From Cryobacterium sp. BB307 (GTDB taxonomy: Bacteria > Actinomycetota > Actinomycetes > Actinomycetales > Microbacteriaceae): a stretch of DNA of 64,000 nt. The translations under genes were made by a program, and so were the position numbers. Each line of letters begins with the position of its first letter. Position 1 is the first letter of the stretch. Location of the stretch: the NCBI RefSeq assembly GCF_012274275.1, contig NZ_JAANZA010000003.1, positions 248,001-312,000 of the forward strand, written 5' to 3'. A model generated the notes under the pieces. The model was not told the DNA's origin. It worked only from the letters and a program-made list of their open reading frames with translations, and did not search any database. Shown here one piece after another: positions 1 to 64,000 of the stretch.

Positions 1-2851
1 CGTCCAATTGCCCGGACAGGTAGGCCAGCTGGTATGCGCCGAGCTGCGGATGCGCGTCGATCTTGGTCTGGGACGTCTCCGGGCTGCCGGTCTTGAGGTC
101 GACGATCACTACACTCCCATCCGACGCCCGCTCGACCCGGTCGATGGTCCCGCTGACCAGCGCCCGGTCGATGTGCAGGGTGAAGCTCTTCTCGGCACCG
201 ACGAGCTGCTTGCCGTCGCGGTCGAAGTCGCCGAGGTACTCGGCGACGGCGGAGGCGAGGTCGCGGGCCAGGCGCTTCTGCCGCTGGGCGAGCCACGGCG
301 CCTCGAATAGCAGCTCGTTCCAGCGACTCTCGATCGCCGACCACACCGATTCAGTGGTCGAGTTGGCGGTGGTCTCCATCGCCCAGTGCACGATCGTTCC
401 CATCGCCATCGCGGTGCTCGGCTCCGAGCCGGAGATGGAGTCGATGAACCAGTCCAGCGGAGACTGCTCGAACGCCTCCAAGCGGGACGGCGACACTCGG
501 ACGTATTCGTCGTCGGCGAACAGGGCCTCGGTCGTGGACGGCTCGAGCAGACCCTGCCACTGATCTGGATGCGCGCCGGGCACACCCTCCGCCGCGAGTC
601 GCGCGAGCGCGGATGCTGCCTCGGCCTGCACCCGCGGGTCGAGCCCCGAGGTCAGCTCACGGCGAAGCCTGCCGGTCATGCCACGCAGCGTGAGCGGCGG
701 CATGGCCCGGATGTCCGCGAGCCCCGCGTCGCTCGGCGCTAGGGAGAGGAACGCGCTCGCCGACTCGTCCTCGTTCGCCACGGCCGAGAGCACGACCCTG
801 TTGCGGGCGCGGGAGACGGCGAGCGCAAACATCCGCAACTCGTCATCGAGCACGGCCCGACGCTCGTCGATGGTCACGCCGTCGAGCCCGGTGAGCGCGC
901 GAAGGAATTCCTGTTGGTGCAGCAGCGAGCCTCGGATGCGCAGGTTCGGCCATCCGCCATCCTGCAGCTCGGTGACCACGACGATCTCGAATTCGAGGCC
1001 GACAGCGCCCGACGGGGTCGTGACCAGCACCGAATCGGCGGCCGCCTGCGGGGACAGGGTGTCTTCTGGCACCTCGGCGTCGAGCACACCGTCGAGGAAG
1101 GTGGACGGGCCGAGCTCCGGATGCCGCTCGACAAACCGGCGCGCGGCGGTGAACAAGGCGAGAAGCCCGTCGAGGTTCCGGTTCGCCTCGGCTGCGATGA
1201 CCCCCGCCCCGAGCGCCTGGGCACGCCAGCCGTCGGCGAGGCCGCTGCGCTCCCAGACATGCCACAGCAGCTCTTCGATCGACGCGCCCTCCGCGGCCTG
1301 AGTGCGCACGTCGTCGAGGGTTTTCGCCATCCGCTCCGCCCGGCGCGCGATGCGGTGGTCGATGGTCGCGAATCGCCCGGGCGCCGACAGCGCCTCGATG
1401 AGCAGCTCGTCGCTCGAGCGGCGACCGTCACCGGCGAGTTCCTCCGCCCGCAGCGCCAAGCGAAGCCGGCGGAGGGTGATCCGATCGAGGCCGCCGAACG
1501 GGCCGAGCAGCAGGTCGGATGCCACCTGGGCGTCGAGCGGCGACCTGCCGATGCCGATGTCGACGACCGCGATCAGGCTGCGAGCGGTCGGGTCGTCGCG
1601 CAGCGGCGTGCCGCCTACCGCGGTGCGGGTGGGCACGCTCGCGAGCGCGAGAGCTCGCGCCAGACCGGGGACGGCCGCTCCGGATCGGGTGATGACGGCC
1701 ATGTCGCTCCACGGCGTGCCGTGCAGGAGGTGCTGCTCCCGGAGGATGCGGGCGATGGTCGCCTGTTCCCGCCCGGAGGTCGGCGCCTCGAGTTTCACGA
1801 CCGGTTCTGGCGAGTCCGCCCCGGCCGCCTGGGCCTTGCGCTGCGCGAAGCTGCCTGCACTGCCGATGCGCTCGGTGATGGCGCTCGTGAAGGATCGGAG
1901 GGCACCACCCTGGCGATGCACCGTGGACAGAGTGAGCGTGCTGAACTCGTCCACAGCGAGCAGCGGCTGCAGTCGGGCGAGAACGGTCGGGTCGCTGCCG
2001 CGGAACGCGCTGGTCGCGACATCCGGGTCTCCGAACGCGATGATGGCGATGTTGCGCGCGGCGAGCGCGGCCAGCAGGTTGATCGTCGAGCGGGTCGCCT
2101 CCTGCAGGTCGTCGACCAGCACCAGCCGCAGCCCGGATGCGAGCTCCCCCGGGTCGTCTGCCGCGAGGATCGCGCTCGCGGCGCTCGCGAGTTCGGCCGA
2201 GTCGAGCTGGTCTGGGCGCGCGCCGCCCATCACCTGGGCGTACTCGTGCATGAACTCGGCGACCGCAGCCCACTCCGGCCGCTCGAGCGCCGCCGCCATC
2301 GCGCGCAGTCGGCTCGGCGGCACGCCGTACTCGGTCGCGCGCATCATGAACTCGCGCAGCTCGGTGCGGAAGGCCCTCAGACGCCGCACCGGCTGGCCGA
2401 GGAGCTCGGGCCAATCGGGGCCGGTGCCGTCTTCCAGGTGGCCGTCGAGCAGAGTGGCGATGTCGCTGTCCTGGTCGCCACCGGTCAGCAGCCGAGGCGG
2501 TTCGAGCCCGGCTGCGCGGCGAGAGCTCGCCACGATGTCGTACGCCAGCGAGTTGACGGTGCGTGCGAGCGGACCGCGGGTCGGCACCGCGAGTCGTACT
2601 CCGAGGCGGTCGCGCAGGGCGGTCGCGGCCGTGCGGTTCGAGGCGAGCGCGAGCACCTGCGACGGGTCCCAGCCGCGGTTCAGCACGCGGTCGGCCACCA
2701 CTTCGACGAGCGTCGTGGTCTTGCCGCTGCCCGGCGCCCCGAGGATCGCGGCGGATGCGGCATCCGGCAGCCCGACCACGGCTCGCTGGCTGTCATCCAA
2801 CTCCGGCACGACGGGTCGGGAAACCGAGCGCACGAAGCCAGTGACCGTCAT
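1..2851 (-). CDS. adnA: AdnA-like UvrD-family helicase with C-terminal RecB-type nuclease (3' end off the left edge)
   Basis: About 950 codons are present and the frame is still open at base 1, so the C-terminus lies outside the window. The N-terminus carries a Walker A motif GAPGSGKTTT near residue 40 and a DExx-like VDDLQE. The C-terminal part has the RecB-family nuclease signatures GTIVHWAMET, GTIDRVE, IVDLKTG and QLGAYQ, so the nuclease looks intact. This order (SF1 motor, then PD-(D/E)XK nuclease) fits AdnA, which pairs with AdnB to resect DNA double-strand breaks in actinobacteria. The partner would be expected just beyond the left edge. Start chosen at the ATG giving MTVTGFVRS; no clear Shine-Dalgarno is visible. 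DUF3107 is divergent, as in related genomes. A generic UvrD helicase-nuclease name is equally safe. Confidence 0.85.
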   Translation of the reverse strand, partial: MTVTGFVRSVSRPVVPELDDSQRAVVGLPDAASAAILGAPGSGKTTTLVEVVADRVLNRGWDPSQVLALASNRTAATALRDRLGVRLAVPTRGPLARTVNSLAYDIVASSRRAAGLEPPRLLTGGDQDSDIATLLDGHLEDGTGPDWPELLGQPVRRLRAFRTELREFMMRATEYGVPPSRLRAMAAALERPEWAAVAEFMHEYAQVMGGARPDQLDSAELASAASAILAADDPGELASGLRLVLVDDLQEATRSTINLLAALAARNIAIIAFGDPDVATSAFRGSDPTVLARLQPLLAVDEFSTLTLSTVHRQGGALRSFTSAITERIGSAGSFAQRKAQAAGADSPEPVVKLEAPTSGREQATIARILREQHLLHGTPWSDMAVITRSGAAVPGLARALALASVPTRTAVGGTPLRDDPTARSLIAVVDIGIGRSPLDAQVASDLLLGPFGGLDRITLRRLRLALRAEELAGDGRRSSDELLIEALSAPGRFATIDHRIARRAERMAKTLDDVRTQAAEGASIEELLWHVWERSGLADGWRAQALGAGVIAAEANRNLDGLLALFTAARRFVERHPELGPSTFLDGVLDAEVPEDTLSPQAAADSVLVTTPSGAVGLEFEIVVVTELQDGGWPNLRIRGSLLHQQEFLRALTGLDGVTIDERRAVLDDELRMFALAVSRARNRVVLSAVANEDESASAFLSLAPSDAGLADIRAMPPLTLRGMTGRLRRELTSGLDPRVQAEAASALARLAAEGVPGAHPDQWQGLLEPSTTEALFADDEYVRVSPSRLEAFEQSPLDWFIDSISGSEPSTAMAMGTIVHWAMETTANSTTESVWSAIESRWNELLFEAPWLAQRQKRLARDLASAVAEYLGDFDRDGKQLVGAEKSFTLHIDRALVSGTIDRVERASDGSVVIVDLKTGSPETSQTKIDAHPQLGAYQLAYLSGQLD

Positions 2852-2932
2852 GCAGGCAACGGTAACGGACACCGGCGACACGACCGGTTCAGCCGACAAC
2901 GAACGGCGAGCCGGGCGGATGCGAATCTGTCG

Positions 2933-2938
2933 TACTCT
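2933..2938 (+). promoter_or_regulatory. -10 box of a leaderless promoter (DUF3107 gene)
   Basis: TACTCT ends 6 nt before the GTG start, with no Shine-Dalgarno in between. Spacing fits transcription starting at the start codon. No -35 box is obvious. Confidence 0.6.
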
Positions 2939-2944
2939 GGGCGA

Positions 2945-3169
2945 GTGGAGATTCGCATTGGCATCATCAACAGCGCCCGAGAGTTGAACTTCGAGTCGAA
3001 CCAGCCCGCGGCCGAGATCGAATCGATCGTGCGGACCGCGCTCGACACCGACGCCAAGTACTTCAAGCTGGCCGATGACAGGGGGCGCGAGTTCCTGATC
3101 CCGGTGGCCGGACTGGCCTACGTCGAGGTCGGTTCCGAGGCGTCACGTCGCGTCGGATTCGTCGCCTGA
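2945..3169 (+). CDS. DUF3107 family protein
   Basis: A 74-residue protein beginning VEIRIGIINSARELNFES. It matches the small actinobacterial DUF3107 family in length and sequence (a predicted short alpha/beta fold ending in GFVA). Function is unknown. It sits next to the AdnA-type gene, as the family often does; this synteny is recalled, not searched. The GTG start is set by the -10 box 6 nt upstream and by family length; the open frame upstream is only the antisense shadow of the helicase. The next gene starts one base after its stop, so the two are probably cotranscribed. Confidence 0.85.
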   Translation: MEIRIGIINSARELNFESNQPAAEIESIVRTALDTDAKYFKLADDRGREFLIPVAGLAYVEVGSEASRRVGFVA

Positions 3170-3170
3170 C

Positions 3171-3461
3171 ATGGAACTCCTGTTCGTCATGGTGATCGGG
3201 GCGTCGATCGGCGGCATCCTGCGTTACCTGCTGCCCGGACGTGACACGTACGGCATCCTGCTGCTCCCGGCGATCGGCTCGGCCGTCTCCGGCGCGGTCT
3301 GGGCGGCGCTCACCTGGGTCGGGCTGACCTTCGACGGCGGCTGGATCTGGGTGGCGAGCCTCGCGGCCGGCACCATCGCCTCTGTGCTCGTCGCGCTCTG
3401 GCTTCCGAAGGCGCGCGAGCGGGGCGACGCTGCCCTCTACGAGCGCCTCAGCCGCCCGTAA
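3171..3461 (+). CDS. Small integral membrane protein, function unknown
   Basis: 96 residues with about three hydrophobic segments (near residues 2-20, 28-48 and 58-80) and a short basic/acidic cytoplasmic tail ending in YERLSRP. It starts one base after DUF3107 and almost certainly shares its transcript. There is no recognisable enzyme motif. Glycine-rich first helix GASIGGILRYLLPG could pack tightly in the membrane. It is a conserved hypothetical in Microbacteriaceae as far as I recall; I assign no function. Confidence 0.75.
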   Translation: MELLFVMVIGASIGGILRYLLPGRDTYGILLLPAIGSAVSGAVWAALTWVGLTFDGGWIWVASLAAGTIASVLVALWLPKARERGDAALYERLSRP

Positions 3462-3483
3462 CGCTTCCCCCCAACGTATGGGG

Positions 3484-3583
3484 CTCGCGCGGGTGCACCT
3501 TCCACGCGCGCGTCAAATTCGACCAGCGCGTGGGTGTTCGACCCGCGCGTGGAATTCCGGATGCGCGGACGAACCCGCGCGAG
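3484..3583. repeat. Palindromic intergenic element, family 1 copy A
   Basis: Outer arms CTCGCGCGGGT (3484-3494) and ACCCGCGCGAG (3573-3583) are perfect inverted repeats. The inside holds GTCAAATTCGAC and two further CCCGCGCG blocks. It fills the gap between convergent genes and resembles elements at 20073, 49262 and 50630. It could act as a bidirectional terminator. Confidence 0.8.
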
Positions 3584-3587
3584 GCGC

Positions 3588-4307
3588 TCAGGCCGTGAGG
3601 CCGAGGTCATCCATCCGGCGCGTGTGATCGGCGATGAGTTCGGTGAACACCGGCTCGAGGCGCTCGTCGGTCGTCAGGGTGTTCTCCGGCAGCGCGAGGG
3701 CGGAGCGCGCGATGAGCAGCGTGTCACCCACGAGCCTGCGGCCCCACAACGCCAACCGCGACGCGAGCTTCGGATCGGTGTCGATGGCGGCCGACAGTTC
3801 GGTGGCGAGCAGCTCCTGGTCCTCCTGCCCGCCAAGGATGGTGCGCATCCGCTGCGGGTAGTCGCCGTGCAGTCCCTCGGCGAGCCGCACGAAGCAGTCG
3901 TCGAGTATGCCCGCCGAGACATATGCGGTCATGAGCATCTCGTACCAGTCGCTGCCCAGGGTGCGGTTGTGGAAGTGGTCGACGGATGTGGCGTACGGCT
4001 CCATCGCTTCGCCCGCATCGACGCCGAGTCGCTCCAGTTCGACGACGATCGCCTGCTGACGCTGCAGGATCAGCGATGTCGCCCGGCTCACCGCCTCTTT
4101 GGCCTTGGTCGTCGGCGCTGAAGCGACCGCCTTGCCGAGGGTTTGGAATACCGAGAGCTGGATATATGCCGCGTGAGCGAGGTAGCGCTCGAGCGGTGGC
4201 GTCAGTTCGCTGATGTCAACCCGGTTGACCGGAAGATCGCTGTGGCGACGGGGCCGAAGTCGCGACGTCGGTTTGCGCCTGCCAAGCCACGGGAATCGTT
4301 TCGCCAC
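3588..4307 (-). CDS. Ferritin-like fold protein (MiaE_2 type)
   Basis: About 239 residues from the GTG giving MAKRFPWLG; a further GTG at 4382 would add 25 residues but would overlap the divergent helicase start. The body is all helical with repeated Glu/His positions (VVELERLGVDAGEAMEPY, SVDHFHNR, DWYEMLM), as in ferritin-like proteins related to the tRNA hydroxylase MiaE. In Mycobacterium a similar protein is the neighbour of an RhlE-type helicase, as here. Whether it binds a di-iron centre or acts on tRNA is not shown. The N-terminal stretch is basic. Function is best left as ferritin-fold protein of unknown substrate. Confidence 0.8.
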   Translation of the reverse strand: MAKRFPWLGRRKPTSRLRPRRHSDLPVNRVDISELTPPLERYLAHAAYIQLSVFQTLGKAVASAPTTKAKEAVSRATSLILQRQQAIVVELERLGVDAGEAMEPYATSVDHFHNRTLGSDWYEMLMTAYVSAGILDDCFVRLAEGLHGDYPQRMRTILGGQEDQELLATELSAAIDTDPKLASRLALWGRRLVGDTLLIARSALALPENTLTTDERLEPVFTELIADHTRRMDDLGLTA

Positions 4308-4336
4308 TCGCCACAGCCTACCGGCAGTGTGCAGAG

Positions 4337-4370
4337 TAGACTGTCCTCCGGCCCCAATTAGGACGGGGCC
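4337..4370 (+). promoter_or_regulatory. Promoter and 5' leader hairpin of the DEAD helicase
   Basis: A -10-like TAGACT (4337-4342) is followed by GGCCCC (4350-4355) and GGGGCC (4365-4370), a 6-bp stem that would lie at the very 5' end of the mRNA, four bases before the GTG. Confidence 0.4.
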
Positions 4371-4373
4371 ATT

Positions 4374-5840
4374 GTGCCCCACGAGAAAACGGGCGCAACT
4401 TTCGACCCAGACGGGGCATATAACTTGACATTCTCAGCACTCGGCGTTGACCAGGACATGGTTGACGCCCTTGCCGCACGCGGCATCACCGAACCCTTCC
4501 CCATCCAGACGCAGACCATTCCCATGGGTCTCGGCGGTCAGGACATCATCGGGCAGGCCAAGACCGGCACCGGCAAGACCCTCGGGTTCGGCCTGCCGCT
4601 CCTGCAGGAGCTCGGCCCCGACCCGGAGCCCGGCGTGCAGGCGCTCGTCGTGGTCCCGACGCGCGAACTGTGCGTACAGGTCGCCGAAGACCTGGTCACC
4701 GCCGCATCGAATCGGCCCACCAAGGTCGTCGCGATCTACGGCGGCAAGGCCTACGAGGGCCAGATCGAGCAGCTCAAGGACGGCGCACAGGTCGTCGTCG
4801 GCACGCCGGGTCGCCTGCTCGACCTCGCCAGCCAGCGCATGCTGAGCCTGAAGAACGTCAAGGTGATGGTGCTCGACGAGGCCGACAAGATGCTCGACCT
4901 TGGCTTCCTCGGCGACATCGAGAAGCTGTTCGCGCAGACCGACCCGACCCGCCACACCATGCTGTTCTCGGCAACCATGCCCGGCCCGATCGTCGCGCTC
5001 GCGCGTCGTTTCATGAACCGGCCCATTCACATCCGTCACACCGATCCGGATGAGGGACTCACACAGGCGAACATCCGCCACATCGTCTACCGCGCGCACT
5101 CGCTGGACAAGGACGAGGTGATCGGCCGCATTCTGCAGGCCGAGGGACGCGGCAAGACCGTCGTCTTCACGCGCACCAAGCGCGCCGCCGCGAAGCTGGT
5201 CGAGGAACTCAACGACCGCGGCTTCAACGCTGCGGCGGTGCACGGCGACCTCAACCAGGAGCAGCGCGAACGGGCGATGGCCGCCTTCAAGGCCGGCAAG
5301 AAGGACATCCTGATCGCAACGGATGTCGCGGCGCGCGGCATCGACGTCGACGACGTCACGCACGTGATCAACCACACGGTTCCGGATGACCCTGACACCT
5401 ACCTGCACCGTGCCGGCCGCACCGGACGCGCGGGCAAGACCGGCATCGCCGTCACCTTCGTCGACTGGGACGACCTGCACAAGTGGTCGCTCATCAACCG
5501 CGGCCTGGACATGGGCATGCCGGAGCCGGTGGAGACCTACTCGTCGTCTCCGCACCTGTTCGAGGACCTGAACATCCCGGCCGGCTCGAAGGGCCGCCTC
5601 AAGCACACGCCGCCGGCGCGGCGCGAGGAGGGTGAGCGCCAGCCCCGCGAGCACGCGGAGGGCGGCGAGCGCCCGGCACGGTCGCGCCAGCGCAACCGCA
5701 CCCGCGGCGGACGCCCGGCCGAGCAGCAGCCCGCCGCCAAGGAGCCGGGTGCCGGAACGCATGACGGCACGACGCCAGCGCGTCGCCGTCAGCGCCGCCG
5801 CCGCCCGTCCGGCGACAAGTCCACTCCGCCGGCCGCGTAG
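4374..5840 (+). CDS. DEAD-box ATP-dependent RNA helicase (RhlE/DeaD type)
   Basis: Contains the complete DEAD-box set: Q motif (FPIQTQTIP), Walker A AKTGTGKT at 62-69, PTREL at 95-99, DEAD at 168-171, SAT at 199-201 and HRAGRTGR at 345-352. After about residue 400 comes a basic Arg-rich tail (RQRNRTRGGR, RRRQRRRR) likely to bind RNA without specificity. Such enzymes unwind RNA in ribosome assembly, decay or cold adaptation. Start is uncertain: GTG 4374 has GGGG five bases upstream; a TTG at 4425 (giving MTFSALGV) is closer to family N-termini. Divergent from the ferritin-fold gene. Confidence 0.95.
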   Translation: MPHEKTGATFDPDGAYNLTFSALGVDQDMVDALAARGITEPFPIQTQTIPMGLGGQDIIGQAKTGTGKTLGFGLPLLQELGPDPEPGVQALVVVPTRELCVQVAEDLVTAASNRPTKVVAIYGGKAYEGQIEQLKDGAQVVVGTPGRLLDLASQRMLSLKNVKVMVLDEADKMLDLGFLGDIEKLFAQTDPTRHTMLFSATMPGPIVALARRFMNRPIHIRHTDPDEGLTQANIRHIVYRAHSLDKDEVIGRILQAEGRGKTVVFTRTKRAAAKLVEELNDRGFNAAAVHGDLNQEQRERAMAAFKAGKKDILIATDVAARGIDVDDVTHVINHTVPDDPDTYLHRAGRTGRAGKTGIAVTFVDWDDLHKWSLINRGLDMGMPEPVETYSSSPHLFEDLNIPAGSKGRLKHTPPARREEGERQPREHAEGGERPARSRQRNRTRGGRPAEQQPAAKEPGAGTHDGTTPARRRQRRRRPSGDKSTPPAA

Positions 5841-5854
5841 GCGGCCGCGTCAAC

Positions 5855-5906
5855 CGCGCCAGTTCCGGACGGGCGCGCAGTTCCGGACGCGCGCGCAGTT
5901 CCGGAC
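5855..5906. repeat. Three tandem 18-bp repeats at a convergent junction
   Basis: Units of the form GCGCGCAGTTCCGGAC repeat at 5855, 5873 and 5891 with an exact 18-bp period. Degenerate relatives follow to about 5995, including CCGGAC/GTCCGG arms that could pair. The 156-bp gap between helicase and PHP gene holds no ORF. Confidence 0.7.
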
Positions 5907-5996
5907 AGGGGCGCGTGTTCGCCCAGGCGCTGCACCTCCGGACGCACGCACCCGGTGCGCCGGGCGCGGATGTCCGGTACGGGCGCGAATTACGGA

Positions 5997-6845
5997 TCAG
6001 GCGAACGGGGCCGACCCGGTGCCCTCGGCGATGATCCGCTCCAGCACCTCCGGCTCTGTGGTGTTCTCCGCGAGCCGGTTCGGCTTGCCGTCGCCGTGGT
6101 AGTCGCTTGACCCGGTCACCGCGAGCCCGAACTTCTCGGCGAAGCGCGCGAGCTTCCGCTTGCCGGACTCGGTGTTCTCCCGGTGGTGCAGCTCGAGCCC
6201 GAACAGTCCGGCGTCGACCAGCTCAGCGAGGCTGCGTTCGTCAAGGACCGACAGGGCTCCCCGCGTCCCCGGATGCGCGAGCACCGGCACCCCGCCTGCC
6301 GCGCGCACCATCCGCACCGCCTCGAGCGGGTCCGGCGCGTAGTGCGGCACCGAGTAGCCATGCCGGGGGTGCAGGATGCCTTCGAACGCGGCACTGCGAT
6401 CCAGCGCGTGCCCGCGCGCGACCAGCGCGTCGGCGATGTGCGGGCGTCCCACCGTCGCCCCGTCCGTGGTCTGGGCGACGACATCCGCCCACTCGATCGC
6501 GAAGTCGGCGGCCAGCCGGGAGACGATCGTCTCGGCGCGCTTCAGCCGCGACTCCCGGATGCGCAGCGTCTCCTCCCGCAGGTCGACGTCCTCCGGATCG
6601 ATGAGATAGCCGAGCAGGTGAATGCTCATCCAATCTCGCCGGGTGCTGAACTCCATCCCCGGGATCACGGTCAGCCCGGTGCCGGATGCCGCAGCGGCCG
6701 CTTCCTCCCACCCGGCGGTCGAATCGTGGTCGGTGATGGCGACCACGCCCAGCCCGGCGTCGATCGCGGCTCGCACCAACTCGGCAGGCGTCTCAGTGCC
6801 GTCTGAGACGTTGCTGTGAGTATGCAGATCGATCGGTTGCCGCAT
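5997..6845 (-). CDS. PHP-domain metal-dependent phosphoesterase
   Basis: 282 residues. Metal-binding PHP motifs are visible: HTHSNVSDG at residues 8-16, ITDHDS near 38, GMEFS, a conserved VGRPHIADAL, LAHPG and the final SSDYHG. The insertion after the fifth motif and the overall length match the family that includes the 3',5'-nucleoside bisphosphate phosphatase / RNase AM group, so the likely substrate is a nucleotide or short RNA end; this is inferred from family only. It is single and cytoplasmic, divergent from the endonuclease-like membrane protein. A -10 box 6 nt before the ATG suggests a leaderless mRNA. Confidence 0.9.
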   Translation of the reverse strand: MRQPIDLHTHSNVSDGTETPAELVRAAIDAGLGVVAITDHDSTAGWEEAAAAASGTGLTVIPGMEFSTRRDWMSIHLLGYLIDPEDVDLREETLRIRESRLKRAETIVSRLAADFAIEWADVVAQTTDGATVGRPHIADALVARGHALDRSAAFEGILHPRHGYSVPHYAPDPLEAVRMVRAAGGVPVLAHPGTRGALSVLDERSLAELVDAGLFGLELHHRENTESGKRKLARFAEKFGLAVTGSSDYHGDGKPNRLAENTTEPEVLERIIAEGTGSAPFA

Positions 6846-6851
6846 TCAGCA

Positions 6852-6877
6852 ACTCTACGTCGCCGTACCGGTACTCT
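6852..6877. promoter_or_regulatory. Back-to-back leaderless promoters (PHP gene and EEP gene)
   Basis: Minus-strand TAGAGT (6857-6852) ends 6 nt before the PHP ATG. Plus-strand TACTCT (6872-6877) ends 9 nt before the ATG at 6887. The whole divergent gap is 41 bp. Confidence 0.6.
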
Positions 6878-6886
6878 CATGAGGCC

Positions 6887-7906
6887 ATGATTCGCCGTGT
6901 TCTCGCCGCCGTTGTGCTCGCAGTGGTCGGCCTGGTGCTGCTCGGTTTCGCGTGGCCACAGCTGTTCGGCCTGCAGGATGCGCCGTTCTTCGCCCAGGTC
7001 GTCTCGCTGCGCGCGCTGGCTGGGCTGTGCGCTGTTCTCGGTCTGGCGGTGCTGCTCCTGGTCGCGCTCCTCGTGCCCGCCGCCCGCCGGTTCTGCATGG
7101 CCTTGTCGGCGCTGCTCGCCCTCTTCATCGGCATCTCGGCGGCGGTGCTCGGCACCCGCGGCTTCGGCGACACCGCCTTCGAGGAGAAGCAGCCCGGCGA
7201 CGTCACCGTGCTCGCCTGGAACACCCTCGGCGACGCCCCCGGCGCCGAGGAGATCGCACGAGTCGCGCTGGAAACCGGCGCCGACATCGTCTCACTGCCG
7301 GAAACCACCGCGCAGACCGCGGTCGCGGTCGCCGAACTCATGCGCGACAGCGGCAGGCCGATGTGGGTGCACTCGCTCGCCTACGACCTCATCTCGAAGG
7401 CCCGGTCGACGTCGCTGTTGACCAGCGTGGAGCTGGGCCAATACACGTCCGATCCGCATGCGCGCACGACGAGCGTGCTGCCGACCCTGGTTGCAACCCC
7501 GCTGAACGGCGACGGCCCGACGATCGTCGCGGTGCACGCCGTGTCCCCCACCACCATCCAGTTGCAGAACTGGCGCGAAGACCTGCAGTTGATCGCCGAC
7601 CTCTGCAACGGCAGCAACGTCATCATGGCGGGCGACTTCAACGCGACCCTGGACCACTTCAGCAACTATGGGCATCCGGATGGCGGCGACCTCGGCGCGT
7701 GCTACAACGGCGCCGACGCCACCGGCAACGCCGCCGTCGGAACCTGGCCGACCACGCTTCCCGCGCTGGTCGGCGCGCCCATCGACCACGTGATGGCCAC
7801 CGACAATTGGCGGGCGACCGGCGGTGCCGTGATCCAAACGGTCGACAATGCCGGCAGCGACCACCGCCCCATCGTGGTGCAGCTCAGTCGCACTGAGGGA
7901 GAATAG
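6887..7906 (+). CDS. Membrane-anchored endonuclease/exonuclease/phosphatase family protein
   Basis: 339 residues. Three hydrophobic segments fill roughly residues 3-95, followed by an extracytoplasmic EEP catalytic domain with LAWNTLGD, SLPETTAQT (metal-binding Glu), AVHAVSPT, GDFNATLDH and the C-terminal GSDHRPIVV. The Asp-His pair and Asn needed for metal-dependent phosphodiester cleavage are present. Substrate cannot be told: family members cut DNA, sphingomyelin or inositol phosphates. Three bases separate it from the aminopeptidase gene, so the two are likely cotranscribed. Confidence 0.9.
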   Translation: MIRRVLAAVVLAVVGLVLLGFAWPQLFGLQDAPFFAQVVSLRALAGLCAVLGLAVLLLVALLVPAARRFCMALSALLALFIGISAAVLGTRGFGDTAFEEKQPGDVTVLAWNTLGDAPGAEEIARVALETGADIVSLPETTAQTAVAVAELMRDSGRPMWVHSLAYDLISKARSTSLLTSVELGQYTSDPHARTTSVLPTLVATPLNGDGPTIVAVHAVSPTTIQLQNWREDLQLIADLCNGSNVIMAGDFNATLDHFSNYGHPDGGDLGACYNGADATGNAAVGTWPTTLPALVGAPIDHVMATDNWRATGGAVIQTVDNAGSDHRPIVVQLSRTEGE

Positions 7907-7909
7907 AGC

Positions 7910-9382
7910 ATGGCCGAATCCAAGAACCCCGCTCCCCGCGCGACCAGCAACCGCTCCACGACGCCCGGCAGCGACGTCTTCAAGAGCTACATCTCGCAGC
8001 ACTGGGCCGACCGGGAGGACAGCGTTCCGTCACCGCGCGAGCACGCGCTGTTCGCGGCGAAGCGGCGCGCCCGGATTTCCGAGTTGTACCCGGGCAAGCG
8101 GCTGATCATCCCGGCCGGGGCCGCGAAGGTGCGGTCCAACGACACCGACTACGCCTACCGCGCGCACTCCGCGTTCGCCCACCTGACCGGCTGGGGCTCC
8201 GATTCCGAGCCGGGCTCTGTGCTCGTGCTCGAGCCGACCGGCTACGGCCACGAGGCGACCCTCTACTTCCGGGAGCGGGCCGGCCGCGACTCCGACGAGT
8301 TCTACGCCAATCCGGACATCGGCGAGTTCTGGATCGGGGCGCGCCCGTCGCTCGCGCAGGTCGCCGGTGACCTCGGCATCGAGTCACGCGGCATCGCCGA
8401 CTTGGAGAGCGTGATCGACAGCGTCGACGCGGACACGCTCATCGTGCGTGAGGCCGATCGTGACCTCACCGACCAGATCGACGGGCGTCGGCTGTTGGCG
8501 GCGGATGCCGAGTCGGTCGACAACGATGGGGATGCGCAGCTCGCACGTGACCTCTCCGAGTTGCGTCTGGTCAAGGACGAGTTCGAGGTCGAGCAGATGC
8601 GCCTCGCCGTCGCCGCGACGAAGAAGGGCTTCGACGATGTCATCGCCGACCGTCCGGAGATCATCGCGCACCCGCGCGGTGAGCGGCTGGTCGAGGGGAC
8701 CTTCAACCGGCGCGCACGCGCGGAGGGCAACACGGTCGGCTACGACACGATTGCGGCATCCGGCGCGCACGCGTGCATCCTGCACTGGACCCGCAACGAC
8801 GGCCCGGTGCGTGAGGGCGACCTGATCCTGCTGGACGCGGGCATCGAATTGGACAGCTACTACACCGCCGACATCACCCGCACCCTGCCGATCAACGGCA
8901 CCTTCACCGACGTGCAGCGCACGGTGTACGAGGCCGTGCTGGAGGCGGCGGATGCAGCGTTCGCGATCGTGCGTCCCGGCATCCGGTTCCGGGAGATCCA
9001 CCAGACGGCGATGGCGGTCATCGCGCGCAAGACGGCCGAGTGGGGGCTGCTGCCGGTGTCGGCCGAGGAGTCGATCGAGCCGGATGCGCAGTACCACCGC
9101 CGGTACATGGTGCACGGCACCAGCCACCACCTGGGGATGGACGTGCACGACTGCGCGCAGGCGCGACGCGACATGTACCTGGACGGCGTGCTCGAGCCGG
9201 GCATGGTGTTCACCATCGAGCCCGGCCTGTACTTCCAGCCGGATGACCTGACGGTGCCAGAGGAGTTCCGCGGCATCGGGGTGCGGATCGAGGACAACAT
9301 CCTGGTGACCGCCGACGGCGCCGAGAACCTGTCCATCGGGATCCCGCGCACCGTCGACGACGTCGAAGCGTGGCTGCGCTGA
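7910..9382 (+). CDS. pepP: Aminopeptidase P family (Xaa-Pro aminopeptidase)
   Basis: 490 residues with an N-terminal AMP_N domain and a C-terminal pita-bread metalloprotease domain. The five metal ligands are visible in order: Asp in LLDAGIE (about 308), Asp in YTADITRT (about 319), His in TSHHLGMD (about 405), Glu in TIEPGLYF (about 436) and Glu in GVRIEDN (about 460). The enzyme removes N-terminal residues preceding proline, using two Mn ions, in the cytoplasm. A Shine-Dalgarno-like GGGAGAA lies before the ATG. It is the second gene of a two-gene operon. Confidence 0.95.
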   Translation: MAESKNPAPRATSNRSTTPGSDVFKSYISQHWADREDSVPSPREHALFAAKRRARISELYPGKRLIIPAGAAKVRSNDTDYAYRAHSAFAHLTGWGSDSEPGSVLVLEPTGYGHEATLYFRERAGRDSDEFYANPDIGEFWIGARPSLAQVAGDLGIESRGIADLESVIDSVDADTLIVREADRDLTDQIDGRRLLAADAESVDNDGDAQLARDLSELRLVKDEFEVEQMRLAVAATKKGFDDVIADRPEIIAHPRGERLVEGTFNRRARAEGNTVGYDTIAASGAHACILHWTRNDGPVREGDLILLDAGIELDSYYTADITRTLPINGTFTDVQRTVYEAVLEAADAAFAIVRPGIRFREIHQTAMAVIARKTAEWGLLPVSAEESIEPDAQYHRRYMVHGTSHHLGMDVHDCAQARRDMYLDGVLEPGMVFTIEPGLYFQPDDLTVPEEFRGIGVRIEDNILVTADGAENLSIGIPRTVDDVEAWLR

Positions 9383-9399
9383 GACCCCGCCAGTTCATC

Positions 9400-9454
9400 G
9401 AGTCGGGAGTTGTGGCCCTTATCCGCGCGTCAAAACGGCAACAACTCCCGACTC
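9400..9454. terminator. Long hairpin at a convergent junction
   Basis: GAGTCGGGAGTTGT (9400-9413) and ACAACTCCCGACTC (9441-9454) form a perfect 14-bp stem around a 27-nt loop. It lies between convergent stops and could terminate from both sides, though no U-tract follows. Confidence 0.7.
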
Positions 9455-9483
9455 AATGACGGGCCCACTCAAATGACGCGGCA

Positions 9484-9984
9484 CTACGGCGCGGCGCGGG
9501 TCAGGAGTTCCTGAGCCCGGATGGTGAACGCCGGGTCCACGATGACCTCATAGCGGCTGGCGACCACCTGGTTGGTGGAGGTGAAGTCGCGCCGACGGCG
9601 GTTCAGCGAGTAGCTGACGAGGCCGAACATCATCCCGAAGCCCGCTCCGATGAGCACCGCCGCACCGATGTAGAGCACCGCGTTCGGGGTCGGCGTGAAG
9701 ATGAACAGCAGCAAACCGAAGAACAGCCCGAGCCACGCGCCGCTCGCGGCGCCGGCCAGCGCCGCCCTGCCGTACGACATCGAACCGGTCACCCGCTCTA
9801 CCGACCTCAGGTCGCTGCCGACGATGGAAATGTGCTTCACCGGGAATTCGGCCTTCACCAGACGATCGACGACCGCCTGCGCCTCCTCATAGCTGTCGAA
9901 ACCGCCGAGCACGTCCCCTTTGGGAACCGTGGGCAAAAGCCGCCCACGACGCGGCACACCACTCTGACTCGTCACCTCAGTCAT
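9484..9984 (-). CDS. General stress protein 17M-like membrane protein
   Basis: 166 residues. The N-terminal domain (DVLGGFDSYEEAQAVVDRL through ISIVGSDL) matches the general stress protein 17M / YflT-like fold. Two adjacent hydrophobic segments follow (AALAGAASGAWLGLFFGLLL and the one starting AVLYIGAAVLIGAGFG), then a basic stretch RRRRDF and a soluble tail. This layout is common in actinobacteria next to the MgtE-N/CBS gene. Role unknown; the name comes from Bacillus induction studies, not activity. Divergent from the MgtE-like gene with only 28 bp between starts, so regulation may be linked. Confidence 0.8.
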   Translation of the reverse strand: MTEVTSQSGVPRRGRLLPTVPKGDVLGGFDSYEEAQAVVDRLVKAEFPVKHISIVGSDLRSVERVTGSMSYGRAALAGAASGAWLGLFFGLLLFIFTPTPNAVLYIGAAVLIGAGFGMMFGLVSYSLNRRRRDFTSTNQVVASRYEVIVDPAFTIRAQELLTRAAP

Positions 9985-10000
9985 TCTTCCATGCGGCGGG

Positions 10001-10006
10001 TACGGT
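10001..10006 (+). promoter_or_regulatory. -10 box of a leaderless promoter (MgtE-N/CBS gene)
   Basis: TACGGT ends 6 nt before the GTG at 10013; no Shine-Dalgarno is present. Confidence 0.6.
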
Positions 10007-10012
10007 TATAGC

Positions 10013-11332
10013 GTGAACGCCACCAGAGTCTTCGTCGCCAGGCTCGCCGGCAGCGCGGTCTTCGACCCGGCCGGCGACAAGGTCGGGCGCGTGCTCGACG
10101 TGCTCGTCGTGTACCGCCGAAAGCTGGCTCCGCGCGTGGTCGGTTTCGTCGTTGAAGTCCCCGGACGTCGTCGCATCTTCCTCTCCATCGGCCGGGTGAC
10201 GAGCATCGGCAGCGGGCAGGTCATCACCACTGGGCTGATCAACCTGCGCCGCTTCGAGCAGCGCGGCGGCGAGGTGCGTGTGATCGCGGAGATGCTCGGC
10301 CGCAATGTGACCCTCGCCGATGGGTCGGGCACCGCGACCATCGAGGACATCGCGATCGAAGAGGCGGCGCCCGGCGAATGGGCGATCGGCGAGCTGTTCC
10401 TGCGCCGGCCGAAGACCAGCCCATCGCCGTTCGCCAAGGGCTCGACCGTGTTCGCCCGCTGGGAGGAGGTCCGCGAGCGCACTCACCCAGGCGAGGCCCA
10501 GTCGTCCAGCCAGCTGCTGGCCACCTACGAAGACCTGCTGCCGGCCGACCTCGCCAATGCACTCCTCGACCTGCCAGAACAGCGGATGCTCGAGATTGCC
10601 GAGGAACTCAGCGACGACCGACTGGCCGACGTGCTCGAGGAGATGCCGGAGACAGAGCAGGTCGAGATCCTGAACAACCTTCCGGATGCCCGTGCAGCGG
10701 ACGTCCTCGACCAGATGCAGCCGGATGACGCCGCCGACCTGATCGCCCAGCTGAGCGAGGAACGCGGCGAGACCCTCCTCGAGCTCATGGAGCCGGAGGA
10801 GGCGGAGGACGTCCGGATGCTCCTCGCCTACGCCCCGGACACCGCCGGCGGTCTGATGACGACCGAGCCGGTGATCGTCTCGGCCGACACGACCGTTGCG
10901 GAGGGCCTCGCCCTCATCCGGCGCGCCGACCTGGCCCCCACCCTCGGTGCCGCCATCTGCGTGACCCTGCCGCCGTACGAACCGCCGACCGGGCGCTTCC
11001 TCGGTGTCGTCCACTTCCAGCGGATGCTGCGCTACCCGCCCATGGAACGGCTGGGCACCATCCTGGACCAGAAGCTCGACCCCGTGCGCGCCGATACGTC
11101 GGCGGCGGAGGTCAGCCGCATCCTCGCCAGCTACGACCTGGTCTCCGTGCCGGTCGTCGATGATCAGCACCACCTCGTGGGCGTCGTCACCATCGACGAC
11201 GTGCTCGACTACCTGCTGCCTGAGGACTGGCGAAGTCACGACGAGGATGAGCCCGCGAAGCTCATCCGCGCGGATACCAGCCCGATCAGTGTGGTGAACA
11301 GGCCGAAGAGGAGGACGACCGATGGCACGTGA
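10013..11332 (+). CDS. PRC-barrel / MgtE N-terminal / CBS domain protein, no channel domain
   Basis: 439 residues. The first 130 look like two PRC-barrel-type beta domains (GRVLDVLVVYRRKLAPRVVG, TATIEDIAIEEAAPG). Residues about 150-270 are the helical MgtE N domain with its LLDLPEQRMLEIAEEL / VLEEMPETE / AADVLDQM repeats. Residues about 275-405 carry two CBS domains (LMTTEPVIVSADTT; VVDDQHHLVGVVTIDDVLD). The transmembrane channel of true MgtE is absent, so it should be a Mg2+ or nucleotide sensor, not a transporter. It overlaps the DUF1003 membrane gene by 11 nt, which may be its partner. The same arrangement is recalled from Mycobacterium near mrp. Confidence 0.9.
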   Translation: MNATRVFVARLAGSAVFDPAGDKVGRVLDVLVVYRRKLAPRVVGFVVEVPGRRRIFLSIGRVTSIGSGQVITTGLINLRRFEQRGGEVRVIAEMLGRNVTLADGSGTATIEDIAIEEAAPGEWAIGELFLRRPKTSPSPFAKGSTVFARWEEVRERTHPGEAQSSSQLLATYEDLLPADLANALLDLPEQRMLEIAEELSDDRLADVLEEMPETEQVEILNNLPDARAADVLDQMQPDDAADLIAQLSEERGETLLELMEPEEAEDVRMLLAYAPDTAGGLMTTEPVIVSADTTVAEGLALIRRADLAPTLGAAICVTLPPYEPPTGRFLGVVHFQRMLRYPPMERLGTILDQKLDPVRADTSAAEVSRILASYDLVSVPVVDDQHHLVGVVTIDDVLDYLLPEDWRSHDEDEPAKLIRADTSPISVVNRPKRRTTDGT

Positions 11333-11837
11333 CAACCGTGACGACCTCTCCTCGCCGAAGGGTCTGCGCGGTCCCTTCGTGCACCGGCTCGGCCAGCCCA
11401 GCGATCGGTTCGGCCGGTTCACCGAGTCCGTCGCGCGCGCAATGGGCACCCCCTGGTTCCTGCTCGCGCTCACCCTGTTCTGCGGCGCGTGGCTCCTCTA
11501 CAACGTGATCGCCCCGGTGCAGTGGCGCTTCGACTCCGCCGCGCTCGGGTTCACCGCGCTCACCCTGATCCTGTCGCTGCAGGCGTCCTACGCTGCACCG
11601 CTCATCCTGCTCGCGCAGAACCGGCAGGACGACCGCGACCGAGTGCAGATCGAACAGGACCGGCAGCGCGCAGAGCGCAACCTTGCCGACACCGAGTACC
11701 TGGCGCGTGAGGTCGTCGCCCTCCGGCTCATGGTGCGCGACCTGGCGAGCAAGGACTTCATCCGCGCCGAGCTGCGTGCCCTGCTCGAGGAGTTGGAGCG
11801 CGACAAAGACACCGAGAAGGCGGAGACCGACGGTTGA
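11322..11837 (+). CDS. DUF1003 family membrane protein
   Basis: 171 residues. The N-terminal soluble part ends in RFTESVARAMGTPWFL, leading into two transmembrane helices (about 45-62 and 78-96) and then a charged coiled-coil-like tail (NRQDDRDRVQIEQDRQRAER). This is the standard DUF1003 layout; function is unknown. It begins inside the last codons of the MgtE-N/CBS gene and its stop overlaps the TTG start of mrp by 4 nt (TTGA), so three genes are translationally linked. The link to a Mg-sensing protein suggests a membrane partner, which is inference. Confidence 0.9.
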   Translation: MARDNRDDLSSPKGLRGPFVHRLGQPSDRFGRFTESVARAMGTPWFLLALTLFCGAWLLYNVIAPVQWRFDSAALGFTALTLILSLQASYAAPLILLAQNRQDDRDRVQIEQDRQRAERNLADTEYLAREVVALRLMVRDLASKDFIRAELRALLEELERDKDTEKAETDG

Positions 11838-12934
11838 CTGACCTGGTCGCATCCGTCCGCTCCGCCCTCACCCGGGTCATCGATCCCGAGATTCGCAAGC
11901 CGATTGCCGAGCTCGGGATGATCGGTGGCGTCGCGGTCAGCGATTCGCATGCGACGGTCGACATCAAGCTGACGATCGTCGGATGCCCGGCGGCCGACAC
12001 GATCGAACGCGATGTGCGTGAGGCGGCGGGCTCGGTCGCGGGGATCACGGCTGTCACGGTGAACGTGTCCGTCATGTCCCCGGAGGAGCGCACCGCGCTC
12101 ACCGAGCGGCTGCACGGCGCACGCCGCGGCAGTCAGTTCCCGCCCGACTCGCTGACCCGCATCTACGCGATCACGAGCGGCAAGGGCGGTGTCGGCAAGT
12201 CGACACTCACCGCGAACCTCGGCGTCGCGCTCGCGGCCCGCGGACTGCGCGTCGGCATCGTCGACGCCGACGTGTTCGGCTTCTCGATCCCCGGCATCCT
12301 GGGCCTCGCCAACGCCAAGCCGACCAAGGTCGGCGACATGATCCTGCCGCCGATCGCGCACGACGTGAAGGTCATCTCGATCGGGATGTTCGTCGATGGC
12401 TCCGGCACCGCCGTCGCCTGGCGCGGGCCGATGCTGCACCGCACGATCAACCAGTTCCTCACCGACGTGTATTTCGGCGACCTGGACGTGCTGCTGCTCG
12501 ACCTGCCGCCGGGCACCGGCGACGTGGCGATCTCGATCGGGCAGCTGCTGCCGCAGGCCGAGGTGGTCGTGGTGACCACACCGCAGGCAGCCGCAGCTGA
12601 CGTTGCCGAGCGCAGCGGCGTCGTCGCCCGCAAGACAGGGCAGCAGGTGATCGGCGTTGTGGAGAACATGGCCGGGCTGGTGCAACCGGATGGCACGGTG
12701 CTCGACCTGTTCGGAACCGGCGGCGGTGCGGCGACAGCGGAGCGCCTCGGGGTGCCGCTGCTCACGTCGGTGCCACTCAGCGTGCCGCTGCGCGAGGGAG
12801 GCGACACGGGCGCTCCCGTGGTGCTGACGCATTCGGATGACCCGGCCGCCCGAGCGATCACCGACCTGGCCGCAACGCTCGCGGTGCGCCCGCGCGGCCT
12901 CGCCGGCCGGAAACTCGGCCTACGCGTCACCTGA
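11834..12934 (+). CDS. mrp: Mrp/NBP35 family P-loop ATPase (Fe-S cluster carrier)
   Basis: 366 residues. Residues about 5-85 form a MIP18/DUF59-type domain and the P-loop ATPase follows, with the deviant Walker A SGKGGVGKST at 115-124 and Walker B LLLDLPPGTGD. Family members carry or load Fe-S clusters onto apoproteins in the cytoplasm. The C-terminal CxxC that binds a bridging cluster in ApbC is missing here: ENMAGLVQPDG replaces it, as I recall for actinobacterial Mrp proteins. TTG start, in 4-nt overlap with the DUF1003 stop. The following 27-bp convergent gap has no long hairpin. Confidence 0.92.
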   Translation: MTDLVASVRSALTRVIDPEIRKPIAELGMIGGVAVSDSHATVDIKLTIVGCPAADTIERDVREAAGSVAGITAVTVNVSVMSPEERTALTERLHGARRGSQFPPDSLTRIYAITSGKGGVGKSTLTANLGVALAARGLRVGIVDADVFGFSIPGILGLANAKPTKVGDMILPPIAHDVKVISIGMFVDGSGTAVAWRGPMLHRTINQFLTDVYFGDLDVLLLDLPPGTGDVAISIGQLLPQAEVVVVTTPQAAAADVAERSGVVARKTGQQVIGVVENMAGLVQPDGTVLDLFGTGGGAATAERLGVPLLTSVPLSVPLREGGDTGAPVVLTHSDDPAARAITDLAATLAVRPRGLAGRKLGLRVT

Positions 12935-12961
12935 CCGCGGCTGCCCCTGCCGGCCCGCCCG

Positions 12962-13612
12962 TCAGGCGTTGGCCGCCTCGGAGGGCAACGCGTCGGGTGC
13001 GGGCACCTGCGGCATCGCCAGCAGCCGGAGCGCGATCCCGCCGAAGCCGACCGTGAGGAGCGCGTACAGCGCGATGCCATCGAACGGCGTTGGTGCGACG
13101 AACTCGGAAACCAGTCCGAGGATCACCACGATGCTCGCCCACAGCGGCGCCAAGCCGGCGCGCCAGAGCGCGATGACCAGCAGAATCGTGCCGATCTCGG
13201 TGAGCACCAGCATCGGCAGCAGGACCGCCGTGAACCCAACGCCCTCGAACAGCGCCTCGGAGAGCGCCCCCGCGCCGGCACGATCCTCGGCCTGCGCCAT
13301 CGGAAGCTGCGACATCACCATGCCGACGATGGCATTGTGCATGACCCAGCCGACGGCTGCCGCGAGTGCCGCCGCGGCGCCCCACCGGGATCCGCGCTCG
13401 GCAAGCCGCCTTCGCAACGCGAGCACCGCAAGCACGAACAACGTGAACGACACCAGCAGCAGCAGGTTGGCGACGAGGAACCTGGTCGACTCAGCCTCGA
13501 TCACCCCCAGTCGCGCTGCGCCGTCAGCCGGCAGCTCCGGAAGCGTCAGGGTGGCGGCGAGGCCGAAGATCGGTGCAGCGATGAGGGCGATAGCGCCCGC
13601 GCGGTGCGACAT
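12962..13612 (-). CDS. DUF4386-like integral membrane protein, function unknown
   Basis: 216 residues with six likely transmembrane helices spread through the length and a short polar C-terminus (PDALPSEAANA). No catalytic or binding motif is recognised; the alternating helix pattern reminds me of DUF4386-type proteins. A strong Shine-Dalgarno AAAGGAG precedes the ATG, in contrast to its leaderless neighbours. It diverges from the two-component system, with a 158-bp gap, and may be one of that system's targets, although nothing in the sequence proves it. Confidence 0.7.
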   Translation of the reverse strand: MSHRAGAIALIAAPIFGLAATLTLPELPADGAARLGVIEAESTRFLVANLLLLVSFTLFVLAVLALRRRLAERGSRWGAAAALAAAVGWVMHNAIVGMVMSQLPMAQAEDRAGAGALSEALFEGVGFTAVLLPMLVLTEIGTILLVIALWRAGLAPLWASIVVILGLVSEFVAPTPFDGIALYALLTVGFGGIALRLLAMPQVPAPDALPSEAANA

Positions 13613-13758
13613 GGAAACTCCTTTGTCGAGGTGAATCGGAACACCTCACGGTACGGACGGCCCGGAACGCTGTCGTCGGCTGACGCGGCGAACCCGGTAC
13701 GACCCTGGTCGTACACGCTCTACCCCCACGGTCGATGGCCCGGTGGCGCATCCGTTGG

Positions 13759-13764
13759 TACGGT
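13759..13764 (+). promoter_or_regulatory. -10 box of a leaderless promoter (histidine kinase)
   Basis: TACGGT ends 6 nt before the ATG at 13771, which supports that start over upstream in-frame codons. Confidence 0.6.
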
Positions 13765-13770
13765 GATCGA

Positions 13771-14964
13771 ATGTCGCAGCCGGGTCGAGGATTCAGCCGG
13801 CTTCCGCGTGGGCGTTCGATGCCCCGCATTCGCCCGTGGATTGTCGATCTCGTGCTGGCCGGCCTGCTTGTGGCGGCGGGATTCGTCCAACTCGCCAGCG
13901 ACGGCTCTCTGACTGAATTCGGCGTGCTCGGAATGCTGGGAATGACACTTCCGGTGGCCTGGCGGCACACCGCCCCGTTCACCGCCGTCACGGTCGGCTG
14001 GAGCGTCCTGCTCCTAGAGGAGGGCTTCGGCGGGGACATCACCAGTCAGGGCTACGGCGCGGTGATCGCGCTCATCCTGACGCTCTACACAGCCGCGGCG
14101 CACACCGAACGACGGCGCGCTCTCGCCGCCCTCGCTGTCGCACTGCTCTGCGACTGGCTCGCCGTCGCACTCGCCGACGAACCGTCCGTCGCCAGCTTCG
14201 CATTCACCACCCTCATCGTGATCGCTCCCTGGGGCGCAGGCCGCATCATCCGGGATCGCCAGCAGCACATCGACGAATTGCGCTCGCTGTCCGCCGCACT
14301 CGAGCGAGAGCGCGAGGAACGCGTGCGCGAGGCGACGATCGCCGAGCGCGAGCGGATGGGGCGGGAGATGCACGACGTGCTCACGCACACGCTGAGCGTG
14401 ATGGTCGTGCAACTGGGTGCCGTCACCCGGATCCTGGAACGCGACCCGATCGCGGCTCGGTCGACCATCGAGTCGGTGCGTTCTACCGGCAAGGATGCGC
14501 TGGCCGAGCTGCGCTTCCTGCTCGGTCTGAAGTCCACCGGGTCGGGGCCGGGGAGCGCGCCGAATCCGGGCCTGGCGCGGATCGAAGAACTTGCAGAGGC
14601 GATGCGCCGCTCCGGTCTTCCCACCGACATTTGCCTCGACATTCGAGACGGTTGTGTCGAGCGGCTGCCCCAGCCGATCGACCTCGCGGCGTACCGGATC
14701 GTGCAAGAGGCGCTCACCAACACGCTCCGTCATGCCCCTGGCGCCAGCGCAACCGTGACGATCGGCATCACCGGCGATCGCCTCGACGTGCTGGTCTCCG
14801 ACACCGGCGGGCAACCGCGCCAGCCGTCGGCAACCGGGGGCGGTCACGGCATCGACGGCATGCGAGCACGAGCGCGACTCTGCGGCGGCGAGCTGACGGC
14901 AGCGCCGGATCCGACCGGCGGGTTCACGGTGCGCGCACTGTTGCCGACCGGAGCGACGGCGTGA
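13771..14964 (+). CDS. Sensor histidine kinase (HisKA_3 / NarL-type)
   Basis: About 397 residues. Four or five transmembrane helices occupy residues 25-155. A coiled-coil linker (LEREREERVREATIAERERM) leads to the phospho-acceptor helix with His in GREMHDVLTHTLSVMV near residue 200. The ATPase domain has LTNTLRHAPGA (N box), VLVSDTGG and a G-rich GGGHGIDGMRAR. It is the DesK/NarX-like class that phosphorylates LuxR-type regulators. No extracellular sensor domain is present, so the stimulus is probably in the membrane. The start is set by the -10 box 6 nt upstream. It overlaps the regulator gene by 4 nt (GTGA). Confidence 0.92.
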   Translation: MSQPGRGFSRLPRGRSMPRIRPWIVDLVLAGLLVAAGFVQLASDGSLTEFGVLGMLGMTLPVAWRHTAPFTAVTVGWSVLLLEEGFGGDITSQGYGAVIALILTLYTAAAHTERRRALAALAVALLCDWLAVALADEPSVASFAFTTLIVIAPWGAGRIIRDRQQHIDELRSLSAALEREREERVREATIAERERMGREMHDVLTHTLSVMVVQLGAVTRILERDPIAARSTIESVRSTGKDALAELRFLLGLKSTGSGPGSAPNPGLARIEELAEAMRRSGLPTDICLDIRDGCVERLPQPIDLAAYRIVQEALTNTLRHAPGASATVTIGITGDRLDVLVSDTGGQPRQPSATGGGHGIDGMRARARLCGGELTAAPDPTGGFTVRALLPTGATA

Positions 14965-15620
14965 TCCGCGTCCTCGTGGCCGACGACCACCCGCTCGTCC
15001 GCAGCGGATTCCGCATGATCCTCGAATCGGAGCCCGACCTCGAGGTCGTCGGCGAGGCGGCGCACGGCGGCGAGGTGATCGATTATCTGCGCAGCCACAG
15101 CGTCGACGTCGTGCTCATGGACATCCGGATGCCGCAGGTCGACGGTCTGGAGGCGATCCGCACCCTAGCGGCGCAGGGCATTGCGGCCAAGGTGCTGGTG
15201 CTGACGACCTTCGACGCCGACGAGTACGTGCACGAGGCGCTGCGCGCCGGAGCGAGCGGATTCCTGCTGAAGGATGTCGATCCGGTCGACCTGGTGCACG
15301 CCGTACGCACTGTTGCCCGGGGCGGTGCGCTCCTGGCGCCCGGGGTGACGCGCAGGCTTGTTGAGCGGTTCACCCGCGGGCCGGCGCCCGGCGCACTGGA
15401 CCCCTCGCTGCGCGTGCTGACCGAGCGGGAGCTCGAGGTCTTCACCCTGGTGGCGCGCGGGCTCTCGAACGCCCAGTGCGCCGCGCGCCTCTCGATCAGC
15501 GCGGCCACCGTGAAGACCCATGTGACGCGCATCTTCGCGAAGCTGAATCTGCGCGACCGGGCACAGGCGGTGGTGCTCGGCTACGAGTCCGGGCTGGTTC
15601 GGCCCGGCGACCCGGTGTGA
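14961..15620 (+). CDS. LuxR/NarL-family response regulator
   Basis: 219 residues. Receiver domain 1-120 with acidic pocket (VADDHP), phospho-acceptor Asp54 in LMDIRMP, and Lys in LLKDVDP. The C-terminal GerE helix-turn-helix runs from about 150 (LTERELEVFTLVARGLSN, VKTHVTRIFAKLNLRDRAQA). It starts GTG inside the kinase stop, so kinase and regulator are made together. Targets are unknown; the divergent membrane protein upstream of the kinase is the nearest candidate. The frame upstream of 14961 is antisense or out-of-frame noise and was excluded. Confidence 0.95.
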   Translation: MIRVLVADDHPLVRSGFRMILESEPDLEVVGEAAHGGEVIDYLRSHSVDVVLMDIRMPQVDGLEAIRTLAAQGIAAKVLVLTTFDADEYVHEALRAGASGFLLKDVDPVDLVHAVRTVARGGALLAPGVTRRLVERFTRGPAPGALDPSLRVLTERELEVFTLVARGLSNAQCAARLSISAATVKTHVTRIFAKLNLRDRAQAVVLGYESGLVRPGDPV

Positions 15621-15626
15621 CCAGGC

Positions 15627-17111
15627 TCAGGCGGCGGGTTCGACCAGCCGCGCGAGCAGTTCGGTCAACAGCCGCTCGGTGAGGGCAGCAGGCAACGCCT
15701 CGATGAGCGCCATGAACGGCGCCATCCGGTCGGGCAGCGCCCCACCGTCCGCGCCGAGGCCGATCGCCTGGAGGATCGCGCCGGCGGCATCCGAATCCAG
15801 CGGCAGCAGGTCGGCGGCACCGAGACCGGCGACCCCGACCAGCCCGGCCGGCAGCGACGCCAGCACCTGCTCCGCTGACACCGGCGGCACACCCCGCACC
15901 TCAGCCGCGGCCGCGATCAGGGCGGCACTCAGCTCAGGCAGCACTTCGGCGGTCACCGGGGTGATGGTCAGGTGGGTGGTGCGCGGCAGCCTGCTGCCAT
16001 CCGGCTGCTGGAATCCCGGCTGCAGCTGCAGCAGAAACCCGTGCTGGCGGACCCGGTCGGCCCAGTGGTGCGGGTCGACCCGCCGGTCGGCATCCACCGA
16101 CTCGTCGGTCGCGACGGCGAACAGCGGCCCGACCGGATCGCCGACCACCCGCAACCCCTCGGTGCCCTCAACCACCGCGACCAGCGCGGCGGTCGACGCC
16201 GCCGTCGACGCGGCCAGCTCGGCGAAGCCCGACCGTCCGAGCGCGCCGATGATCGCCCACGCCGCGGCGAGCGCGCCGGCCGACTTCGACCCGAGCATCG
16301 TCGGGTTGACGACCGGATATCCCGGCCAGAGCGTGGTCGCGAAGTACTGGGCCCGATGCCGGTCGCGTCCGCGATGCAGCAGCACGGATGCACCCTTCGG
16401 TGCGTAACCGTACTTGTGCAGGTCGGCGCTGATGCTCGTGACACCGGGCACCAGGAAGTCCCACGGCTCGGGCGTGTCCAGCCAGGGCAGCACCCACCCG
16501 CCGATGCAGGCGTCGACGTGGCAGGAGATGCCGCGCTCGGCAGCGGCGGCCGCCACCCGCCCGACCGGGTCAAGCCCGGCGAACGGATAATTCGGCGCCG
16601 ACACCACCACAAGCGCGACATCCGGGCCGAGCCGATCGATCAGGTCGTCGGCGGACACCACCCCGTCGGCATCGACTGGAACCAGGTCCAGCTTGAGCCC
16701 GAAGTAGTGCGCCGCCTTTTGGAATGCCGCGTGGGCGGTCACCGGCGCAACCAGGCGACCCCGGGCATCCGGATGCTCCCGCTGCCACAAGTCGCGCGCG
16801 GTCTTCACCGCGAGCAGGCAGCTCTCGGTGCCGCCGCTCGTAACGTTGCCGACGACGTCGTCGTCACCGTGCAGCATGGTACGCGCGAAGGCGATGACCT
16901 CGCGCTCCATCGTCGCGACCGAGGTGAAGGTGGTCGGGTCGAGCCCATTGACCGGCTGGACCAGGCGCATCGCGTCGGCCGCGAGCTCGTCCAGCTCGGC
17001 CAGCCCGGAGTCGTAGACGTAGGACAGCACGCGCCCGCCGTGCGTCGGCGCGTCAAGAGCGCGCAGCTCGCCGAGCCGGGCCAGCAGGTCGGATGGCCGC
17101 CGTTCAAGCAT
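15627..17111 (-). CDS. Group II PLP-dependent decarboxylase (sphingosine-phosphate-lyase-like)
   Basis: 494 residues from the ATG giving MLERRPSD. PLP-fold features: SGGTESCLLAVKTARD (cofactor phosphate), VTAHAAFQKAAHYFG (ring-stacking His), HVDACIGGW (Asp to pyridine N) and SADLHKYGYAPKG with the Schiff-base Lys near 233. The core is closer to sphingosine-1-phosphate lyase and archaeal glutamate/tyrosine decarboxylases than to GadB. An extra Leu/Ala-rich tail of about 90 residues follows the fold. Its start overlaps the MFS gene stop by 8 nt, so transporter and enzyme are coupled; the transporter may supply the substrate. Substrate is not determined. Confidence 0.85.
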   Translation of the reverse strand: MLERRPSDLLARLGELRALDAPTHGGRVLSYVYDSGLAELDELAADAMRLVQPVNGLDPTTFTSVATMEREVIAFARTMLHGDDDVVGNVTSGGTESCLLAVKTARDLWQREHPDARGRLVAPVTAHAAFQKAAHYFGLKLDLVPVDADGVVSADDLIDRLGPDVALVVVSAPNYPFAGLDPVGRVAAAAAERGISCHVDACIGGWVLPWLDTPEPWDFLVPGVTSISADLHKYGYAPKGASVLLHRGRDRHRAQYFATTLWPGYPVVNPTMLGSKSAGALAAAWAIIGALGRSGFAELAASTAASTAALVAVVEGTEGLRVVGDPVGPLFAVATDESVDADRRVDPHHWADRVRQHGFLLQLQPGFQQPDGSRLPRTTHLTITPVTAEVLPELSAALIAAAAEVRGVPPVSAEQVLASLPAGLVGVAGLGAADLLPLDSDAAGAILQAIGLGADGGALPDRMAPFMALIEALPAALTERLLTELLARLVEPAA

Positions 17112-18486
17112 CCTGCGTCTCCTCCGCCGCCGGCTGCTCGATGAACGCGCGGCGCAGCCCATACCGGGACAGCGACACCAGGCTGACGGCGATGATCGCC
17201 GCGGGCACGACGCTGAAGCTCAGCACGATACCGGCGACCGCGCGCGGCGTCTGTTCGATGTCGACACCGGCGACCGACTCGGCGTATCCGGTGAGGGCGA
17301 GCACGATGGTCAGCACGGTCGCGCCGAGCGCCATGCCCGCGGTCTCCCCGGCGGTCCACACGCCGCTGAAGGCGCCGGCCTTGCCCTCGCCGGCGCGGCG
17401 GGCGTCGTGCGAGATGACATCCGGCAGCATCGCCATCGGCAGCGACTGCATGCCCGCGTAAGCGGCACCGGCGACCGCGACCGGCACGTATACCCAAACG
17501 CCGGGCTCCCACAACATCCCGGTGAGGCTGAGCGCGGCCAGCCCGAACAGGATGCTCGCGAACATGAACGCGCGCTCCTTGCCGATGCCGCGCGCGATGA
17601 GACCCCACACCGGGGCGGCGAGCAGCGCCGGGGCGATCAGCGCTACGAACAGCAGCGTCACCGCCCGCTCACTGTCGAGCACCCAGGTCGCGACGTACTG
17701 CGCGCCGGCGAGCATGAGCCCGGTTGCCAGGCCCTGCAGCACGAAGGTGAGCAGCAGCGCCCGGAACGGCTGACTGCGCTGCAGCGCCCGGATGCCGCTG
17801 CGATAGTTCTCGGCGATCGACACCTTCGGCGCCGGGCCGGCCAGGTCGACGCCGCGCGGCGCGACCGAGCTGGACACGTACATGCCGGCACCGATTACCA
17901 GACCGGCCACGACCGCCATCAGCAGGTAGCCGAGGTGCTCGCCACCGCCGAGCGCGCGCAGTTCTGGGCCACCAGCGCCGAACAGCAGGATCGCGAATGT
18001 GAGCACAACAACCCGCCAGGTCAGTAGGCGTGTCCGGTCGTCGTAGCTGCTGGTCAACTCGGCGGGAAGGGCGATGTAGGGCACCTGGAACAGGCTGAAC
18101 GAGGTGGCAGTCAGTATGAAAGCCAGCAGCACCCACACGCCGGAGACCACCGGGTCCAGCCCGGCCGGCACCGCGAAGGTGAGCGCGAAGAACACCGGGA
18201 GCGTGACCGCGCCGATCACCATGAAGCGGCGCCTGGACCCGGTGTGTGCGAGGCTGCGGTCGCTTTGCGCGCCGAGGATCGGGTCGATGATGACGTCCCA
18301 GATCTTCGCGGCGGTCACCAGCACGCCGGCGAGCAGCGCCGCGACCCCGAGGGTGTCGGTCAGGTAGTAGACAAGCACCAGCCCTGGCAGGGTGCCGAAG
18401 CCGCCGGTGCCGATCGACCCGATCGCATACCTCGCGATGGTCTTCTTCGGCAGCGTCGATTGGGCGGAGCGCGACGGTGCGGTCAT
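17104..18486 (-). CDS. MFS transporter of the GPH (MelB-like) type
   Basis: 460 residues with about twelve transmembrane helices. The GPH-family signature is visible: KIWDVIIDPILGAQSDR near residues 65-80 and the following SRRRFMVIGA loop. Such carriers move sugars or other small solutes with cations. The start giving MTAPSRSAQ is set by a -10 box (TACACT) ending 8 nt upstream; the ORF extends a further 9 codons upstream, but these overlap the promoter. First gene of the operon with the PLP decarboxylase and divergent from the aldehyde dehydrogenase by only 25 bp. Substrate unknown. Confidence 0.88.
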   Translation of the reverse strand: MTAPSRSAQSTLPKKTIARYAIGSIGTGGFGTLPGLVLVYYLTDTLGVAALLAGVLVTAAKIWDVIIDPILGAQSDRSLAHTGSRRRFMVIGAVTLPVFFALTFAVPAGLDPVVSGVWVLLAFILTATSFSLFQVPYIALPAELTSSYDDRTRLLTWRVVVLTFAILLFGAGGPELRALGGGEHLGYLLMAVVAGLVIGAGMYVSSSVAPRGVDLAGPAPKVSIAENYRSGIRALQRSQPFRALLLTFVLQGLATGLMLAGAQYVATWVLDSERAVTLLFVALIAPALLAAPVWGLIARGIGKERAFMFASILFGLAALSLTGMLWEPGVWVYVPVAVAGAAYAGMQSLPMAMLPDVISHDARRAGEGKAGAFSGVWTAGETAGMALGATVLTIVLALTGYAESVAGVDIEQTPRAVAGIVLSFSVVPAAIIAVSLVSLSRYGLRRAFIEQPAAEETQDA

Positions 18487-18494
18487 GCGAAGAA

Positions 18495-18504
18495 AGTGTA
18501 GCGT
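18495..18504. promoter_or_regulatory. Overlapping divergent -10 boxes between MFS and aldehyde dehydrogenase
   Basis: Minus-strand TACACT (18500-18495) ends 8 nt before the MFS ATG; plus-strand TAGCGT (18499-18504) ends 7 nt before the dehydrogenase ATG. The boxes share two bases, so both cannot be occupied at once. Confidence 0.6.
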
Positions 18505-18511
18505 TACCCTC

Positions 18512-20059
18512 ATGTCGGCCTTGCCCGTTACCCGCGCCGCGACCGAGGGTCACCGCGGCCTCACCGCAACCAGCGGCGAAACCGCCGCGGTCAACCAGCC
18601 GTTCACCGGCGAGCTGCTGCACGAGCTTCCGCTCAGTTCCCTCGACGACGTCGCGGATGCCGCGGCGCGGGCCCGCCTCGCCCAGTTGTCCTGGAGCCAC
18701 GCCGGCTTCGAGCACCGCCGTGAGGTTCTGCTGCGGGCCCACGACCTGCTGCTCGAGCGTCGCGAGGAGCTGCTCGACATCCTGCAGGCGGAGACCGGCA
18801 AGGCCCGCCTGCACGCCTTCGAGGATCTCGGCATGGGCGTCACCGCGACGCGCTATTACGCCATCATCGCGCGCGACACCCTCCGCACCCGCGCCCGCCG
18901 CGGTCTCGTCCCGCTCGCCTACCGGACCAGGGTCGGCTACCGCGCCAAGGGCCTGATCGGCGTGATCACGCCCTGGAACTACCCCATCGCACTGGCGCTG
19001 ATGGATGTCGTGCCCGCACTCGCATCCGGCAACGGCGTGCTGCAGAAGGCGGACAACCAGGGTGCTCTCACGACTCTGGCGGTGCGGCAGGCGTTCATCG
19101 ACGCCGGGCTCCCGTCGGACTTGTGGGGTGTTGTCGCCGGGCCGGGAACTGAGATCGGCGGTGCGGTGATCGACGCCGCCGACTACGTCGCCTTCACAGG
19201 GTCCACCGCCACCGGCATTCGGGTCGGCACCCAGGCGGCAGCGGCGCTCAAGGGCGCGTCGCTCGAGCTGGGCGGGAAGAACCCGATGATCGTGCTCGAC
19301 GACGTCAACGTGACTTCGGCGGCGAAGGATGCGGTGAACGCGTGCTTCTCGTCGATGGGCCAGTTGTGCGTGTCGATCGAGCGCATCTACGTGCAGCGGC
19401 CGATAGCTGCGGAGTTCATCGCCGAGTTCGTTGCGCGCACCGAAAGCCTCACGCTGGGAGCGGCGTATGACAACTCGGTGGATCTCGGCTCCCTGACGCT
19501 GCCGAGCCAGCTCGAACACGTCGAGGCGCACGTTCAGGATGCGGTCGCGAAGGGAGCGACCGTGCTCACCGGTGGCAAGCGTCGGCCGGAGCTGGGCCCG
19601 CTGTTCTACGAGCCGACGGTGCTGACCGGCGTCACCGAGCAGATGGAGTGCTTCGCCGCCGAGACCTTCGGGCCGGTTGTCGCGATCAGCGTCGTCGACT
19701 CGGAGGAGGAAGCGATTGTCGCGGCCAACGACTCGGAATTCGGGCTGAACGCGTCGATCTTCAGCGGGTCGCGGGCGCGGGCCCGCCGCCTGGCCGATGG
19801 GCTGCAGGCGGGGACGATCAACATCAACGAGGGCTTCCGGGCGACCTTCTCCTCTGTCGACGCGCCGATGGGTGGAGTGAAGCGCTCCGGACTGGGCCGC
19901 CGCAACGGTCCCGAGGGGCTGCTGCGCTACGTCGATGCGCGCACCGTGTCCGAGGCGACCGGGCTGTTCACCCTGCCCCGGACGGGCGCCGAAGCTGCGC
20001 GTCTGGGCGGGCTGACGCTCGCGGCGCTCAGGGCGCTGAAGTTCCTGCGCGCCCGCTGA
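18512..20059 (+). CDS. Aldehyde dehydrogenase family protein (succinate-semialdehyde dehydrogenase type)
   Basis: 515 residues. NAD(P)-dependent aldehyde dehydrogenase motifs: ITPWNYPIAL (oxyanion Asn, about 153), FTGSTATG, LELGGKNPMIV with the general-base Glu (about 251) and SSMGQLCVS with catalytic Cys (about 286). The closest family is the succinic-semialdehyde dehydrogenase GabD2 group of actinobacteria, but the substrate is inferred. It is divergent from the PLP decarboxylase and transporter, so the three may form a decarboxylation-oxidation route. ATG chosen from the leaderless -10 box; the long upstream open frame is shadow. Confidence 0.9.
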   Translation: MSALPVTRAATEGHRGLTATSGETAAVNQPFTGELLHELPLSSLDDVADAAARARLAQLSWSHAGFEHRREVLLRAHDLLLERREELLDILQAETGKARLHAFEDLGMGVTATRYYAIIARDTLRTRARRGLVPLAYRTRVGYRAKGLIGVITPWNYPIALALMDVVPALASGNGVLQKADNQGALTTLAVRQAFIDAGLPSDLWGVVAGPGTEIGGAVIDAADYVAFTGSTATGIRVGTQAAAALKGASLELGGKNPMIVLDDVNVTSAAKDAVNACFSSMGQLCVSIERIYVQRPIAAEFIAEFVARTESLTLGAAYDNSVDLGSLTLPSQLEHVEAHVQDAVAKGATVLTGGKRRPELGPLFYEPTVLTGVTEQMECFAAETFGPVVAISVVDSEEEAIVAANDSEFGLNASIFSGSRARARRLADGLQAGTININEGFRATFSSVDAPMGGVKRSGLGRRNGPEGLLRYVDARTVSEATGLFTLPRTGAEAARLGGLTLAALRALKFLRAR

Positions 20060-20072
20060 CCGCCCGTTCCCG

Positions 20073-20140
20073 CTCGCGCGGGTGCATCTTCCACTCTCGC
20101 GTCCAATTTGACCCGCGCGCGGGTGTTCGACCCGCGCGAG
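20073..20140. repeat. Palindromic intergenic element, family 1 copy B
   Basis: Arms CTCGCGCGGGT (20073-20083) and ACCCGCGCGAG (20130-20140) are perfect inverted repeats; the palindrome ACCCGCGCGCGGGT lies inside at 20111-20124. It sits between convergent stops. Confidence 0.85.
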
Positions 20141-20149
20141 CCGCTCCGG

Positions 20150-20509
20150 CTAGGTGGCCTCCATGTCGAACGGAGCCTGCTTGCCCTGCTCCTCGAGGCG
20201 ACGCTTGCGCTTCGCGTAAGCCGATTCCATCCGGGGCATGGCCGGGGCGGGCTCCGGTTCCTCGATGAGGGCTTCCCGGATGATGCGGCGCGGGTCGTAC
20301 TGGCGCGGATCCAGTTTCTTCCAGTCGACGTCGTCGAAGTCGGGGCCGAGCTCGTCTCGCATCCGGTCCTTGGCGCCATCGGCCATTCGCTTGAGCGATT
20401 TCACCAGCCGGGCGAGCTGCGACGCGTAGTGCGGGAGGCGGTCCGGGCCGAGCAGGAAGACCGCAAGCACGCCGATGAGCAGCAGCTTCTCGAAGGTCAA
20501 CCCGAACAC
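20150..20509 (-). CDS. tatB: Twin-arginine translocase subunit TatB
   Basis: 119 residues. A single N-terminal transmembrane helix (about 5-20, KLLLIGVLAVFLLGPDRLP) with the characteristic GP hinge is followed by an amphipathic helix (YASQLARLVKSLKRMADGAK) and a charged, Pro-rich cytoplasmic tail. TatB with TatC forms the receptor for folded proteins bearing twin-arginine signals at the inner face of the membrane. It is monocistronic and divergent from the methyltransferase, an arrangement recalled from Mycobacterium. GTG start, with TAGTCT ending 6 nt upstream. TatA and TatC are not in this window. Confidence 0.92.
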   Translation of the reverse strand: MFGLTFEKLLLIGVLAVFLLGPDRLPHYASQLARLVKSLKRMADGAKDRMRDELGPDFDDVDWKKLDPRQYDPRRIIREALIEEPEPAPAMPRMESAYAKRKRRLEEQGKQAPFDMEAT

Positions 20510-20515
20510 TCCACC

Positions 20516-20521
20516 AGACTA
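20516..20521 (-). promoter_or_regulatory. -10 box of a leaderless promoter (tatB)
   Basis: TAGTCT on the minus strand ends 6 nt before the GTG at 20509. Confidence 0.6.
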
Positions 20522-20572
20522 ACCGTTGCGGGCCTCCGGCGGCCGTAGAGTGGTGGGCGACAAGGAGCGCAT

Positions 20573-21202
20573 GTGACCGACAAAGTGTCCGATTGGAAGT
20601 TCGCCGAGGATCTCGTGCTTGAGCACGAGGACATCATGCACGCGCGCGCGCAGTCGATCGAGCTCGGCGTCGAAGCTGTCTCCCCTGCCACCGGTGCGCA
20701 GCTGGCGGTGATCGCCGCGGCCACGAACGCCGAAAACATCATCGAGATCGGCACCGGTGTCGGCGTGAGCGGACTGTGGCTGCTGGCCGGCGCCCCGAAC
20801 GCGGTCCTGACCTCCATCGACATCGAAGCCGAGCACCAGCAGACGGCGCGCAAGAACTTTCTCGACGCGGGCATCCCGGCGAATCGGCTGAGGCTCATCA
20901 CCGGTCGCGCGCGCGAGGTGCTGCCGCGCATGAATGAGCAGGCCTACGACATCGTCCTGGTGGACGCCGACCCCGCCTCGGTCATCGAGTACGTCGAGCA
21001 CGGTCTCCGCCTGGTGCGGATGGGCGGCACGGTGCTGGTCGCACACGCGCTCTGGCGCGGGCACGTCGCGGACCCGGTGCGGCGCGACGACACGGTCGCA
21101 GCGTTCCGCACGCTGCTGCGCGAGACATCCGCGTCGGATGCCGTGATCAGCGCGCTCACGCCGGTCGGCGACGGGCTGCTCCAACTCGTGCGGGTCGAAT
21201 AG
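20573..21202 (+). CDS. SAM-dependent O-methyltransferase
   Basis: 209 residues. The Rossmann SAM-binding loop IIEIGTGVGVSGLWLL sits near residues 57-72; the acidic loop is SIDIEAEH and the post-core VLVDADP carries the divalent-metal Asp typical of catechol O-methyltransferase-like enzymes. Soluble and monocistronic, GTG start with Shine-Dalgarno AAGGAG. A similar gene lies near tatB in Mycobacterium. The acceptor is unknown. The downstream 98-bp convergent gap holds a near-perfect 28-bp palindrome. Confidence 0.92.
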   Translation: MTDKVSDWKFAEDLVLEHEDIMHARAQSIELGVEAVSPATGAQLAVIAAATNAENIIEIGTGVGVSGLWLLAGAPNAVLTSIDIEAEHQQTARKNFLDAGIPANRLRLITGRAREVLPRMNEQAYDIVLVDADPASVIEYVEHGLRLVRMGGTVLVAHALWRGHVADPVRRDDTVAAFRTLLRETSASDAVISALTPVGDGLLQLVRVE

Positions 21203-21249
21203 CACCGCCGGCCAGCGCCCGGAATGGACTAGCCGCCCGGAATTACTGC

Positions 21250-21277
21250 GGCGCGCCAGTCCATGGACCGGCGCGCC
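21250..21277. repeat. 28-bp near-perfect palindrome at a convergent junction
   Basis: GGCGCGCC occurs at both ends (21250-21257 and 21270-21277) around AGTCCATGGACC; only one base pair breaks the symmetry. Probably a bidirectional terminator or a repeat of its own family. Confidence 0.75.
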
Positions 21278-21300
21278 GAAGAGGTATCGACTTGTCGAGG

Positions 21301-21474
21301 TCAGCTTGCGGTGACAACGCCCGCGAGCGCGTCGTGAAGCTCCTTGGCCTCTGCGTCGTTGACTGAAACCACCAAGCGGCCACCGCCCTCGAGCGGCACT
21401 CGGACGATGATGAGCCGACCCTCGCGAACAGCCTCCATCGGTCCGTCACCGGTCCTCGGCTTCATGGCTGCCAT
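21301..21474 (-). CDS. DUF3117 family protein
   Basis: A 57-residue protein starting MAAMKPRTGDGPMEAVREG and containing GRLIIVRVPLEGGGRLVVS. Sequence and size match the very conserved actinobacterial DUF3117 family. Function unknown; the compact beta-rich middle could bind a ligand or protein. A good Shine-Dalgarno (AAAGGGGACC) lies before the ATG. It is too short for routine ORF cut-offs and easily missed. It stands alone between a methyltransferase (convergent) and the mannosyltransferase-like gene on the same strand. Confidence 0.9.
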   Translation of the reverse strand: MAAMKPRTGDGPMEAVREGRLIIVRVPLEGGGRLVVSVNDAEAKELHDALAGVVTAS

Positions 21475-21557
21475 GAATGGTCCCCTTTCGTGGATTTGTA
21501 GTCTCCATTATCTCGCATTCTGGGCGGGTCATGAAACGGACCCTCAAAAACGGCCGA

Positions 21558-22763
21558 TCACGGTGGTGTCCAGTCGCGTCCGTCGATCCACCAGCAGTAG
21601 TACAACCACACCCACTGGCCGATGATGAAGACGATCAGGATGGCGACCCGGTAGACGCGCGAGCGCGGCTGGGCAAGCGCCCCGACAAGCGGGAACATCG
21701 GCATCAGCAGGCGGAACGTGCTCGACTGCGGGAAGAACACCGCGAGCAGGTAGATGCCGTAGCTGGCTACCCACAACCGCAGGTCGACGCCGATGCGCTT
21801 CGCCCACGGCGTGAACAGGAAGGCGAAGAACGCCACGACAACCAGTCCGAGAACGATGAACCCCATCGGTCCGGTCATCCACCATCCGGCGCTCTGGATC
21901 CACGGGGTGAACGGCACCAGCTCGCTGTAGCCGATGTACGGCGCGCGCCACGCCAGTTCGGTGTCGGTGTACGCGGTGAACGAGCCGGTGACCGACCAGG
22001 CGATGATCAGCCACATGAACCCCATCACCGCGCTGAACGCCGTGGCGACGACGGATGCGATCCGCTCGTGTGCCGGGAACGGGTCGCGGTACCGGATCCA
22101 CCAGCGGTGCATCACGTGCAGCCCCAGGAACAGCGCGAACGCCAGCCCACTCGGCCGGGTGAGCGCCATCACGGCAACGATCGGCAGCAGCGCGAGGTAG
22201 CGTCGCTGCACCAGGAGGGTCAGGGCGACGATGAGCAGGAAGAGGTGCATCGCCTCGGCGTAGCCGACCTGCAGCAGCGGCGACAGCGGCGCGAAGCAGA
22301 ACAGCGCAACCGAGAACAGCGCGGTGCCGGCCTGCAGGCCGACGATTCGCATGAGCCGATGGAAGGCGAGGGCGGCCGCGAGCGAGAACGCCACCGACAC
22401 CACAACCGACCAGAACGACCATGGCAGCCCGGTGAGCAGCATGAGCGCGCGCACCAGGAACGGGTAGACCGGCATGAACGCCCACGAGTTCTCGCGGACC
22501 TGCCCGTCGTCGGTGAGCGGCAACTCGGTCGGGTAGCCCGCGACGGCGACGTAGTGGTACCAGGTGGCGTCCCACAGCTGGGCGAAGGAGAAGTAGTCCG
22601 GATGCGCATCCGTCCACGCGTTCGCCGGCTGCCTGGCGGCGAACCAGAGCAGCAGGCTCGTGCTGACGACCCGCGACAGCGCCCAGATGACGACCACCTT
22701 GACCCATGCCGGGGTCAGTCGGTAGCGGACCCGGGCGGCGGTCGTCAGGCGCCGGTCAGCCAC
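21558..22763 (-). CDS. Polytopic GT-C mannosyltransferase-like protein (PIG-V related)
   Basis: 401 residues with about ten transmembrane helices. The first extracytoplasmic loop has FAQLWDATWYHYVAVAGYP, the acidic WD-x-W-x-x-A type motif of PIG-V-related GT-C mannosyltransferases, and a later PVYPFLVR. Such enzymes use polyprenyl-phosphate-mannose to mannosylate lipid-linked acceptors on the outer face of the membrane. The acceptor is not known; phosphatidylinositol mannosides or a secreted glycan are options for an actinobacterium. It overlaps the dapE 3' end by 19 nt, so it is probably read through from dapE. Both genes encode unrelated functions. Confidence 0.75.
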   Translation of the reverse strand: MADRRLTTAARVRYRLTPAWVKVVVIWALSRVVSTSLLLWFAARQPANAWTDAHPDYFSFAQLWDATWYHYVAVAGYPTELPLTDDGQVRENSWAFMPVYPFLVRALMLLTGLPWSFWSVVVSVAFSLAAALAFHRLMRIVGLQAGTALFSVALFCFAPLSPLLQVGYAEAMHLFLLIVALTLLVQRRYLALLPIVAVMALTRPSGLAFALFLGLHVMHRWWIRYRDPFPAHERIASVVATAFSAVMGFMWLIIAWSVTGSFTAYTDTELAWRAPYIGYSELVPFTPWIQSAGWWMTGPMGFIVLGLVVVAFFAFLFTPWAKRIGVDLRLWVASYGIYLLAVFFPQSSTFRLLMPMFPLVGALAQPRSRVYRVAILIVFIIGQWVWLYYCWWIDGRDWTPP

Positions 22764-23809
22764 GCTCGCAGTCCCCGCTCGACCTCCGTCACCTGCGCGA
22801 GTTCGACCCGCTCATCGTCGGTATGGGCGAGGAGCGGGTCGCCGGGACCATAGTTCACGGCTGGGATGCCGAGCGCGGCGAATCGTGCGACGTCGGTCCA
22901 GCCGTACTTCGGTTTCGGCTCTCCACCGACCGCGGCGAGGAATTCCTGCGCGAGCGCATCGGTGAGCCCGGGGCGTGCACCGTCGGCCGCGTCCACCAGG
23001 GTCAGCTCGAACCCGGCGAACACCCCGCGCACATGCGCGAACGCGTCATCGATGCTGCGGCTCGGCGCGAAGCGGTAGTTGACCGACACGACGCACTCGT
23101 CCGGGATGACGTTGCCCGCGACACCGCCGCTGATGCCGACGGCGTTGAGACCCTCCCGGTAGACGAGCCCGTCGACCTCGATCTCCTGCGGCTCGTACGC
23201 GGCGAGCGCCGCCAGGATGGGCGCGGCAGCGTGGATCGCGTTCCGCCCCACCCACGCGCGCGCCGAGTGGGCACGCACCCCGGTGGTGCGGATGTCGACC
23301 CGCATGGTTCCGTTGCAGCCGCCCTCGATGAGCCCGCTGGTGGGTTCACCGAGGATGGCGAAGTCGCCAGCGAGCAGGTCCGGCCGGTTGGCCGCCAGAC
23401 GCCCGAGCCCGTTGAGGTCGGCGGCAACCTCCTCGTTGTCGTACCAGATCCAGGTCACGTCGACGCTGGGGTCGGTGAGCTCGGCGGCGAGCTTCAACTG
23501 CACCGCGACCCCTCCCTTCATGTCGACGGTGCCCCTGCCCCAGAGCACGTCGCCCTCCAGCCGGGTCGGCAGGTTGTCGTTCACCGGCACAGTGTCCATG
23601 TGGCCGGCAATGACGACACGACGCTCACGACCCAGCCGCGTGCGGGCGACCACCGCGTCGCCGTCCCGGATGACCTCGAGATGGGCGAGTGGCCCGAGTG
23701 CCTGCTCGATCGCATCCGCCAGCGCTCGCTCGTTGCCGGACACCGACTCGATGTCGCACACCGCCCTGATGATCTCGGTGGAGGCTGCGGACAGGTCAAG
23801 GCGGGTCAT
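22745..23809 (-). CDS. dapE: Succinyl-diaminopimelate desuccinylase
   Basis: 354 residues, M20 metallopeptidase fold. Zinc ligands and catalytic residues are visible: GHMDTVPV near 69-76, WGRGTVDMKGG near 100, general-base Glu in WYDNEEVAAD and LGEPTSG. It hydrolyses N-succinyl-LL-diaminopimelate to LL-diaminopimelate and succinate, in lysine and peptidoglycan synthesis. The identity is supported by the divergent dapD 32 bp away and dapC 3 kb away. Leaderless -10 box 6 nt before the ATG. Confidence 0.93.
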   Translation of the reverse strand: MTRLDLSAASTEIIRAVCDIESVSGNERALADAIEQALGPLAHLEVIRDGDAVVARTRLGRERRVVIAGHMDTVPVNDNLPTRLEGDVLWGRGTVDMKGGVAVQLKLAAELTDPSVDVTWIWYDNEEVAADLNGLGRLAANRPDLLAGDFAILGEPTSGLIEGGCNGTMRVDIRTTGVRAHSARAWVGRNAIHAAAPILAALAAYEPQEIEVDGLVYREGLNAVGISGGVAGNVIPDECVVSVNYRFAPSRSIDDAFAHVRGVFAGFELTLVDAADGARPGLTDALAQEFLAAVGGEPKPKYGWTDVARFAALGIPAVNYGPGDPLLAHTDDERVELAQVTEVERGLRAWLTGA

Positions 23810-23815
23810 CCGGCC

Positions 23816-23835
23816 AGTTTATTGGTCGCTAGCCT
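23816..23835. promoter_or_regulatory. Divergent leaderless promoters of dapE and dapD
   Basis: Minus-strand TAAACT (23821-23816) and plus-strand TAGCCT (23830-23835) each end exactly 6 nt before their start codons. Only 8 bp lie between the two boxes, so each -35 region must overlap the other gene's territory. Confidence 0.65.
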
Positions 23836-23841
23836 TGAGGT

Positions 23842-24795
23842 ATGGCCGAACGAAATGCGTGGGGATACGGGATTGCGACAATCGCTGGCGACGGGACGGT
23901 GCTCGACACCTGGTTTCCCGAGCCTGCGCTCGGCACGTTTCCGGCCGACCGCGACCCGCATTTCGCGCCAGCCGAGCTGGAGGCGCTGACCGGCCCGGAC
24001 GAGCGCCGCGACGTGCGGCTCGAGTTCATGACCGTGCGGATCGAGCTGGACGCGCCGGCCTCGTCGACCCCAGACGCCTACCTCCGCCTGCACCTGCTCA
24101 GCCACCTGCTGGTCAGGCCGAACAGCATCAACCTCGACGGCATCTTCGGCCAGCTGCCGAGCGTCGTCTGGACGAACGCCGGCCCGGTGCATCCGGATGC
24201 CTACTCCCGGCTGCGTCCGGTGCTCTCACGCGCGGGCATCACCGCGACGAGCCTGGACAAGTTTCCGCGCCTGATCGACTACGTCGTGCCTGCGGGAGTG
24301 AGGATCGCCGACGCCAACCGCGTGCGCCTGGGCGCACACCTCTCCCCCGGGACGACCGTCATGCACGAGGGTTTCGTGAACTTCAACGCCGGGACGCTCG
24401 GCGCTTCCATGGTCGAGGGCCGGATCTCGCAGGGCGTCGTGGTCGGTGACGGCTCGGACATCGGCGGCGGGGCCTCGATCATGGGCACGCTCAGCGGCGG
24501 CGGCACCGAGCGCATCAGCATCGGCGAGCGCGCACTGCTGGGCGCGAACTCCGGGATCGGAATCTCGCTGGGCGATGATTGCGTCGTCGAGGCGGGCCTG
24601 TATGTCACCGCGGGCACCAAGGTGCAGCTGGTGGATGCCGCCCCGCGTCCGGATGGCACGCCGGCCTCGGTCAAGGCAAAGGAGCTGTCCGGTAGGCCCG
24701 GTCTGCTGTTCCGCCGCAACTCGCTCACCGGAGCGGTCGAGGTGCTGGAGCGTTCAGGCGCTGGCGTGCAGCTGAATGAGGCCCTGCACGCCTAG
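23842..24795 (+). CDS. dapD: Tetrahydrodipicolinate N-succinyltransferase
   Basis: 317 residues; the actinobacterial DapD form. The C-terminal half shows the left-handed beta-helix hexapeptide repeats ([38 protein letters not shown]) seen in trimeric succinyltransferases. It transfers succinyl from succinyl-CoA to tetrahydrodipicolinate, the step before DapC and DapE, both in this window. The sequence begins [18 protein letters not shown]. Leaderless promoter; convergent with gltA. Confidence 0.95.
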
Positions 24796-24811
24796 CCCCG
24801 CCGCAAGTCAC

Positions 24812-24869
24812 CGAGTTGCCCACTTCCGCCCCAAATCGGCCCGAAATAGGGGCCGAAGCGGGCAACTCG
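24812..24869. terminator. Hairpin element in the dapD-gltA convergent gap
   Basis: CGAGTTGCCC (24812-24821) and GGGCAACTCG (24860-24869) form a perfect 10-bp stem, with weaker outer GTCA/TGAC arms and an inner CCCC/GGGG stem. The remaining 100 bp to the gltA stop show no gene. Confidence 0.7.
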
Positions 24870-24987
24870 CGATGACGCGTTGCACGGCCGCGGGTGCCTA
24901 GCGCGAGCGCCGCCGAAATACTCGAGTGCGCGGGGAATTGCTTGCGCGTTCGCACATTCGGTCAGCGTTCGCTCGGGAACGCCCGGG

Positions 24988-26280
24988 CTAGTTCGAGCGC
25001 GGGAACGGGCGCGAGCCCTTGCCTGTGTACAGCTGCTGTGGCCGACCGATGCGCGTGGTGGGGTCGTCATTCATCTCGCGCCACTGGGCGATCCAGCCGG
25101 GCAGGCGCCCGATCGCGAACAGCACCGTGAACATGCGGGCAGGGAAGCCCATCGCCTTGTAGATGACCCCGGTGTAGAAGTCGACATTCGGGTACAGCTT
25201 GCGCTCGATGAAGTAGTCATCGGCGAGCGCGACCTCTTCGAGCTGCTTGGCGATGTCGAGCAGGTCGTCCTTCACGCCGAGCGACGCGAGCACCTCGTCG
25301 GCGCTCTCCTTCACGAGCTTCGCGCGCGGGTCGAAGTTCTTGTACACCCGGTGGCCGAAGCCCATGAGCCGGATGCCCTCTTCCTTGTTCTTGACCCGCT
25401 CGACGAAGCGCTCGACGCTCTCGCCGGACTCCTTGATCTCGCGCAGCATCTTCAGCACCGCCTCGTTGGCCCCGCCGTGCAGCGGGCCGTAGAGCGCGTT
25501 GATGCCGGCGGAGACGGATGCGAATATGTTCGCCTCGGTCGAGCCGACCAGCCGCACGGTCGAGGTGGAGGCGTTCTGTTCGTGGTCCTCGTGCAGGATC
25601 AGCAAGCGGTCGAGTGCCTTGGACAGCACCGGATTCACCTCGTACGGCTCGGCCATGTTGCCGAAGTTCAGCTTGAGGAAGTTGTCGACGAAGTTGAGGC
25701 TGTTGTCCGGATAGAGGAACGCTTGGCCGAGGCTCTTCTTGTGCGCGTACGCGGCGATAACCGGGAGCTTCGCGAGCAGCCGGATGGTGGAGATCTCCAC
25801 CTGCTCCGGGTCGTGCACGTCGAGTGAGTCCTCGTAGTAGGTCGACAGCGCGCCTACAGCGCTGGAGAGCACCGACATCGGGTGTGCGTTGTGCGGAAGT
25901 GCGTCGAAGAACCGACGCAGGTCCTCGTGCAGCAGCGTGTGACGGCGGATGCGGTCCTCGAAGCGGTCCAATTCCACCGCGGTAGGCAATTCGCCGTAGA
26001 TGAGCAGCCAGGCCACCTCGAGATAGGTGGAGTGCTTCGCGAGGTCGGCGATGTCGTAGCCGCGGTAGCGCAGGATGCCCTGATCGCCGTCGATGTAGGT
26101 GATGCCGCTCTTGGTCGACGCCGTGTTCACAAAACCGGGATCGAATGCGGTGTAGCCGGTCTGCTTCGTGAAGGTCGAGATGTCAATCGATCCCTTGCCG
26201 TCATTGGCAGCGAGGATCGGGAACTCTGCGGATCCTCCGGGGAAGTGGAGGGTCGCTGTGGCGTCGTTGGCTTCTGTCAC
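24988..26280 (-). CDS. gltA: Citrate synthase
   Basis: 430 residues, hexameric type II-like citrate synthase. Catalytic residues are evident: His in GPLHGGANE (about 266), His in GFGHRVYK (about 309) and Asp in VDFYTGV (about 367). It condenses acetyl-CoA and oxaloacetate in the TCA cycle. N-terminal SAEFPILAANDGKGSIDIS is typical of the actinobacterial enzyme. It is a single gene, GTG start with TAGGCT ending 6 nt upstream, so a leaderless message is likely. Convergent with dapD. Confidence 0.96.
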   Translation of the reverse strand: MTEANDATATLHFPGGSAEFPILAANDGKGSIDISTFTKQTGYTAFDPGFVNTASTKSGITYIDGDQGILRYRGYDIADLAKHSTYLEVAWLLIYGELPTAVELDRFEDRIRRHTLLHEDLRRFFDALPHNAHPMSVLSSAVGALSTYYEDSLDVHDPEQVEISTIRLLAKLPVIAAYAHKKSLGQAFLYPDNSLNFVDNFLKLNFGNMAEPYEVNPVLSKALDRLLILHEDHEQNASTSTVRLVGSTEANIFASVSAGINALYGPLHGGANEAVLKMLREIKESGESVERFVERVKNKEEGIRLMGFGHRVYKNFDPRAKLVKESADEVLASLGVKDDLLDIAKQLEEVALADDYFIERKLYPNVDFYTGVIYKAMGFPARMFTVLFAIGRLPGWIAQWREMNDDPTTRIGRPQQLYTGKGSRPFPRSN

Positions 26281-26286
26281 GCGTAC

Positions 26287-26292
26287 AGCCTA
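26287..26292 (-). promoter_or_regulatory. -10 box of a leaderless promoter (gltA)
   Basis: TAGGCT on the minus strand ends 6 nt before the GTG at 26280. Confidence 0.6.
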
Positions 26293-26363
26293 ATTGGACG
26301 AACAGGCCATCATGGACTCCACCAATAGTTCACCCTTTTGGTTGGCGGTTGTCACCAAACGGC

Positions 26364-27458
26364 TCAGCGAACGGATGCCGCCAACCGCCGCACGGCATCC
26401 GCGACCGCGTCATCGGTGGCCGTTACCGCGATGCGGACGTGCCGGTCGTCGCCGTAGAAGGTCCCCGGCGTGACCAGGATGCCGAGGTCAGCGAACCGCT
26501 GGACCAGCCGCCACGCGTCGGAGCCGTCGCCGGCCCACAGGTACAGGCCGGCGTCGCTGTGGTCGATGCGCAGCCCGGCACCAGTCAATGCGCCGATGAG
26601 CACCTCGCGACGCTTCCGGTAACGCTCGCGCTGCTCGGCGACGTGGGCGTCGTCGCCCAGCACCGCCGCCATCGCGGCCTGGATCGGGGCGGGCGGGTTG
26701 AGCCCCAGGTGTTTGCGGACGGTCAGCACCCGCTCGAGCACATCGCCGCATCCGGCAGCGAACGCTGCACGATACCCGGCGAGGTTCGACTGCTTGCTGA
26801 GTGAGTACACCGCGAGGATGTTGGTCCGGCTGCCATCGATGACCCGGTCGTCGAGGATGCACGGTGTCGACGGCTCGGAACCCCAGCCGAGTTCCGCGTA
26901 GCACTCGTCGTTCACGATGACCGCACCCAGTTCGCGCGCGCGCCGCACGGCCGCGCGCAGTTCGTCGATGCCGAGCACCCGGCCGTCCGGGTTCCCGGGG
27001 CTGTTCAGCCAGATCAGCTTGGTGTCGTCGGGCCAGCTACTCGGGTCGTCGCCCGTGAACAGCTTCGCGCCGGCCAGGCGCGCTCCGACCGCGTAGGTCG
27101 GATAGGCGACGGATGGCTGCACCACGGTGTCGTCTGGCCCGAGTCCGAGCCACAGCGCCAAGCCCGCGATGAACTCCTTGGAGCCGACGAGGGGCAGCAC
27201 GTGCCGGTCCTGCAGCTCGAAGACGTTGCGGCGGCGGGCGTGCCAGTCGATGATGGCGCGCCGCAGCTCGGCGGTTCCGGCCGTCGACGGGTAGCCGGGG
27301 GCGTCCGCCGCGGCGGCGAGGGCTGCACGCGCGATCTCGGGGGTCGGGTCCACCGGGGAGCCGACCGACAGGTCGACGATGCCGGACGGATGCGATCGGG
27401 CCTTCTCAGCGAACGGCGCGAGCGCATCCCACGGGAAGTCGGGTAGGTCGAGCGTCAC
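26364..27458 (-). CDS. dapC: Succinyldiaminopimelate transaminase
   Basis: 364 residues from the GTG giving MTLDLPDFPWD. Class I/II aminotransferase fold with the PLP Lys in YSLSKQSNLAGYR (about 222), IWLNSPGNPDG and VNDECYAELGW. It converts N-succinyl-2-amino-6-ketopimelate to N-succinyl-diaminopimelate with glutamate. The identity rests on the fdxA-dapC pairing, a recalled actinobacterial hallmark, and on dapD and dapE nearby. The start is four bases after the ferredoxin stop; the longer upstream frame overlaps fdxA and was rejected. Confidence 0.93.
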   Translation of the reverse strand: MTLDLPDFPWDALAPFAEKARSHPSGIVDLSVGSPVDPTPEIARAALAAAADAPGYPSTAGTAELRRAIIDWHARRRNVFELQDRHVLPLVGSKEFIAGLALWLGLGPDDTVVQPSVAYPTYAVGARLAGAKLFTGDDPSSWPDDTKLIWLNSPGNPDGRVLGIDELRAAVRRARELGAVIVNDECYAELGWGSEPSTPCILDDRVIDGSRTNILAVYSLSKQSNLAGYRAAFAAGCGDVLERVLTVRKHLGLNPPAPIQAAMAAVLGDDAHVAEQRERYRKRREVLIGALTGAGLRIDHSDAGLYLWAGDGSDAWRLVQRFADLGILVTPGTFYGDDRHVRIAVTATDDAVADAVRRLAASVR

Positions 27459-27462
27459 CGTG

Positions 27463-27789
27463 CTACGCGCCGACGCCCTGCGGCGGAAGCGCGGCGACGA
27501 CCGCGTGATCCTTGTGGATGACCCCCACCTTGGCGGCCCCACCCGGTGACCCGACGTCGTCGAAGAACTCCACGTTCACGCGGTAGTAGTCGGCCCACTC
27601 GCTGGGCACGTCGTCTTCGTAGTAGATCGCCTCGACCGGGCAGACGGGCTCGCACGCACCGCAGTCGACGCATTCGTCGGGGTGGATGTAAAGCATCCGG
27701 TCGCCCTCGTAGATGCAGTCGACCGGGCACTCGTCGACGCACGCGCGATCCTTCACATCGACGCAGGGCAACGCGATCACGTACGTCAC
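27463..27789 (-). CDS. fdxA: 7Fe ferredoxin
   Basis: 108 residues. Eight cysteines are placed for a 3Fe-4S/4Fe-4S pair: Cys9, 17, 21, 25 and Cys40, 43, 46, 50, the latter in [14 protein letters not shown]. The tail ([17 protein letters not shown]) is typical of FdxA/FdxC in actinobacteria. Small soluble electron carrier, partner unknown (P450s, oxidoreductases). It starts GTG in a 4-nt overlap with the deacetylase stop and a Shine-Dalgarno AAGGAG lies within that gene, so the three genes form an operon with dapC. Confidence 0.95.
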
Positions 27790-28976
27790 TGTGGGTCGCT
27801 CTCCTTCGACTTGGGGCTGCCACCCATGCTACCCCTCGCCGGAAACGACAATCGGGGCCAGCCGATCACGAGCGCGACGATCACGATCGGCCCGTATGCC
27901 CACAACCAGCCGGCGAAGTTCGCGGGAATCAGCACCGACCCGCCCGGCCCGACCATCGCGAACAGCCCGATGGTCAGCAGCATGGCGGCCGCGCTGATGG
28001 CGACCGGGATGCGGCTGCCGAAGTACAGGCGCATCCCGACCAGCAGCGCGCTGATCACCAGCAGCGATGCGGCGACGCCGACCCAGAGCGGTCCGCTCGG
28101 CAGTGTGAGCGCGAGCTGGTGGTTCACGGTCGCGATCGCGCCGATCGCGGCGCCGAGCACGGCGGCGATGACCCCGGTTGTCACCTTTCCGCTGCGGGTG
28201 AGACCGGCCCAGCCCGGTGTGGGCGGCACGTGCCTTCCCCGGCGTTCGAACGACTCGAGGGTCGTGACGACCTCGGTCTGCCCGCCGGGATGCGTGATGG
28301 TGTCGCCGTCCAGGCGCAGTTGCGACCGGTAGGCGCGAAGGGCGGCCCTCTTGGTGTCGACCACCGGCCGCACATCGACGCGGCGGGCGGTGTTGGATGT
28401 GCCGGCATCCGGCACGATCACCCAGAACGGCACGCCGAGGACCGCGGTGGCCTGCGCGGTCGCCTCGTGCACGCGGACGTGGTCCGGATGCCCATATCCG
28501 CCGTCCGCGTCGTAACTGACGACCGCGGTGGGCTGAACCGTTGCGATCGCGGTCGCGATGTCGGCGACCACATCACCGAACTCTGCCGCGCACAGGCTGT
28601 CATCGGCGACATCCGGAAGGGGAAGCGGCCGGCCGTCGTCGCCCCAGACCATGCCGGAGTCGGTGTACCGACGCGGGGCGCGACCGGCCAGCCTGGCGCC
28701 CGCATCCCCGAGGAACCAGTGGTCGCCGACGCCGAGGGTCGTGAGCGCTGCCCGCAGTTCGGATTCGCGCTGCCGGGTGAGTGCATCCGCGCTCAGACCC
28801 GCGAGCTCCGGATCGATGATCTCGCCGAGCTCGCCGCGCGTGCAGGTGAGAACGGCGACGGCGGCACCATTGGCGACGAGTGTCGCGATAGTGCCGCCGG
28901 TCGTGATCGATTCGTCATCCGGATGCGCGTGCACGAAAAGAACACGCTCGCCCGGCTGCCTATCGACTGGATTCAC
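27786..28976 (-). CDS. PIG-L (MshB-like) deacetylase fused to a C-terminal membrane domain
   Basis: 396 residues from the GTG giving [10 protein letters not shown]. Zinc deacetylase motifs: HAHPDDES (16-23) and [11 protein letters not shown] near 170. This family includes MshB, which deacetylates GlcNAc-inositol in mycothiol synthesis, and Mca. From about residue 265 the protein continues into four transmembrane helices. In Mycobacterium mshB is followed by a separate small membrane gene (Rv1171), so this may be a fusion of the two; that is inference from recalled gene order. Downstream fdxA and dapC fit the same block. Start chosen by TATCCT 7 nt upstream. Confidence 0.85.
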
Positions 28977-28983
28977 AGTGCTC

Positions 28984-28989
28984 AGGATA
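28984..28989 (-). promoter_or_regulatory. -10 box of a leaderless promoter (PIG-L deacetylase)
   Basis: TATCCT on the minus strand ends 7 nt before the GTG at 28976, just outside the upstream lipoprotein gene's stop. Confidence 0.6.
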
Positions 28990-29004
28990 GGCGAGTGGGG
29001 AGCC

Positions 29005-29460
29005 TCACTCCGTCTTGCCACCCTCGGTGACCAGGTAGGAGACCTGCCAGCCGCCGTCAGCGTTCTCGACGGTGAACATCACACCGTAGTCGTCGTTGCC
29101 GAAGACGCCTGACGCAGCCTTGTCGTCCTGGATCAGCATGCCGTCGATCCCGGCTGCCTTCAGGTCAGCCTCGATCTTCGCGCCGGCCTCAAGGCCGCTC
29201 ACTCCGATGACGACCGTCCACGTCTTCACATCGCCCATCTTCAGCGACGAGCCCTCTTTCACCGGCCCGTCATACAGCGGCACAGCCTTCGGGAAGTCGC
29301 CCGGGATGGACGAACCGCTGTCCTCGACGTTGACGCCGAGGCCGTCCTCTACGAGGTTCTCGAGCGGGTTGCTGAAGCAGCCGCTGAGGCTGAAGACCAT
29401 GCCGCCGCTCAGGAGGATCGCGGCGGTGACTGTGGTGAGCTTGCGGGCAGGCTTGAACAT
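29005..29460 (-). CDS. Small lipoprotein, function unknown
   Basis: 151 residues from the ATG after the Shine-Dalgarno TAAGGAAG. Signal peptide with lipobox LSGC and Cys28; the mature part begins FSNPLENLVEDGLG. The remainder is a compact alpha/beta domain (WTVVIGVSGLEAGAKIEADL, YGVMFTVENADGGWQVSYLV) ending GGKTE. No conserved enzymatic motif was recognised. It lies between typA and the MshB-like gene, all on the minus strand. The ORF extends 20 codons upstream, but those lack a ribosome site and would bury the signal peptide. Confidence 0.82.
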   Translation of the reverse strand: MFKPARKLTTVTAAILLSGGMVFSLSGCFSNPLENLVEDGLGVNVEDSGSSIPGDFPKAVPLYDGPVKEGSSLKMGDVKTWTVVIGVSGLEAGAKIEADLKAAGIDGMLIQDDKAASGVFGNDDYGVMFTVENADGGWQVSYLVTEGGKTE

Positions 29461-29570
29461 GACTTCCTTAGGTGGGCTGGGCCGAACGGAGCAATGATTC
29501 CAGAACTCGGGCGATCGCACCTACCTGAGGACACCCCAGAACTCGAAAGTCTCGGGTGACCCCGCCCACG

Positions 29571-31478
29571 TCAGGCGTTGTTTGCTCGCTTGACCGCCGC
29601 CGCGGAACGCGCACGCGCGTTGGAATCCAGCTCAACCTTGCGGATGCGCACGAAATCGGGCGTGACCTCGACGCACTCGTCCTCGCGCGCGAACTCGAGG
29701 CTCTCCTCGAGGCTCAGCTGGCGCGATGGAGTCATCGACTCGAATGACTCTGCGGTCGACGAGCGGATGTTATTGAGCTTCTTCTCCTTGGTGATGTTCA
29801 CGTCCATGTCGTCGGCGCGCGAGTTCTCGCCGATGACCATGCCCTCGTAGACCTCCTCGCCGGGGTTGACGAAGAACGACATCCGCTCTTGCAACGCGAT
29901 GATCGCGAACGGCGTCACGACGCCGGTCCGGTCGGCCACAATGGAGCCGGTGTTGCGCGTGACGATCGAGCCGGCCCACTCGCCGTAGCCGTGGGAGATT
30001 GCGTTGGCGATCCCGGTTCCGCGAGTGAGCGTCATGAACTCGGTGCGGAAGCCGATGAGTCCGCGCGAAGGCACGATGAAGTCCATCCGGACCCAGCCTG
30101 TGCCGTGGTTCGCCATGTTCTCCATGCGTCCCTTGCGTGCGGCAAGGAGTTGCGTGATCGCGCCGAGGTACTCCTCGGGCACGTCGATGGTGAGCTCTTC
30201 GAACGGCTCGTGCACCTTGCCGTCGACCATTCTGGTGACGACCTGGGGCTTGCCCACGGTGAGCTCGAAGCCTTCGCGGCGCATCTGCTCGACCAGAATG
30301 GCCAGAGCCAGTTCCCCGCGGCCCTGCACCTCCCAAGCATCCGGGCGCCCGATATCGAGCACGCGGAGCGAGACGTTGCCGACCAGTTCGCGGTCGAGTC
30401 GGTCCTTGACCATGCGCGCGGTGAGCTTGTGCCCCTTGACCTTGCCGACGAGCGGGCTGGTGTTGGTGCCGATGGTCATCGAGATGGCGGGGTCGTCGAT
30501 GTGGATCGCCGGCAGCGCCCGGACGTCCTCAGGGTCGGTGAGGGTGTCGCCGATCGTGATGTCGGCGAAGCCGGCGACGGCGACGATGTCGCCAGGGCCG
30601 GCGCTCTCGGCCGGGTAGCGGTCGAGAGCCTTGGTCATCATCAGTTCGGTGACCCGCACGTTGTGGATCTCACCGTCCTGGCGGACCCAAGCGACCGTCT
30701 GCCCCTTCTTCAGCGTGCCGTTGAAGATGCGCAGCAGGGCGAGGCGGCCGAGGAAGGGGCTCGCGTCGAGGTTGGTGACGTGGGCCTGCAGCGGGTGTGC
30801 GTCGTCGTAGGTCGGTGCTGGGATGTGCTTCAGGATCGCCTCGAACAGCGGCTCCAGGTCGGGGCTGTCCGGCAGGCTGCCGTTGGCCGGCTTGTTGACG
30901 CTGGCCATGCCGTTGCGACCGGATGCGTAGACGACGGGGACGTCGAGCACCGAGTCGAGGTCGAGGTCGGGCACGTCCTCGGCCAGGTCGCTTGCGAGGC
31001 CGAGCAGCAGGTCGCTGGCTTCGCTCACCACCTCGTCGATGCGCGCATCCGGTCGGTCCGTCTTGTTGACCAGGAGGATCACCGGCAGCTTCGCCTCGAG
31101 CGCCTTGCGCAGCACGAAGCGGGTCTGCGGAAGCGGGCCCTCGCTCGCGTCGACCAGCAGCACGACGCCGTCGACCATGCTGAGGCCGCGTTCGACCTCG
31201 CCGCCGAAGTCAGCGTGGCCGGGGGTGTCGATCACGTTGATGGTGATCGGGCTGGTGGCGTGGGCGCCGCTGTACGAGATGGCCGTGTTCTTGGCCAGGA
31301 TCGTGATGCCCTTCTCCCGCTCCAGGTCGCCGGAGTCCATGGCCCGCTCCTCGACGTGCGCGTGCGAGTCGAAGGAGTTCGTCTGGCGCAGCATGGCGTC
31401 GACGAGTGTCGTCTTGCCGTGGTCGACGTGGGCGACGATCGCTACGTTTCTCACGTCGTTACGAGTGGCAATGGCCAT
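29571..31478 (-). CDS. typA: Ribosome-associated GTPase TypA/BipA
   Basis: 635 residues. Translation-factor GTPase with G1 AHVDHGKTTL (16-25), the switch region with GIT, DTPGHADFGGEVER and NKTDRPD; EF-G-like domains II, III and V follow, then the BipA-specific C-terminal part. TypA binds the ribosome and acts in stress and low-temperature ribosome assembly. Near-full-length for the family. The 70-bp gap upstream contains a TTGACT box, a poly-A tract and TTAGGA before the start. Next to the LpqW-like lipoprotein, as recalled for Mycobacterium. Confidence 0.95.
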   Translation of the reverse strand: MAIATRNDVRNVAIVAHVDHGKTTLVDAMLRQTNSFDSHAHVEERAMDSGDLEREKGITILAKNTAISYSGAHATSPITINVIDTPGHADFGGEVERGLSMVDGVVLLVDASEGPLPQTRFVLRKALEAKLPVILLVNKTDRPDARIDEVVSEASDLLLGLASDLAEDVPDLDLDSVLDVPVVYASGRNGMASVNKPANGSLPDSPDLEPLFEAILKHIPAPTYDDAHPLQAHVTNLDASPFLGRLALLRIFNGTLKKGQTVAWVRQDGEIHNVRVTELMMTKALDRYPAESAGPGDIVAVAGFADITIGDTLTDPEDVRALPAIHIDDPAISMTIGTNTSPLVGKVKGHKLTARMVKDRLDRELVGNVSLRVLDIGRPDAWEVQGRGELALAILVEQMRREGFELTVGKPQVVTRMVDGKVHEPFEELTIDVPEEYLGAITQLLAARKGRMENMANHGTGWVRMDFIVPSRGLIGFRTEFMTLTRGTGIANAISHGYGEWAGSIVTRNTGSIVADRTGVVTPFAIIALQERMSFFVNPGEEVYEGMVIGENSRADDMDVNITKEKKLNNIRSSTAESFESMTPSRQLSLEESLEFAREDECVEVTPDFVRIRKVELDSNARARSAAAVKRANNA

Positions 31479-31548
31479 GGGGGTGCGTCCTAAGGTTTTT
31501 TTGGGGGGCAGTCAATACTACTTGGAACCCGCTGGGCGCTCTGCGGGG

Positions 31549-33333
31549 TCAGTCGGCGGCGTCGGCCGGTGCCCAGTCCCACACGTTCCAGAGCACGCCG
31601 GCCGCCAGCGGCGCCGGGGCAATACCGGTCACCGAGTCGTCGAACGCCACGGTCGCGGGGTACTGGTAGAGCGGCACCCCGTACGCGTCGGCGAACAGGG
31701 CCTCGTCCAATCGGATGCGCAACTCGAGTTGCTCGTCATCCTCGGGCGTCACCGAGAGTTGCAGGATGAGCTCGTCCACCGTCTCGTTCGAGTAGCCGTT
31801 CAGGTTGCCCTTCTCGCCGGTACCGAAGATCGACCGCACCGCCGTCACCGACAGGTTCGAGTAGTCCCACGCGAAGAGCGCCGCGTCGTAACTGGCGGTG
31901 CCCAACAGGCCAAGCCAGTCCGGGCTCGAGCAATCGGTGACCCGGAACCCAGCCTCAGCCGCGCTGTCCCGGATCAGCTGGAACTCGAGCAGGCGGCGCG
32001 GATTGCTCGGGTCGTAGAGCAGGCACACCGTCGGAGCCGACACCCCGGCCTCGGCCAGCAGCTCCCGCGCACCTTCGATGTCGGGCCGGGCATATTCCTC
32101 GGACCCGTTCTGCTCGACCGCACCCGAGTAGCCGGGCGCACCGGGCAGGAACAGCTGGGAGTCGCGCCGCACCGGCTCCGACGTCAGGTCGCCGATCGTC
32201 TGCTCCACCAGTTCGTCCCTGGGCACGGTCATCAGGAAGGCCGATCGGATGCGCGGGTCGGTGAAGACGCCGTTGGGGCTCGCGCCGAACGTGAGGTCGA
32301 GGTGCTCGTAACTGCCGTTGACCGTGTTCGCGATGGTTATGCCGTCGAGCCGGTCCAGCGTCGCCGCGACATCGGCGCTCAGTTGCGGGCTAATCACGTC
32401 GACGTCGCCCTCCTCCAGCGCCTGCACCTGCGCGAGCGGGTCGGCGATGGTGCGCACCACGACCGTCTCGTAGGTGGGCTGCTTCTCGCCGCGGTAGCGC
32501 GGGTTGGCGGTGAGGGTCACCTCGTCCCCGGGCACCAGGTTGCTGATGACGTACGGCCCGTTCGAGACCAGCAGGTCGGAGTCCTGGGCCGGGGCCTCCG
32601 CGAAGTTGTAGGCGCTGTTCCACACCCCGGCGATCGCGGCCAGGTCCTCCTCGTCGGCTGACTCAACCGCGTCGACGAGAGCCTGCTTCGCCGCATCCGG
32701 CTCGTCAATGCTCAACGCCCGCCCCGCGACGACGTGAGCGGGCACGCCGACGTCGAGCACGAGCTGCCAGTCGATGAAGTAGTGGTCGTAAGTCAGGGTC
32801 AGCGAGCGCCCGTCATCCCCGAGCTCCGGGATCTCGTTCGCGTACTGCAGCCCGGAGGTGATCGCGCCGTCGAAGTGCACCACGCCGTCCGGGAACTCCT
32901 TCGTGTACTCCCCCGTCGCCGGATCGACGTACGCGTCGTCATCGAAGTCCGGAGTGTTGAGCGCGCCAGAGTTCGCGACCCAGGCCAGCAACAGGTCGGA
33001 TGCGTCCACCGCCACGCCATCGGACCAGACCGCGTCTTGCGCCAGCTCGTAATGCACCCTGAACGGGTCGTTGGAGATGACCTCCATGCGGCCGAAGGAC
33101 TCATCAAGCACGAGCTCGGACTCATCGTTGTAGTAGGCGAAGGACGAGTTGACGGTCTGTGCGATGGCGCGGTTCGCGGGCGTGTTGCCGTAGCCGGAGT
33201 GGTCGTTGAGGGAGAAGAACGAGCCGCTCGTGGCGACGGTGACGCGACTGTCCTCGAGAACACTCTGACCGGTGCATCCGGAAAGCAGCACGAGGACACT
33301 GGCGACGACGAGCGCCGTACTGACCCTGTTGAT
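31549..33333 (-). CDS. ABC transporter family substrate-binding lipoprotein (LpqW-like), probable ATC start
   Basis: 594 residues from ATC 33333, or 580 from GTG 33291. From ATC the N-terminus is MNRVSTALVVASVLVLLSGC, a complete lipoprotein signal with Cys20. The GTG form would leave only four residues before the Cys. The Shine-Dalgarno GGGGAG ends 7 nt before the ATC, and no ATG, GTG or TTG lies between it and the in-frame TGA upstream. The rest is a periplasmic-type peptide-binding fold (SBP_bac_5): VWSDGVAVDASDLLLAW, EIPELGDDGRSLTLTY, DVDVISPQLSADVAA. It is paralogous to the binding protein at 38688-40490. Neighbour of typA as LpqW is in Mycobacterium, so it may regulate lipomannan synthesis rather than import. 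Confidence 0.88.
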   Translation of the reverse strand: MNRVSTALVVASVLVLLSGCTGQSVLEDSRVTVATSGSFFSLNDHSGYGNTPANRAIAQTVNSSFAYYNDESELVLDESFGRMEVISNDPFRVHYELAQDAVWSDGVAVDASDLLLAWVANSGALNTPDFDDDAYVDPATGEYTKEFPDGVVHFDGAITSGLQYANEIPELGDDGRSLTLTYDHYFIDWQLVLDVGVPAHVVAGRALSIDEPDAAKQALVDAVESADEEDLAAIAGVWNSAYNFAEAPAQDSDLLVSNGPYVISNLVPGDEVTLTANPRYRGEKQPTYETVVVRTIADPLAQVQALEEGDVDVISPQLSADVAATLDRLDGITIANTVNGSYEHLDLTFGASPNGVFTDPRIRSAFLMTVPRDELVEQTIGDLTSEPVRRDSQLFLPGAPGYSGAVEQNGSEEYARPDIEGARELLAEAGVSAPTVCLLYDPSNPRRLLEFQLIRDSAAEAGFRVTDCSSPDWLGLLGTASYDAALFAWDYSNLSVTAVRSIFGTGEKGNLNGYSNETVDELILQLSVTPEDDEQLELRIRLDEALFADAYGVPLYQYPATVAFDDSVTGIAPAPLAAGVLWNVWDWAPADAAD

Positions 33334-33347
33334 GCTGTGACTCCCCT

Positions 33348-33385
33348 CACTCGGCGGGGTTCAAATTACCCCACTTCGCCGAGTG
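33348..33385 (-). terminator. Hairpin between the ABC ATPase and the second binding protein
   Basis: CACTCGGCG (33348-33356) pairs perfectly with CGCCGAGTG (33377-33385) around an inner GGGG/CCCC. On the mRNA the Shine-Dalgarno of the lipoprotein gene begins right after the stem, so it may be a terminator or a stability element. Confidence 0.6.
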
Positions 33386-33388
33386 CCT

Positions 33389-35164
33389 CTAACGCTGCGA
33401 CGCGCGGTACTCGCGCCGCTCACGCTGCACGACCGGGTCGGGCACAGGGACGGCCGCGATCAGTCGCTGAGTGTACGGGTCCTGCGGGTTGCGCAGGATG
33501 TCATCGCGAGAGCCCTGCTCGACGAGCTTGCCGTTGTGCATCACCGTGATGCGGTGGGCGAGCACGTCGACGACCGCGAGGTCGTGGCTGATGAACAGGC
33601 ACGCGAACTGCAACCGGCCCTGCAGTTCCTGCAGCAGGTCGAGGAAGCGCGCCTGAACCGACACGTCGAGGGCCGACGTCGGCTCGTCGGCGACGAGCAG
33701 CTCCGGGGCGAGCGCGAGCGCGCGTGCGATACCGACGCGCTGACGCTGACCACCGGACAGCTCGTGCGGGAACCGGTTCCGGTAGCTCGTGGGCAGCTCG
33801 ACCTGGTCCAGCAGCGTCTCGACGCGCTTGTCGAGCTCTGCGCCCTTCGCCTCGCCGGCGAGGAAGATCGGCTCACCGATTGACTGGCCGATCGGCAGAC
33901 GAGGGTTGAGCGACGATGCCGGGTCCTGGAACACGATGCCCGTGCGCCGCCGGATGGGGCGCAGGTCCTTCGGCTTGGCGCGGGAGATGTCGGTGCCGAC
34001 AACGGTGAGGGTGCCCTCGGCGATCGGCAGCAGCCCGACCGCAGCGCGACCCAGCGTGGTCTTGCCGGAGCCGGACTCACCGACGAGACCCATGATCTCG
34101 CCGGGGAAGATCTGCAGGTTGATGTCGTCCGCTGCGCGGAACGCGGGAATTCGTCCGCGCTTCGGGTATTCGATCGCCACGTGTTCGAAGCTGAGGATCG
34201 GCGTTCCGGTCGGTGTTGCCTGGTGCGGCTCCCGCGGCTTGACGACGAGGTCGACCGGGGACCCGATCGCCTCGTGATGCTCGGCCGCGATCGGGTCGAC
34301 GATGGGCGCGTTCTCGATGCCGACGCCGAGGTGGGGCACGGATGCGAGCAGCTGCTGCGTGTATGGGTGCTGCGGGCGGTGGAACACGTCGAGCACGGTG
34401 CCGGTCTCAACGACGACACCGTTCTTCATGACCATGATCCGGTCGGCGAGGTCGGCGACGACACCCATGTCGTGGGTGATCAGCACGATCGCGCTGTCGA
34501 GGCGCTTGTGCAGGTTGCGCAACAGGTCCAGGATCTCGGCCTGCACAGTGACGTCCAGCGCTGTCGTCGGCTCGTCGGCGAGGAGCAGCACGGGGTCACA
34601 GGAGATCGACTGGGCGATCATCGCGCGCTGGCGCTGGCCGCCGGAGAGTTGGTGCGGGTACTTGTGGAACGACTGCTCCGGGTTCGGCATCTCGACCATG
34701 GCGAGAAGTTCGACGGCACGCTTCCTTGCCTCCTGCGGGCCGAGCAGCGGGTCGTGCGAGCGCAACGCCTCGACAATCTGGAAGCCGACGGTGTAGACAG
34801 GGTTGAGAGCCGTCATCGGCTCCTGGAAGATCACTGCGATGTCGTTCCCGCGGATGCGCCTGGCGGTCGCCGGGTCGACACCCCGCAACTGCTTGCCGAG
34901 CAGCTTGATCGAGCCACCCACCTTGGCGTTGTCGGGCAGGAGACCGAGCAGCGACATTGCGCTCGTGCTCTTGCCGGAGCCGGACTCGCCCACGATGGCG
35001 AGAACCTCACCGCGACGGACCTCGAAGTCCATCCCGATGACCGCGGGGTAGAACTCCCCGTCGACCCAGAAGTCGACATCCAGATCCTTCACCTCGAGGA
35101 TCGTCTCTGGCAGCCCGCTGGCCGCTTCGCCCTCGTGGGGCTGGAGTGTGGCCTGATCAGTCAT
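33389..35164 (-). CDS. Dual ATP-binding protein of a peptide ABC importer (DppD-DppF fusion)
   Basis: 591 residues from the ATG giving MTDQATLQPH, after Shine-Dalgarno AGGAA. Two complete ABC domains: Walker A GESGSGKST at 59-67 and GESGSGKTT in the second half; both have LSGGQRQR signatures and Walker B (LLLADEPTTALD, LLVADEPTSALD). Each ends with the HPYTQQLL or DPYTQRLI element of the oligopeptide-type C-terminal extension. This one chain supplies both ATPases of the importer whose permeases lie upstream at 35813-38520. The PH-domain gene on the opposite strand interrupts the operon, so it probably has its own promoter. Confidence 0.95.
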   Translation of the reverse strand: MTDQATLQPHEGEAASGLPETILEVKDLDVDFWVDGEFYPAVIGMDFEVRRGEVLAIVGESGSGKSTSAMSLLGLLPDNAKVGGSIKLLGKQLRGVDPATARRIRGNDIAVIFQEPMTALNPVYTVGFQIVEALRSHDPLLGPQEARKRAVELLAMVEMPNPEQSFHKYPHQLSGGQRQRAMIAQSISCDPVLLLADEPTTALDVTVQAEILDLLRNLHKRLDSAIVLITHDMGVVADLADRIMVMKNGVVVETGTVLDVFHRPQHPYTQQLLASVPHLGVGIENAPIVDPIAAEHHEAIGSPVDLVVKPREPHQATPTGTPILSFEHVAIEYPKRGRIPAFRAADDINLQIFPGEIMGLVGESGSGKTTLGRAAVGLLPIAEGTLTVVGTDISRAKPKDLRPIRRRTGIVFQDPASSLNPRLPIGQSIGEPIFLAGEAKGAELDKRVETLLDQVELPTSYRNRFPHELSGGQRQRVGIARALALAPELLVADEPTSALDVSVQARFLDLLQELQGRLQFACLFISHDLAVVDVLAHRITVMHNGKLVEQGSRDDILRNPQDPYTQRLIAAVPVPDPVVQRERREYRASQR

Positions 35165-35195
35165 GGGTTTCGTTCCTATCTGCAAAGCTTGAGTC

Positions 35196-35801
35196 ATGGA
35201 GACCGTGCGATTCCGCCCACTGTTCGGACGCGTGCTCGCGGTGATCGTCTGTGTGATTGCGGTGCTCGGCGTTGCCGGGTTCTTCATCGCCGGAGACCTG
35301 GCTGGCGCCGCCCGCTACGCGTGGCCCGTGCTGCTGGTCGGCGTGTTGGCCTGGGCGCTGTACTTGCGACCCGAGCTCATCATCGAAGAGCACGGCATCA
35401 CTGTTGTGAACGTCTTCCGCACTTACTTCGTGCCGTGGCCGGCCATCCAGCACATCGAGACGCGCTTCGCCGTGACACTGCACACGTCCGACGGCAAGGT
35501 GAGCGTGTGGGCGTCGCCCGCTCCCGGTCGCCACGGCGCCACCAGGGTGACGCGAAGCGACTTCACGGGCATCAGCGGCTCCGCCTACGGAAAGGCCGGC
35601 AGCCTGCGCCCGGGCGATGCGCTGACCACCGAATCGGGCGCGGCCGCCCACATCCTTCGCCTGCACTGGGAGAAGCTGCGCGACGCCGGCATGTTCGAGC
35701 ACGGCGTGGAGCCCGGCAGCGTGCGCGTGACGTGGCACAGCGCGACGATCGCTGCGATGATCGCGTTGCTCGTCGCATCGCTCGTCGGCCTGCTGCTGTA
35801 G
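35196..35801 (+). CDS. Membrane-anchored PH-domain protein
   Basis: 201 residues. Two N-terminal transmembrane helices (about 12-32 and 40-55), then a bacterial PH-like domain (ELIIEEHGITVVNVFRTYFVPWPAIQHIE, short of exact domain boundaries) and a C-terminal transmembrane helix (IAAMIALLVASLVGLLL). It lies on the opposite strand inside the peptide importer operon, 31 bp from the divergent ATPase start and 11 bp from the convergent permease stop. Function unknown; bacterial PH proteins usually bind membrane or protein partners. It may have been inserted into the operon. Confidence 0.8.
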   Translation: METVRFRPLFGRVLAVIVCVIAVLGVAGFFIAGDLAGAARYAWPVLLVGVLAWALYLRPELIIEEHGITVVNVFRTYFVPWPAIQHIETRFAVTLHTSDGKVSVWASPAPGRHGATRVTRSDFTGISGSAYGKAGSLRPGDALTTESGAAAHILRLHWEKLRDAGMFEHGVEPGSVRVTWHSATIAAMIALLVASLVGLLL

Positions 35802-35812
35802 CACCATTCCGG

Positions 35813-37003
35813 TCAGCCCTTCGGATCGCGCGGCTTGTCCGCGTGGTATCCGCGCGCGGTGCTGCCGCCGTCCTGCATGTGCTGGCCTCGCGTTGTGACC
35901 ATCGCGGCAGCGCCGTCGAGGTCACCGGCAGCGGCCAGACTGCCCGGCTTCGGGCCATTGGTGCGCTGAGCACGGCGCATCGCGCGGTCGCTCGGCATCT
36001 TCTTCTGGCGCGGGTCGAACGCGTCACGCAGACCATCGCCGATGAAGTTGACGCACAGCGCGATCGCGATGATGAAGATACCGGGCCACCAGAACAGCCA
36101 TGGACGCGTCGCGAAGGCGGCCTGGTTGTCGGACACGATCTTGCCGAGCGACGTGTCGGGTGATTGCACACCGAAGCCGAGGAAGCTCAGGGAGGTCTCG
36201 AGCAGGATCGCACCAGCCATCAGCAGTGTCGCGTTGACGATGATGACTCCCACCGCGTTCGGGAGGATGTGGCGGAAGATGATCCGGCTGTCCTTCGCCC
36301 CCGATACGCGAGCTGCGTCGACGAACTCCCGCTCACGCAGTGTGAGGAACTCACCGCGAACGAGCCGCGCGAGACCGGTCCACGCGAAGGCACCGATAAC
36401 GACACCGAGAACACCCACGCCGAGGCTGCCGTAGGTACGACCGAGCACGGCGCCGATGACGATCAGCGGGATCGTGATGATGACATCCGTGAAGCGCATG
36501 AGCACCGAGTCGACCCACTTGCGGTAGTACCCGGAGACCGCACCGACGACGACACCGATGATGGTGGCGACGAGTCCGGCGATCACCATGATGGTCAGCG
36601 ACTGCTGCGCACCGCGCATGACGACCGCGAAGATGTCGCGGCCGACCTCATCCTGGCCGAACGGGTGATTGCCGAGCTGGAAGCCGTTTCCGCCGAGGAA
36701 CTCCGGCAGGATGCTCAGCGTCGGCACTCCGCGGTTCTCCATGTCGGGCAGCTGGGTCCAGCTGTACGGCCACCATCCGGGGATTCGGATGCCGAACAGG
36801 CTGATGCCGACCGAGGTAAAGGACAGCAGCACGATGAACGCGAGCACGATAATGGCGACCATCGCAGCCCGGTGACGGAAGAACCGCCTGCGAACGATCT
36901 GCCCCTGGCTGAGACCCTCGGTCTCCTTCTGCTCGATCGAGGCTTCGCTCTGGACGACACCCGGGTCGTGCTGACCCGGCTCTTGCATTGTGATGTTGCT
37001 CAT
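35813..37003 (-). CDS. Peptide ABC importer permease (DppC type)
   Basis: 396 residues. N-terminal OppC_N helix near residue 45 and the binding-protein-dependent permease domain with EAA-like loop FVDAARVSGAKDSRIIFRHI. About six transmembrane helices. The C-terminus has an unusual hydrophilic tail of about 65 residues ending HADKPRDPKG, longer than typical DppC and likely cytoplasmic. Its ATG overlaps the upstream permease stop by one base, so they are translationally coupled. Confidence 0.93.
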   Translation of the reverse strand: MSNITMQEPGQHDPGVVQSEASIEQKETEGLSQGQIVRRRFFRHRAAMVAIIVLAFIVLLSFTSVGISLFGIRIPGWWPYSWTQLPDMENRGVPTLSILPEFLGGNGFQLGNHPFGQDEVGRDIFAVVMRGAQQSLTIMVIAGLVATIIGVVVGAVSGYYRKWVDSVLMRFTDVIITIPLIVIGAVLGRTYGSLGVGVLGVVIGAFAWTGLARLVRGEFLTLREREFVDAARVSGAKDSRIIFRHILPNAVGVIIVNATLLMAGAILLETSLSFLGFGVQSPDTSLGKIVSDNQAAFATRPWLFWWPGIFIIAIALCVNFIGDGLRDAFDPRQKKMPSDRAMRRAQRTNGPKPGSLAAAGDLDGAAAMVTTRGQHMQDGGSTARGYHADKPRDPKG

Positions 37004-38520
37004 TAGGAAACCTTGATCCTCGGGTCGAGGGCAGCGTAGAGGAGGTCGGCGATCAGGTTGAAGACCACCGCGAACGTTCCGGTGACAAGGAAGAACGCCA
37101 TGACCGGGTTCGGGTCGACTCTGTTGAGCCCCTCCACGAACAATCGGCCCATCCCTGTCCAGCCGAACACTGTCTCGGTGATGACGGCTCCACCGACGAT
37201 CGCGCCGACATCGAATGCGATGATCGTCGTGATCGGGATGAGCGCGTTACGGAAGGCATGCCGCACGATGACGGTGCGCTCGGTGAGGCCCTTGGCGCGA
37301 GCCGTTCGGATGTAGTCCTGGTTCATGACCTCGAGCAGGCTCGCACGCGAGTACCTCGTGTAGCCGGCGAAGGAGATCAGCACGATCGCGATCGTCGGCA
37401 GCAGCAGGTGCGTGAACGTGTCGATGCCCTGGATCCAGAAGTTGCCGCCCAGGTTCGGTGTCGCGGCGCCCACTGTTGCGATCGGTCGCCCGTTGATGCG
37501 CGACGAGTTCGAGTACGCCGCCCAGTACGACATGTACTTGTCGAGCGCCACGACGCTGGCGACCATGAAGCCCACGATGGCCGCAGTGCGCACCGACTGC
37601 CAACGGTCCGGTCCACCCATGAGCCAGCCGACCGCGCCACTCAGGAAGATCGTGGCGACGATCAGCGTGAGGAAGAGCGGCATGGTCATGAAATTGAAGA
37701 CGCCGTTCATCATCGGGAAGTACAGCGCGACGCCGATGCCCACCACGATGAGCGACGAGTACAGGGCCTTCTTGTTCCTGAGCCCGGTCGAGATGGCGGT
37801 GACGCCGAACGCGACCGCGACCCCAGTGATGGCAACACCGACGATGCCGATGCTCGGGGTGTTGAACCAGCCGGTGAGGCTGAAGTAGAGCAGCAGCCCG
37901 GCTGTCGCCAGAGCGGACACACCGAAGGTGATGAGCTTCTTGAGCGCTCTGCCCCCGACTATGGACATCCAGAGCAAACCTGCGATGAGGGCGACGATGA
38001 TGATCGTCGCTGTCGCGATCACCGGATCACGTAGCCAGTTGTTGATCTGGATTGCCATGTACTGCTTGAGCAACACCGCGACCCAGAAGATCGGCAGCGA
38101 GAAGAAGAGGAACGAGATGAACGTCACGCTGTAGTCGAATCCGCTGTACTGACGGAGGGCGGATGCGATGCCGACGATGATGCCCAGGACGATTGCGACA
38201 ACCGTCGCGATGGTGACCAGCTGCAGGGTTGCGCCGATCGCGTTGCCGAGCATTACGTTCACGGACTGGTTCTGCACGCTGATGCCGAAGTCGCCCCGGA
38301 AGATACCGCCAAGCCAGAGGAAGTAGCGGAAGAACGGCGGAACGTCGAGGTTCAGAAGCTTGGTGCGAGCTTCCATGAGCTCGGCCTTGTTGGGTGCATT
38401 GCTTTCGCGCAGTTCCTGTAGTGGGTCGCCCGACAGCGCTGTCAGGAGGTACATGAGGAACGTGGCGGCGAAGAGCACGAAGATCGATGCGATCAATCGC
38501 CTGATGATGAATGAAGCCAT
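37003..38520 (-). CDS. Peptide ABC importer permease (DppB type) with a central insertion
   Basis: 505 residues from ATG 38520 (MASFIIRRLIASIF), against about 310-340 for a usual DppB. The N-terminal part to about residue 170 (LLNLDVPPFFRYFLWLGGIFRGDFG) and the C-terminal part from about 360 (EVMNQDYIRTARAKGLTERT, the EAA loop) are normal. Between them lie about 170 extra residues carrying extra hydrophobic helices (VIATATIIIVALIAGLLWM, ITFGVSALATAGLLLYF, the one starting YSSLIVVGIGVALYF). I recall long permeases of this class in Microbacteriaceae; the role of the insertion is unknown. Paired with DppC and downstream of the binding protein. Confidence 0.92.
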   Translation of the reverse strand: MASFIIRRLIASIFVLFAATFLMYLLTALSGDPLQELRESNAPNKAELMEARTKLLNLDVPPFFRYFLWLGGIFRGDFGISVQNQSVNVMLGNAIGATLQLVTIATVVAIVLGIIVGIASALRQYSGFDYSVTFISFLFFSLPIFWVAVLLKQYMAIQINNWLRDPVIATATIIIVALIAGLLWMSIVGGRALKKLITFGVSALATAGLLLYFSLTGWFNTPSIGIVGVAITGVAVAFGVTAISTGLRNKKALYSSLIVVGIGVALYFPMMNGVFNFMTMPLFLTLIVATIFLSGAVGWLMGGPDRWQSVRTAAIVGFMVASVVALDKYMSYWAAYSNSSRINGRPIATVGAATPNLGGNFWIQGIDTFTHLLLPTIAIVLISFAGYTRYSRASLLEVMNQDYIRTARAKGLTERTVIVRHAFRNALIPITTIIAFDVGAIVGGAVITETVFGWTGMGRLFVEGLNRVDPNPVMAFFLVTGTFAVVFNLIADLLYAALDPRIKVS

Positions 38521-38612
38521 TGTGCGGCTGCCTACCTGTTCAATCCAGCCGCCTAACGATAGACGCGTGCGCTGAGAACGCACACAGTTCACACGGCAGA
38601 CGGCGAGTTTTA

Positions 38613-38646
38613 GGCGGGGCACAGGCTGTGTGGCCTGTGCCCCGCC
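38613..38646 (-). terminator. Strong hairpin between the binding protein and permease genes
   Basis: GGCGGGGCACAGG (38613-38625) pairs perfectly with CCTGTGCCCCGCC (38634-38646), loop 8 nt. Position after the binding-protein stop suggests partial termination or mRNA protection, which would raise binding protein over permease. Confidence 0.75.
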
Positions 38647-38687
38647 TCCGTGTCAGATGCCCTTATTGGGGCGCTCCGACTCGATTG

Positions 38688-40490
38688 TTACTCGGAGACC
38701 TTCCAGTCCCACACGTTCCAGAAGATGGTCGGTGCGAGGATCGAGGCGTCAACGCCCTCGATGCGGTCACTGTAGGCCGTGACCTCAGGGAACTGGAAGA
38801 CGGTGACTCCGTAGCCGTCCTCCCAGAGGAGCTTGTCGATCTCCTGCTGGATCTCGATCTGGCGGTCGGCGTCGAACTCGGTGTTGAGCTCCACGATCAG
38901 CTTGTCAACCTCAGGGTTGCTGTAGAAGTTGAGGTTGTTGATGCCACCGGTCTGGAAGGTCGGGCCGGAGCTCGTGACACCGAGGCTCGTCGACTGCCAT
39001 CCGAAGAGGGATGCGTCGTACGCGCCCGGCGTACCGAGGAGGCCACCCCACTGCTCGCTACCACAGTCGGTCACATTGAAGCCGGCCTCGGCCGCGGAGG
39101 CCTGGATCAGCTGGAACTCGTTGACACGACGGGGGTTGTTCGATGCGTAGAGGATGCAGACCTCGGGGTTGGTGACGCCAGCCTCGGCGAGCAGCGCCTT
39201 CGCGCCCTCGATGTCGGTCTCTTCGTAAGCGGCCGAACCGTTGTTCGCGATCGAGTCATCGTAGCCAGCTGCGCCAGGCACAAAGAGCTGCGAGTTACGC
39301 ACGAGCGCGTCGTCACCGATGATCGGCTTGATCAGCTTGTCGACGATCTCCGCACGCGGGATCACCTTCATGAAGGCCTCACGAACCAGCGGGTTCTCGA
39401 ACGTGCCGCTCTTCGAGTTGGTGAACTGAAGGTCGACGTGCTCGTAGGTGCCACCGAGGCCGGTCGAGACCGTGATGCCATCGATCGCGTCGAGCGCGGT
39501 CTTGATGTCAGCGGTTGCCTGCGGCTGGATCACGTCGACCTCGCCGTTCTCGAGCGCCTGCACTGCTGCCAGCGGGTCCGGGATGAAGCGGACGGTGACC
39601 TCTTCGATGGCCGGCTTGTTGTCGCCGACGTACTCCGGGTTCGCCTTCAGCGTGATGAACTGGTCCGCCTGGAAGTCAGTGATGACGTACGGGCCACTGG
39701 AGAGGTAGACCTCCGGGTCGTCGGGCAGCGACGTGAAGTTGAAGCCCGAGTTCCAGAAAGCGGACAGGCCGGCAAGCGCCGCGTCGTCCTCGCTCTGGAT
39801 GGCCTCGATGGCTGCCTGCTTCGCCTCTTCGTTGTCCTCGATGCCGAGAGCGTTCTTTGCCATGACGTGAGCCGGCAGCGGCGCCGAGAAAGCAAGCTCC
39901 CAGTCGACGTACGGTGCCTCGTAGACCATGGTGATCGAACGGCCGTCGTCACCGATCTCCGGGGTCTCCTGGACGAGGCCAAGGCCAGCGTCCGGGGTCG
40001 CGCCGGAGTCGAAGTACACGACGTCGGTCGGGAAGGCGTCGGTGAACTCACCGGTGTCAGGGTCGGTGAACTCGGCCGGGTCGAAGTCCGGGGTGTCGAG
40101 CGCACGCGAGAGCGCGGCCCAGTGCACCAGAAGGTCGGCTGCGTCGATCGGCGTGCCGTCGGACCACTTCACGTCCTCGTTGACCGTGTACTTCACTGTG
40201 AGCGGGTCCTCGGAGAGCATCTCGTAGGTTCCGAACGACTCGTCCTGCACGAGCTCAGGCACGTTGTTGTAGTAGTTGAACCCGCTGAGTGCCATGTAGT
40301 TGATGTTGTTGTTCGCTGTGGCGTTGCCGAACGAGGTGTTGCCGTTGTACGAGTAGAACGCCTGGTTCCACGCGATCGTGACCTTCGTTCCCTCGTCGAG
40401 GCCGGATTCCGCCTGCGGGGTGCAGCCTGCTACCGCAAGAGCGGCAACGGCAGCGACCGCAATCGGCGCTCCTATGCGACTGATTTTCAA
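38688..40490 (-). CDS. Peptide ABC importer substrate-binding lipoprotein
   Basis: 600 residues. TTG start at 40490, four bases after a perfect AGGAGG; the frame remains open upstream but has no ribosome site. Signal MKISRIGAPIAVAAVAALAV, then lipobox AGC with Cys23. The mature part is an SBP_bac_5 fold (VKWSDGTPIDAADLLVHWAA, EIGDDGRSITMVYEAPYVDW, LYASNNPRR). It is first in the importer operon. Strong similarity to the second lipoprotein at 31549 shows duplication. Substrate: probably peptides, by family only. A palindrome at the promoter suggests repressor control. Confidence 0.93.
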   Translation of the reverse strand: MKISRIGAPIAVAAVAALAVAGCTPQAESGLDEGTKVTIAWNQAFYSYNGNTSFGNATANNNINYMALSGFNYYNNVPELVQDESFGTYEMLSEDPLTVKYTVNEDVKWSDGTPIDAADLLVHWAALSRALDTPDFDPAEFTDPDTGEFTDAFPTDVVYFDSGATPDAGLGLVQETPEIGDDGRSITMVYEAPYVDWELAFSAPLPAHVMAKNALGIEDNEEAKQAAIEAIQSEDDAALAGLSAFWNSGFNFTSLPDDPEVYLSSGPYVITDFQADQFITLKANPEYVGDNKPAIEEVTVRFIPDPLAAVQALENGEVDVIQPQATADIKTALDAIDGITVSTGLGGTYEHVDLQFTNSKSGTFENPLVREAFMKVIPRAEIVDKLIKPIIGDDALVRNSQLFVPGAAGYDDSIANNGSAAYEETDIEGAKALLAEAGVTNPEVCILYASNNPRRVNEFQLIQASAAEAGFNVTDCGSEQWGGLLGTPGAYDASLFGWQSTSLGVTSSGPTFQTGGINNLNFYSNPEVDKLIVELNTEFDADRQIEIQQEIDKLLWEDGYGVTVFQFPEVTAYSDRIEGVDASILAPTIFWNVWDWKVSE

Positions 40491-40587
40491 TTTTCCTCCT
40501 GTGCAAGATGGATCGCAGGCAGGCCTTCCTAGCACCAACCCACGCTTGTTATAGAGAACCCTAGGTGGGGTCGACTCCGCTGGCAAA

Positions 40588-40619
40588 ACTGTATGGCCAA
40601 ACGTTACCCACTGGTAACG
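40588..40619 (-). promoter_or_regulatory. Promoter and operator candidate of the peptide importer operon
   Basis: On the minus strand, TTACCA (40617-40612) and TACAGT (40593-40588) are 18 bp apart. The inverted repeat CGTTACC-CACT-GGTAACG (40602-40619) covers the -35 box, as expected for a repressor site. The leader to the TTG is about 90 nt. Confidence 0.5.
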
Positions 40620-40735
40620 GTTGCGCCGGATACCTGCGTTAATACGAACTGTGTTGCGTGAAAACCGCTCCGTCCGCAGCATCCCGACGCTAATGTGCGA
40701 AAAATTGAGCGGAAACGACGCGCCGTGAGGCCGCG

Positions 40736-40741
40736 TACCAT
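40736..40741 (+). promoter_or_regulatory. -10 box of a leaderless promoter (CPBP gene)
   Basis: TACCAT ends 7 nt before the ATG at 40749. Confidence 0.5.
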
Positions 40742-40748
40742 CATGGGA

Positions 40749-41537
40749 ATGTCCGTCTCATCAGCACAGCCCGCGACCGGCGAATATGGTCAAGCCAACC
40801 GTGCCAGGCTGCGCGCGGAAGTGCTCATCGTCCTCGGGTTGTCGCTTGGCGCATCCGCCGTCTACTCGGTGGTCGCGATCGCGAATCGCCTGACGCGCGA
40901 GGAGGCGCTGCGCGACCAGACGGCAACACTGAATGCGCCGCTCAGCGAGCGCGAGGTGTTCGACCTCATCTACCAGCTGCTCGGCATTTTCTTCGACCTG
41001 GTGCCCGTCGCGCTCGTCGCGTTCCTGCTCTGGCGCTCCAGCCGGCCGCACCTCGGCAGGCTCGGCATCGACTTCACCCGTCCGGGGCGCGACTCGCTCG
41101 CCGGACTCGGCCTGGCCCTGGTGATCGGCATCCCGGGAATCCTGCTCTACCTCGCGGGCCGCGAACTGGGGGTCACGGTGCAGGTTGTCCCGACGGCGCT
41201 CGACGAGTACTGGTGGACGGTGCCGGTGCTGCTGCTGTCGGCCGCACGCGCGGGCATCACCGAGGAAGTGATCGCTGTCGGCTACCTGTTCGCGCGGCTG
41301 CGTGACCTGGGTTGGAGCACCTGGTCGATCATCATCGGCAGCGCACTGCTGCGCGGGACGTACCACGTGTACCAGGGCTTCGGCGCGTTCATCGGGAACA
41401 TCGCCATGGGCATCCTGTTCGGCTGGCTGTTTTCGCGGTTCGGGCGGGTGCTGCCGCTCGTGATCGCGCACGTCGTCATCGACGCGGCCATCTTCGTCGG
41501 CTACCCGTGGGCGGCCGCGACCTTCGCCTGGCTCTAG
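40749..41537 (+). CDS. CPBP family intramembrane metalloprotease
   Basis: 262 residues with about seven transmembrane helices. CPBP/Abi motif 1 is GITEEVIAVGYLFARL (the EE pair), motif 2 ALLRGTYHVYQG (Arg and His) and motif 3 IAHVVIDAAIF, matching the CAAX-protease family active site in the membrane. In bacteria such proteins may cleave prenylated or signal-like substrates; none is evident. Start set by the -10 box; ATG 40743 two codons upstream is an alternative. Divergent from the importer operon, convergent with gcvP. Confidence 0.88.
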   Translation: MSVSSAQPATGEYGQANRARLRAEVLIVLGLSLGASAVYSVVAIANRLTREEALRDQTATLNAPLSEREVFDLIYQLLGIFFDLVPVALVAFLLWRSSRPHLGRLGIDFTRPGRDSLAGLGLALVIGIPGILLYLAGRELGVTVQVVPTALDEYWWTVPVLLLSAARAGITEEVIAVGYLFARLRDLGWSTWSIIIGSALLRGTYHVYQGFGAFIGNIAMGILFGWLFSRFGRVLPLVIAHVVIDAAIFVGYPWAAATFAWL

Positions 41538-41554
41538 TCCCTCCCCTGAGACGA

Positions 41555-41645
41555 CTTAACCCGTCTCAAGGAGACTTGCTGATCCAGGCATCCGGATGCC
41601 TATCAGCAGCTTCCGGATGCCCGGATTTCCTTGAGACGGGTTAAG
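41555..41645. terminator. Nested 18-bp inverted repeat between CPBP and gcvP genes
   Basis: CTTAACCCGTCTCAAGGA (41555-41572) and TCCTTGAGACGGGTTAAG (41628-41645) are exact reverse complements. The 55-nt interior contains the perfect 16-bp palindrome AGGCATCCGGATGCCT (41586-41601), flanked by CTGAT/ATCAG. Convergent junction; likely bidirectional terminator or mobile repeat. Confidence 0.85.
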
Positions 41646-41653
41646 AAAACGAG

Positions 41654-44547
<2,894 letters not shown>

Positions 44548-44548
<1 letters not shown>

Positions 44549-44925
44549 TACTCTGCGACCAGCGCGCGGTACTCGTCCTCGGTGAGTGTGCCGCTGAGCG
44601 TGCTCGGGTCGATGGTGACCTTGATCATCCAGCCCTCGCCGAACGGGTCGTCGTTGACGAGCTGCGGGTTGTCGATGACGGCCTGGTTGGACTCCACGAC
44701 CGTGCCATCGACCGGCGCGAACAGTTCACCCACCGACTTGGTCGACTCGATCTCGCCGACGACCTTGCCGCCCTCGATGGCGCTGCCAGCTGCGGGCAGG
44801 TCGACGTAGACGACATCGCCGAGCTGGTCGGCGGCGTAATCGGTGATGCCGATGGTGACGGTCTCGCCGTCAAGCGCGATCCACTCGTGGTCGCGCGTGT
44901 ACTTGAGGTCGGCGGTGTTGGCCAT
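44548..44925 (-). CDS. gcvH: Glycine cleavage system H protein
   Basis: 125 residues. Lipoyl-lysine Lys63 lies in [10 protein letters not shown]; the flanking beta-hairpins and N-terminal [13 protein letters not shown] are standard. It shuttles the aminomethyl intermediate between GcvP, GcvT and the L protein. Its start overlaps the gcvT stop (TGATG), so all three genes are translationally coupled. The L protein (lipoamide dehydrogenase) and lipoylation enzymes are not in this window. Confidence 0.96.
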
Positions 44926-46064
44926 CAGTTCTTCTCTCTCTTATAGAACGGCAGTGCGGTGACGGTCGCGGGAATCCTGGTTCCGCGCACGTCGATGGTC
45001 AGTTCGGTTCCGATTTCGGTGAGTGCTGGGTCGACCATTGCCATGGCGATCGGATGCCCGAGCGTCGGCGACAGGGCGCCGCTCGTGATCACGCCCACGT
45101 CGGTGTCGCCGTCGAACACGGCGTAGCCCGCTCGACCCGCGCGGCGGCCCTCGGTGACGAGCCCGACGAGCACACGGGCGCCATCCGGAAGTCCCGCCTC
45201 GATCGCCCCCCGGCCAACGAAGTCGCCCTCTTTGGTGAGTGCCACGACACGCCCGAGGCCGGCCTGCGCGGGCCGGATGTCGCGGCCGAGCTCGTGCCCG
45301 TAGAGCGGCATGCCGGCTTCCAACCGAAGGGTGTCACGGCTGGCGAGTCCGGCGGGGGTGAGCCCGAGCGGCTCGCCCGCGACCAGCAGTGCTTGCCAGA
45401 GCCCTACGGCATCCGCCTCGTCGACGTAGAGCTCGAAGCCGTCCTCGCCGGTGTAGCCGGTGCGGGCGATGAGCACCGAACCGTCACCGAACCATCCGGC
45501 GGTGGACCAGTAGTTCTTGACGTCGCGCAGGGCGGGCTGCCCTTCCATGATGCGCAAGCCCTCTGTGGTCTCGAGCACCTCGAGCGCCCGCGGCCCCTGA
45601 ATGGCGAGGATCGCGACGTCATCGCTGATGTCACGGACGGTGAGGTTCTTGAAACCCGCAGCGCGTTCGCTGAACGCGGCGAACGCAGCGTCACGGTTGC
45701 CGGCGTTCACGACTACCGCGTACTCGTTGGCGGCGTTGTGGTAGACGATGAGGTCGTCGATGATGCCGCCGTTGGAATCGAGCAGCAGGCTGTATTTGGC
45801 CTGCATGAGCCCCGTCGTCGACAGCTTGCCTGCCAGCGCGTAGTCAAGGAAGGCCGCGGCGTCCTCGCCCGTGACGCTGATGTTGCCCATGTGCGACACA
45901 TCGAAGATGCCCGCGGCGTTGCGGACGGCGTGATGCTCGGTGAGATCTGAGCCGTAGCTGACCGGCATCTGCCAGCCGCCGAAATCGGTGAAGCTGGCGC
46001 CGGCAGCGACGTGCAGCTCGTGGAGCGGTGACTGCTTGCTGTCTACGGACGGGGTATCGGACAC
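44925..46064 (-). CDS. gcvT: Glycine cleavage system T protein (aminomethyltransferase)
   Basis: 379 residues, folate-binding GCV_T fold with the GCVT_C barrel. Features: [41 protein letters not shown]. It releases ammonia and forms methylene-tetrahydrofolate. Start chosen as GTG 46064, five bases after AGGAG; an in-frame GTG at 46079 would put the ribosome site inside the gene. The ~420-bp upstream region is the riboswitch and divergent promoters. Confidence 0.95.
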
Positions 46065-46110
46065 GAGTTCTCCTGGCACTTATTCGGCGACGAGCCTGTG
46101 CGGCTACAAG

Positions 46111-46293
46111 AACTCCCCCTCTGTCATGGGCCTGAGAGTTTCACCGGCTGTAGCCAGTTTTCACCGTGGGCGGGATGCGCATAGCGAATCCACTTTCCAG
46201 AGTGGCCGTGCCGATGCGGTACATGAGACCTGAGAGATTGGCGGGGAGGCTTGCTCCTTCGGTGTTCGTCGCCTGCGACGAACTCTCCCGCAT
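46111..46293 (-). ncRNA. Tandem glycine riboswitch upstream of gcvT
   Basis: Two aptamers can be read on the minus strand. The first starts GGGAGAGTT and holds AATCTCTCAGG then CATGTACCG. The second starts CACTCTGGAAAG and holds GGTGAAACTCTCAGG then CCATGACAGAGGGGGAG. These are glycine riboswitch hallmarks, and the cooperative tandem layout fits control of gcv genes. A -10-like TAGGCT (46333-46328) lies about 35 nt before it. The rest of the 422-bp gap (46065-46486) holds the gcvT ribosome site and the etfB promoter region with TACACT (46389-46394); no gene is seen there. Confidence 0.92.
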
Positions 46294-46486
46294 CGATTGC
46301 TGGCCCGATATTCGATTGTCTTCGCACAGCCTAGCAACTGAACGCGGGCATCCCACGCACTCAGCGCGACGAGCACACCAGTCATCGGTACACTGGCGCT
46401 CGGCGCACGTTCGGTCGCGACCCGGCCAGCGTTGTGCCCGCGCATCGGCGACAAGGCCACCGGCGACAATGCAAAGGAGCAAGCGA

Positions 46487-47257
46487 GTGAGGATAATCGC
46501 GCTGATCAAGCAGGTTCCGGATACGGGCGGTGAGCGACGTCTCGACCTGACGACCGGCCTCCTGGACCGGGATGCAAGCGACAAGATCATCGACGAGATC
46601 AACGAGCGCGCGCTCGAGGTCGCACTCGCCTACAAGGACGCGAACAAAGGCACCGAGGTCGTCGTCATGACGATGGGCCCGGAGGATGCCACCGGCACCA
46701 TCCGCAAGGCCCTCTCAATGGGCGCCGATTCTGGCATCCACATCGCGGATGCGTCGCTGGTCGGCTCGGATTCGGCGTGGAGCGCGGAGGTTCTGGCCGC
46801 AGCGCTGCAGCGCGAGCAGTTCGACCTTGTGGTCGCCGGCAACGAGTCGACCGACGGGCGCGGCGGGGTCGTGCCGATCATGATCGCCGAGCGCCTCGGG
46901 CTGCCGGCTATCGGCTCCCTGGATTCGGTCGAGTTGTCGGACGGGTCGGTGCGCGGTGAGCGTGCGACCGAGTCCGGTTCGATGACGGTCAGCTCCGCGC
47001 TTCCCGCGGTGATCTCGGTGACCGAGCGGGCGGCCGAGCCGCGCTTCCCCAACTTCAAGGGCATCATGACCGCCAAGAAGAAGCCGATCGGAGTGCTGTC
47101 GCTGTCCGAATTGGGCCTTTCTGAGGCATCCGGTGGCCGCTCGGTGGTCCTGTCCACCCAGGAGCGACCGGCACGTACCGCCGGCAAAAAGATCGTCGAT
47201 GACGGAAGCGCCGCCGCACAGCTGGCCGACTTCCTCGCCGCAGAGCGACTGATCTAG
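46487..47257 (+). CDS. etfB: Electron transfer flavoprotein subunit beta
   Basis: 256 residues from GTG 46487 ([20 protein letters not shown]), with AAAGGAG seven bases upstream; the much longer open frame upstream crosses the riboswitch region and was rejected. EtfB signature includes [13 protein letters not shown] and [14 protein letters not shown]. With EtfA it forms the FAD/AMP heterodimer that collects electrons from acyl-CoA and other dehydrogenases. Operon with etfA 14 bp downstream. Confidence 0.95.
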
Positions 47258-47271
47258 AGAGGGACCGAACA

Positions 47272-48243
47272 ATGTCGAACGTACTTGTACTCGCCGAGGT
47301 CACCCCGACGGGCGAGCTCAGCGCCACTGTTCCCTCCCTGCTCGCCGCTGCCGCGAAGCTCGGCACCCCGGTCGCAGTCGTCGCCACCGCGCCCGGTGTC
47401 GGCAGCGCGCTGACCGAGCAGCTCGGCTCGCTGGGAGCGCAGAAGGTCTACCTGGCAGAGACGGATGCCGCCGGGTCCGTGCTCTCCGGCGTCGCCGCCG
47501 ACGCCCTAACCTCCGCGGTCGAGGCGCTGCAGCCATCCGCTGTGCTGCTGGCCGGCTCGATCGACGGTCGGGAGGCGGCTGCCCGGCTGGCCGTTCGCAC
47601 CAACGGCGGACTGGTGCACGACGCGGTCGACGTGCGCGCCGACGGCGACAAGGTGGTTGCCACCCACTCGGTGTTCGGCGGGGCGTACACCGTCGAATCC
47701 ACCGTCGAGGGCGGGCTCGCGATCGTCACGGTGCGGCACGGCGCGGTCGAAGGGACGGCGGATGCCGCCACCCCGGAGGTCGTGAACGCCGACGTGAGCG
47801 TCGACGCGAGCAAGTACGCCGCCATCGACTCGTTCAACAACGTCAAGGCCGAGACCACGCGGCCGGAACTGCTCGGCGCCTCCAAGGTGGTCTCCGGCGG
47901 TCGCGGGCTCGGCTCGAAGGAGGCCTTCGACCTGGTGGAGAAGCTGGCCGACTCGCTCGGCGCCGCCGTCGGCGCATCCCGCGCGGCAGTCGACGCGGGC
48001 TATGTGCCGCAGAGCTACCAGGTGGGCCAGACCGGCGTCTCGGTGTCGCCGCAGCTGTACATCGCGCTGGGCATCTCCGGCGCGATCCAGCACCGCGCAG
48101 GCATGCAGACCGCGAAGACCATCGTCGCGATCAACAAGGACGGGGACGCACCGATCTTCGAGATCGCCGACTTCGGGATCGTCGGCGACATCTTCACGAT
48201 CGTCCCGCAACTCGTCGAAGCCATCGAGGCGCGCGCCAAGTAG
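47272..48243 (+). CDS. etfA: Electron transfer flavoprotein subunit alpha
   Basis: 323 residues. C-terminal FAD-binding domain is intact: [66 protein letters not shown]. Shine-Dalgarno-like AGAGAGGG precedes the ATG. The cytochrome b gene begins 21 bp after its stop, suggesting cotranscription. No ETF-quinone oxidoreductase gene is visible in the window. Confidence 0.95.
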
Positions 48244-48264
48244 GCGCGGAAAGGGTCTGACTGC

Positions 48265-49191
48265 ATGTCGCCGAAGGTCAAGGACGCTCTTCGCCAGTAC
48301 TGGCCGCTGGTCTGGCTGGCCCCGTTCGGCATCATCATGGTCGCAGCGGTCGTGCTGATCGCCATCACCATCCGCGAGACGCCGCTGGTGCAGGACTTCA
48401 TGACCACCTACCCCGGCCACACCGAGCTGCCGGAGTCGGCGCCGGTCGGGTTCCCTGCCTGGCTGGGCTGGGCCCACTTCCTGAACGCGCTCATGCTGCT
48501 GCTGATCATCCGTTCCGGATGGATGGTTCGCACCGTGCAGCGGCCGGATGCGTACTGGACTCGCAACCCGGCGATCCCATTCCGCACCAGGAACTCGCCG
48601 AAGAAGATCAGCCTTGACCTGTGGTTCCACCTCTCGATCGACGTGCTGTGGGTGATCAATGGCGTGGTGTTCTTCGTGCTGCTGTTCCTCACCGGCCAGT
48701 GGATGCGGATCGTGCCCACGAGCTGGGAGGTGTTTCCGAATGCGCTGTCGACGGCGATTCAGTACGCCTCACTGTCGTGGCCGACGGACAACGGCTGGGT
48801 GAACTACAACAGCCTGCAGGTGCTGGCCTATTTCGTGACGGTGTTCATCGCGACGCCGCTCGCGGTCATTACCGGGCTGCGGATGTCGCCGCTGTGGCCG
48901 CGTGACGCCGACCGGTTGAACAAGGCGTACCCGATCGAGTGGGCGCGAGCCATCCACTTCCCGGTGATGCTCTACTTCGTGCTGTTCATCATCGTGCACG
49001 TCGCGCTGGTGTTCGCGACCGGCATCCTGCGGAACCTGAACCACATGTACGCCATGCGCGACGACGAGTCGTGGTGGGGGCTGTGGATCTTCGCCGCGAG
49101 CGTCGTGGTGATGATCGGTGCGTGGCTCGCCGCGAGGCCCATCATCCTGCGGCCGATCGCGCAGCTCACCGGCAAGGTGACGAAGAACTAG
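48265..49191 (+). CDS. Cytochrome b/b6-like (b561 type) membrane protein
   Basis: 308 residues with four or five transmembrane helices. Candidate haem-ligand histidines lie in helices: [37 protein letters not shown] and [13 protein letters not shown]. The layout matches the di-haem cytochrome b subunit of hydrogenase/formate dehydrogenase-like or thiosulfate-reductase-like modules, which pass electrons to or from quinone. No partner catalytic subunit is adjacent; the etfBA genes directly upstream raise the possibility that it links ETF to the quinone pool, which is inference. Convergent with a lipoprotein gene. Confidence 0.85.
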
Positions 49192-49261
49192 CCGCTGGTC
49201 GGGGGTACGCCCCCATTCGGTGCTCGAGCTTGTCGAGACCCTCGCGCGCGGGTGTCTTGTG

Positions 49262-49329
49262 CTCGCGCGGGTGCATCTTCCTCACGCGGGTCGAATTCGA
49301 CCCGCGTGAGGAAGTTTGACCCGCGCGAG
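49262..49329. repeat. Palindromic intergenic element, family 1 copy C (36-bp perfect palindrome inside)
   Basis: Outer arms CTCGCGCGGGT (49262-49272) and ACCCGCGCGAG (49319-49329) are exact inverted repeats. Nested inside, 49278-49313 is a perfect 36-bp palindrome centred on GAATTC. Between convergent stops. Confidence 0.88.
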
Positions 49330-49344
49330 CGACCCCGCGGTGCG

Positions 49345-49659
49345 TCAGTTGGCTTCGGAGCGTTCCTTCTCTGCGCGCACCCGCCACTCGTCCAGGGTGC
49401 CGTCCTCGATGGCGGCTCGCGCGGCATCCACCTCGGCCGGGGTCACCAGACCCTCGGCCACTGCCGCAGTGATGTCCGCCGTCGACAGCAGCACCGCCGC
49501 GAGGACTACACCTTCGGCGGTGAGCGCATCCGGAGCTTTGACGACTGCCTCCGACTCCGGTTCAGCGGGCGCGGTCGTGCAGCCGGCAAGCAGACCGGCA
49601 ACGACGAAACCGGTCAGGACGGCGCTGAACAGTCCTGACCGGTTGCGCCGACGGGTCAC
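49345..49659 (-). CDS. Small lipoprotein coupled to the Asn/Gly/Lys-rich secreted protein
   Basis: 104 residues: signal peptide with lipobox LAGC (Cys27), then TTAPAEPESEAVVKAPDAL and a short helical region (ADITAAVAEGLVTPAEVDAA) ending RAEKERSEAN. Its ATG overlaps the upstream gene's stop by 4 nt, so the two are made together. Helical segment has a faint resemblance to the N-terminus of the larger secreted protein. No family was recognised. Confidence 0.78.
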   Translation of the reverse strand: MTRRRNRSGLFSAVLTGFVVAGLLAGCTTAPAEPESEAVVKAPDALTAEGVVLAAVLLSTADITAAVAEGLVTPAEVDAARAAIEDGTLDEWRVRAEKERSEAN

Positions 49660-50519
49660 TTGTTGGGGCCGCCCTTGCCGTTGTTGCCCTTGTTGCCGTT
49701 GTTGCCCTTGCCGTTATTGCCGTTGTTGCCCTTGGCGGGCTTGTCCGACTTGGCAGGCTTGCCGGGCTTGTCCGACTTGTCGTTGCCCTTGCCGTTGTTG
49801 CCGCGCGGCTCCACCGACGAGGTCTCCTGGATGGTGACGAGCGCCTCTTCGGTGGCTCCCTCGACGTCACCCTCGACGACGTCGTCCTCGATCACGATGC
49901 CGGTCTTCTTCTCGAGATGAGCCTTGGCGCGGTCGAGGCGCGCCTTGGCGACCGACTCGTGGTGCGCGAGCTTGGCCTGAGCCTTCGCCAGCTCCTCCTC
50001 AGTCATGTTCTCGGCGTCGGCAAGGAGTCGCGCCTCGTGTCGGGCCTGGAACGCGGCGATGTTGTTGACCTGCATCGCGTAACGGAACTCGTGGGCGCAC
50101 AGGTTCGCGCCACCCTCGGTTGCGTCACGGCACTCGGTGAATGCAGCGTGAGCTTCGTCGTGGCCGGTGCGCCACGCTTCCTTGATCTCGTCCCAGACGT
50201 TCTTCTGCTCTTCGAGCTCTTCATCGAGCACGCCGTCAACTTCGTCTTCGGGAAGCGTTCCCGGCTCATCGACTTCCCCCTCGGCGATGTCCTCGACCGC
50301 GACAGAGATGAGGCCGGCATCCAATGCCTGCTGGACTGCCGCGGCGATCGCGGCCGCGAACGACGGGTCCTCGATGGTGAGGCCGAGGTTCTCCAATGCT
50401 GCCTCGGCGATCCAGCTGGAGACCTCTTCAGGAGTCGCCGCCTGTGCTGTGGATGCGATGCCGAACGAGCTAGCGACGAGCGAGCCGATTGCGGCAAGGC
50501 CGATGAGTTTGCGCTTCAA
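49656..50519 (-). CDS. Secreted protein with Asn/Gly/Lys-rich C-terminus, function unknown
   Basis: 287 residues. TTG start with Shine-Dalgarno GGGGGGAAAAC; Sec signal MKRKLIGLAAIGSLVASS with cleavage after STAQA. The mature protein is acidic and helical (VEDIAEGEVDEPG, EEQKNVWDEIKEAW) with two Cys (ECRDATEG, NLCAHEF) that could form one disulfide. From residue about 240 comes a basic, low-complexity tail built from GNNGKG/NKG units. The DNA there is a set of short direct repeats. The next gene, a lipoprotein, is translationally coupled. The pair could be a cell-surface system, but no function is evident. Confidence 0.8.
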   Translation of the reverse strand: MKRKLIGLAAIGSLVASSFGIASTAQAATPEEVSSWIAEAALENLGLTIEDPSFAAAIAAAVQQALDAGLISVAVEDIAEGEVDEPGTLPEDEVDGVLDEELEEQKNVWDEIKEAWRTGHDEAHAAFTECRDATEGGANLCAHEFRYAMQVNNIAAFQARHEARLLADAENMTEEELAKAQAKLAHHESVAKARLDRAKAHLEKKTGIVIEDDVVEGDVEGATEEALVTIQETSSVEPRGNNGKGNDKSDKPGKPAKSDKPAKGNNGNNGKGNNGNKGNNGKGGPNK

Positions 50520-50629
50520 GTTTTCCCCCCAGAGTTGAACGCTTCAGGTGGACTGTAGCACCTGAGAATCGCCTGTGTACACCATGTTGGTCTACCCCCG
50601 GGTTGGGGCCCCGACCGCCGCATCCGCCC

Positions 50630-50697
50630 CTCGCGCTGGTGCACCTTCCACGCGCTGGTCGAATTCGACCCGCGCGCGGAGGTTCGACCCGCGCGCG
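50630..50697. repeat. Palindromic intergenic element, family 1 copy D (decayed arms)
   Basis: CTCGCGCTGGT (50630-50640) and ACCCGCGCGCG (50687-50697) are mutated versions of the family arms; inside is GGTCGAATTCGACC (50657-50670), an exact palindrome. Unlike the others it lies between two genes on the same strand, right after the MarR gene's stop. Confidence 0.7.
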
Positions 50698-50700
50698 CGG

Positions 50701-51198
50701 TCAGTGCTCGTATTCAGCCAGCCACTTGATGAGGAGCGTCTGCAGTTGCTCACGCTCTGCCGCACTGAGTGGTTCAATCAGCCTCTGCTCGTTGTCCACG
50801 TGTGCGGTGAAGGCGCGATCGATCAGCTCGCGCCCGGCATCCGTCAGCGCCACAACCCGCGCGCGCCCGTCGGCCTCACTGCGCCGCCGAGTGACCAGCC
50901 CGGCTTCGACGAGCCGGTCGATGCGCTTCGTCATCGCGCCGGTCGTCACCATGGTGTGGTCAGCGAGCTCCCCCGGCGCCAGCTCGAACGGCGGGCCCGA
51001 GCGCCGCAGCGTTGCCAGCACATCGAAATCGCCTTCGCCGAGCCCGAAATCCCGATACAACGCAACAAGCTCCTCGGTGAGGAAGTTGCCGAGCCGGTGC
51101 AACCGCCCGATGACGCCTTGCGGACTCACGTCCAGGTCGGGCCGCTCCACCGCCCAGGCCTGTTGAATCCGGGCGACGTGATCGGTCATTTCAGCCAT
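50701..51198 (-). CDS. MarR-family transcriptional regulator
   Basis: 165 residues from ATG 51198 (MAEMTDHVARIQ). Winged helix-turn-helix: FDVLATLRRSGPPFELAPGE, TMVTTGAMTKRIDRLVEAG and the wing RSEADGRARVVALTDAG. It is divergent from the EamA transporter with 39 bp between the starts; two tandem inverted repeats in that gap are its obvious operators, so it probably represses itself and the exporter until a ligand binds. Ligand unknown. Confidence 0.93.
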   Translation of the reverse strand: MAEMTDHVARIQQAWAVERPDLDVSPQGVIGRLHRLGNFLTEELVALYRDFGLGEGDFDVLATLRRSGPPFELAPGELADHTMVTTGAMTKRIDRLVEAGLVTRRRSEADGRARVVALTDAGRELIDRAFTAHVDNEQRLIEPLSAAEREQLQTLLIKWLAEYEH

Positions 51199-51211
51199 GA
51201 CTGGATTATAT

Positions 51212-51244
51212 CTTCCAAGGAAGTTATTATATCTTCCATGGAAG
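51212..51244. promoter_or_regulatory. Two MarR operators between marR and the EamA gene
   Basis: CTTCCAAGGAAG (51212-51223) and CTTCCATGGAAG (51233-51244) are dyads on a 21-bp period, i.e. two helical turns, each preceded by TTATAT. The EamA start codon is inside the second one. Confidence 0.75.
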
Positions 51245-52149
51245 GTAATGCGCGCTGGCTCCTCATCACCGCGATCGCTCCCATCGCGTGGGGCGCAAGC
51301 TACTGGGTGACGGCGGCGTTCCTCCCGCCCGACTACCCGCTGTGGGCCGCGGTCATCCGGGCGCTTCCCGGCGGGATCGTCGTCTGGCTGCTCTCGCGGA
51401 AGCTGCCGACCGGGTCCTGGTGGTGGAAGTCGGCGGTGCTCGGCATCCTCAACGTCGGCGCGTTCTTCGTGCTCGTCTACGTCGCGGCGCAACTGCTGCC
51501 GTCCAGTATCGCCACCACGCTGATGGCGACCTCCCCGGCCGTGATGATGTTCCTCGCCTGGCCGCTGCTCGCCGAACGCCCCAAGCTGCTGCCCCTCGTC
51601 GGCGCAATCCTCGGCTTCGTCGGCGTCTGCGCCACGCTGCTCACCGGCACCGAGCAGGTGAACCTTCTCGGCGCGGCGGCAGCACTGACCGCAATGCTGA
51701 TGTCGTCTGTCGGCTACATCCTCACCAAGAAGTGGGGAACGGATGTTGACGTGTACTCCCAGTCGTCGTGGCAGTTGATCGCGGGTGGGCTCTTCGTGAT
51801 TCCCTTCGCGTTCGCGCTCGAGGGCGCCCCGCCTGCCCTCGGCGGCACCGAGTTGCTCGCGTTCGGCTTCCTGTCATTCATTGCGACCGGGCTGGCTTAC
51901 GTGGCGTGGTTCACCGGACTGAAGCACCTCAGCGCCGGCGCGGTCGGACTGGTCGGACTGCTCAACCCGGTCGCGGGAGTCCTCCTGGGCGTCCTCGTCG
52001 CGTCGGAGTCGCTCAGCCTGCTGCAGGGTGCCGGGATCGCGATCGTGCTCGCCGGGATTCTCATCGGGCAGCCGATCGTCACCCGGGCGCTGCAGCGTCG
52101 GAGGACGGCGTCCCGCGAGCTCGAATTGACGACGTCGAACGCAGGTTAG
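51238..52149 (+). CDS. EamA/DMT-family transporter
   Basis: 303 residues, ten transmembrane helices in two EamA repeats (WLLITAIAPIAWGASYWVTA and LAFGFLSFIATGLAYVAW). Such proteins export amino acids, metabolites or drugs. Controlled most likely by the divergent MarR regulator. The ATG lies within the second operator, so repressor bound there would also block the initiating polymerase. Open frame upstream of 51238 is only chance extension. Confidence 0.9.
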   Translation: MEGNARWLLITAIAPIAWGASYWVTAAFLPPDYPLWAAVIRALPGGIVVWLLSRKLPTGSWWWKSAVLGILNVGAFFVLVYVAAQLLPSSIATTLMATSPAVMMFLAWPLLAERPKLLPLVGAILGFVGVCATLLTGTEQVNLLGAAAALTAMLMSSVGYILTKKWGTDVDVYSQSSWQLIAGGLFVIPFAFALEGAPPALGGTELLAFGFLSFIATGLAYVAWFTGLKHLSAGAVGLVGLLNPVAGVLLGVLVASESLSLLQGAGIAIVLAGILIGQPIVTRALQRRRTASRELELTTSNAG

Positions 52150-52167
52150 GCGACCGCCGACGACGAG

Positions 52168-52737
52168 TCAGCGGAGCGCCCGGACGACCGTTCTCCCGAG
52201 CGCAAACACGAGCCCGCCGGCCATCAGCCAGGGCCCGACGACCAGAACCGGATCCAGCCACACGTGCTTCACGTCCGCCCGCCCCCGCCCGAAGCGCGAC
52301 CGAAGCCCGTCGTGCGAGAGCTCGCTGACCACCCCCGACTGTGTGATCGGCTCATCCGGTCGGCGGGTTGCCAGCGACGCCACGTGACTCTCCACGGCAT
52401 CCACTCGGTCTCCGAGAATCAGCAGCAGCCAATGCGCGGCGCGACCCTCGCTGTAGCGCGCATAGGCCAGCCTCCGGATGCCTCCCGACAGGCCCTTGAG
52501 CGGGACGGTGGTGCCGAACACCGGAGTTAGGAAGCGGTGCTCGACCGAGCGCTCCCGCCTGCCCTTCTCCGGTTGCCGGTCGGGGAACTCCCAGTGCGCG
52601 CCGGTGGTCAGCGACTGCTCCCTCGGCACGGCCGGGCGGTCTTTCCGGTCGAGGTCGGCGCCCCATCCGGGGATGCGCGCACGCAGCTCCTCCTCCGACG
52701 CGATCTGCTGCGGTGCTTCTTTCGTGTACGGAATCAT
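52168..52737 (-). CDS. Conserved hypothetical protein, C-terminal membrane anchor
   Basis: 189 residues. A charged N-terminal half (RIPGWGADLDRKDRPAVPRE), a middle with GGIRRLAYARYSEGRAAHWLLLILGDRVDAVES, and one hydrophobic segment near the end (VLVVGPWLMAGGLVFALG). No enzyme motif was recognised. It starts 8 bp after the formaldehyde-dehydrogenase-like gene and should be cotranscribed. I recall the same pairing elsewhere, which would suggest a linked role, but I cannot confirm it here. Confidence 0.7.
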   Translation of the reverse strand: MIPYTKEAPQQIASEEELRARIPGWGADLDRKDRPAVPREQSLTTGAHWEFPDRQPEKGRRERSVEHRFLTPVFGTTVPLKGLSGGIRRLAYARYSEGRAAHWLLLILGDRVDAVESHVASLATRRPDEPITQSGVVSELSHDGLRSRFGRGRADVKHVWLDPVLVVGPWLMAGGLVFALGRTVVRALR

Positions 52738-52745
52738 GGGAGCTC

Positions 52746-53894
52746 CTAGGCGGCTTCCGGGACGATGACCGGCTTGATGCAGTCATCGAGTTTCGACGAG
52801 AAGATGTGGTAACCCTCCGAGATGTGCTCGAGCGGGATGCGATGGGTGACGAGGTCGCTCGGCTTCAGGTGCCCGTTCTGGACGTGCTCGAGCAGCCGCG
52901 GCCACTGACGTTTGACCGGGGTCTGGTTCATCCGGAGCGTCAACCCCTTGTTCATCGCGTCGCCGAACTTCACCGCGCTGAACATGGGTCCGTACGCGCC
53001 GACGACCGACACCGTCCCGCCCTTCCGCACGGAGTCGATGGCCCAGTTGAGAGCGACCGGAGAGCCGCCCTGCAGCTTGAGCTTGGCCGACGTGATGTGC
53101 TGCAGCAGGTTGCCGTCAGCCTCGGCGCCCACCGCGTCGATCGCGACGTCGGCCCCGAGGTAGTCGGTGATCTTCTTGAGGTGCACGACCACGTCGTCGT
53201 GCTCATTGAAGTTGTAGGTCTCGGCGAAGGCGAAGTCGCGCGCCTTCTGCAGCCGGTAGTCGAGGTGGTCGATGACGATCACCCGGCCGGCGCCCATGAA
53301 CCAGGCGCTGCGAGCCGCGAACAGCCCGACGGGACCGGCTCCGAAGACGACCACGGTGTCGCCCTGTTCGATGTCCCCGAGCTGGGCGCCGAAGTATCCG
53401 GTGGGCAGCGCGTCGGTCATCATCAGCGCGTCTTCGTCGCTCAGCCACTCCGGGATGACCATCGGCCCGACATCCGCGAACGGGACCCGGACGAACTGAG
53501 ACTGCCCGCCGTCATATCCGCCACAGGTGTGCGAGTAGCCGTAGATGCCCCCGACGGCGGTCGCGTTCGGGTTCACGTTGTGGCAGTTGGAGTACAGGCC
53601 GCGGGAGCAGAAGTAGCACGAGCCGCAGTAGACATTGAACGGCACCATCACCCGGTCGCCGACCTTGAGATTCTGCACCGAGCCGCCGACCTCCTCGACG
53701 ACGCCGATGAACTCGTGCCCGAACGTGGAGCCGACCCGCGTATCCGGCATCATGCCGTGGTACAGGTGAAGGTCAGAGCCGCAGATCGCCGCGAGGGCGA
53801 CCCTCACGATCGCGTCGTTCGGATGCTCGATCGCCGGTACCTCTTTGTCTTCGACTCGCACCTTGTACGGTCCGCGGTACACCATTGCGCGCAT
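52746..53894 (-). CDS. Zinc-dependent alcohol/formaldehyde dehydrogenase (glutathione-independent type)
   Basis: 382 residues, medium-chain dehydrogenase. Catalytic zinc: Cys in AAICGSDLH and His-Glu in GHEFIG. Structural zinc lobe NVYCGSCYFCSRGLYSNC is present. Rossmann motif GAGPVGLFAARSAW then VIDHLDYRLQ (Asp: NAD specific). The best family is the Pseudomonas glutathione-independent formaldehyde dehydrogenase group, also used on other alcohols and in threonine-like pathways. Shine-Dalgarno GGAGG precedes the start. First gene of a two-gene operon with the 189-residue protein. Confidence 0.9.
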   Translation of the reverse strand: MRAMVYRGPYKVRVEDKEVPAIEHPNDAIVRVALAAICGSDLHLYHGMMPDTRVGSTFGHEFIGVVEEVGGSVQNLKVGDRVMVPFNVYCGSCYFCSRGLYSNCHNVNPNATAVGGIYGYSHTCGGYDGGQSQFVRVPFADVGPMVIPEWLSDEDALMMTDALPTGYFGAQLGDIEQGDTVVVFGAGPVGLFAARSAWFMGAGRVIVIDHLDYRLQKARDFAFAETYNFNEHDDVVVHLKKITDYLGADVAIDAVGAEADGNLLQHITSAKLKLQGGSPVALNWAIDSVRKGGTVSVVGAYGPMFSAVKFGDAMNKGLTLRMNQTPVKRQWPRLLEHVQNGHLKPSDLVTHRIPLEHISEGYHIFSSKLDDCIKPVIVPEAA

Positions 53895-54066
53895 GAGAGC
53901 CTCCGGGTTGGCCGATCCCGGCCAGCGTCACACGGCGCCCACGCGCACGGTCGGAATCTCGTGAAGCTCCCCCGTACTTCTCAGCCTGCGCTCACGGCCG
54001 GTTGCCCACGGGATGACCGAGAATGCGCGGACCTGATGCCCAGCACTCACGCGAAGGGACAACACC

Positions 54067-54453
54067 ATGACCATCACGCACATCAACCCCGCGGCACTGC
54101 ACTCCAACCCGGCGTTCTCGAACGGCATCCTCGTCAGCGGCGGCGGCAACCTCCTCTTCGTCGGCGGCCAAAATGGAACGGATGCGTCCGGCGCGATCAC
54201 CGGGGACGTCGCCGAGCAATCGGCTCAAGCGACCCGAAATGTGCTCCAAGTGGTGAGCGAGGCAGGCGGCACGGTCGAGAACATCGTGAAGCTCACCATC
54301 TATCTCGTCACCGGGTCGGACCTGCAGGCGGCGTACACTGCGGCGATCGAGGTGTGGGGTTCCCACCCGACCACGTTGAGCATGCTGCAGGTCGCCGGCC
54401 TCGGGCGGCCGGAGGCCCTCATCGAACTCGACGCGGTGGCTGTGATCAGCTGA
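54067..54453 (+). CDS. RidA/YjgF-like protein lacking the catalytic arginine
   Basis: 128 residues, YjgF/YER057c fold (FSNGILVSGGGNLLFVGGQ, QVVSEAGGTVENIVKLTIYL). In RidA enamine deaminase the active site uses an Arg in an ARS motif; the matching position here is Leu104 in TTLSMLQVAGL. This should be a non-deaminating Rid subfamily member. Start with Shine-Dalgarno AAGGGA. Monocistronic, convergent with the PHP gene. Confidence 0.9.
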   Translation: MTITHINPAALHSNPAFSNGILVSGGGNLLFVGGQNGTDASGAITGDVAEQSAQATRNVLQVVSEAGGTVENIVKLTIYLVTGSDLQAAYTAAIEVWGSHPTTLSMLQVAGLGRPEALIELDAVAVIS

Positions 54454-54465
54454 CAAACAGACGGG

Positions 54466-55479
54466 TCAGCGCGCCTGTGCCCACTCCAGCAGGCGCTCGC
54501 GCGGCCAGGTGGTGATGATGCGCTCCGGCGGGATGCCCCGCGCCGCCGCGCGCTCCGCACCATAGTCGAGGAAGGCCAGCTGCCCGGGCGCGTGCGCATC
54601 GCTGTCGATGCTGAACAGGCATCCGGCTTCCAGCGCCAGGTCGATCAGCTCATCCGGCGGGTCCTGCCGCTCCGGCCGGGAGTTGATCTCGACCGCGACG
54701 TTGTTCTCCGCGCACGCCGCGAACACACGCTCGGCGTCGAACTCCGACTGCGGCCGGGTGCCGCGCGAACCCATCACCAGGCGCCCTGTGCAGTGCCCGA
54801 GTACGTTGGTGTGCGGATCCCGGATGCCGCCGAGCATGCGTTTCGTCATCGTCGCCTTGTCCGCACGCAGCTTGGAGTGCACGCTCGCCACGACGATGTC
54901 GAGCCGGTCGAGCATGTCCGGGGTCTGGTCGAGCTCTCCGCTCTCCAGGATGTCGACCTCTATCCCCTTCAGCAGCGTGAAGCCGTCATCGCCGGCGTTG
55001 ATACCGTCGACGATGCCGAGCTGTTCAGTCAGTCGCTCCGCGCTCAGCCCGTTCGCGATAGTCAGGTTCGGGGAGTGGTCGGTGAGCGCGATGTACTCCC
55101 GGCCGAGCGCCTTCGCCGCGGCGACCATGAGCTCGATCGCGGCGTACCCGTCTGACCACTCGCTGTGCGTGTGCAGGTCCCCCCGAAGCGCTGCACGGAG
55201 CTCGCCGCCGCCCTCGGTGAGCGGCCGCGCTCGTTGACGCAGGTCCTCGAGATAATCCGGCACCTGCCCCTCGAGCGCCTGCCCGATCACCTCGAACGTG
55301 CGGTCGCCGATGCCCTTCATTCGCTTGAGCCGACCATCGTGCAGGCGGTCAGTGAGCTCGTCAGTGTCGAACTCGCCGATCGCCTTCGCCGCACGCCGAA
55401 ACGCCTGGATCTTGAACGACGGCGCGAGGTCGCGCTCCAGCCAGAAGGCGATCTCATCGAGCGCGGCAACCGGATCCAT
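54466..55479 (-). CDS. PHP-domain protein with N-terminal helix-hairpin-helix (PolX-like, no polymerase)
   Basis: 337 residues. N-terminal about 85 residues contain HhH-like LKRMKGIGDRTFEVI and PSFKIQAFRRAAKAIGEF, as in PolX-type DNA polymerases. The C-terminal PHP domain has metal motifs GDLHTHSEWSDG (about 100), ALTDHSPN, VDILESGELD, VVASVHSK and SDAHAPGQL. The polymerase palm/fingers found between them in PolX are absent, so it should be a nuclease or phosphatase only. Such truncated forms are common in actinobacteria. Soluble; single gene. Confidence 0.85.
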   Translation of the reverse strand: MDPVAALDEIAFWLERDLAPSFKIQAFRRAAKAIGEFDTDELTDRLHDGRLKRMKGIGDRTFEVIGQALEGQVPDYLEDLRQRARPLTEGGGELRAALRGDLHTHSEWSDGYAAIELMVAAAKALGREYIALTDHSPNLTIANGLSAERLTEQLGIVDGINAGDDGFTLLKGIEVDILESGELDQTPDMLDRLDIVVASVHSKLRADKATMTKRMLGGIRDPHTNVLGHCTGRLVMGSRGTRPQSEFDAERVFAACAENNVAVEINSRPERQDPPDELIDLALEAGCLFSIDSDAHAPGQLAFLDYGAERAAARGIPPERIITTWPRERLLEWAQAR

Positions 55480-55617
55480 GTGTCCATCATGCGACGGATG
55501 CCCGACGAGCGTACGAGAAATGCTCCCGTCAACCGGCGAAAGGCCTCCCGTATAGTTGCGAGGTCAGCACTAGAACGACGGTGTTCCTCAGCGGCGAGAC
55601 AGCGAGAGGGGCACAGC

Positions 55618-56808
55618 GTGGAGAGCGGCAACCAGAGACTTTGGAGCGGCCGCTTCCTGCTCGCAATCGCAACCAACTTCTTCGTCGCGATGGTCTTCTA
55701 CCTGCCGATGACGACCATGGCGCTCTATGCGGTCGAGCGTTTCAACGCATCCGACAGCCTCGCCGGCCTTGCCTCGAGCGCGTTCATCATCGGCGCTGTC
55801 ATCGCTCGAGTCTTCGCAGGGAAGCTGCTCAATCTTGTCGGTCGGCGCCGGATGCTCCTGGCGGCGCTCCTCGTGTACTCGGTGGTGGCGCTCTTCTACG
55901 CGCCGACAGGCGATCTCACAGTGCTGATCGTCATTCGCGTCGTCCACGGCATTGCATTCGGCACCGCTGCGACTGTGCTCGCGGCATCCGTGATCAGCCT
56001 GATCCCGTTCACGCGCCGCGGAGAAGGCGTGGGCTACTTCGGCTTGTCGGCGACCCTGGGGACAGCGATCGGCCCGTTCGCCGCGGTGGTGCTCGTGAAC
56101 GCGTTCGGCTACGAGTGGCTGTTCGCATTCACCACCGGATGCGCGGTCGTTGCGCTGCTGCTTGGGCTGTTCCTGCGTCTGCCGGAGCGCATCCCATCCG
56201 ACGACGAGCGCGCCAACCGCTGGCGAATGCGCTGGAGCGACGTGCTCGACCCGTGGGCGTTGCCTATCTCCTTGGTGATGCTGCTCGGCGGAATCGCGAT
56301 CTCGGGTGTTCTGGCGTTCCTGAACTCTTACGCGCACGCGAAGGACTTGGTCGAAGCGGCGAGCCTGTTCTTCCTGGTCTACGCGGGAGGCGTCGTCGTG
56401 TCCCGCCTCATTGTCGGGCGGATGCAGGACCGGTACGGCGACAACGTCGTGATCTACCCGACGCTCGCGCTGTTCGCCGCCGGGCTGGTAGTGATCGGGA
56501 TGGCGCCGGACGGCATCGTGCTGATGCTCGGTGGCGTGCTGCTCGGACTCGGGTTCGGCGGGCTGCTGCCCTCCGGGCAGGTGATCGCAGTCAGTCTTGC
56601 CCCTGACCATCGGGTCGGCACCGCAACGGCGACCTATTTCCTGATGCTCGATCTAGGCAGCGGATTCGGCCCGATAGTTCTCGGTCTGCTCATTCCGCAG
56701 ACCGGATATCACGGCATGTACGGACTGCTTGCCGGCGTCGTGGTCGTGGCGATGGCCCTGTATCACTTCGCGCATGGGCACAAGCGCCGCGGCGAAGCGC
56801 TCGCCTGA
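55618..56808 (+). CDS. MFS transporter
   Basis: 396 residues with twelve transmembrane helices; loop 2-3 motif AGKLLNLVGRRRML near residue 65 fits the drug/metabolite MFS group, and the second-half equivalent is VGRMQDRYGDN. GTG start after Shine-Dalgarno GAGAGGGG; a TATAGT -10 lies at 55551-55556. Substrate unknown; multidrug or small-metabolite efflux is typical. The upstream open frame crosses the divergent PHP gene and is shadow. Confidence 0.9.
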   Translation: MESGNQRLWSGRFLLAIATNFFVAMVFYLPMTTMALYAVERFNASDSLAGLASSAFIIGAVIARVFAGKLLNLVGRRRMLLAALLVYSVVALFYAPTGDLTVLIVIRVVHGIAFGTAATVLAASVISLIPFTRRGEGVGYFGLSATLGTAIGPFAAVVLVNAFGYEWLFAFTTGCAVVALLLGLFLRLPERIPSDDERANRWRMRWSDVLDPWALPISLVMLLGGIAISGVLAFLNSYAHAKDLVEAASLFFLVYAGGVVVSRLIVGRMQDRYGDNVVIYPTLALFAAGLVVIGMAPDGIVLMLGGVLLGLGFGGLLPSGQVIAVSLAPDHRVGTATATYFLMLDLGSGFGPIVLGLLIPQTGYHGMYGLLAGVVVVAMALYHFAHGHKRRGEALA

Positions 56809-56811
56809 GCT

Positions 56812-57327
56812 TCAGCGTCGGCGTTCGATGATGCCGCGCACGAACGCGGCCTGCCCGGCGTGCTGGAGGTCGTCGGCGATCACGCTGACGAGTCGCACGG
56901 CGAGGGTGACTGGCGGGTCCCAGGAGGTGTCGACGATCCGGTCGAAGTCGGCGTCGTCGAGCGTGCCGATGTACTCGACGGTGCGCGCGTGGACGGCGTC
57001 GTGGTAGCCGAGCAGCTGCTCAGCGGTGACTCCGGCGAGCGCCGCGACGTCGGCCGAGCGGTGCCCGTAGCCGGTTGAGGCGACGTTGAAGGGCAGGCCG
57101 AATCGGTCCGCCCAGCCCGCGGACGTCCACAGCTGCTCGGTCCCGGCGACGCCAGCGACGTGGTCGTCTTGAATGCGGGTGAGGTGCCAGACCAGCCACC
57201 CGATCGAGTTGGCGTCAGGGTCGAGGCGGTGCGCAAGCTGGTCAGCACCAAGCCCGGACACCGCGTGATGGACGGAGTCGCGGACCCGGCCGAAAGCATC
57301 CGTCAACACGTTTGTTGCGATCGACAT
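56812..57327 (-). CDS. DinB-like / mycothiol transferase family protein
   Basis: 171 residues of four-helix DinB fold with metal-binding His candidates in GWLVWHLTRIQDDHV, YHDAVHARTVEY and DLQHAGQAAFVRG. In actinobacteria this family uses mycothiol for thiol transfer to electrophiles; the MshB-like gene at 28 kb suggests that mycothiol is made here. The substrate is unknown. CACAGT six bases before the ATG is a weak leaderless -10. Convergent with the MFS gene, with a 3-bp gap. Confidence 0.83.
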   Translation of the reverse strand: MSIATNVLTDAFGRVRDSVHHAVSGLGADQLAHRLDPDANSIGWLVWHLTRIQDDHVAGVAGTEQLWTSAGWADRFGLPFNVASTGYGHRSADVAALAGVTAEQLLGYHDAVHARTVEYIGTLDDADFDRIVDTSWDPPVTLAVRLVSVIADDLQHAGQAAFVRGIIERRR

Positions 57328-57402
57328 GGCTCAACTGTGGATCAGCCACCCGCGAGATTGCTGACGCGACTTGATGGGGACGCTCGCTGGGCGTTCGTGG
57401 CA

Positions 57403-59193
57403 TCACACGCTTGTGACGCCGTGCCGTTCGAGTGCACGCCGAGCCGCATCCCGTACAGCGCTCGGGCGAGCGCGGGCGATGCTATTCAGCGCAGGGAGGA
57501 ACTGGGGCAATGGTGTTGGCGAAGTTTCGATGAGGCTTATGGCCATGTGAACCGCTTCGTGCCTCGAAAATCCTCCACCGTGCGCTGCTATGGCCAAGAC
57601 CCCATCCAGAGCGTCCGGATGCGCCTCGAGCATGGGCCACATGGCTTCGGCGCGGACCACGGCGAAGGGCTTGGATGAAAGGTCTCCGAAGGTAGCGAAA
57701 AGGACGGACCTTGCAACTTCGTCGGTTGTCAGCCCCAGGGCTGGCGCGAAGTTGACTATGTCGGCGGCCGTCACACTCTGCAGCGGACACAGCCTCCGGA
57801 GTGAATTCCACCGGATACCTTCCCGACTGGTCACGAGGCGGATGGTCTGGGCGACCGTCAGCTCCGTCAAACGACCGATCAGGGTGTCATCCAGGACCAT
57901 GCTCATCGGTGCCGGGACCGTGCTTCCGCCTTCTAGCGCGCGAAGCAGGCCAGGAAGGTCGGCGAGCAGATCGTCACAATGCGACGCGATGAGTTCTTCA
58001 CGCGCAACCATTCGCGGGGTCCACCCGTATTGTTCGGGCGCGGTCCTCTTCTTCCGAGCTGTGCCCAGCGCACGAGCGCGACGATTCTCGAGCGCGAGAC
58101 GAAGAGCGTCTGCCATAGTCGCGGAGACTGGCCCGTCCAGGATCGGTCTTGCTGGCTCTGGTTCTCGGTGTACCGCTGCGAGCGGCGCGAAACTGACAGC
58201 AGCCATACGAGCGATGGCGGCGTCGAGAACCCGGATTCGAGCGCTCCCGCGGGTGGCCGCCCGAACGGCCGCAAGCGCTTGGGCGGCAGCAATGCTGTCA
58301 GGTAATTGCTCGACGATAGCGATGACCCGAGGCAGGTGGCGGGTGTTGCAGGTGCGGAGCACTTCCCGCACCGTGTCGGAATACGCCTCGAAGGGGGTGG
58401 CGTGCAGCACCGCCATGACGCGTTGGCGCAGCCACGACGATTCAGTGTCGACTGTTGTGTGCACCAGGAATGGTGCCGCCACTCGCGCGAACTGCGTGCT
58501 TCGCTCTGCCCACTCAACGACATGGTCAGCATGCCATGGCGGCAGGATATCGAGCAGCCCACGCACTAGTTCCTGGTGCTCACGGAGCATTGCGGCCGCG
58601 CCCTCTAGGTTGACCGCTTCCCTGCTGTTGAACAGTTGGAAGTTGCCAAAATCGAGAAGCAACATCAGAGTCATGTCGCGGGCGTCATCGCCACTCAGCC
58701 CTTCCTCCTCGAGTAACCAATGGAGTTGGGCGACGGACATATGGAGGCGTTCTTTGGGCCCACGGTTCACCTGACCGGCGTCGTCGAGCAGCGCGCGGAC
58801 GCTCCTCGGCAATTCAGGAACCCGGTCTGCACAAGGATTGTCCGATCGCACCTCCGCAAGGACTCGCGAATAGCGAAGGAGGTAGTGCTGGTCTCGTTGC
58901 TCGAGAGTCGCGAGCGCCGCGTGCAGGTTCCGGCGCGCCAGAAACAATTCGATCGTTCCCCAGCCAGCGCGCACAGCCGCTATCGACTGTTCAACGGCGT
59001 TATCCGAGGTTCCCCAGCCGTGCTCCGGCAACAGTTTCTGAAGCGCTGCTCGATCGCGCGCGCCAATGACAGGTACCCAATCGATCGGCTCCCGGCCAGA
59101 CAGGTAACGGAGGACAGCGTGCTCGATCTTGGGTGAGCGAACGCGAAAGATGCCAAAGACATCCGCGAACAGTTGCTGCAGGGTCCTGGTCAC
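57403..59193 (-). CDS. Large hypothetical protein, low-GC, HEAT-like C-terminus
   Basis: About 596 residues from GTG 59193 (MTRTLQQLFADVFG), with GGGGA five bases upstream; TTG 59205 would add four. No catalytic motif recognised. The sequence is rich in helical pairs (LPQFLPALNSIARARPSAVRDAARRALER) reminiscent of HEAT-like or DUF4132-type proteins, but I could not place it. Base composition is clearly lower in GC than the neighbours (stretches near 58640 about half AT), and codon choice is mixed. It may have been acquired. The divergent neighbour at 59299 is also unknown. Confidence 0.75.
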   Translation of the reverse strand: MTRTLQQLFADVFGIFRVRSPKIEHAVLRYLSGREPIDWVPVIGARDRAALQKLLPEHGWGTSDNAVEQSIAAVRAGWGTIELFLARRNLHAALATLEQRDQHYLLRYSRVLAEVRSDNPCADRVPELPRSVRALLDDAGQVNRGPKERLHMSVAQLHWLLEEEGLSGDDARDMTLMLLLDFGNFQLFNSREAVNLEGAAAMLREHQELVRGLLDILPPWHADHVVEWAERSTQFARVAAPFLVHTTVDTESSWLRQRVMAVLHATPFEAYSDTVREVLRTCNTRHLPRVIAIVEQLPDSIAAAQALAAVRAATRGSARIRVLDAAIARMAAVSFAPLAAVHREPEPARPILDGPVSATMADALRLALENRRARALGTARKKRTAPEQYGWTPRMVAREELIASHCDDLLADLPGLLRALEGGSTVPAPMSMVLDDTLIGRLTELTVAQTIRLVTSREGIRWNSLRRLCPLQSVTAADIVNFAPALGLTTDEVARSVLFATFGDLSSKPFAVVRAEAMWPMLEAHPDALDGVLAIAAHGGGFSRHEAVHMAISLIETSPTPLPQFLPALNSIARARPSAVRDAARRALERHGVTSV

Positions 59194-59286
59194 TCGTTTC
59201 CCCAAGAGCTACGCCATCGTGTCCGTATGAATTTGAACACTGTATCGGCCATGAAGAGTTGTGCTCGACTATTCGGTGTCTGAGCC

Positions 59287-59292
59287 TATGCT
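59287..59292 (+). promoter_or_regulatory. -10 box of a leaderless promoter (unknown gene at 59299)
   Basis: TATGCT ends 6 nt before the ATG at 59299. Confidence 0.6.
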
Positions 59293-59298
59293 CGTCGC

Positions 59299-60402
59299 AT
59301 GCAGCCTCTCGCGTCCATCGCGGACGGACCTCGCGGCCGCCGGTTCCTCATGTCACTGCTCGCGGAGCGAGACGAGCAACTCGCGAGCGAAGTCATGCGG
59401 GAGGCAATTGCCGCAGACAGTTCAACCGGCTCGGCTCACGTCGTCTTTTCCAAGGTCGATGAAAGTGATCCAGGAATCGACCGTTCTCCGGTGACGCCGG
59501 TGTCACCGGCGCAGCGCATCCGCGACCAGGATGCCGACATTGCAGGGGCCGACTTGCTGGCGGCATTGGCCGAAGCAACCCGGACGGCCATGTATTGGCA
59601 AGAGGAGGATGGAGAGGATCAGGTTCTCGCCCGGCCAGATATCGCTGATGCCTTGGCCGGTTTCGCGCGTGCGCTCGAGCCGGCACTGAGCGCGACCTGG
59701 CTCGTCGAACCACTCGACGCTCCGGCTCAGTTCTTCGTGCAGTGGCTTGGCAAGCACCCGACATCCGAACTTGAAATGTCGGGGGCAGATGCGAAACTCC
59801 GCGCATGGAAGAGCGGAACCGTGGCCGGCGAGAGGCGCGCGGATGCTGAGTGGCCGAAGTCCCCCGGAGCACCGTGGACCGGCGAGTGGTGGTCGACACC
59901 CGCCTTGACCGAGCTTCCCATCACCACTCGCGCCCTCCCGCAGACGGGACCCGTGAGACTGCAGCTGATCGAGGACACGCTGGGATGGACGGAGGCGCTG
60001 GCAGCGCCGGTTCGGGCAGGCGAGGGCATCCGGGTCTACGAGCTGTCGGCACCGGATGCGTGGATTCGCCTCGTCGAGCGGTATGCGCTGCGCGTCACCA
60101 ACTCGCGCCGGCACGACTGGTGGCGTGTGACCGGGATCGAGTCGGAGTGGTTCATCCCCGATTGGGAGGCGGTCGCGGCGGACTTCGACGCGGTGCACCT
60201 CTCGGCTACCGGATACTTGGCGACTGCCGGGCGAGCGCTGCCGGTTAACGGCGGGCATACTGTGCTTGCAGGCTGGGGCCCGGACGAGGCCTACTGGCTC
60301 ACCGACGCGCTCGTGGAAGCGGGACAGCCCGTCGAATGGCACGCGAGCCTGGACGGCGCCTTGTGGTGGCCGCGCGAAGCGGAGAAGAAGCCGTGGACCT
60401 GA
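59299..60402 (+). CDS. Hypothetical protein, 367 residues
   Basis: No recognised domain. An N-terminal half with helical segments (LLAALAEATRTAMYWQEEDG, PDIADALAGFARALEPALSA) and a Trp-rich C-terminal half (WTGEWWSTPALTELP, RHDWWRVTGIESEWFIPDW, ALWWPREAEKKPWT). It looks soluble, without signal or membrane segment. Leaderless start. It overlaps the DUF1905 gene start by 10 nt, so those two are linked. GC is closer to the window average than the divergent 57-59 kb gene. Confidence 0.75.
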   Translation: MQPLASIADGPRGRRFLMSLLAERDEQLASEVMREAIAADSSTGSAHVVFSKVDESDPGIDRSPVTPVSPAQRIRDQDADIAGADLLAALAEATRTAMYWQEEDGEDQVLARPDIADALAGFARALEPALSATWLVEPLDAPAQFFVQWLGKHPTSELEMSGADAKLRAWKSGTVAGERRADAEWPKSPGAPWTGEWWSTPALTELPITTRALPQTGPVRLQLIEDTLGWTEALAAPVRAGEGIRVYELSAPDAWIRLVERYALRVTNSRRHDWWRVTGIESEWFIPDWEAVAADFDAVHLSATGYLATAGRALPVNGGHTVLAGWGPDEAYWLTDALVEAGQPVEWHASLDGALWWPREAEKKPWT

Positions 60403-60686
60403 GATTCACCGGCGAGATCTGGTACTGGCGCGGGCCGGCCCCGTTCTACTTCGTGACGGTCCCGGACGATGCCGCTGAGGACATCCACGAGGTCGCGGGC
60501 CTGGTCACGTACGGCTGGGGCATGATCCCGGCCATCGTCACTATCGGCGCAACCAGTTGGTACACGGCGCTGTGGCCGAAAGACGGCGGCTACATCGTGC
60601 CGCTCAAGGCCGGCGTGCGTCGCGCTGAGGACATCGACGTCGACGACATTGTCGAGGTCGGGCTGTCGATCGACGACCAGGGGTAA
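60393..60686 (+). CDS. DUF1905 family protein
   Basis: 97 residues from GTG 60393 (MDLRFTGEIWYWRGPAPFYF), Shine-Dalgarno GGAG nine bases upstream. The single DUF1905 beta-barrel-like domain runs through FVTVPDDAAEDIHEVAG, VTIGATSWYTALWPKDGGYI and ends EVGLSIDDQG. Function unknown. It begins inside the previous gene and ends six bases before the methyltransferase-like -10 box; its own stop is part of that box. Confidence 0.85.
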   Translation: MDLRFTGEIWYWRGPAPFYFVTVPDDAAEDIHEVAGLVTYGWGMIPAIVTIGATSWYTALWPKDGGYIVPLKAGVRRAEDIDVDDIVEVGLSIDDQG

Positions 60687-60689
60687 CCT
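60684..60689 (+). promoter_or_regulatory. -10 box of a leaderless promoter overlapping the DUF1905 stop
   Basis: TAACCT includes the TAA stop of DUF1905 and ends 6 nt before the ATG at 60696. Confidence 0.55.
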
Positions 60690-60695
60690 CACCAC

Positions 60696-61163
60696 ATGAG
60701 CGCCCGAACGGTGCTGCGCAACGTGCCGATTCCGAAGCCGTACCTGGCCGCGCTCGCTTGCGGCGAACTCTTGCACCGGATGCGACCTCTTCCATTCGGC
60801 GGAGCACGTAGCCCGCGGCTCCCCTTCGGCGGTGTGCTCGTGTCGTGCTCGGTGGCTTTGACCGGCTGGGCGCTGCGGGCGACGCGTGACGTTGATTTGG
60901 AGCATCCGGACCATCTCGTCACCACCGGACCATACGCGCGAGGCCGCAACCCGATGTACGTGGCATGGGTGCTGCTCGCGACGGGTGTGGCCCTTTTGCG
61001 CAACTCGGGATGGCTGCTCGTGAGCGTGCCTGTGGCGGCAGCGTTGGTCCACCGGGACGTCCTGCGCGAGGAACGGGAGCTGGCGGGGCAGGACCCGGAG
61101 GCGTTCCGGCGTTACACCGCCGCTGTGCCGCGCTACCTGCCGAGACTGAAGGAGCTCAGATGA
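60696..61163 (+). CDS. Isoprenylcysteine carboxyl methyltransferase family membrane protein
   Basis: 155 residues with three or four hydrophobic helices (LPFGGVLVSCSVALTGW, YVAWVLLATGVALL, the one at LLVSVPVAAALV). The ICMT/PEMT SAM-binding signature is present: LVTTGPYARGRNPMYVAW and EERELAGQDPEAFRRYTAAVPRY. Methylates a lipid or small membrane substrate; which one is unknown. Its stop overlaps the PIN gene start by 4 nt (ATGA), so the two are coupled. Confidence 0.85.
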   Translation: MSARTVLRNVPIPKPYLAALACGELLHRMRPLPFGGARSPRLPFGGVLVSCSVALTGWALRATRDVDLEHPDHLVTTGPYARGRNPMYVAWVLLATGVALLRNSGWLLVSVPVAAALVHRDVLREERELAGQDPEAFRRYTAAVPRYLPRLKELR

Positions 61164-61564
61164 CGAAATACGTGATCGACGCCGGTGTCGCGATCAAGCT
61201 TGCTGCCGACAGGCACGTCGTGCCCGACGAGCACGAGTTGCTTGCGCCGACGCTTCTGCGTTCGCAAGTGTTGTCGATCCTGCACGCGGCTGTCGGCGAG
61301 GGAGAGCTGACGTCGGCCGAGGCGAAGGAACGGCTCGACTACGTCACCGGGATGCGCCTGCGGCTGCTCGGCGACCGGGTGTTGCGCGACGTCGCCTGGA
61401 AGGTCGCCGACAGGCTCGGCTGGTCCGAGACCTACGACGCCGAGTACGTTGCGCTCACCCAGCTGCAGGCGGATGCCCTGATCACGCTCGAACCCAAGCT
61501 GGGCAAGGCGGTCGAAGGCGTCGTGCAGATCGCCCCGATCGAAGTCCTGTACCCGGGGCGCTAG
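61160..61564 (+). CDS. PIN-domain protein (VapC-like) with altered active site, no antitoxin
   Basis: 134 residues. PIN fold: Asp7 in VIDAG, then ETYDAEYVAL near 98 and ALITLEPKL near 109. Of the usual four acidic residues the second is Gln in LLRSQVLSI and the last is Glu where Asp is typical. I recall actinobacterial solitary PIN proteins with the same RSQ motif, so this is probably a family trait and not decay. It is coupled to the methyltransferase gene, and no VapB-like ORF lies nearby. Toxin activity is doubtful. Confidence 0.8.
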   Translation: MTKYVIDAGVAIKLAADRHVVPDEHELLAPTLLRSQVLSILHAAVGEGELTSAEAKERLDYVTGMRLRLLGDRVLRDVAWKVADRLGWSETYDAEYVALTQLQADALITLEPKLGKAVEGVVQIAPIEVLYPGR

Positions 61565-61570
61565 CGACCG

Positions 61571-62047
61571 TCAGCGCTGGTGATAGCGCCGATGGAGTGC
61601 GTGGACCTCGTCGGCCAGATCCTCAACAGGGCCCTCGACAGCCACATCCGGGGCCACCTCGGTTATCGGCATGGACTTCACCGGAGAGGGCGGGACGTCC
61701 ATCGCTTGCAGCCAGTCGCTCAGCTGGGCCGACGAGCTCGCGTACACGATCCGGCCGAGCCCAACCCAAGCATGCGCGGCGGCGCACATCGGGCAATGCT
61801 CGCCCGAGGTGTAGACCGTCGCGGCCGCACGCTGCCCCGGGGTGAGATTCGCCGCCGCCCAGCGGGCAATCGCGAACTCGGGATGCTGGGTCCGGTCCCC
61901 AGTCGACTCGTGGTTGTGGTCTTCGAAGAGCACCTCACCGTCGGCGCTCGCCAGGACTGACCCGAAGGGTTTGTCTCCCGTGTCCAGCGCCATCCGGGCG
62001 AGCTCTATACAACGGCGCAGGTGTGCGCGATCCGAATCGTCAATCAT
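61571..62047 (-). CDS. Nucleoside deaminase (CMP/dCMP deaminase fold)
   Basis: 158 residues, cytidine/deoxycytidylate deaminase fold with zinc ligands His55-x-Glu57 in QHPEFA and Cys85/Cys88 in GEHCPMC. The layout matches guanine deaminase or tRNA-adenosine-deaminase-like enzymes; the substrate is unknown, with a guanine deaminase-like role most plausible by length. ATG immediately follows the upstream membrane protein's stop. Convergent with the PIN gene. Confidence 0.9.
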   Translation of the reverse strand: MIDDSDRAHLRRCIELARMALDTGDKPFGSVLASADGEVLFEDHNHESTGDRTQHPEFAIARWAAANLTPGQRAAATVYTSGEHCPMCAAAHAWVGLGRIVYASSSAQLSDWLQAMDVPPSPVKSMPITEVAPDVAVEGPVEDLADEVHALHRRYHQR

Positions 62048-62998
62048 CTACTCAGCCTCCCGCGACCTCCGCGGCCACGAGGAGATGAGCTGGCGAGAGG
62101 CCAGGCCGATGCCGGCAACCACGATCGCGATGACCAATGGTGGAATCGAGTTCTGTGCCGTCATCAACACGCTGATGAACACCTCGCCGCCGTAGTCGAG
62201 CATCTGGTCGGGCTGCGATGCGATCGCCCGGCTTCCCACCGCAACCGACACCGACACGAGGGCGACCGGCGCGATCCACAGGATGAGCAGGCTGCCGACA
62301 GCGGCAATGACGCCCCCGATGGAGCGGATCCCACACCAAGCGATCGCAACTCCGACAATGATGGCCGGAAGGTAGCGGGCCAGGTCGAGCCACCACATCG
62401 ATGCCTCGGTCACAAAAGTGCCAGGCGGCACGACGAGCGCGCTCAGCCATGCTTCGACCGAGACAGCCGCCATGGCGAATCCCAGCGTTGCGCCGGGGCG
62501 AGCGGCCCTGCCGATCAGAACCATCACGAGTGCGCCGACGCCGATCGACACCACAGCGACCGCGATCAGCCCGGTGAGATAGATGGCCGCCAGGCTATCG
62601 CCCGGCAATCCACTCGCTACCACCAACGTGCTTTGAGTGGCCGCCCCGATCTGCACGAGGAACGCCCCCAGTGCGATCCCAAGGAACCCGCGCCGGGAGA
62701 GCCGCTCACGAAATGTGCGGCCGAGGAGACCGGCGACAGCAGAGCCGAACACGATCAGTCCCACGATGAGCGTGATCGAATACTGGCTGAACGGCACGAG
62801 CGCGATGGGCATCGCCTCTGGGTCGACGGTTGTCTCCCACAGGTTCTGCAACGGCAGGCGCATCCCCGTGATGAGCCAGGGCAGCAAGCCCACGAGAGCT
62901 GAGCCCGCTCCGATGGCCAGGCCCCATGCAAAAGTCAGCCACCTCGTGGCCGCAGCTGATGGTGCCGGTGTGTCGACTTGATCGGTGGTGCTGGTCAT
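62048..62998 (-). CDS. Polytopic membrane protein, function unknown
   Basis: 316 residues from ATG 62998 (MTSTTDQVDTPAPS), Shine-Dalgarno GAGGGA. About eight transmembrane helices (WLTFAWGLAIGAGSALVGLL, ITLIVGLIVFGSAVAGLLG, the one at YLTGLIAVAVVSIGVGALVM). No transporter or enzyme signature recognised. It sits directly after two tiny ORFs (63047-63407) and immediately before the deaminase, all on the minus strand, so a four-gene transcript is possible. The ORF extends five codons upstream, but without a ribosome site. Confidence 0.75.
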   Translation of the reverse strand: MTSTTDQVDTPAPSAAATRWLTFAWGLAIGAGSALVGLLPWLITGMRLPLQNLWETTVDPEAMPIALVPFSQYSITLIVGLIVFGSAVAGLLGRTFRERLSRRGFLGIALGAFLVQIGAATQSTLVVASGLPGDSLAAIYLTGLIAVAVVSIGVGALVMVLIGRAARPGATLGFAMAAVSVEAWLSALVVPPGTFVTEASMWWLDLARYLPAIIVGVAIAWCGIRSIGGVIAAVGSLLILWIAPVALVSVSVAVGSRAIASQPDQMLDYGGEVFISVLMTAQNSIPPLVIAIVVAGIGLASRQLISSWPRRSREAE

Positions 62999-63046
62999 TT
63001 TGTCCCTCCACATTCGCTGTCTGCTCCGGATGTCGACGGCCGCCGA

Positions 63047-63226
63047 TCAATCACCGTCGACCCCCTCACCGAAGTCGCCGGCCTCTGCGGCGGACGGCTC
63101 CCAGTCGGTGGTGGTGGATGCGACGGATTCCCCGGGCGAGTCGGCGGCGCGAAGCTGCGCGGCCTGAAGCGCACGCTCGATCGCCGCGATGGTTTCCGGA
63201 TCCGCGTCCCGCCCGTCGTTCGTCAT
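63047..63226 (-). CDS. Small acidic hypothetical protein (59 residues)
   Basis: Begins MTNDGRDADPETIAAIERAL and is strongly acidic and Ala/Glu-rich. The long open frame to the right of 63226 has no start near a ribosome site. Codon usage is GC3-rich, like real genes here. Function unknown. It ends 48 bp before the membrane protein gene start and begins 7 bp after the next small ORF. Confidence 0.6.
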   Translation of the reverse strand: MTNDGRDADPETIAAIERALQAAQLRAADSPGESVASTTTDWEPSAAEAGDFGEGVDGD

Positions 63227-63233
63227 CACGCCT

Positions 63234-63407
63234 CTATTCCCGTCCCCGAGGGTCATCCGAGTCGTCGGATTCGTCACGAATCGCCCCGCCTTCCCCCTCC
63301 CACCGGTCAAGCTGACGCTTGTCCGCCTTGGATTGGTCGCGCTTCGGCCAGCGGGTTTGGCGCAGCTTCGCTGCAGCCTTCCTGACGCTTTCTCTGAACT
63401 TGGCCAT
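63234..63407 (-). CDS. Small basic hypothetical protein (57 residues)
   Basis: Begins MAKFRESVRKAAAKLRQTRW, basic at the N-terminus and acidic at the C-terminus (GAIRDESDDSDDPRGRE). Seven bases upstream of the 59-residue ORF on the same strand, consistent with a small operon. Possibly nucleic-acid binding by charge, but unproven. The 170-bp gap to the alcohol dehydrogenase has no other ORF. Confidence 0.6.
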   Translation of the reverse strand: MAKFRESVRKAAAKLRQTRWPKRDQSKADKRQLDRWEGEGGAIRDESDDSDDPRGRE

Positions 63408-63577
63408 GCCCTGACCATACGCCCGGGTCGCGCATCCGGGAAGGGTCGTCGAGCGGGGATTGCCGAGTCCTCCAGCGTGCGGCGGAGACATGCGGCAGGC
63501 ACAAGGCAGACCGTCAGGCGAACTCCGGACTTGCTTGCTAGACCGGCGAAATCACCCACCCCTAGGAAGGCACTCTC

Positions 63578-64000
63578 ATGAAGGCATGGCAATTCACCGG
63601 CACGGATAAGCCGCTCGAGCTGAACGAGGTTCCTGAGCCCAGCGCCGGTCCCGGTCAGGTCGTGATCGAGGTCAAAGCAGCGGGGGTGTGCCACTCGGAC
63701 GTTTCGACCCTTGACGACCCCGGCTGGATGGCCCTCTTCCCGACCCTCCCGCGCACCATGGGCCACGAGAACGCGGGCATCATCACCGAGGTCGGCGAAG
63801 GCATGGATCAGTGGAAGGTCGGCGACCGGGTCGGTCTCGCCCCGGTGATGAGCGACGGCGACGCCCTCGGCTACGGCAAGTGGGACGGCGGCTTCGGCCC
63901 CAGGATGGTCGCCACCGCCGACAACCTGGTGAAGCTCCCCGATGAGGTTCCGTTCGACCTCGGCGCGATGGCGACGGATGCCGGACTGACCGCTTATCAC
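63578..64000 (+). CDS. Zinc-type alcohol dehydrogenase, truncated by the window edge
   Basis: 141 codons to the right edge, frame still open. MDR N-terminal GroES-like domain: catalytic-zinc Cys in AAGVCHSDVST and His-Glu in TMGHENAG. The structural-zinc Cys lobe expected next is replaced by a Cys-free segment GLAPVMSDGDALGYG, so this subgroup has lost that zinc. ATG 9 nt after AGGAAGG. NAD-binding domain lies beyond the window; substrate unknown. Confidence 0.85.
   Translation, partial: MKAWQFTGTDKPLELNEVPEPSAGPGQVVIEVKAAGVCHSDVSTLDDPGWMALFPTLPRTMGHENAGIITEVGEGMDQWKVGDRVGLAPVMSDGDALGYGKWDGGFGPRMVATADNLVKLPDEVPFDLGAMATDAGLTAYH

Follow-up and report, generated by a model that had tools for sequence, protein, structure and literature searches.

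Organisation of the transporter cluster

The window, a stretch of 64,000 nucleotides of Cryobacterium sp. BB307 (contig NZ_JAANZA010000003.1, positions 248,001 to 312,000), carries on its minus strand a cluster of oligopeptide-type ABC transporter genes with two binding proteins (SBPs). All coordinates without a contig prefix are positions in the window, and the limits of the ATPase and of both permeases are those of the gene model.

31549-33333, minus strand: SBP_bac_5 lipoprotein gene (PF00496), 594 codons and a stop when the ATC is taken as the start
33389-35164, minus strand: dual-domain oligopeptide-type ABC ATPase, with two stretches each of PF00005 and PF08352
35813-36988, minus strand: permease of the OppC type (PF00528, PF12911)
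37003-38520, minus strand: permease, BPD_transp_1 (PF00528)
38688-40490, minus strand: upstream paralogous SBP, 48% identical, with a TTG start behind AGGAGG

The product of the gene at 31549-33333, hereafter the SBP gene, was assigned to PF00496 (SBP_bac_5) with 119.2 bits against a cut-off of 32.4 (E=3e-34), and its sequence relatives in the PDB are binding proteins of the same family, the best being 6wm6 (E 2.4e-31). Its domain, its lipobox and its gene order with an ABC ATPase and permeases are those of the OppA/DppA-type SBP lipoproteins; it differs from them in that its score is far below the cut-off of every NCBIfam equivalog. A plus-strand gene of 201 aa (35196-35801) interrupts the cluster between the ATPase and permease genes, and the ATPase and the downstream SBP may thus form a separate transcription unit. 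The first SBP of the cluster (38688-40490) is preceded by a leader that hardly varies, TTGCACAGGAGGAA and two further bases ahead of the TTG, which recurs in relatives (L010, L032-L037, L040, L043, L044 and L046-L049) and whose conservation reaches beyond the Shine-Dalgarno (SD) sequence itself.

The start region of the SBP gene

33361-33363, minus strand: in-frame TGA upstream of the ATC
33341-33347, minus strand: SD AGGGGAG, 7 nt before the ATC, duplex -11.5 kcal/mol
33331-33333, minus strand: proposed start codon ATC
33277-33333, minus strand: predicted signal peptide MNRVSTALVVASVLVLLSG ahead of the lipid Cys, called from the sequence and the chance filter described below
33289-33291, minus strand: first canonical in-frame start, GTG, rejected; leaves MLLSGC, SD -1.8
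33276-33274, minus strand: lipid Cys codon TGC

The 5' part of the gene reads, on the minus strand, TGA(33363-33361) ACC CCG CCG AGT GAG GGG AGT CAC AGC ATC(33333), and continues after the ATC with AAC AGG GTC AGT ACG GCG CTC GTC GTC GCC AGT GTC CTC GTG(33291) CTG CTT TCC GGA TGC. The original prediction, that neither ATG, GTG nor TTG occurs from the TGA to GTG 33291 and that GGGGAG stands upstream of ATC 33333, was confirmed in this reading, the motif ending 7 nt before the ATC; translation from the ATC yielded MNRVSTALVVASVLVLLSGC and with it, as had also been predicted, a complete lipoprotein signal. Signal peptide and lipobox are present in the gene only when it is read from this codon. 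GTG 33291 was rejected as a start, as it leaves no signal peptide and has a poor SD; the earlier statement that it lacks a signal peptide thus held, while its count of four residues before the Cys had to be amended to five with the Met (MLLSG), four being the number after the Met.

All canonical codons together with CTG, ATC, ATT, ATA and GTC were scanned as possible starts. Among them, only ATC 33333 combined a top-ranked SD at a spacing of 7 nt with a signal whose n-region is basic and whose h-region is full, which supports the proposal that the ATC is the start. The gene thus has two features of genes with a near-cognate start: a canonical start that fits the N-terminus of the SBP is absent, and a well-spaced SD precedes the ATC.

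Comparison with chance

SD pairing was scored over bases -20 to -4 against the 3' end of 16S rRNA, using an assumed anti-SD rather than one taken from this genome. Pairing equal to or stronger than that before the ATC was found in 11 of 297 predicted genes (3.7%) and at 0.7% of 3000 random sites; the duplex of -11.5 kcal/mol compares with -1.8 at GTG 33291 and -2.9 at the out-of-frame GTG 33350. A signal-peptide-like filter (basic n-region followed by an uncharged hydrophobic h-region), which was written after the sequence had been seen, was passed by the stretch from ATC to GTG and by 351 of 159,895 random stop-free stretches of 14 codons (0.22%) from 400 kb of the same genome. The coding score of the ATC-GTG stretch was 0.22 in frame versus -0.60 and -0.21 in the strand's two remaining frames, and the codon score of the whole gene was above the median (rank 128 of 178 from the lowest).

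A survey of predicted genes that span 450 nt or more and carry no predicted frameshift gave six lipoprotein-like genes among 310, and only in the SBP gene did the first canonical start fall less than 14 codons before the Cys. Applied to stretches of three other genomes, the same survey found no such gene among two (G005), six (G028) and three (G007) lipoprotein-like genes; its filter misses the SBP of G005 (L003), which has a TTG 15 codons before the Cys.

The SBP gene in related genomes

At least 150 of 398 genomes of the family had a match to the SBP, among the matches listed, and among those in the genomes searched none was more than 54% identical. The 5' ends of 84 SBPs were read, comprising the loci from the searches and 40 added mostly in order of E-value; this set lacks some matches in the same E-value range and the distant loci L017, L019-L026 and L028-L031. 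An ATPase end lies upstream in 46 of the 84, from which four were dropped because the ATPase stop was more than 260 nt before the Cys, leaving 42, the window included, to be compared with 38 other SBPs; orthology was assigned by similarity and position, without a tree. Genus searches around G105, G074 and G028 gave no new orthologues, and a Microcella pacifica relative from a contig scan grouped with the SBPs of the upstream type.

A canonical start 15 to 32 codons before the Cys was absent in five of the 42 SBPs that follow an ATPase (L001, which is the window, L050, L060, L071 and L096) and in none of the 38 others. L060 and L096 have a canonical start slightly upstream of this range. Alignment of orthologues to see whether they carry ATG or GTG at this place had been put forward as a check of the original prediction, and its outcome was divided: most begin with ATG, GTG or TTG and have comparable signals, but two others were also without a usable canonical start. 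ATC was the best start candidate in no orthologue read, none of them being a close relative; the ATC of L050, 15 codons before the Cys, has an SD of -2.1 and leaves no basic residue.

In L003 (same genus, 54% identical), the only canonical start within the range is the TTG at 15 codons, which leaves no basic residue. A CTG that overlaps the ATPase stop as CTGA would give MTVRRHTRGALLGAFLAVCALLLSGC; its SD is weak (-1.7), and a start there would call for reinitiation. In L050 (G074, another genus), a CTG would give MLHTLARRNRIVAATTVAATLILGGC, with AGGA seven bases upstream and an SD of -4.5, about the gene median of the genome studied here (G000). Both may perhaps start at CTG; these calls are tentative since CTG was without enrichment in the available text of a start codon selection in mycobacteria (PMC4633059). 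The last of the five, L071 (G408), has no start in frame, and a GTG behind a TAGGGT box lies just out of frame, which is better explained by a frameshift than by a near-cognate start.

The leader and a possible promoter

33348-33385, minus strand: intergenic hairpin just after the ATPase stop, -21.8 kcal/mol (z -2.34; matched by 2 of 200 shuffles)
33363-33368, minus strand: TAATTT, a possible -10 element (TANNNT), from its sequence only

The ATPase gene ends 55 nt before ATC 33333. The SD begins immediately 3' of the hairpin, and the out-of-frame GTG 33350 sits within its stem. Only the 55-nt intergenic piece folds differently from shuffles, the fold of a 91-nt stretch being indistinguishable from them (z -0.42). 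The SD was unpaired in the hairpin fold and in the 91-nt centroid, lay in a small loop in the fold of a shorter fragment, and was in part weakly paired to the ATC region in the 91-nt minimum-energy fold.

TAATTT stands 29 nt before the ATC, and a transcript from it would have a leader of about 22 nt, SD included; that it is the promoter of such a short, SD-bearing leader is a guess. A consensus scan gave no sigma-70 hexamer pair. Across the relatives, TANNNT occurred 6-8 nt before the candidate start (peak at 7) in 14 of the 42 SBPs that follow an ATPase (e.g. L007, L042, L045, L059 and L078) versus 4 of the 38 others; 18-nt shuffles gave a mean of 0.97 and a maximum of 5 in 1000, and several of the 14 are closely related. 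The SBP behind the ATPase thus often seems to have a leaderless promoter of its own. At ATC 33333, TANNNT was not found at this distance, and leaderless initiation there was therefore rejected.

Probable near-cognate starts elsewhere in the lineage

IF3 was found in 58 of 60 relatives and in 7 of 8 genomes of the same genus. Thirty infC loci were read and the N-terminus was placed by motif in 28 (L160-L185, L188 and L189), the other two not being placed. The start position was ATC in 27 of these 28 and ATT in one, with ATC in all seven loci of the genus; GGAG, AGGA or GAGG lay within 16 nt upstream in every one of the 28, and 24 have no canonical codon within 25 codons before the motif.

Outside the window, a VTT-domain, dedA-like gene (G000:C3:200607-201341; L109:607-1341) has no canonical start until a GTG 26 codons on and appears to begin with CTG. 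A start codon stands at the aligned first position in 14 of 20 loci, being CTG in G000 and G001, TTG in five, ATG in four and GTG in three; in the other six the canonical codon lies 1 to 12 codons off. The G001 gene, from the same genus, is 86% identical, and its GTG four codons upstream has an SD of -0.3 versus -7.7 for the CTG. We argue from these sequences that the CTG start, being found in two separate assemblies, would be inherited rather than an error. A list of extended frames also flagged a gene at about 332650 of G000:C3, presumably wecB-like, which looks broken rather than weakly started, being short and not in frame with the ATG that precedes it, as well as several further frames of low plausibility.

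Interpretation of the proposed ATC start

We put at roughly three in four the probability that the SBP gene encodes a real second SBP lipoprotein of the oligopeptide-type transporter, translated from ATC 33333. Besides the sequence features and the SD rank, three further points support this reading: the ATC at the start of infC in the lineage, the low predicted frameshift load of the assembly, and the CTG of the dedA-like gene in the same genome at a codon where relatives have TTG, ATG or GTG. Counting against it are the orthologues read, in none of which ATC is the best candidate, and the weak partial pairing of the SD in the 91-nt minimum-energy fold. The initiator tRNA would pair with the first two bases of AUC, the third being mismatched, and the extended SD AGGGGAG at 7-nt spacing would make up for the mismatch; one accordingly expects weak initiation that IF3 reduces. 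With an AUC that pairs weakly behind a strong SD, little would be made of the SBP, which would be exported by means of its 19-residue signal and lipidated at Cys20. We infer that the AUC is used in the cell and that the yield is low; sensitivity to IF3 is plausible by analogy with infC and sigR.

The strongest rival is a recent and real loss of the start, in which a canonical codon became ATC and left the SBP silent or nearly so, an incipient pseudogene beside a functional paralogue. The same cluster opens with that paralogue, whose SD is strong and whose start is TTG and which could make the ATC-started copy dispensable; most orthologues have canonical starts, and a very recent loss would look identical to what is seen here. 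Against this, the frame is open over 594 codons with a codon score above the median, the strong SD has been kept, and infC itself begins with ATC in the lineage. We therefore consider start loss quite unlikely.

Sequence error was considered in two forms. ATC is one base away from ATG, and a single-base substitution at the start codon of the assembly would suffice; the low frameshift load (for G000, 12 predicted in 400 kb) speaks only for general assembly quality, as the frameshift test covers indels, and we regard such an error as very improbable. Frameshifts were counted by a script of our own, a codon-based gene model that includes frameshift states, and several of the 12 lie at gene ends and are perhaps artefacts; for one G000 gene the same model chose GCG as the start. 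G005, G028 and G007 had 5 in 200 kb each, a load like that of G000, which makes an indel near the ATC unlikely. In contrast, G408 (L071, L119-L128) had 68 in 200 kb, an indel-rich assembly of a kind that mimics missing start codons.

Initiation at another codon of the gene is likewise very improbable. GTC 33324, which would give MSTALVVASVLVLLSGC, has in its favour that GTC is documented as a start in Streptomyces sigR in the available text of PMC5472188, but its SD is -5.9 and it drops the only Arg; GTG 33291, with its poor SD and without a signal peptide, is the less likely of the two. Also very improbable is an indel shortly upstream of the ATC that hides GTG 33350 as the true start: the same type of event explains the missing start of L071, but the low frameshift load of G000, the SD of -2.9 and the position in the hairpin stem disfavour this GTG, and AGGGGAG would be left without a start.

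Relation to known near-cognate starts

The statements in this section follow the available text of each cited source. The autoregulated infC starts with ATT in E. coli and with ATC in Streptomyces, where IF3 represses sigR at its GTC start (PMC5472188). In the mycobacterial selection, ATC with an SD kept a low, above-background activity, and its share was 0.2% vs 9.8% for ATT (PMC4633059); in E. coli, ATT reaches about 0.3% of ATG (Hecht et al. 2017, quoted by PMC10666635). These low values count against the ATC reading. So does the finding that in vitro IF3 disfavours or excludes weak pairs at the third base, from which initiation at ATC 33333 would be expected to be weak (PMC10158994). In S. 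aureus, AUU and AUA starts are accompanied by extended SDs (PMC13009471).

The SBP gene shares with infC (IF3; AUU, AUC or AUA start) an AUC with a strong SD. infC differs in that its product is the fidelity factor and its ATC a conserved start, whereas the SBP is a transporter lipoprotein with ATC seen in one genome. sigR offers a yield-lowering noncanonical start in an actinobacterium, but one that is GTC, conserved across Streptomyces and experimentally tested (PMC5472188). A weak start with an extended SD is likewise seen in S. aureus cvfC1 (AUU) and ccpN (AUA), which differ in encoding a small protein and a regulator and in having a conserved start supported by ribosome profiling and reporters (PMC13009471). 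Among the matches listed in a literature search mostly outside subscription journals, no case of an SBP or lipoprotein beginning with ATC came up. Near-cognate starts are thus already known as a kind, and the ATC-started SBP gene is a new candidate member.

A more speculative and doubtful extension is that selection for low, IF3-tunable synthesis of the second SBP has several times in this lineage moved the start of the post-ATPase SBP to a near-cognate codon (ATC in the window, CTG in G005 of the same genus and in G074 of another). How much of each SBP is made would then depend on the level of IF3, and the dedA-like gene, for which two genomes of the same genus have CTG, would belong to the same set.

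A gene finder restricted to ATG, GTG and TTG starts the SBP at GTG 33291, as the gene model did here, and the signal peptide is lost, so that a lipoprotein is predicted to be cytosolic. If the ATC is used, a transporter lipoprotein would join the few AUC-initiated bacterial genes, and this would suggest that annotation rules hide more weak-start genes where infC begins with AUC.
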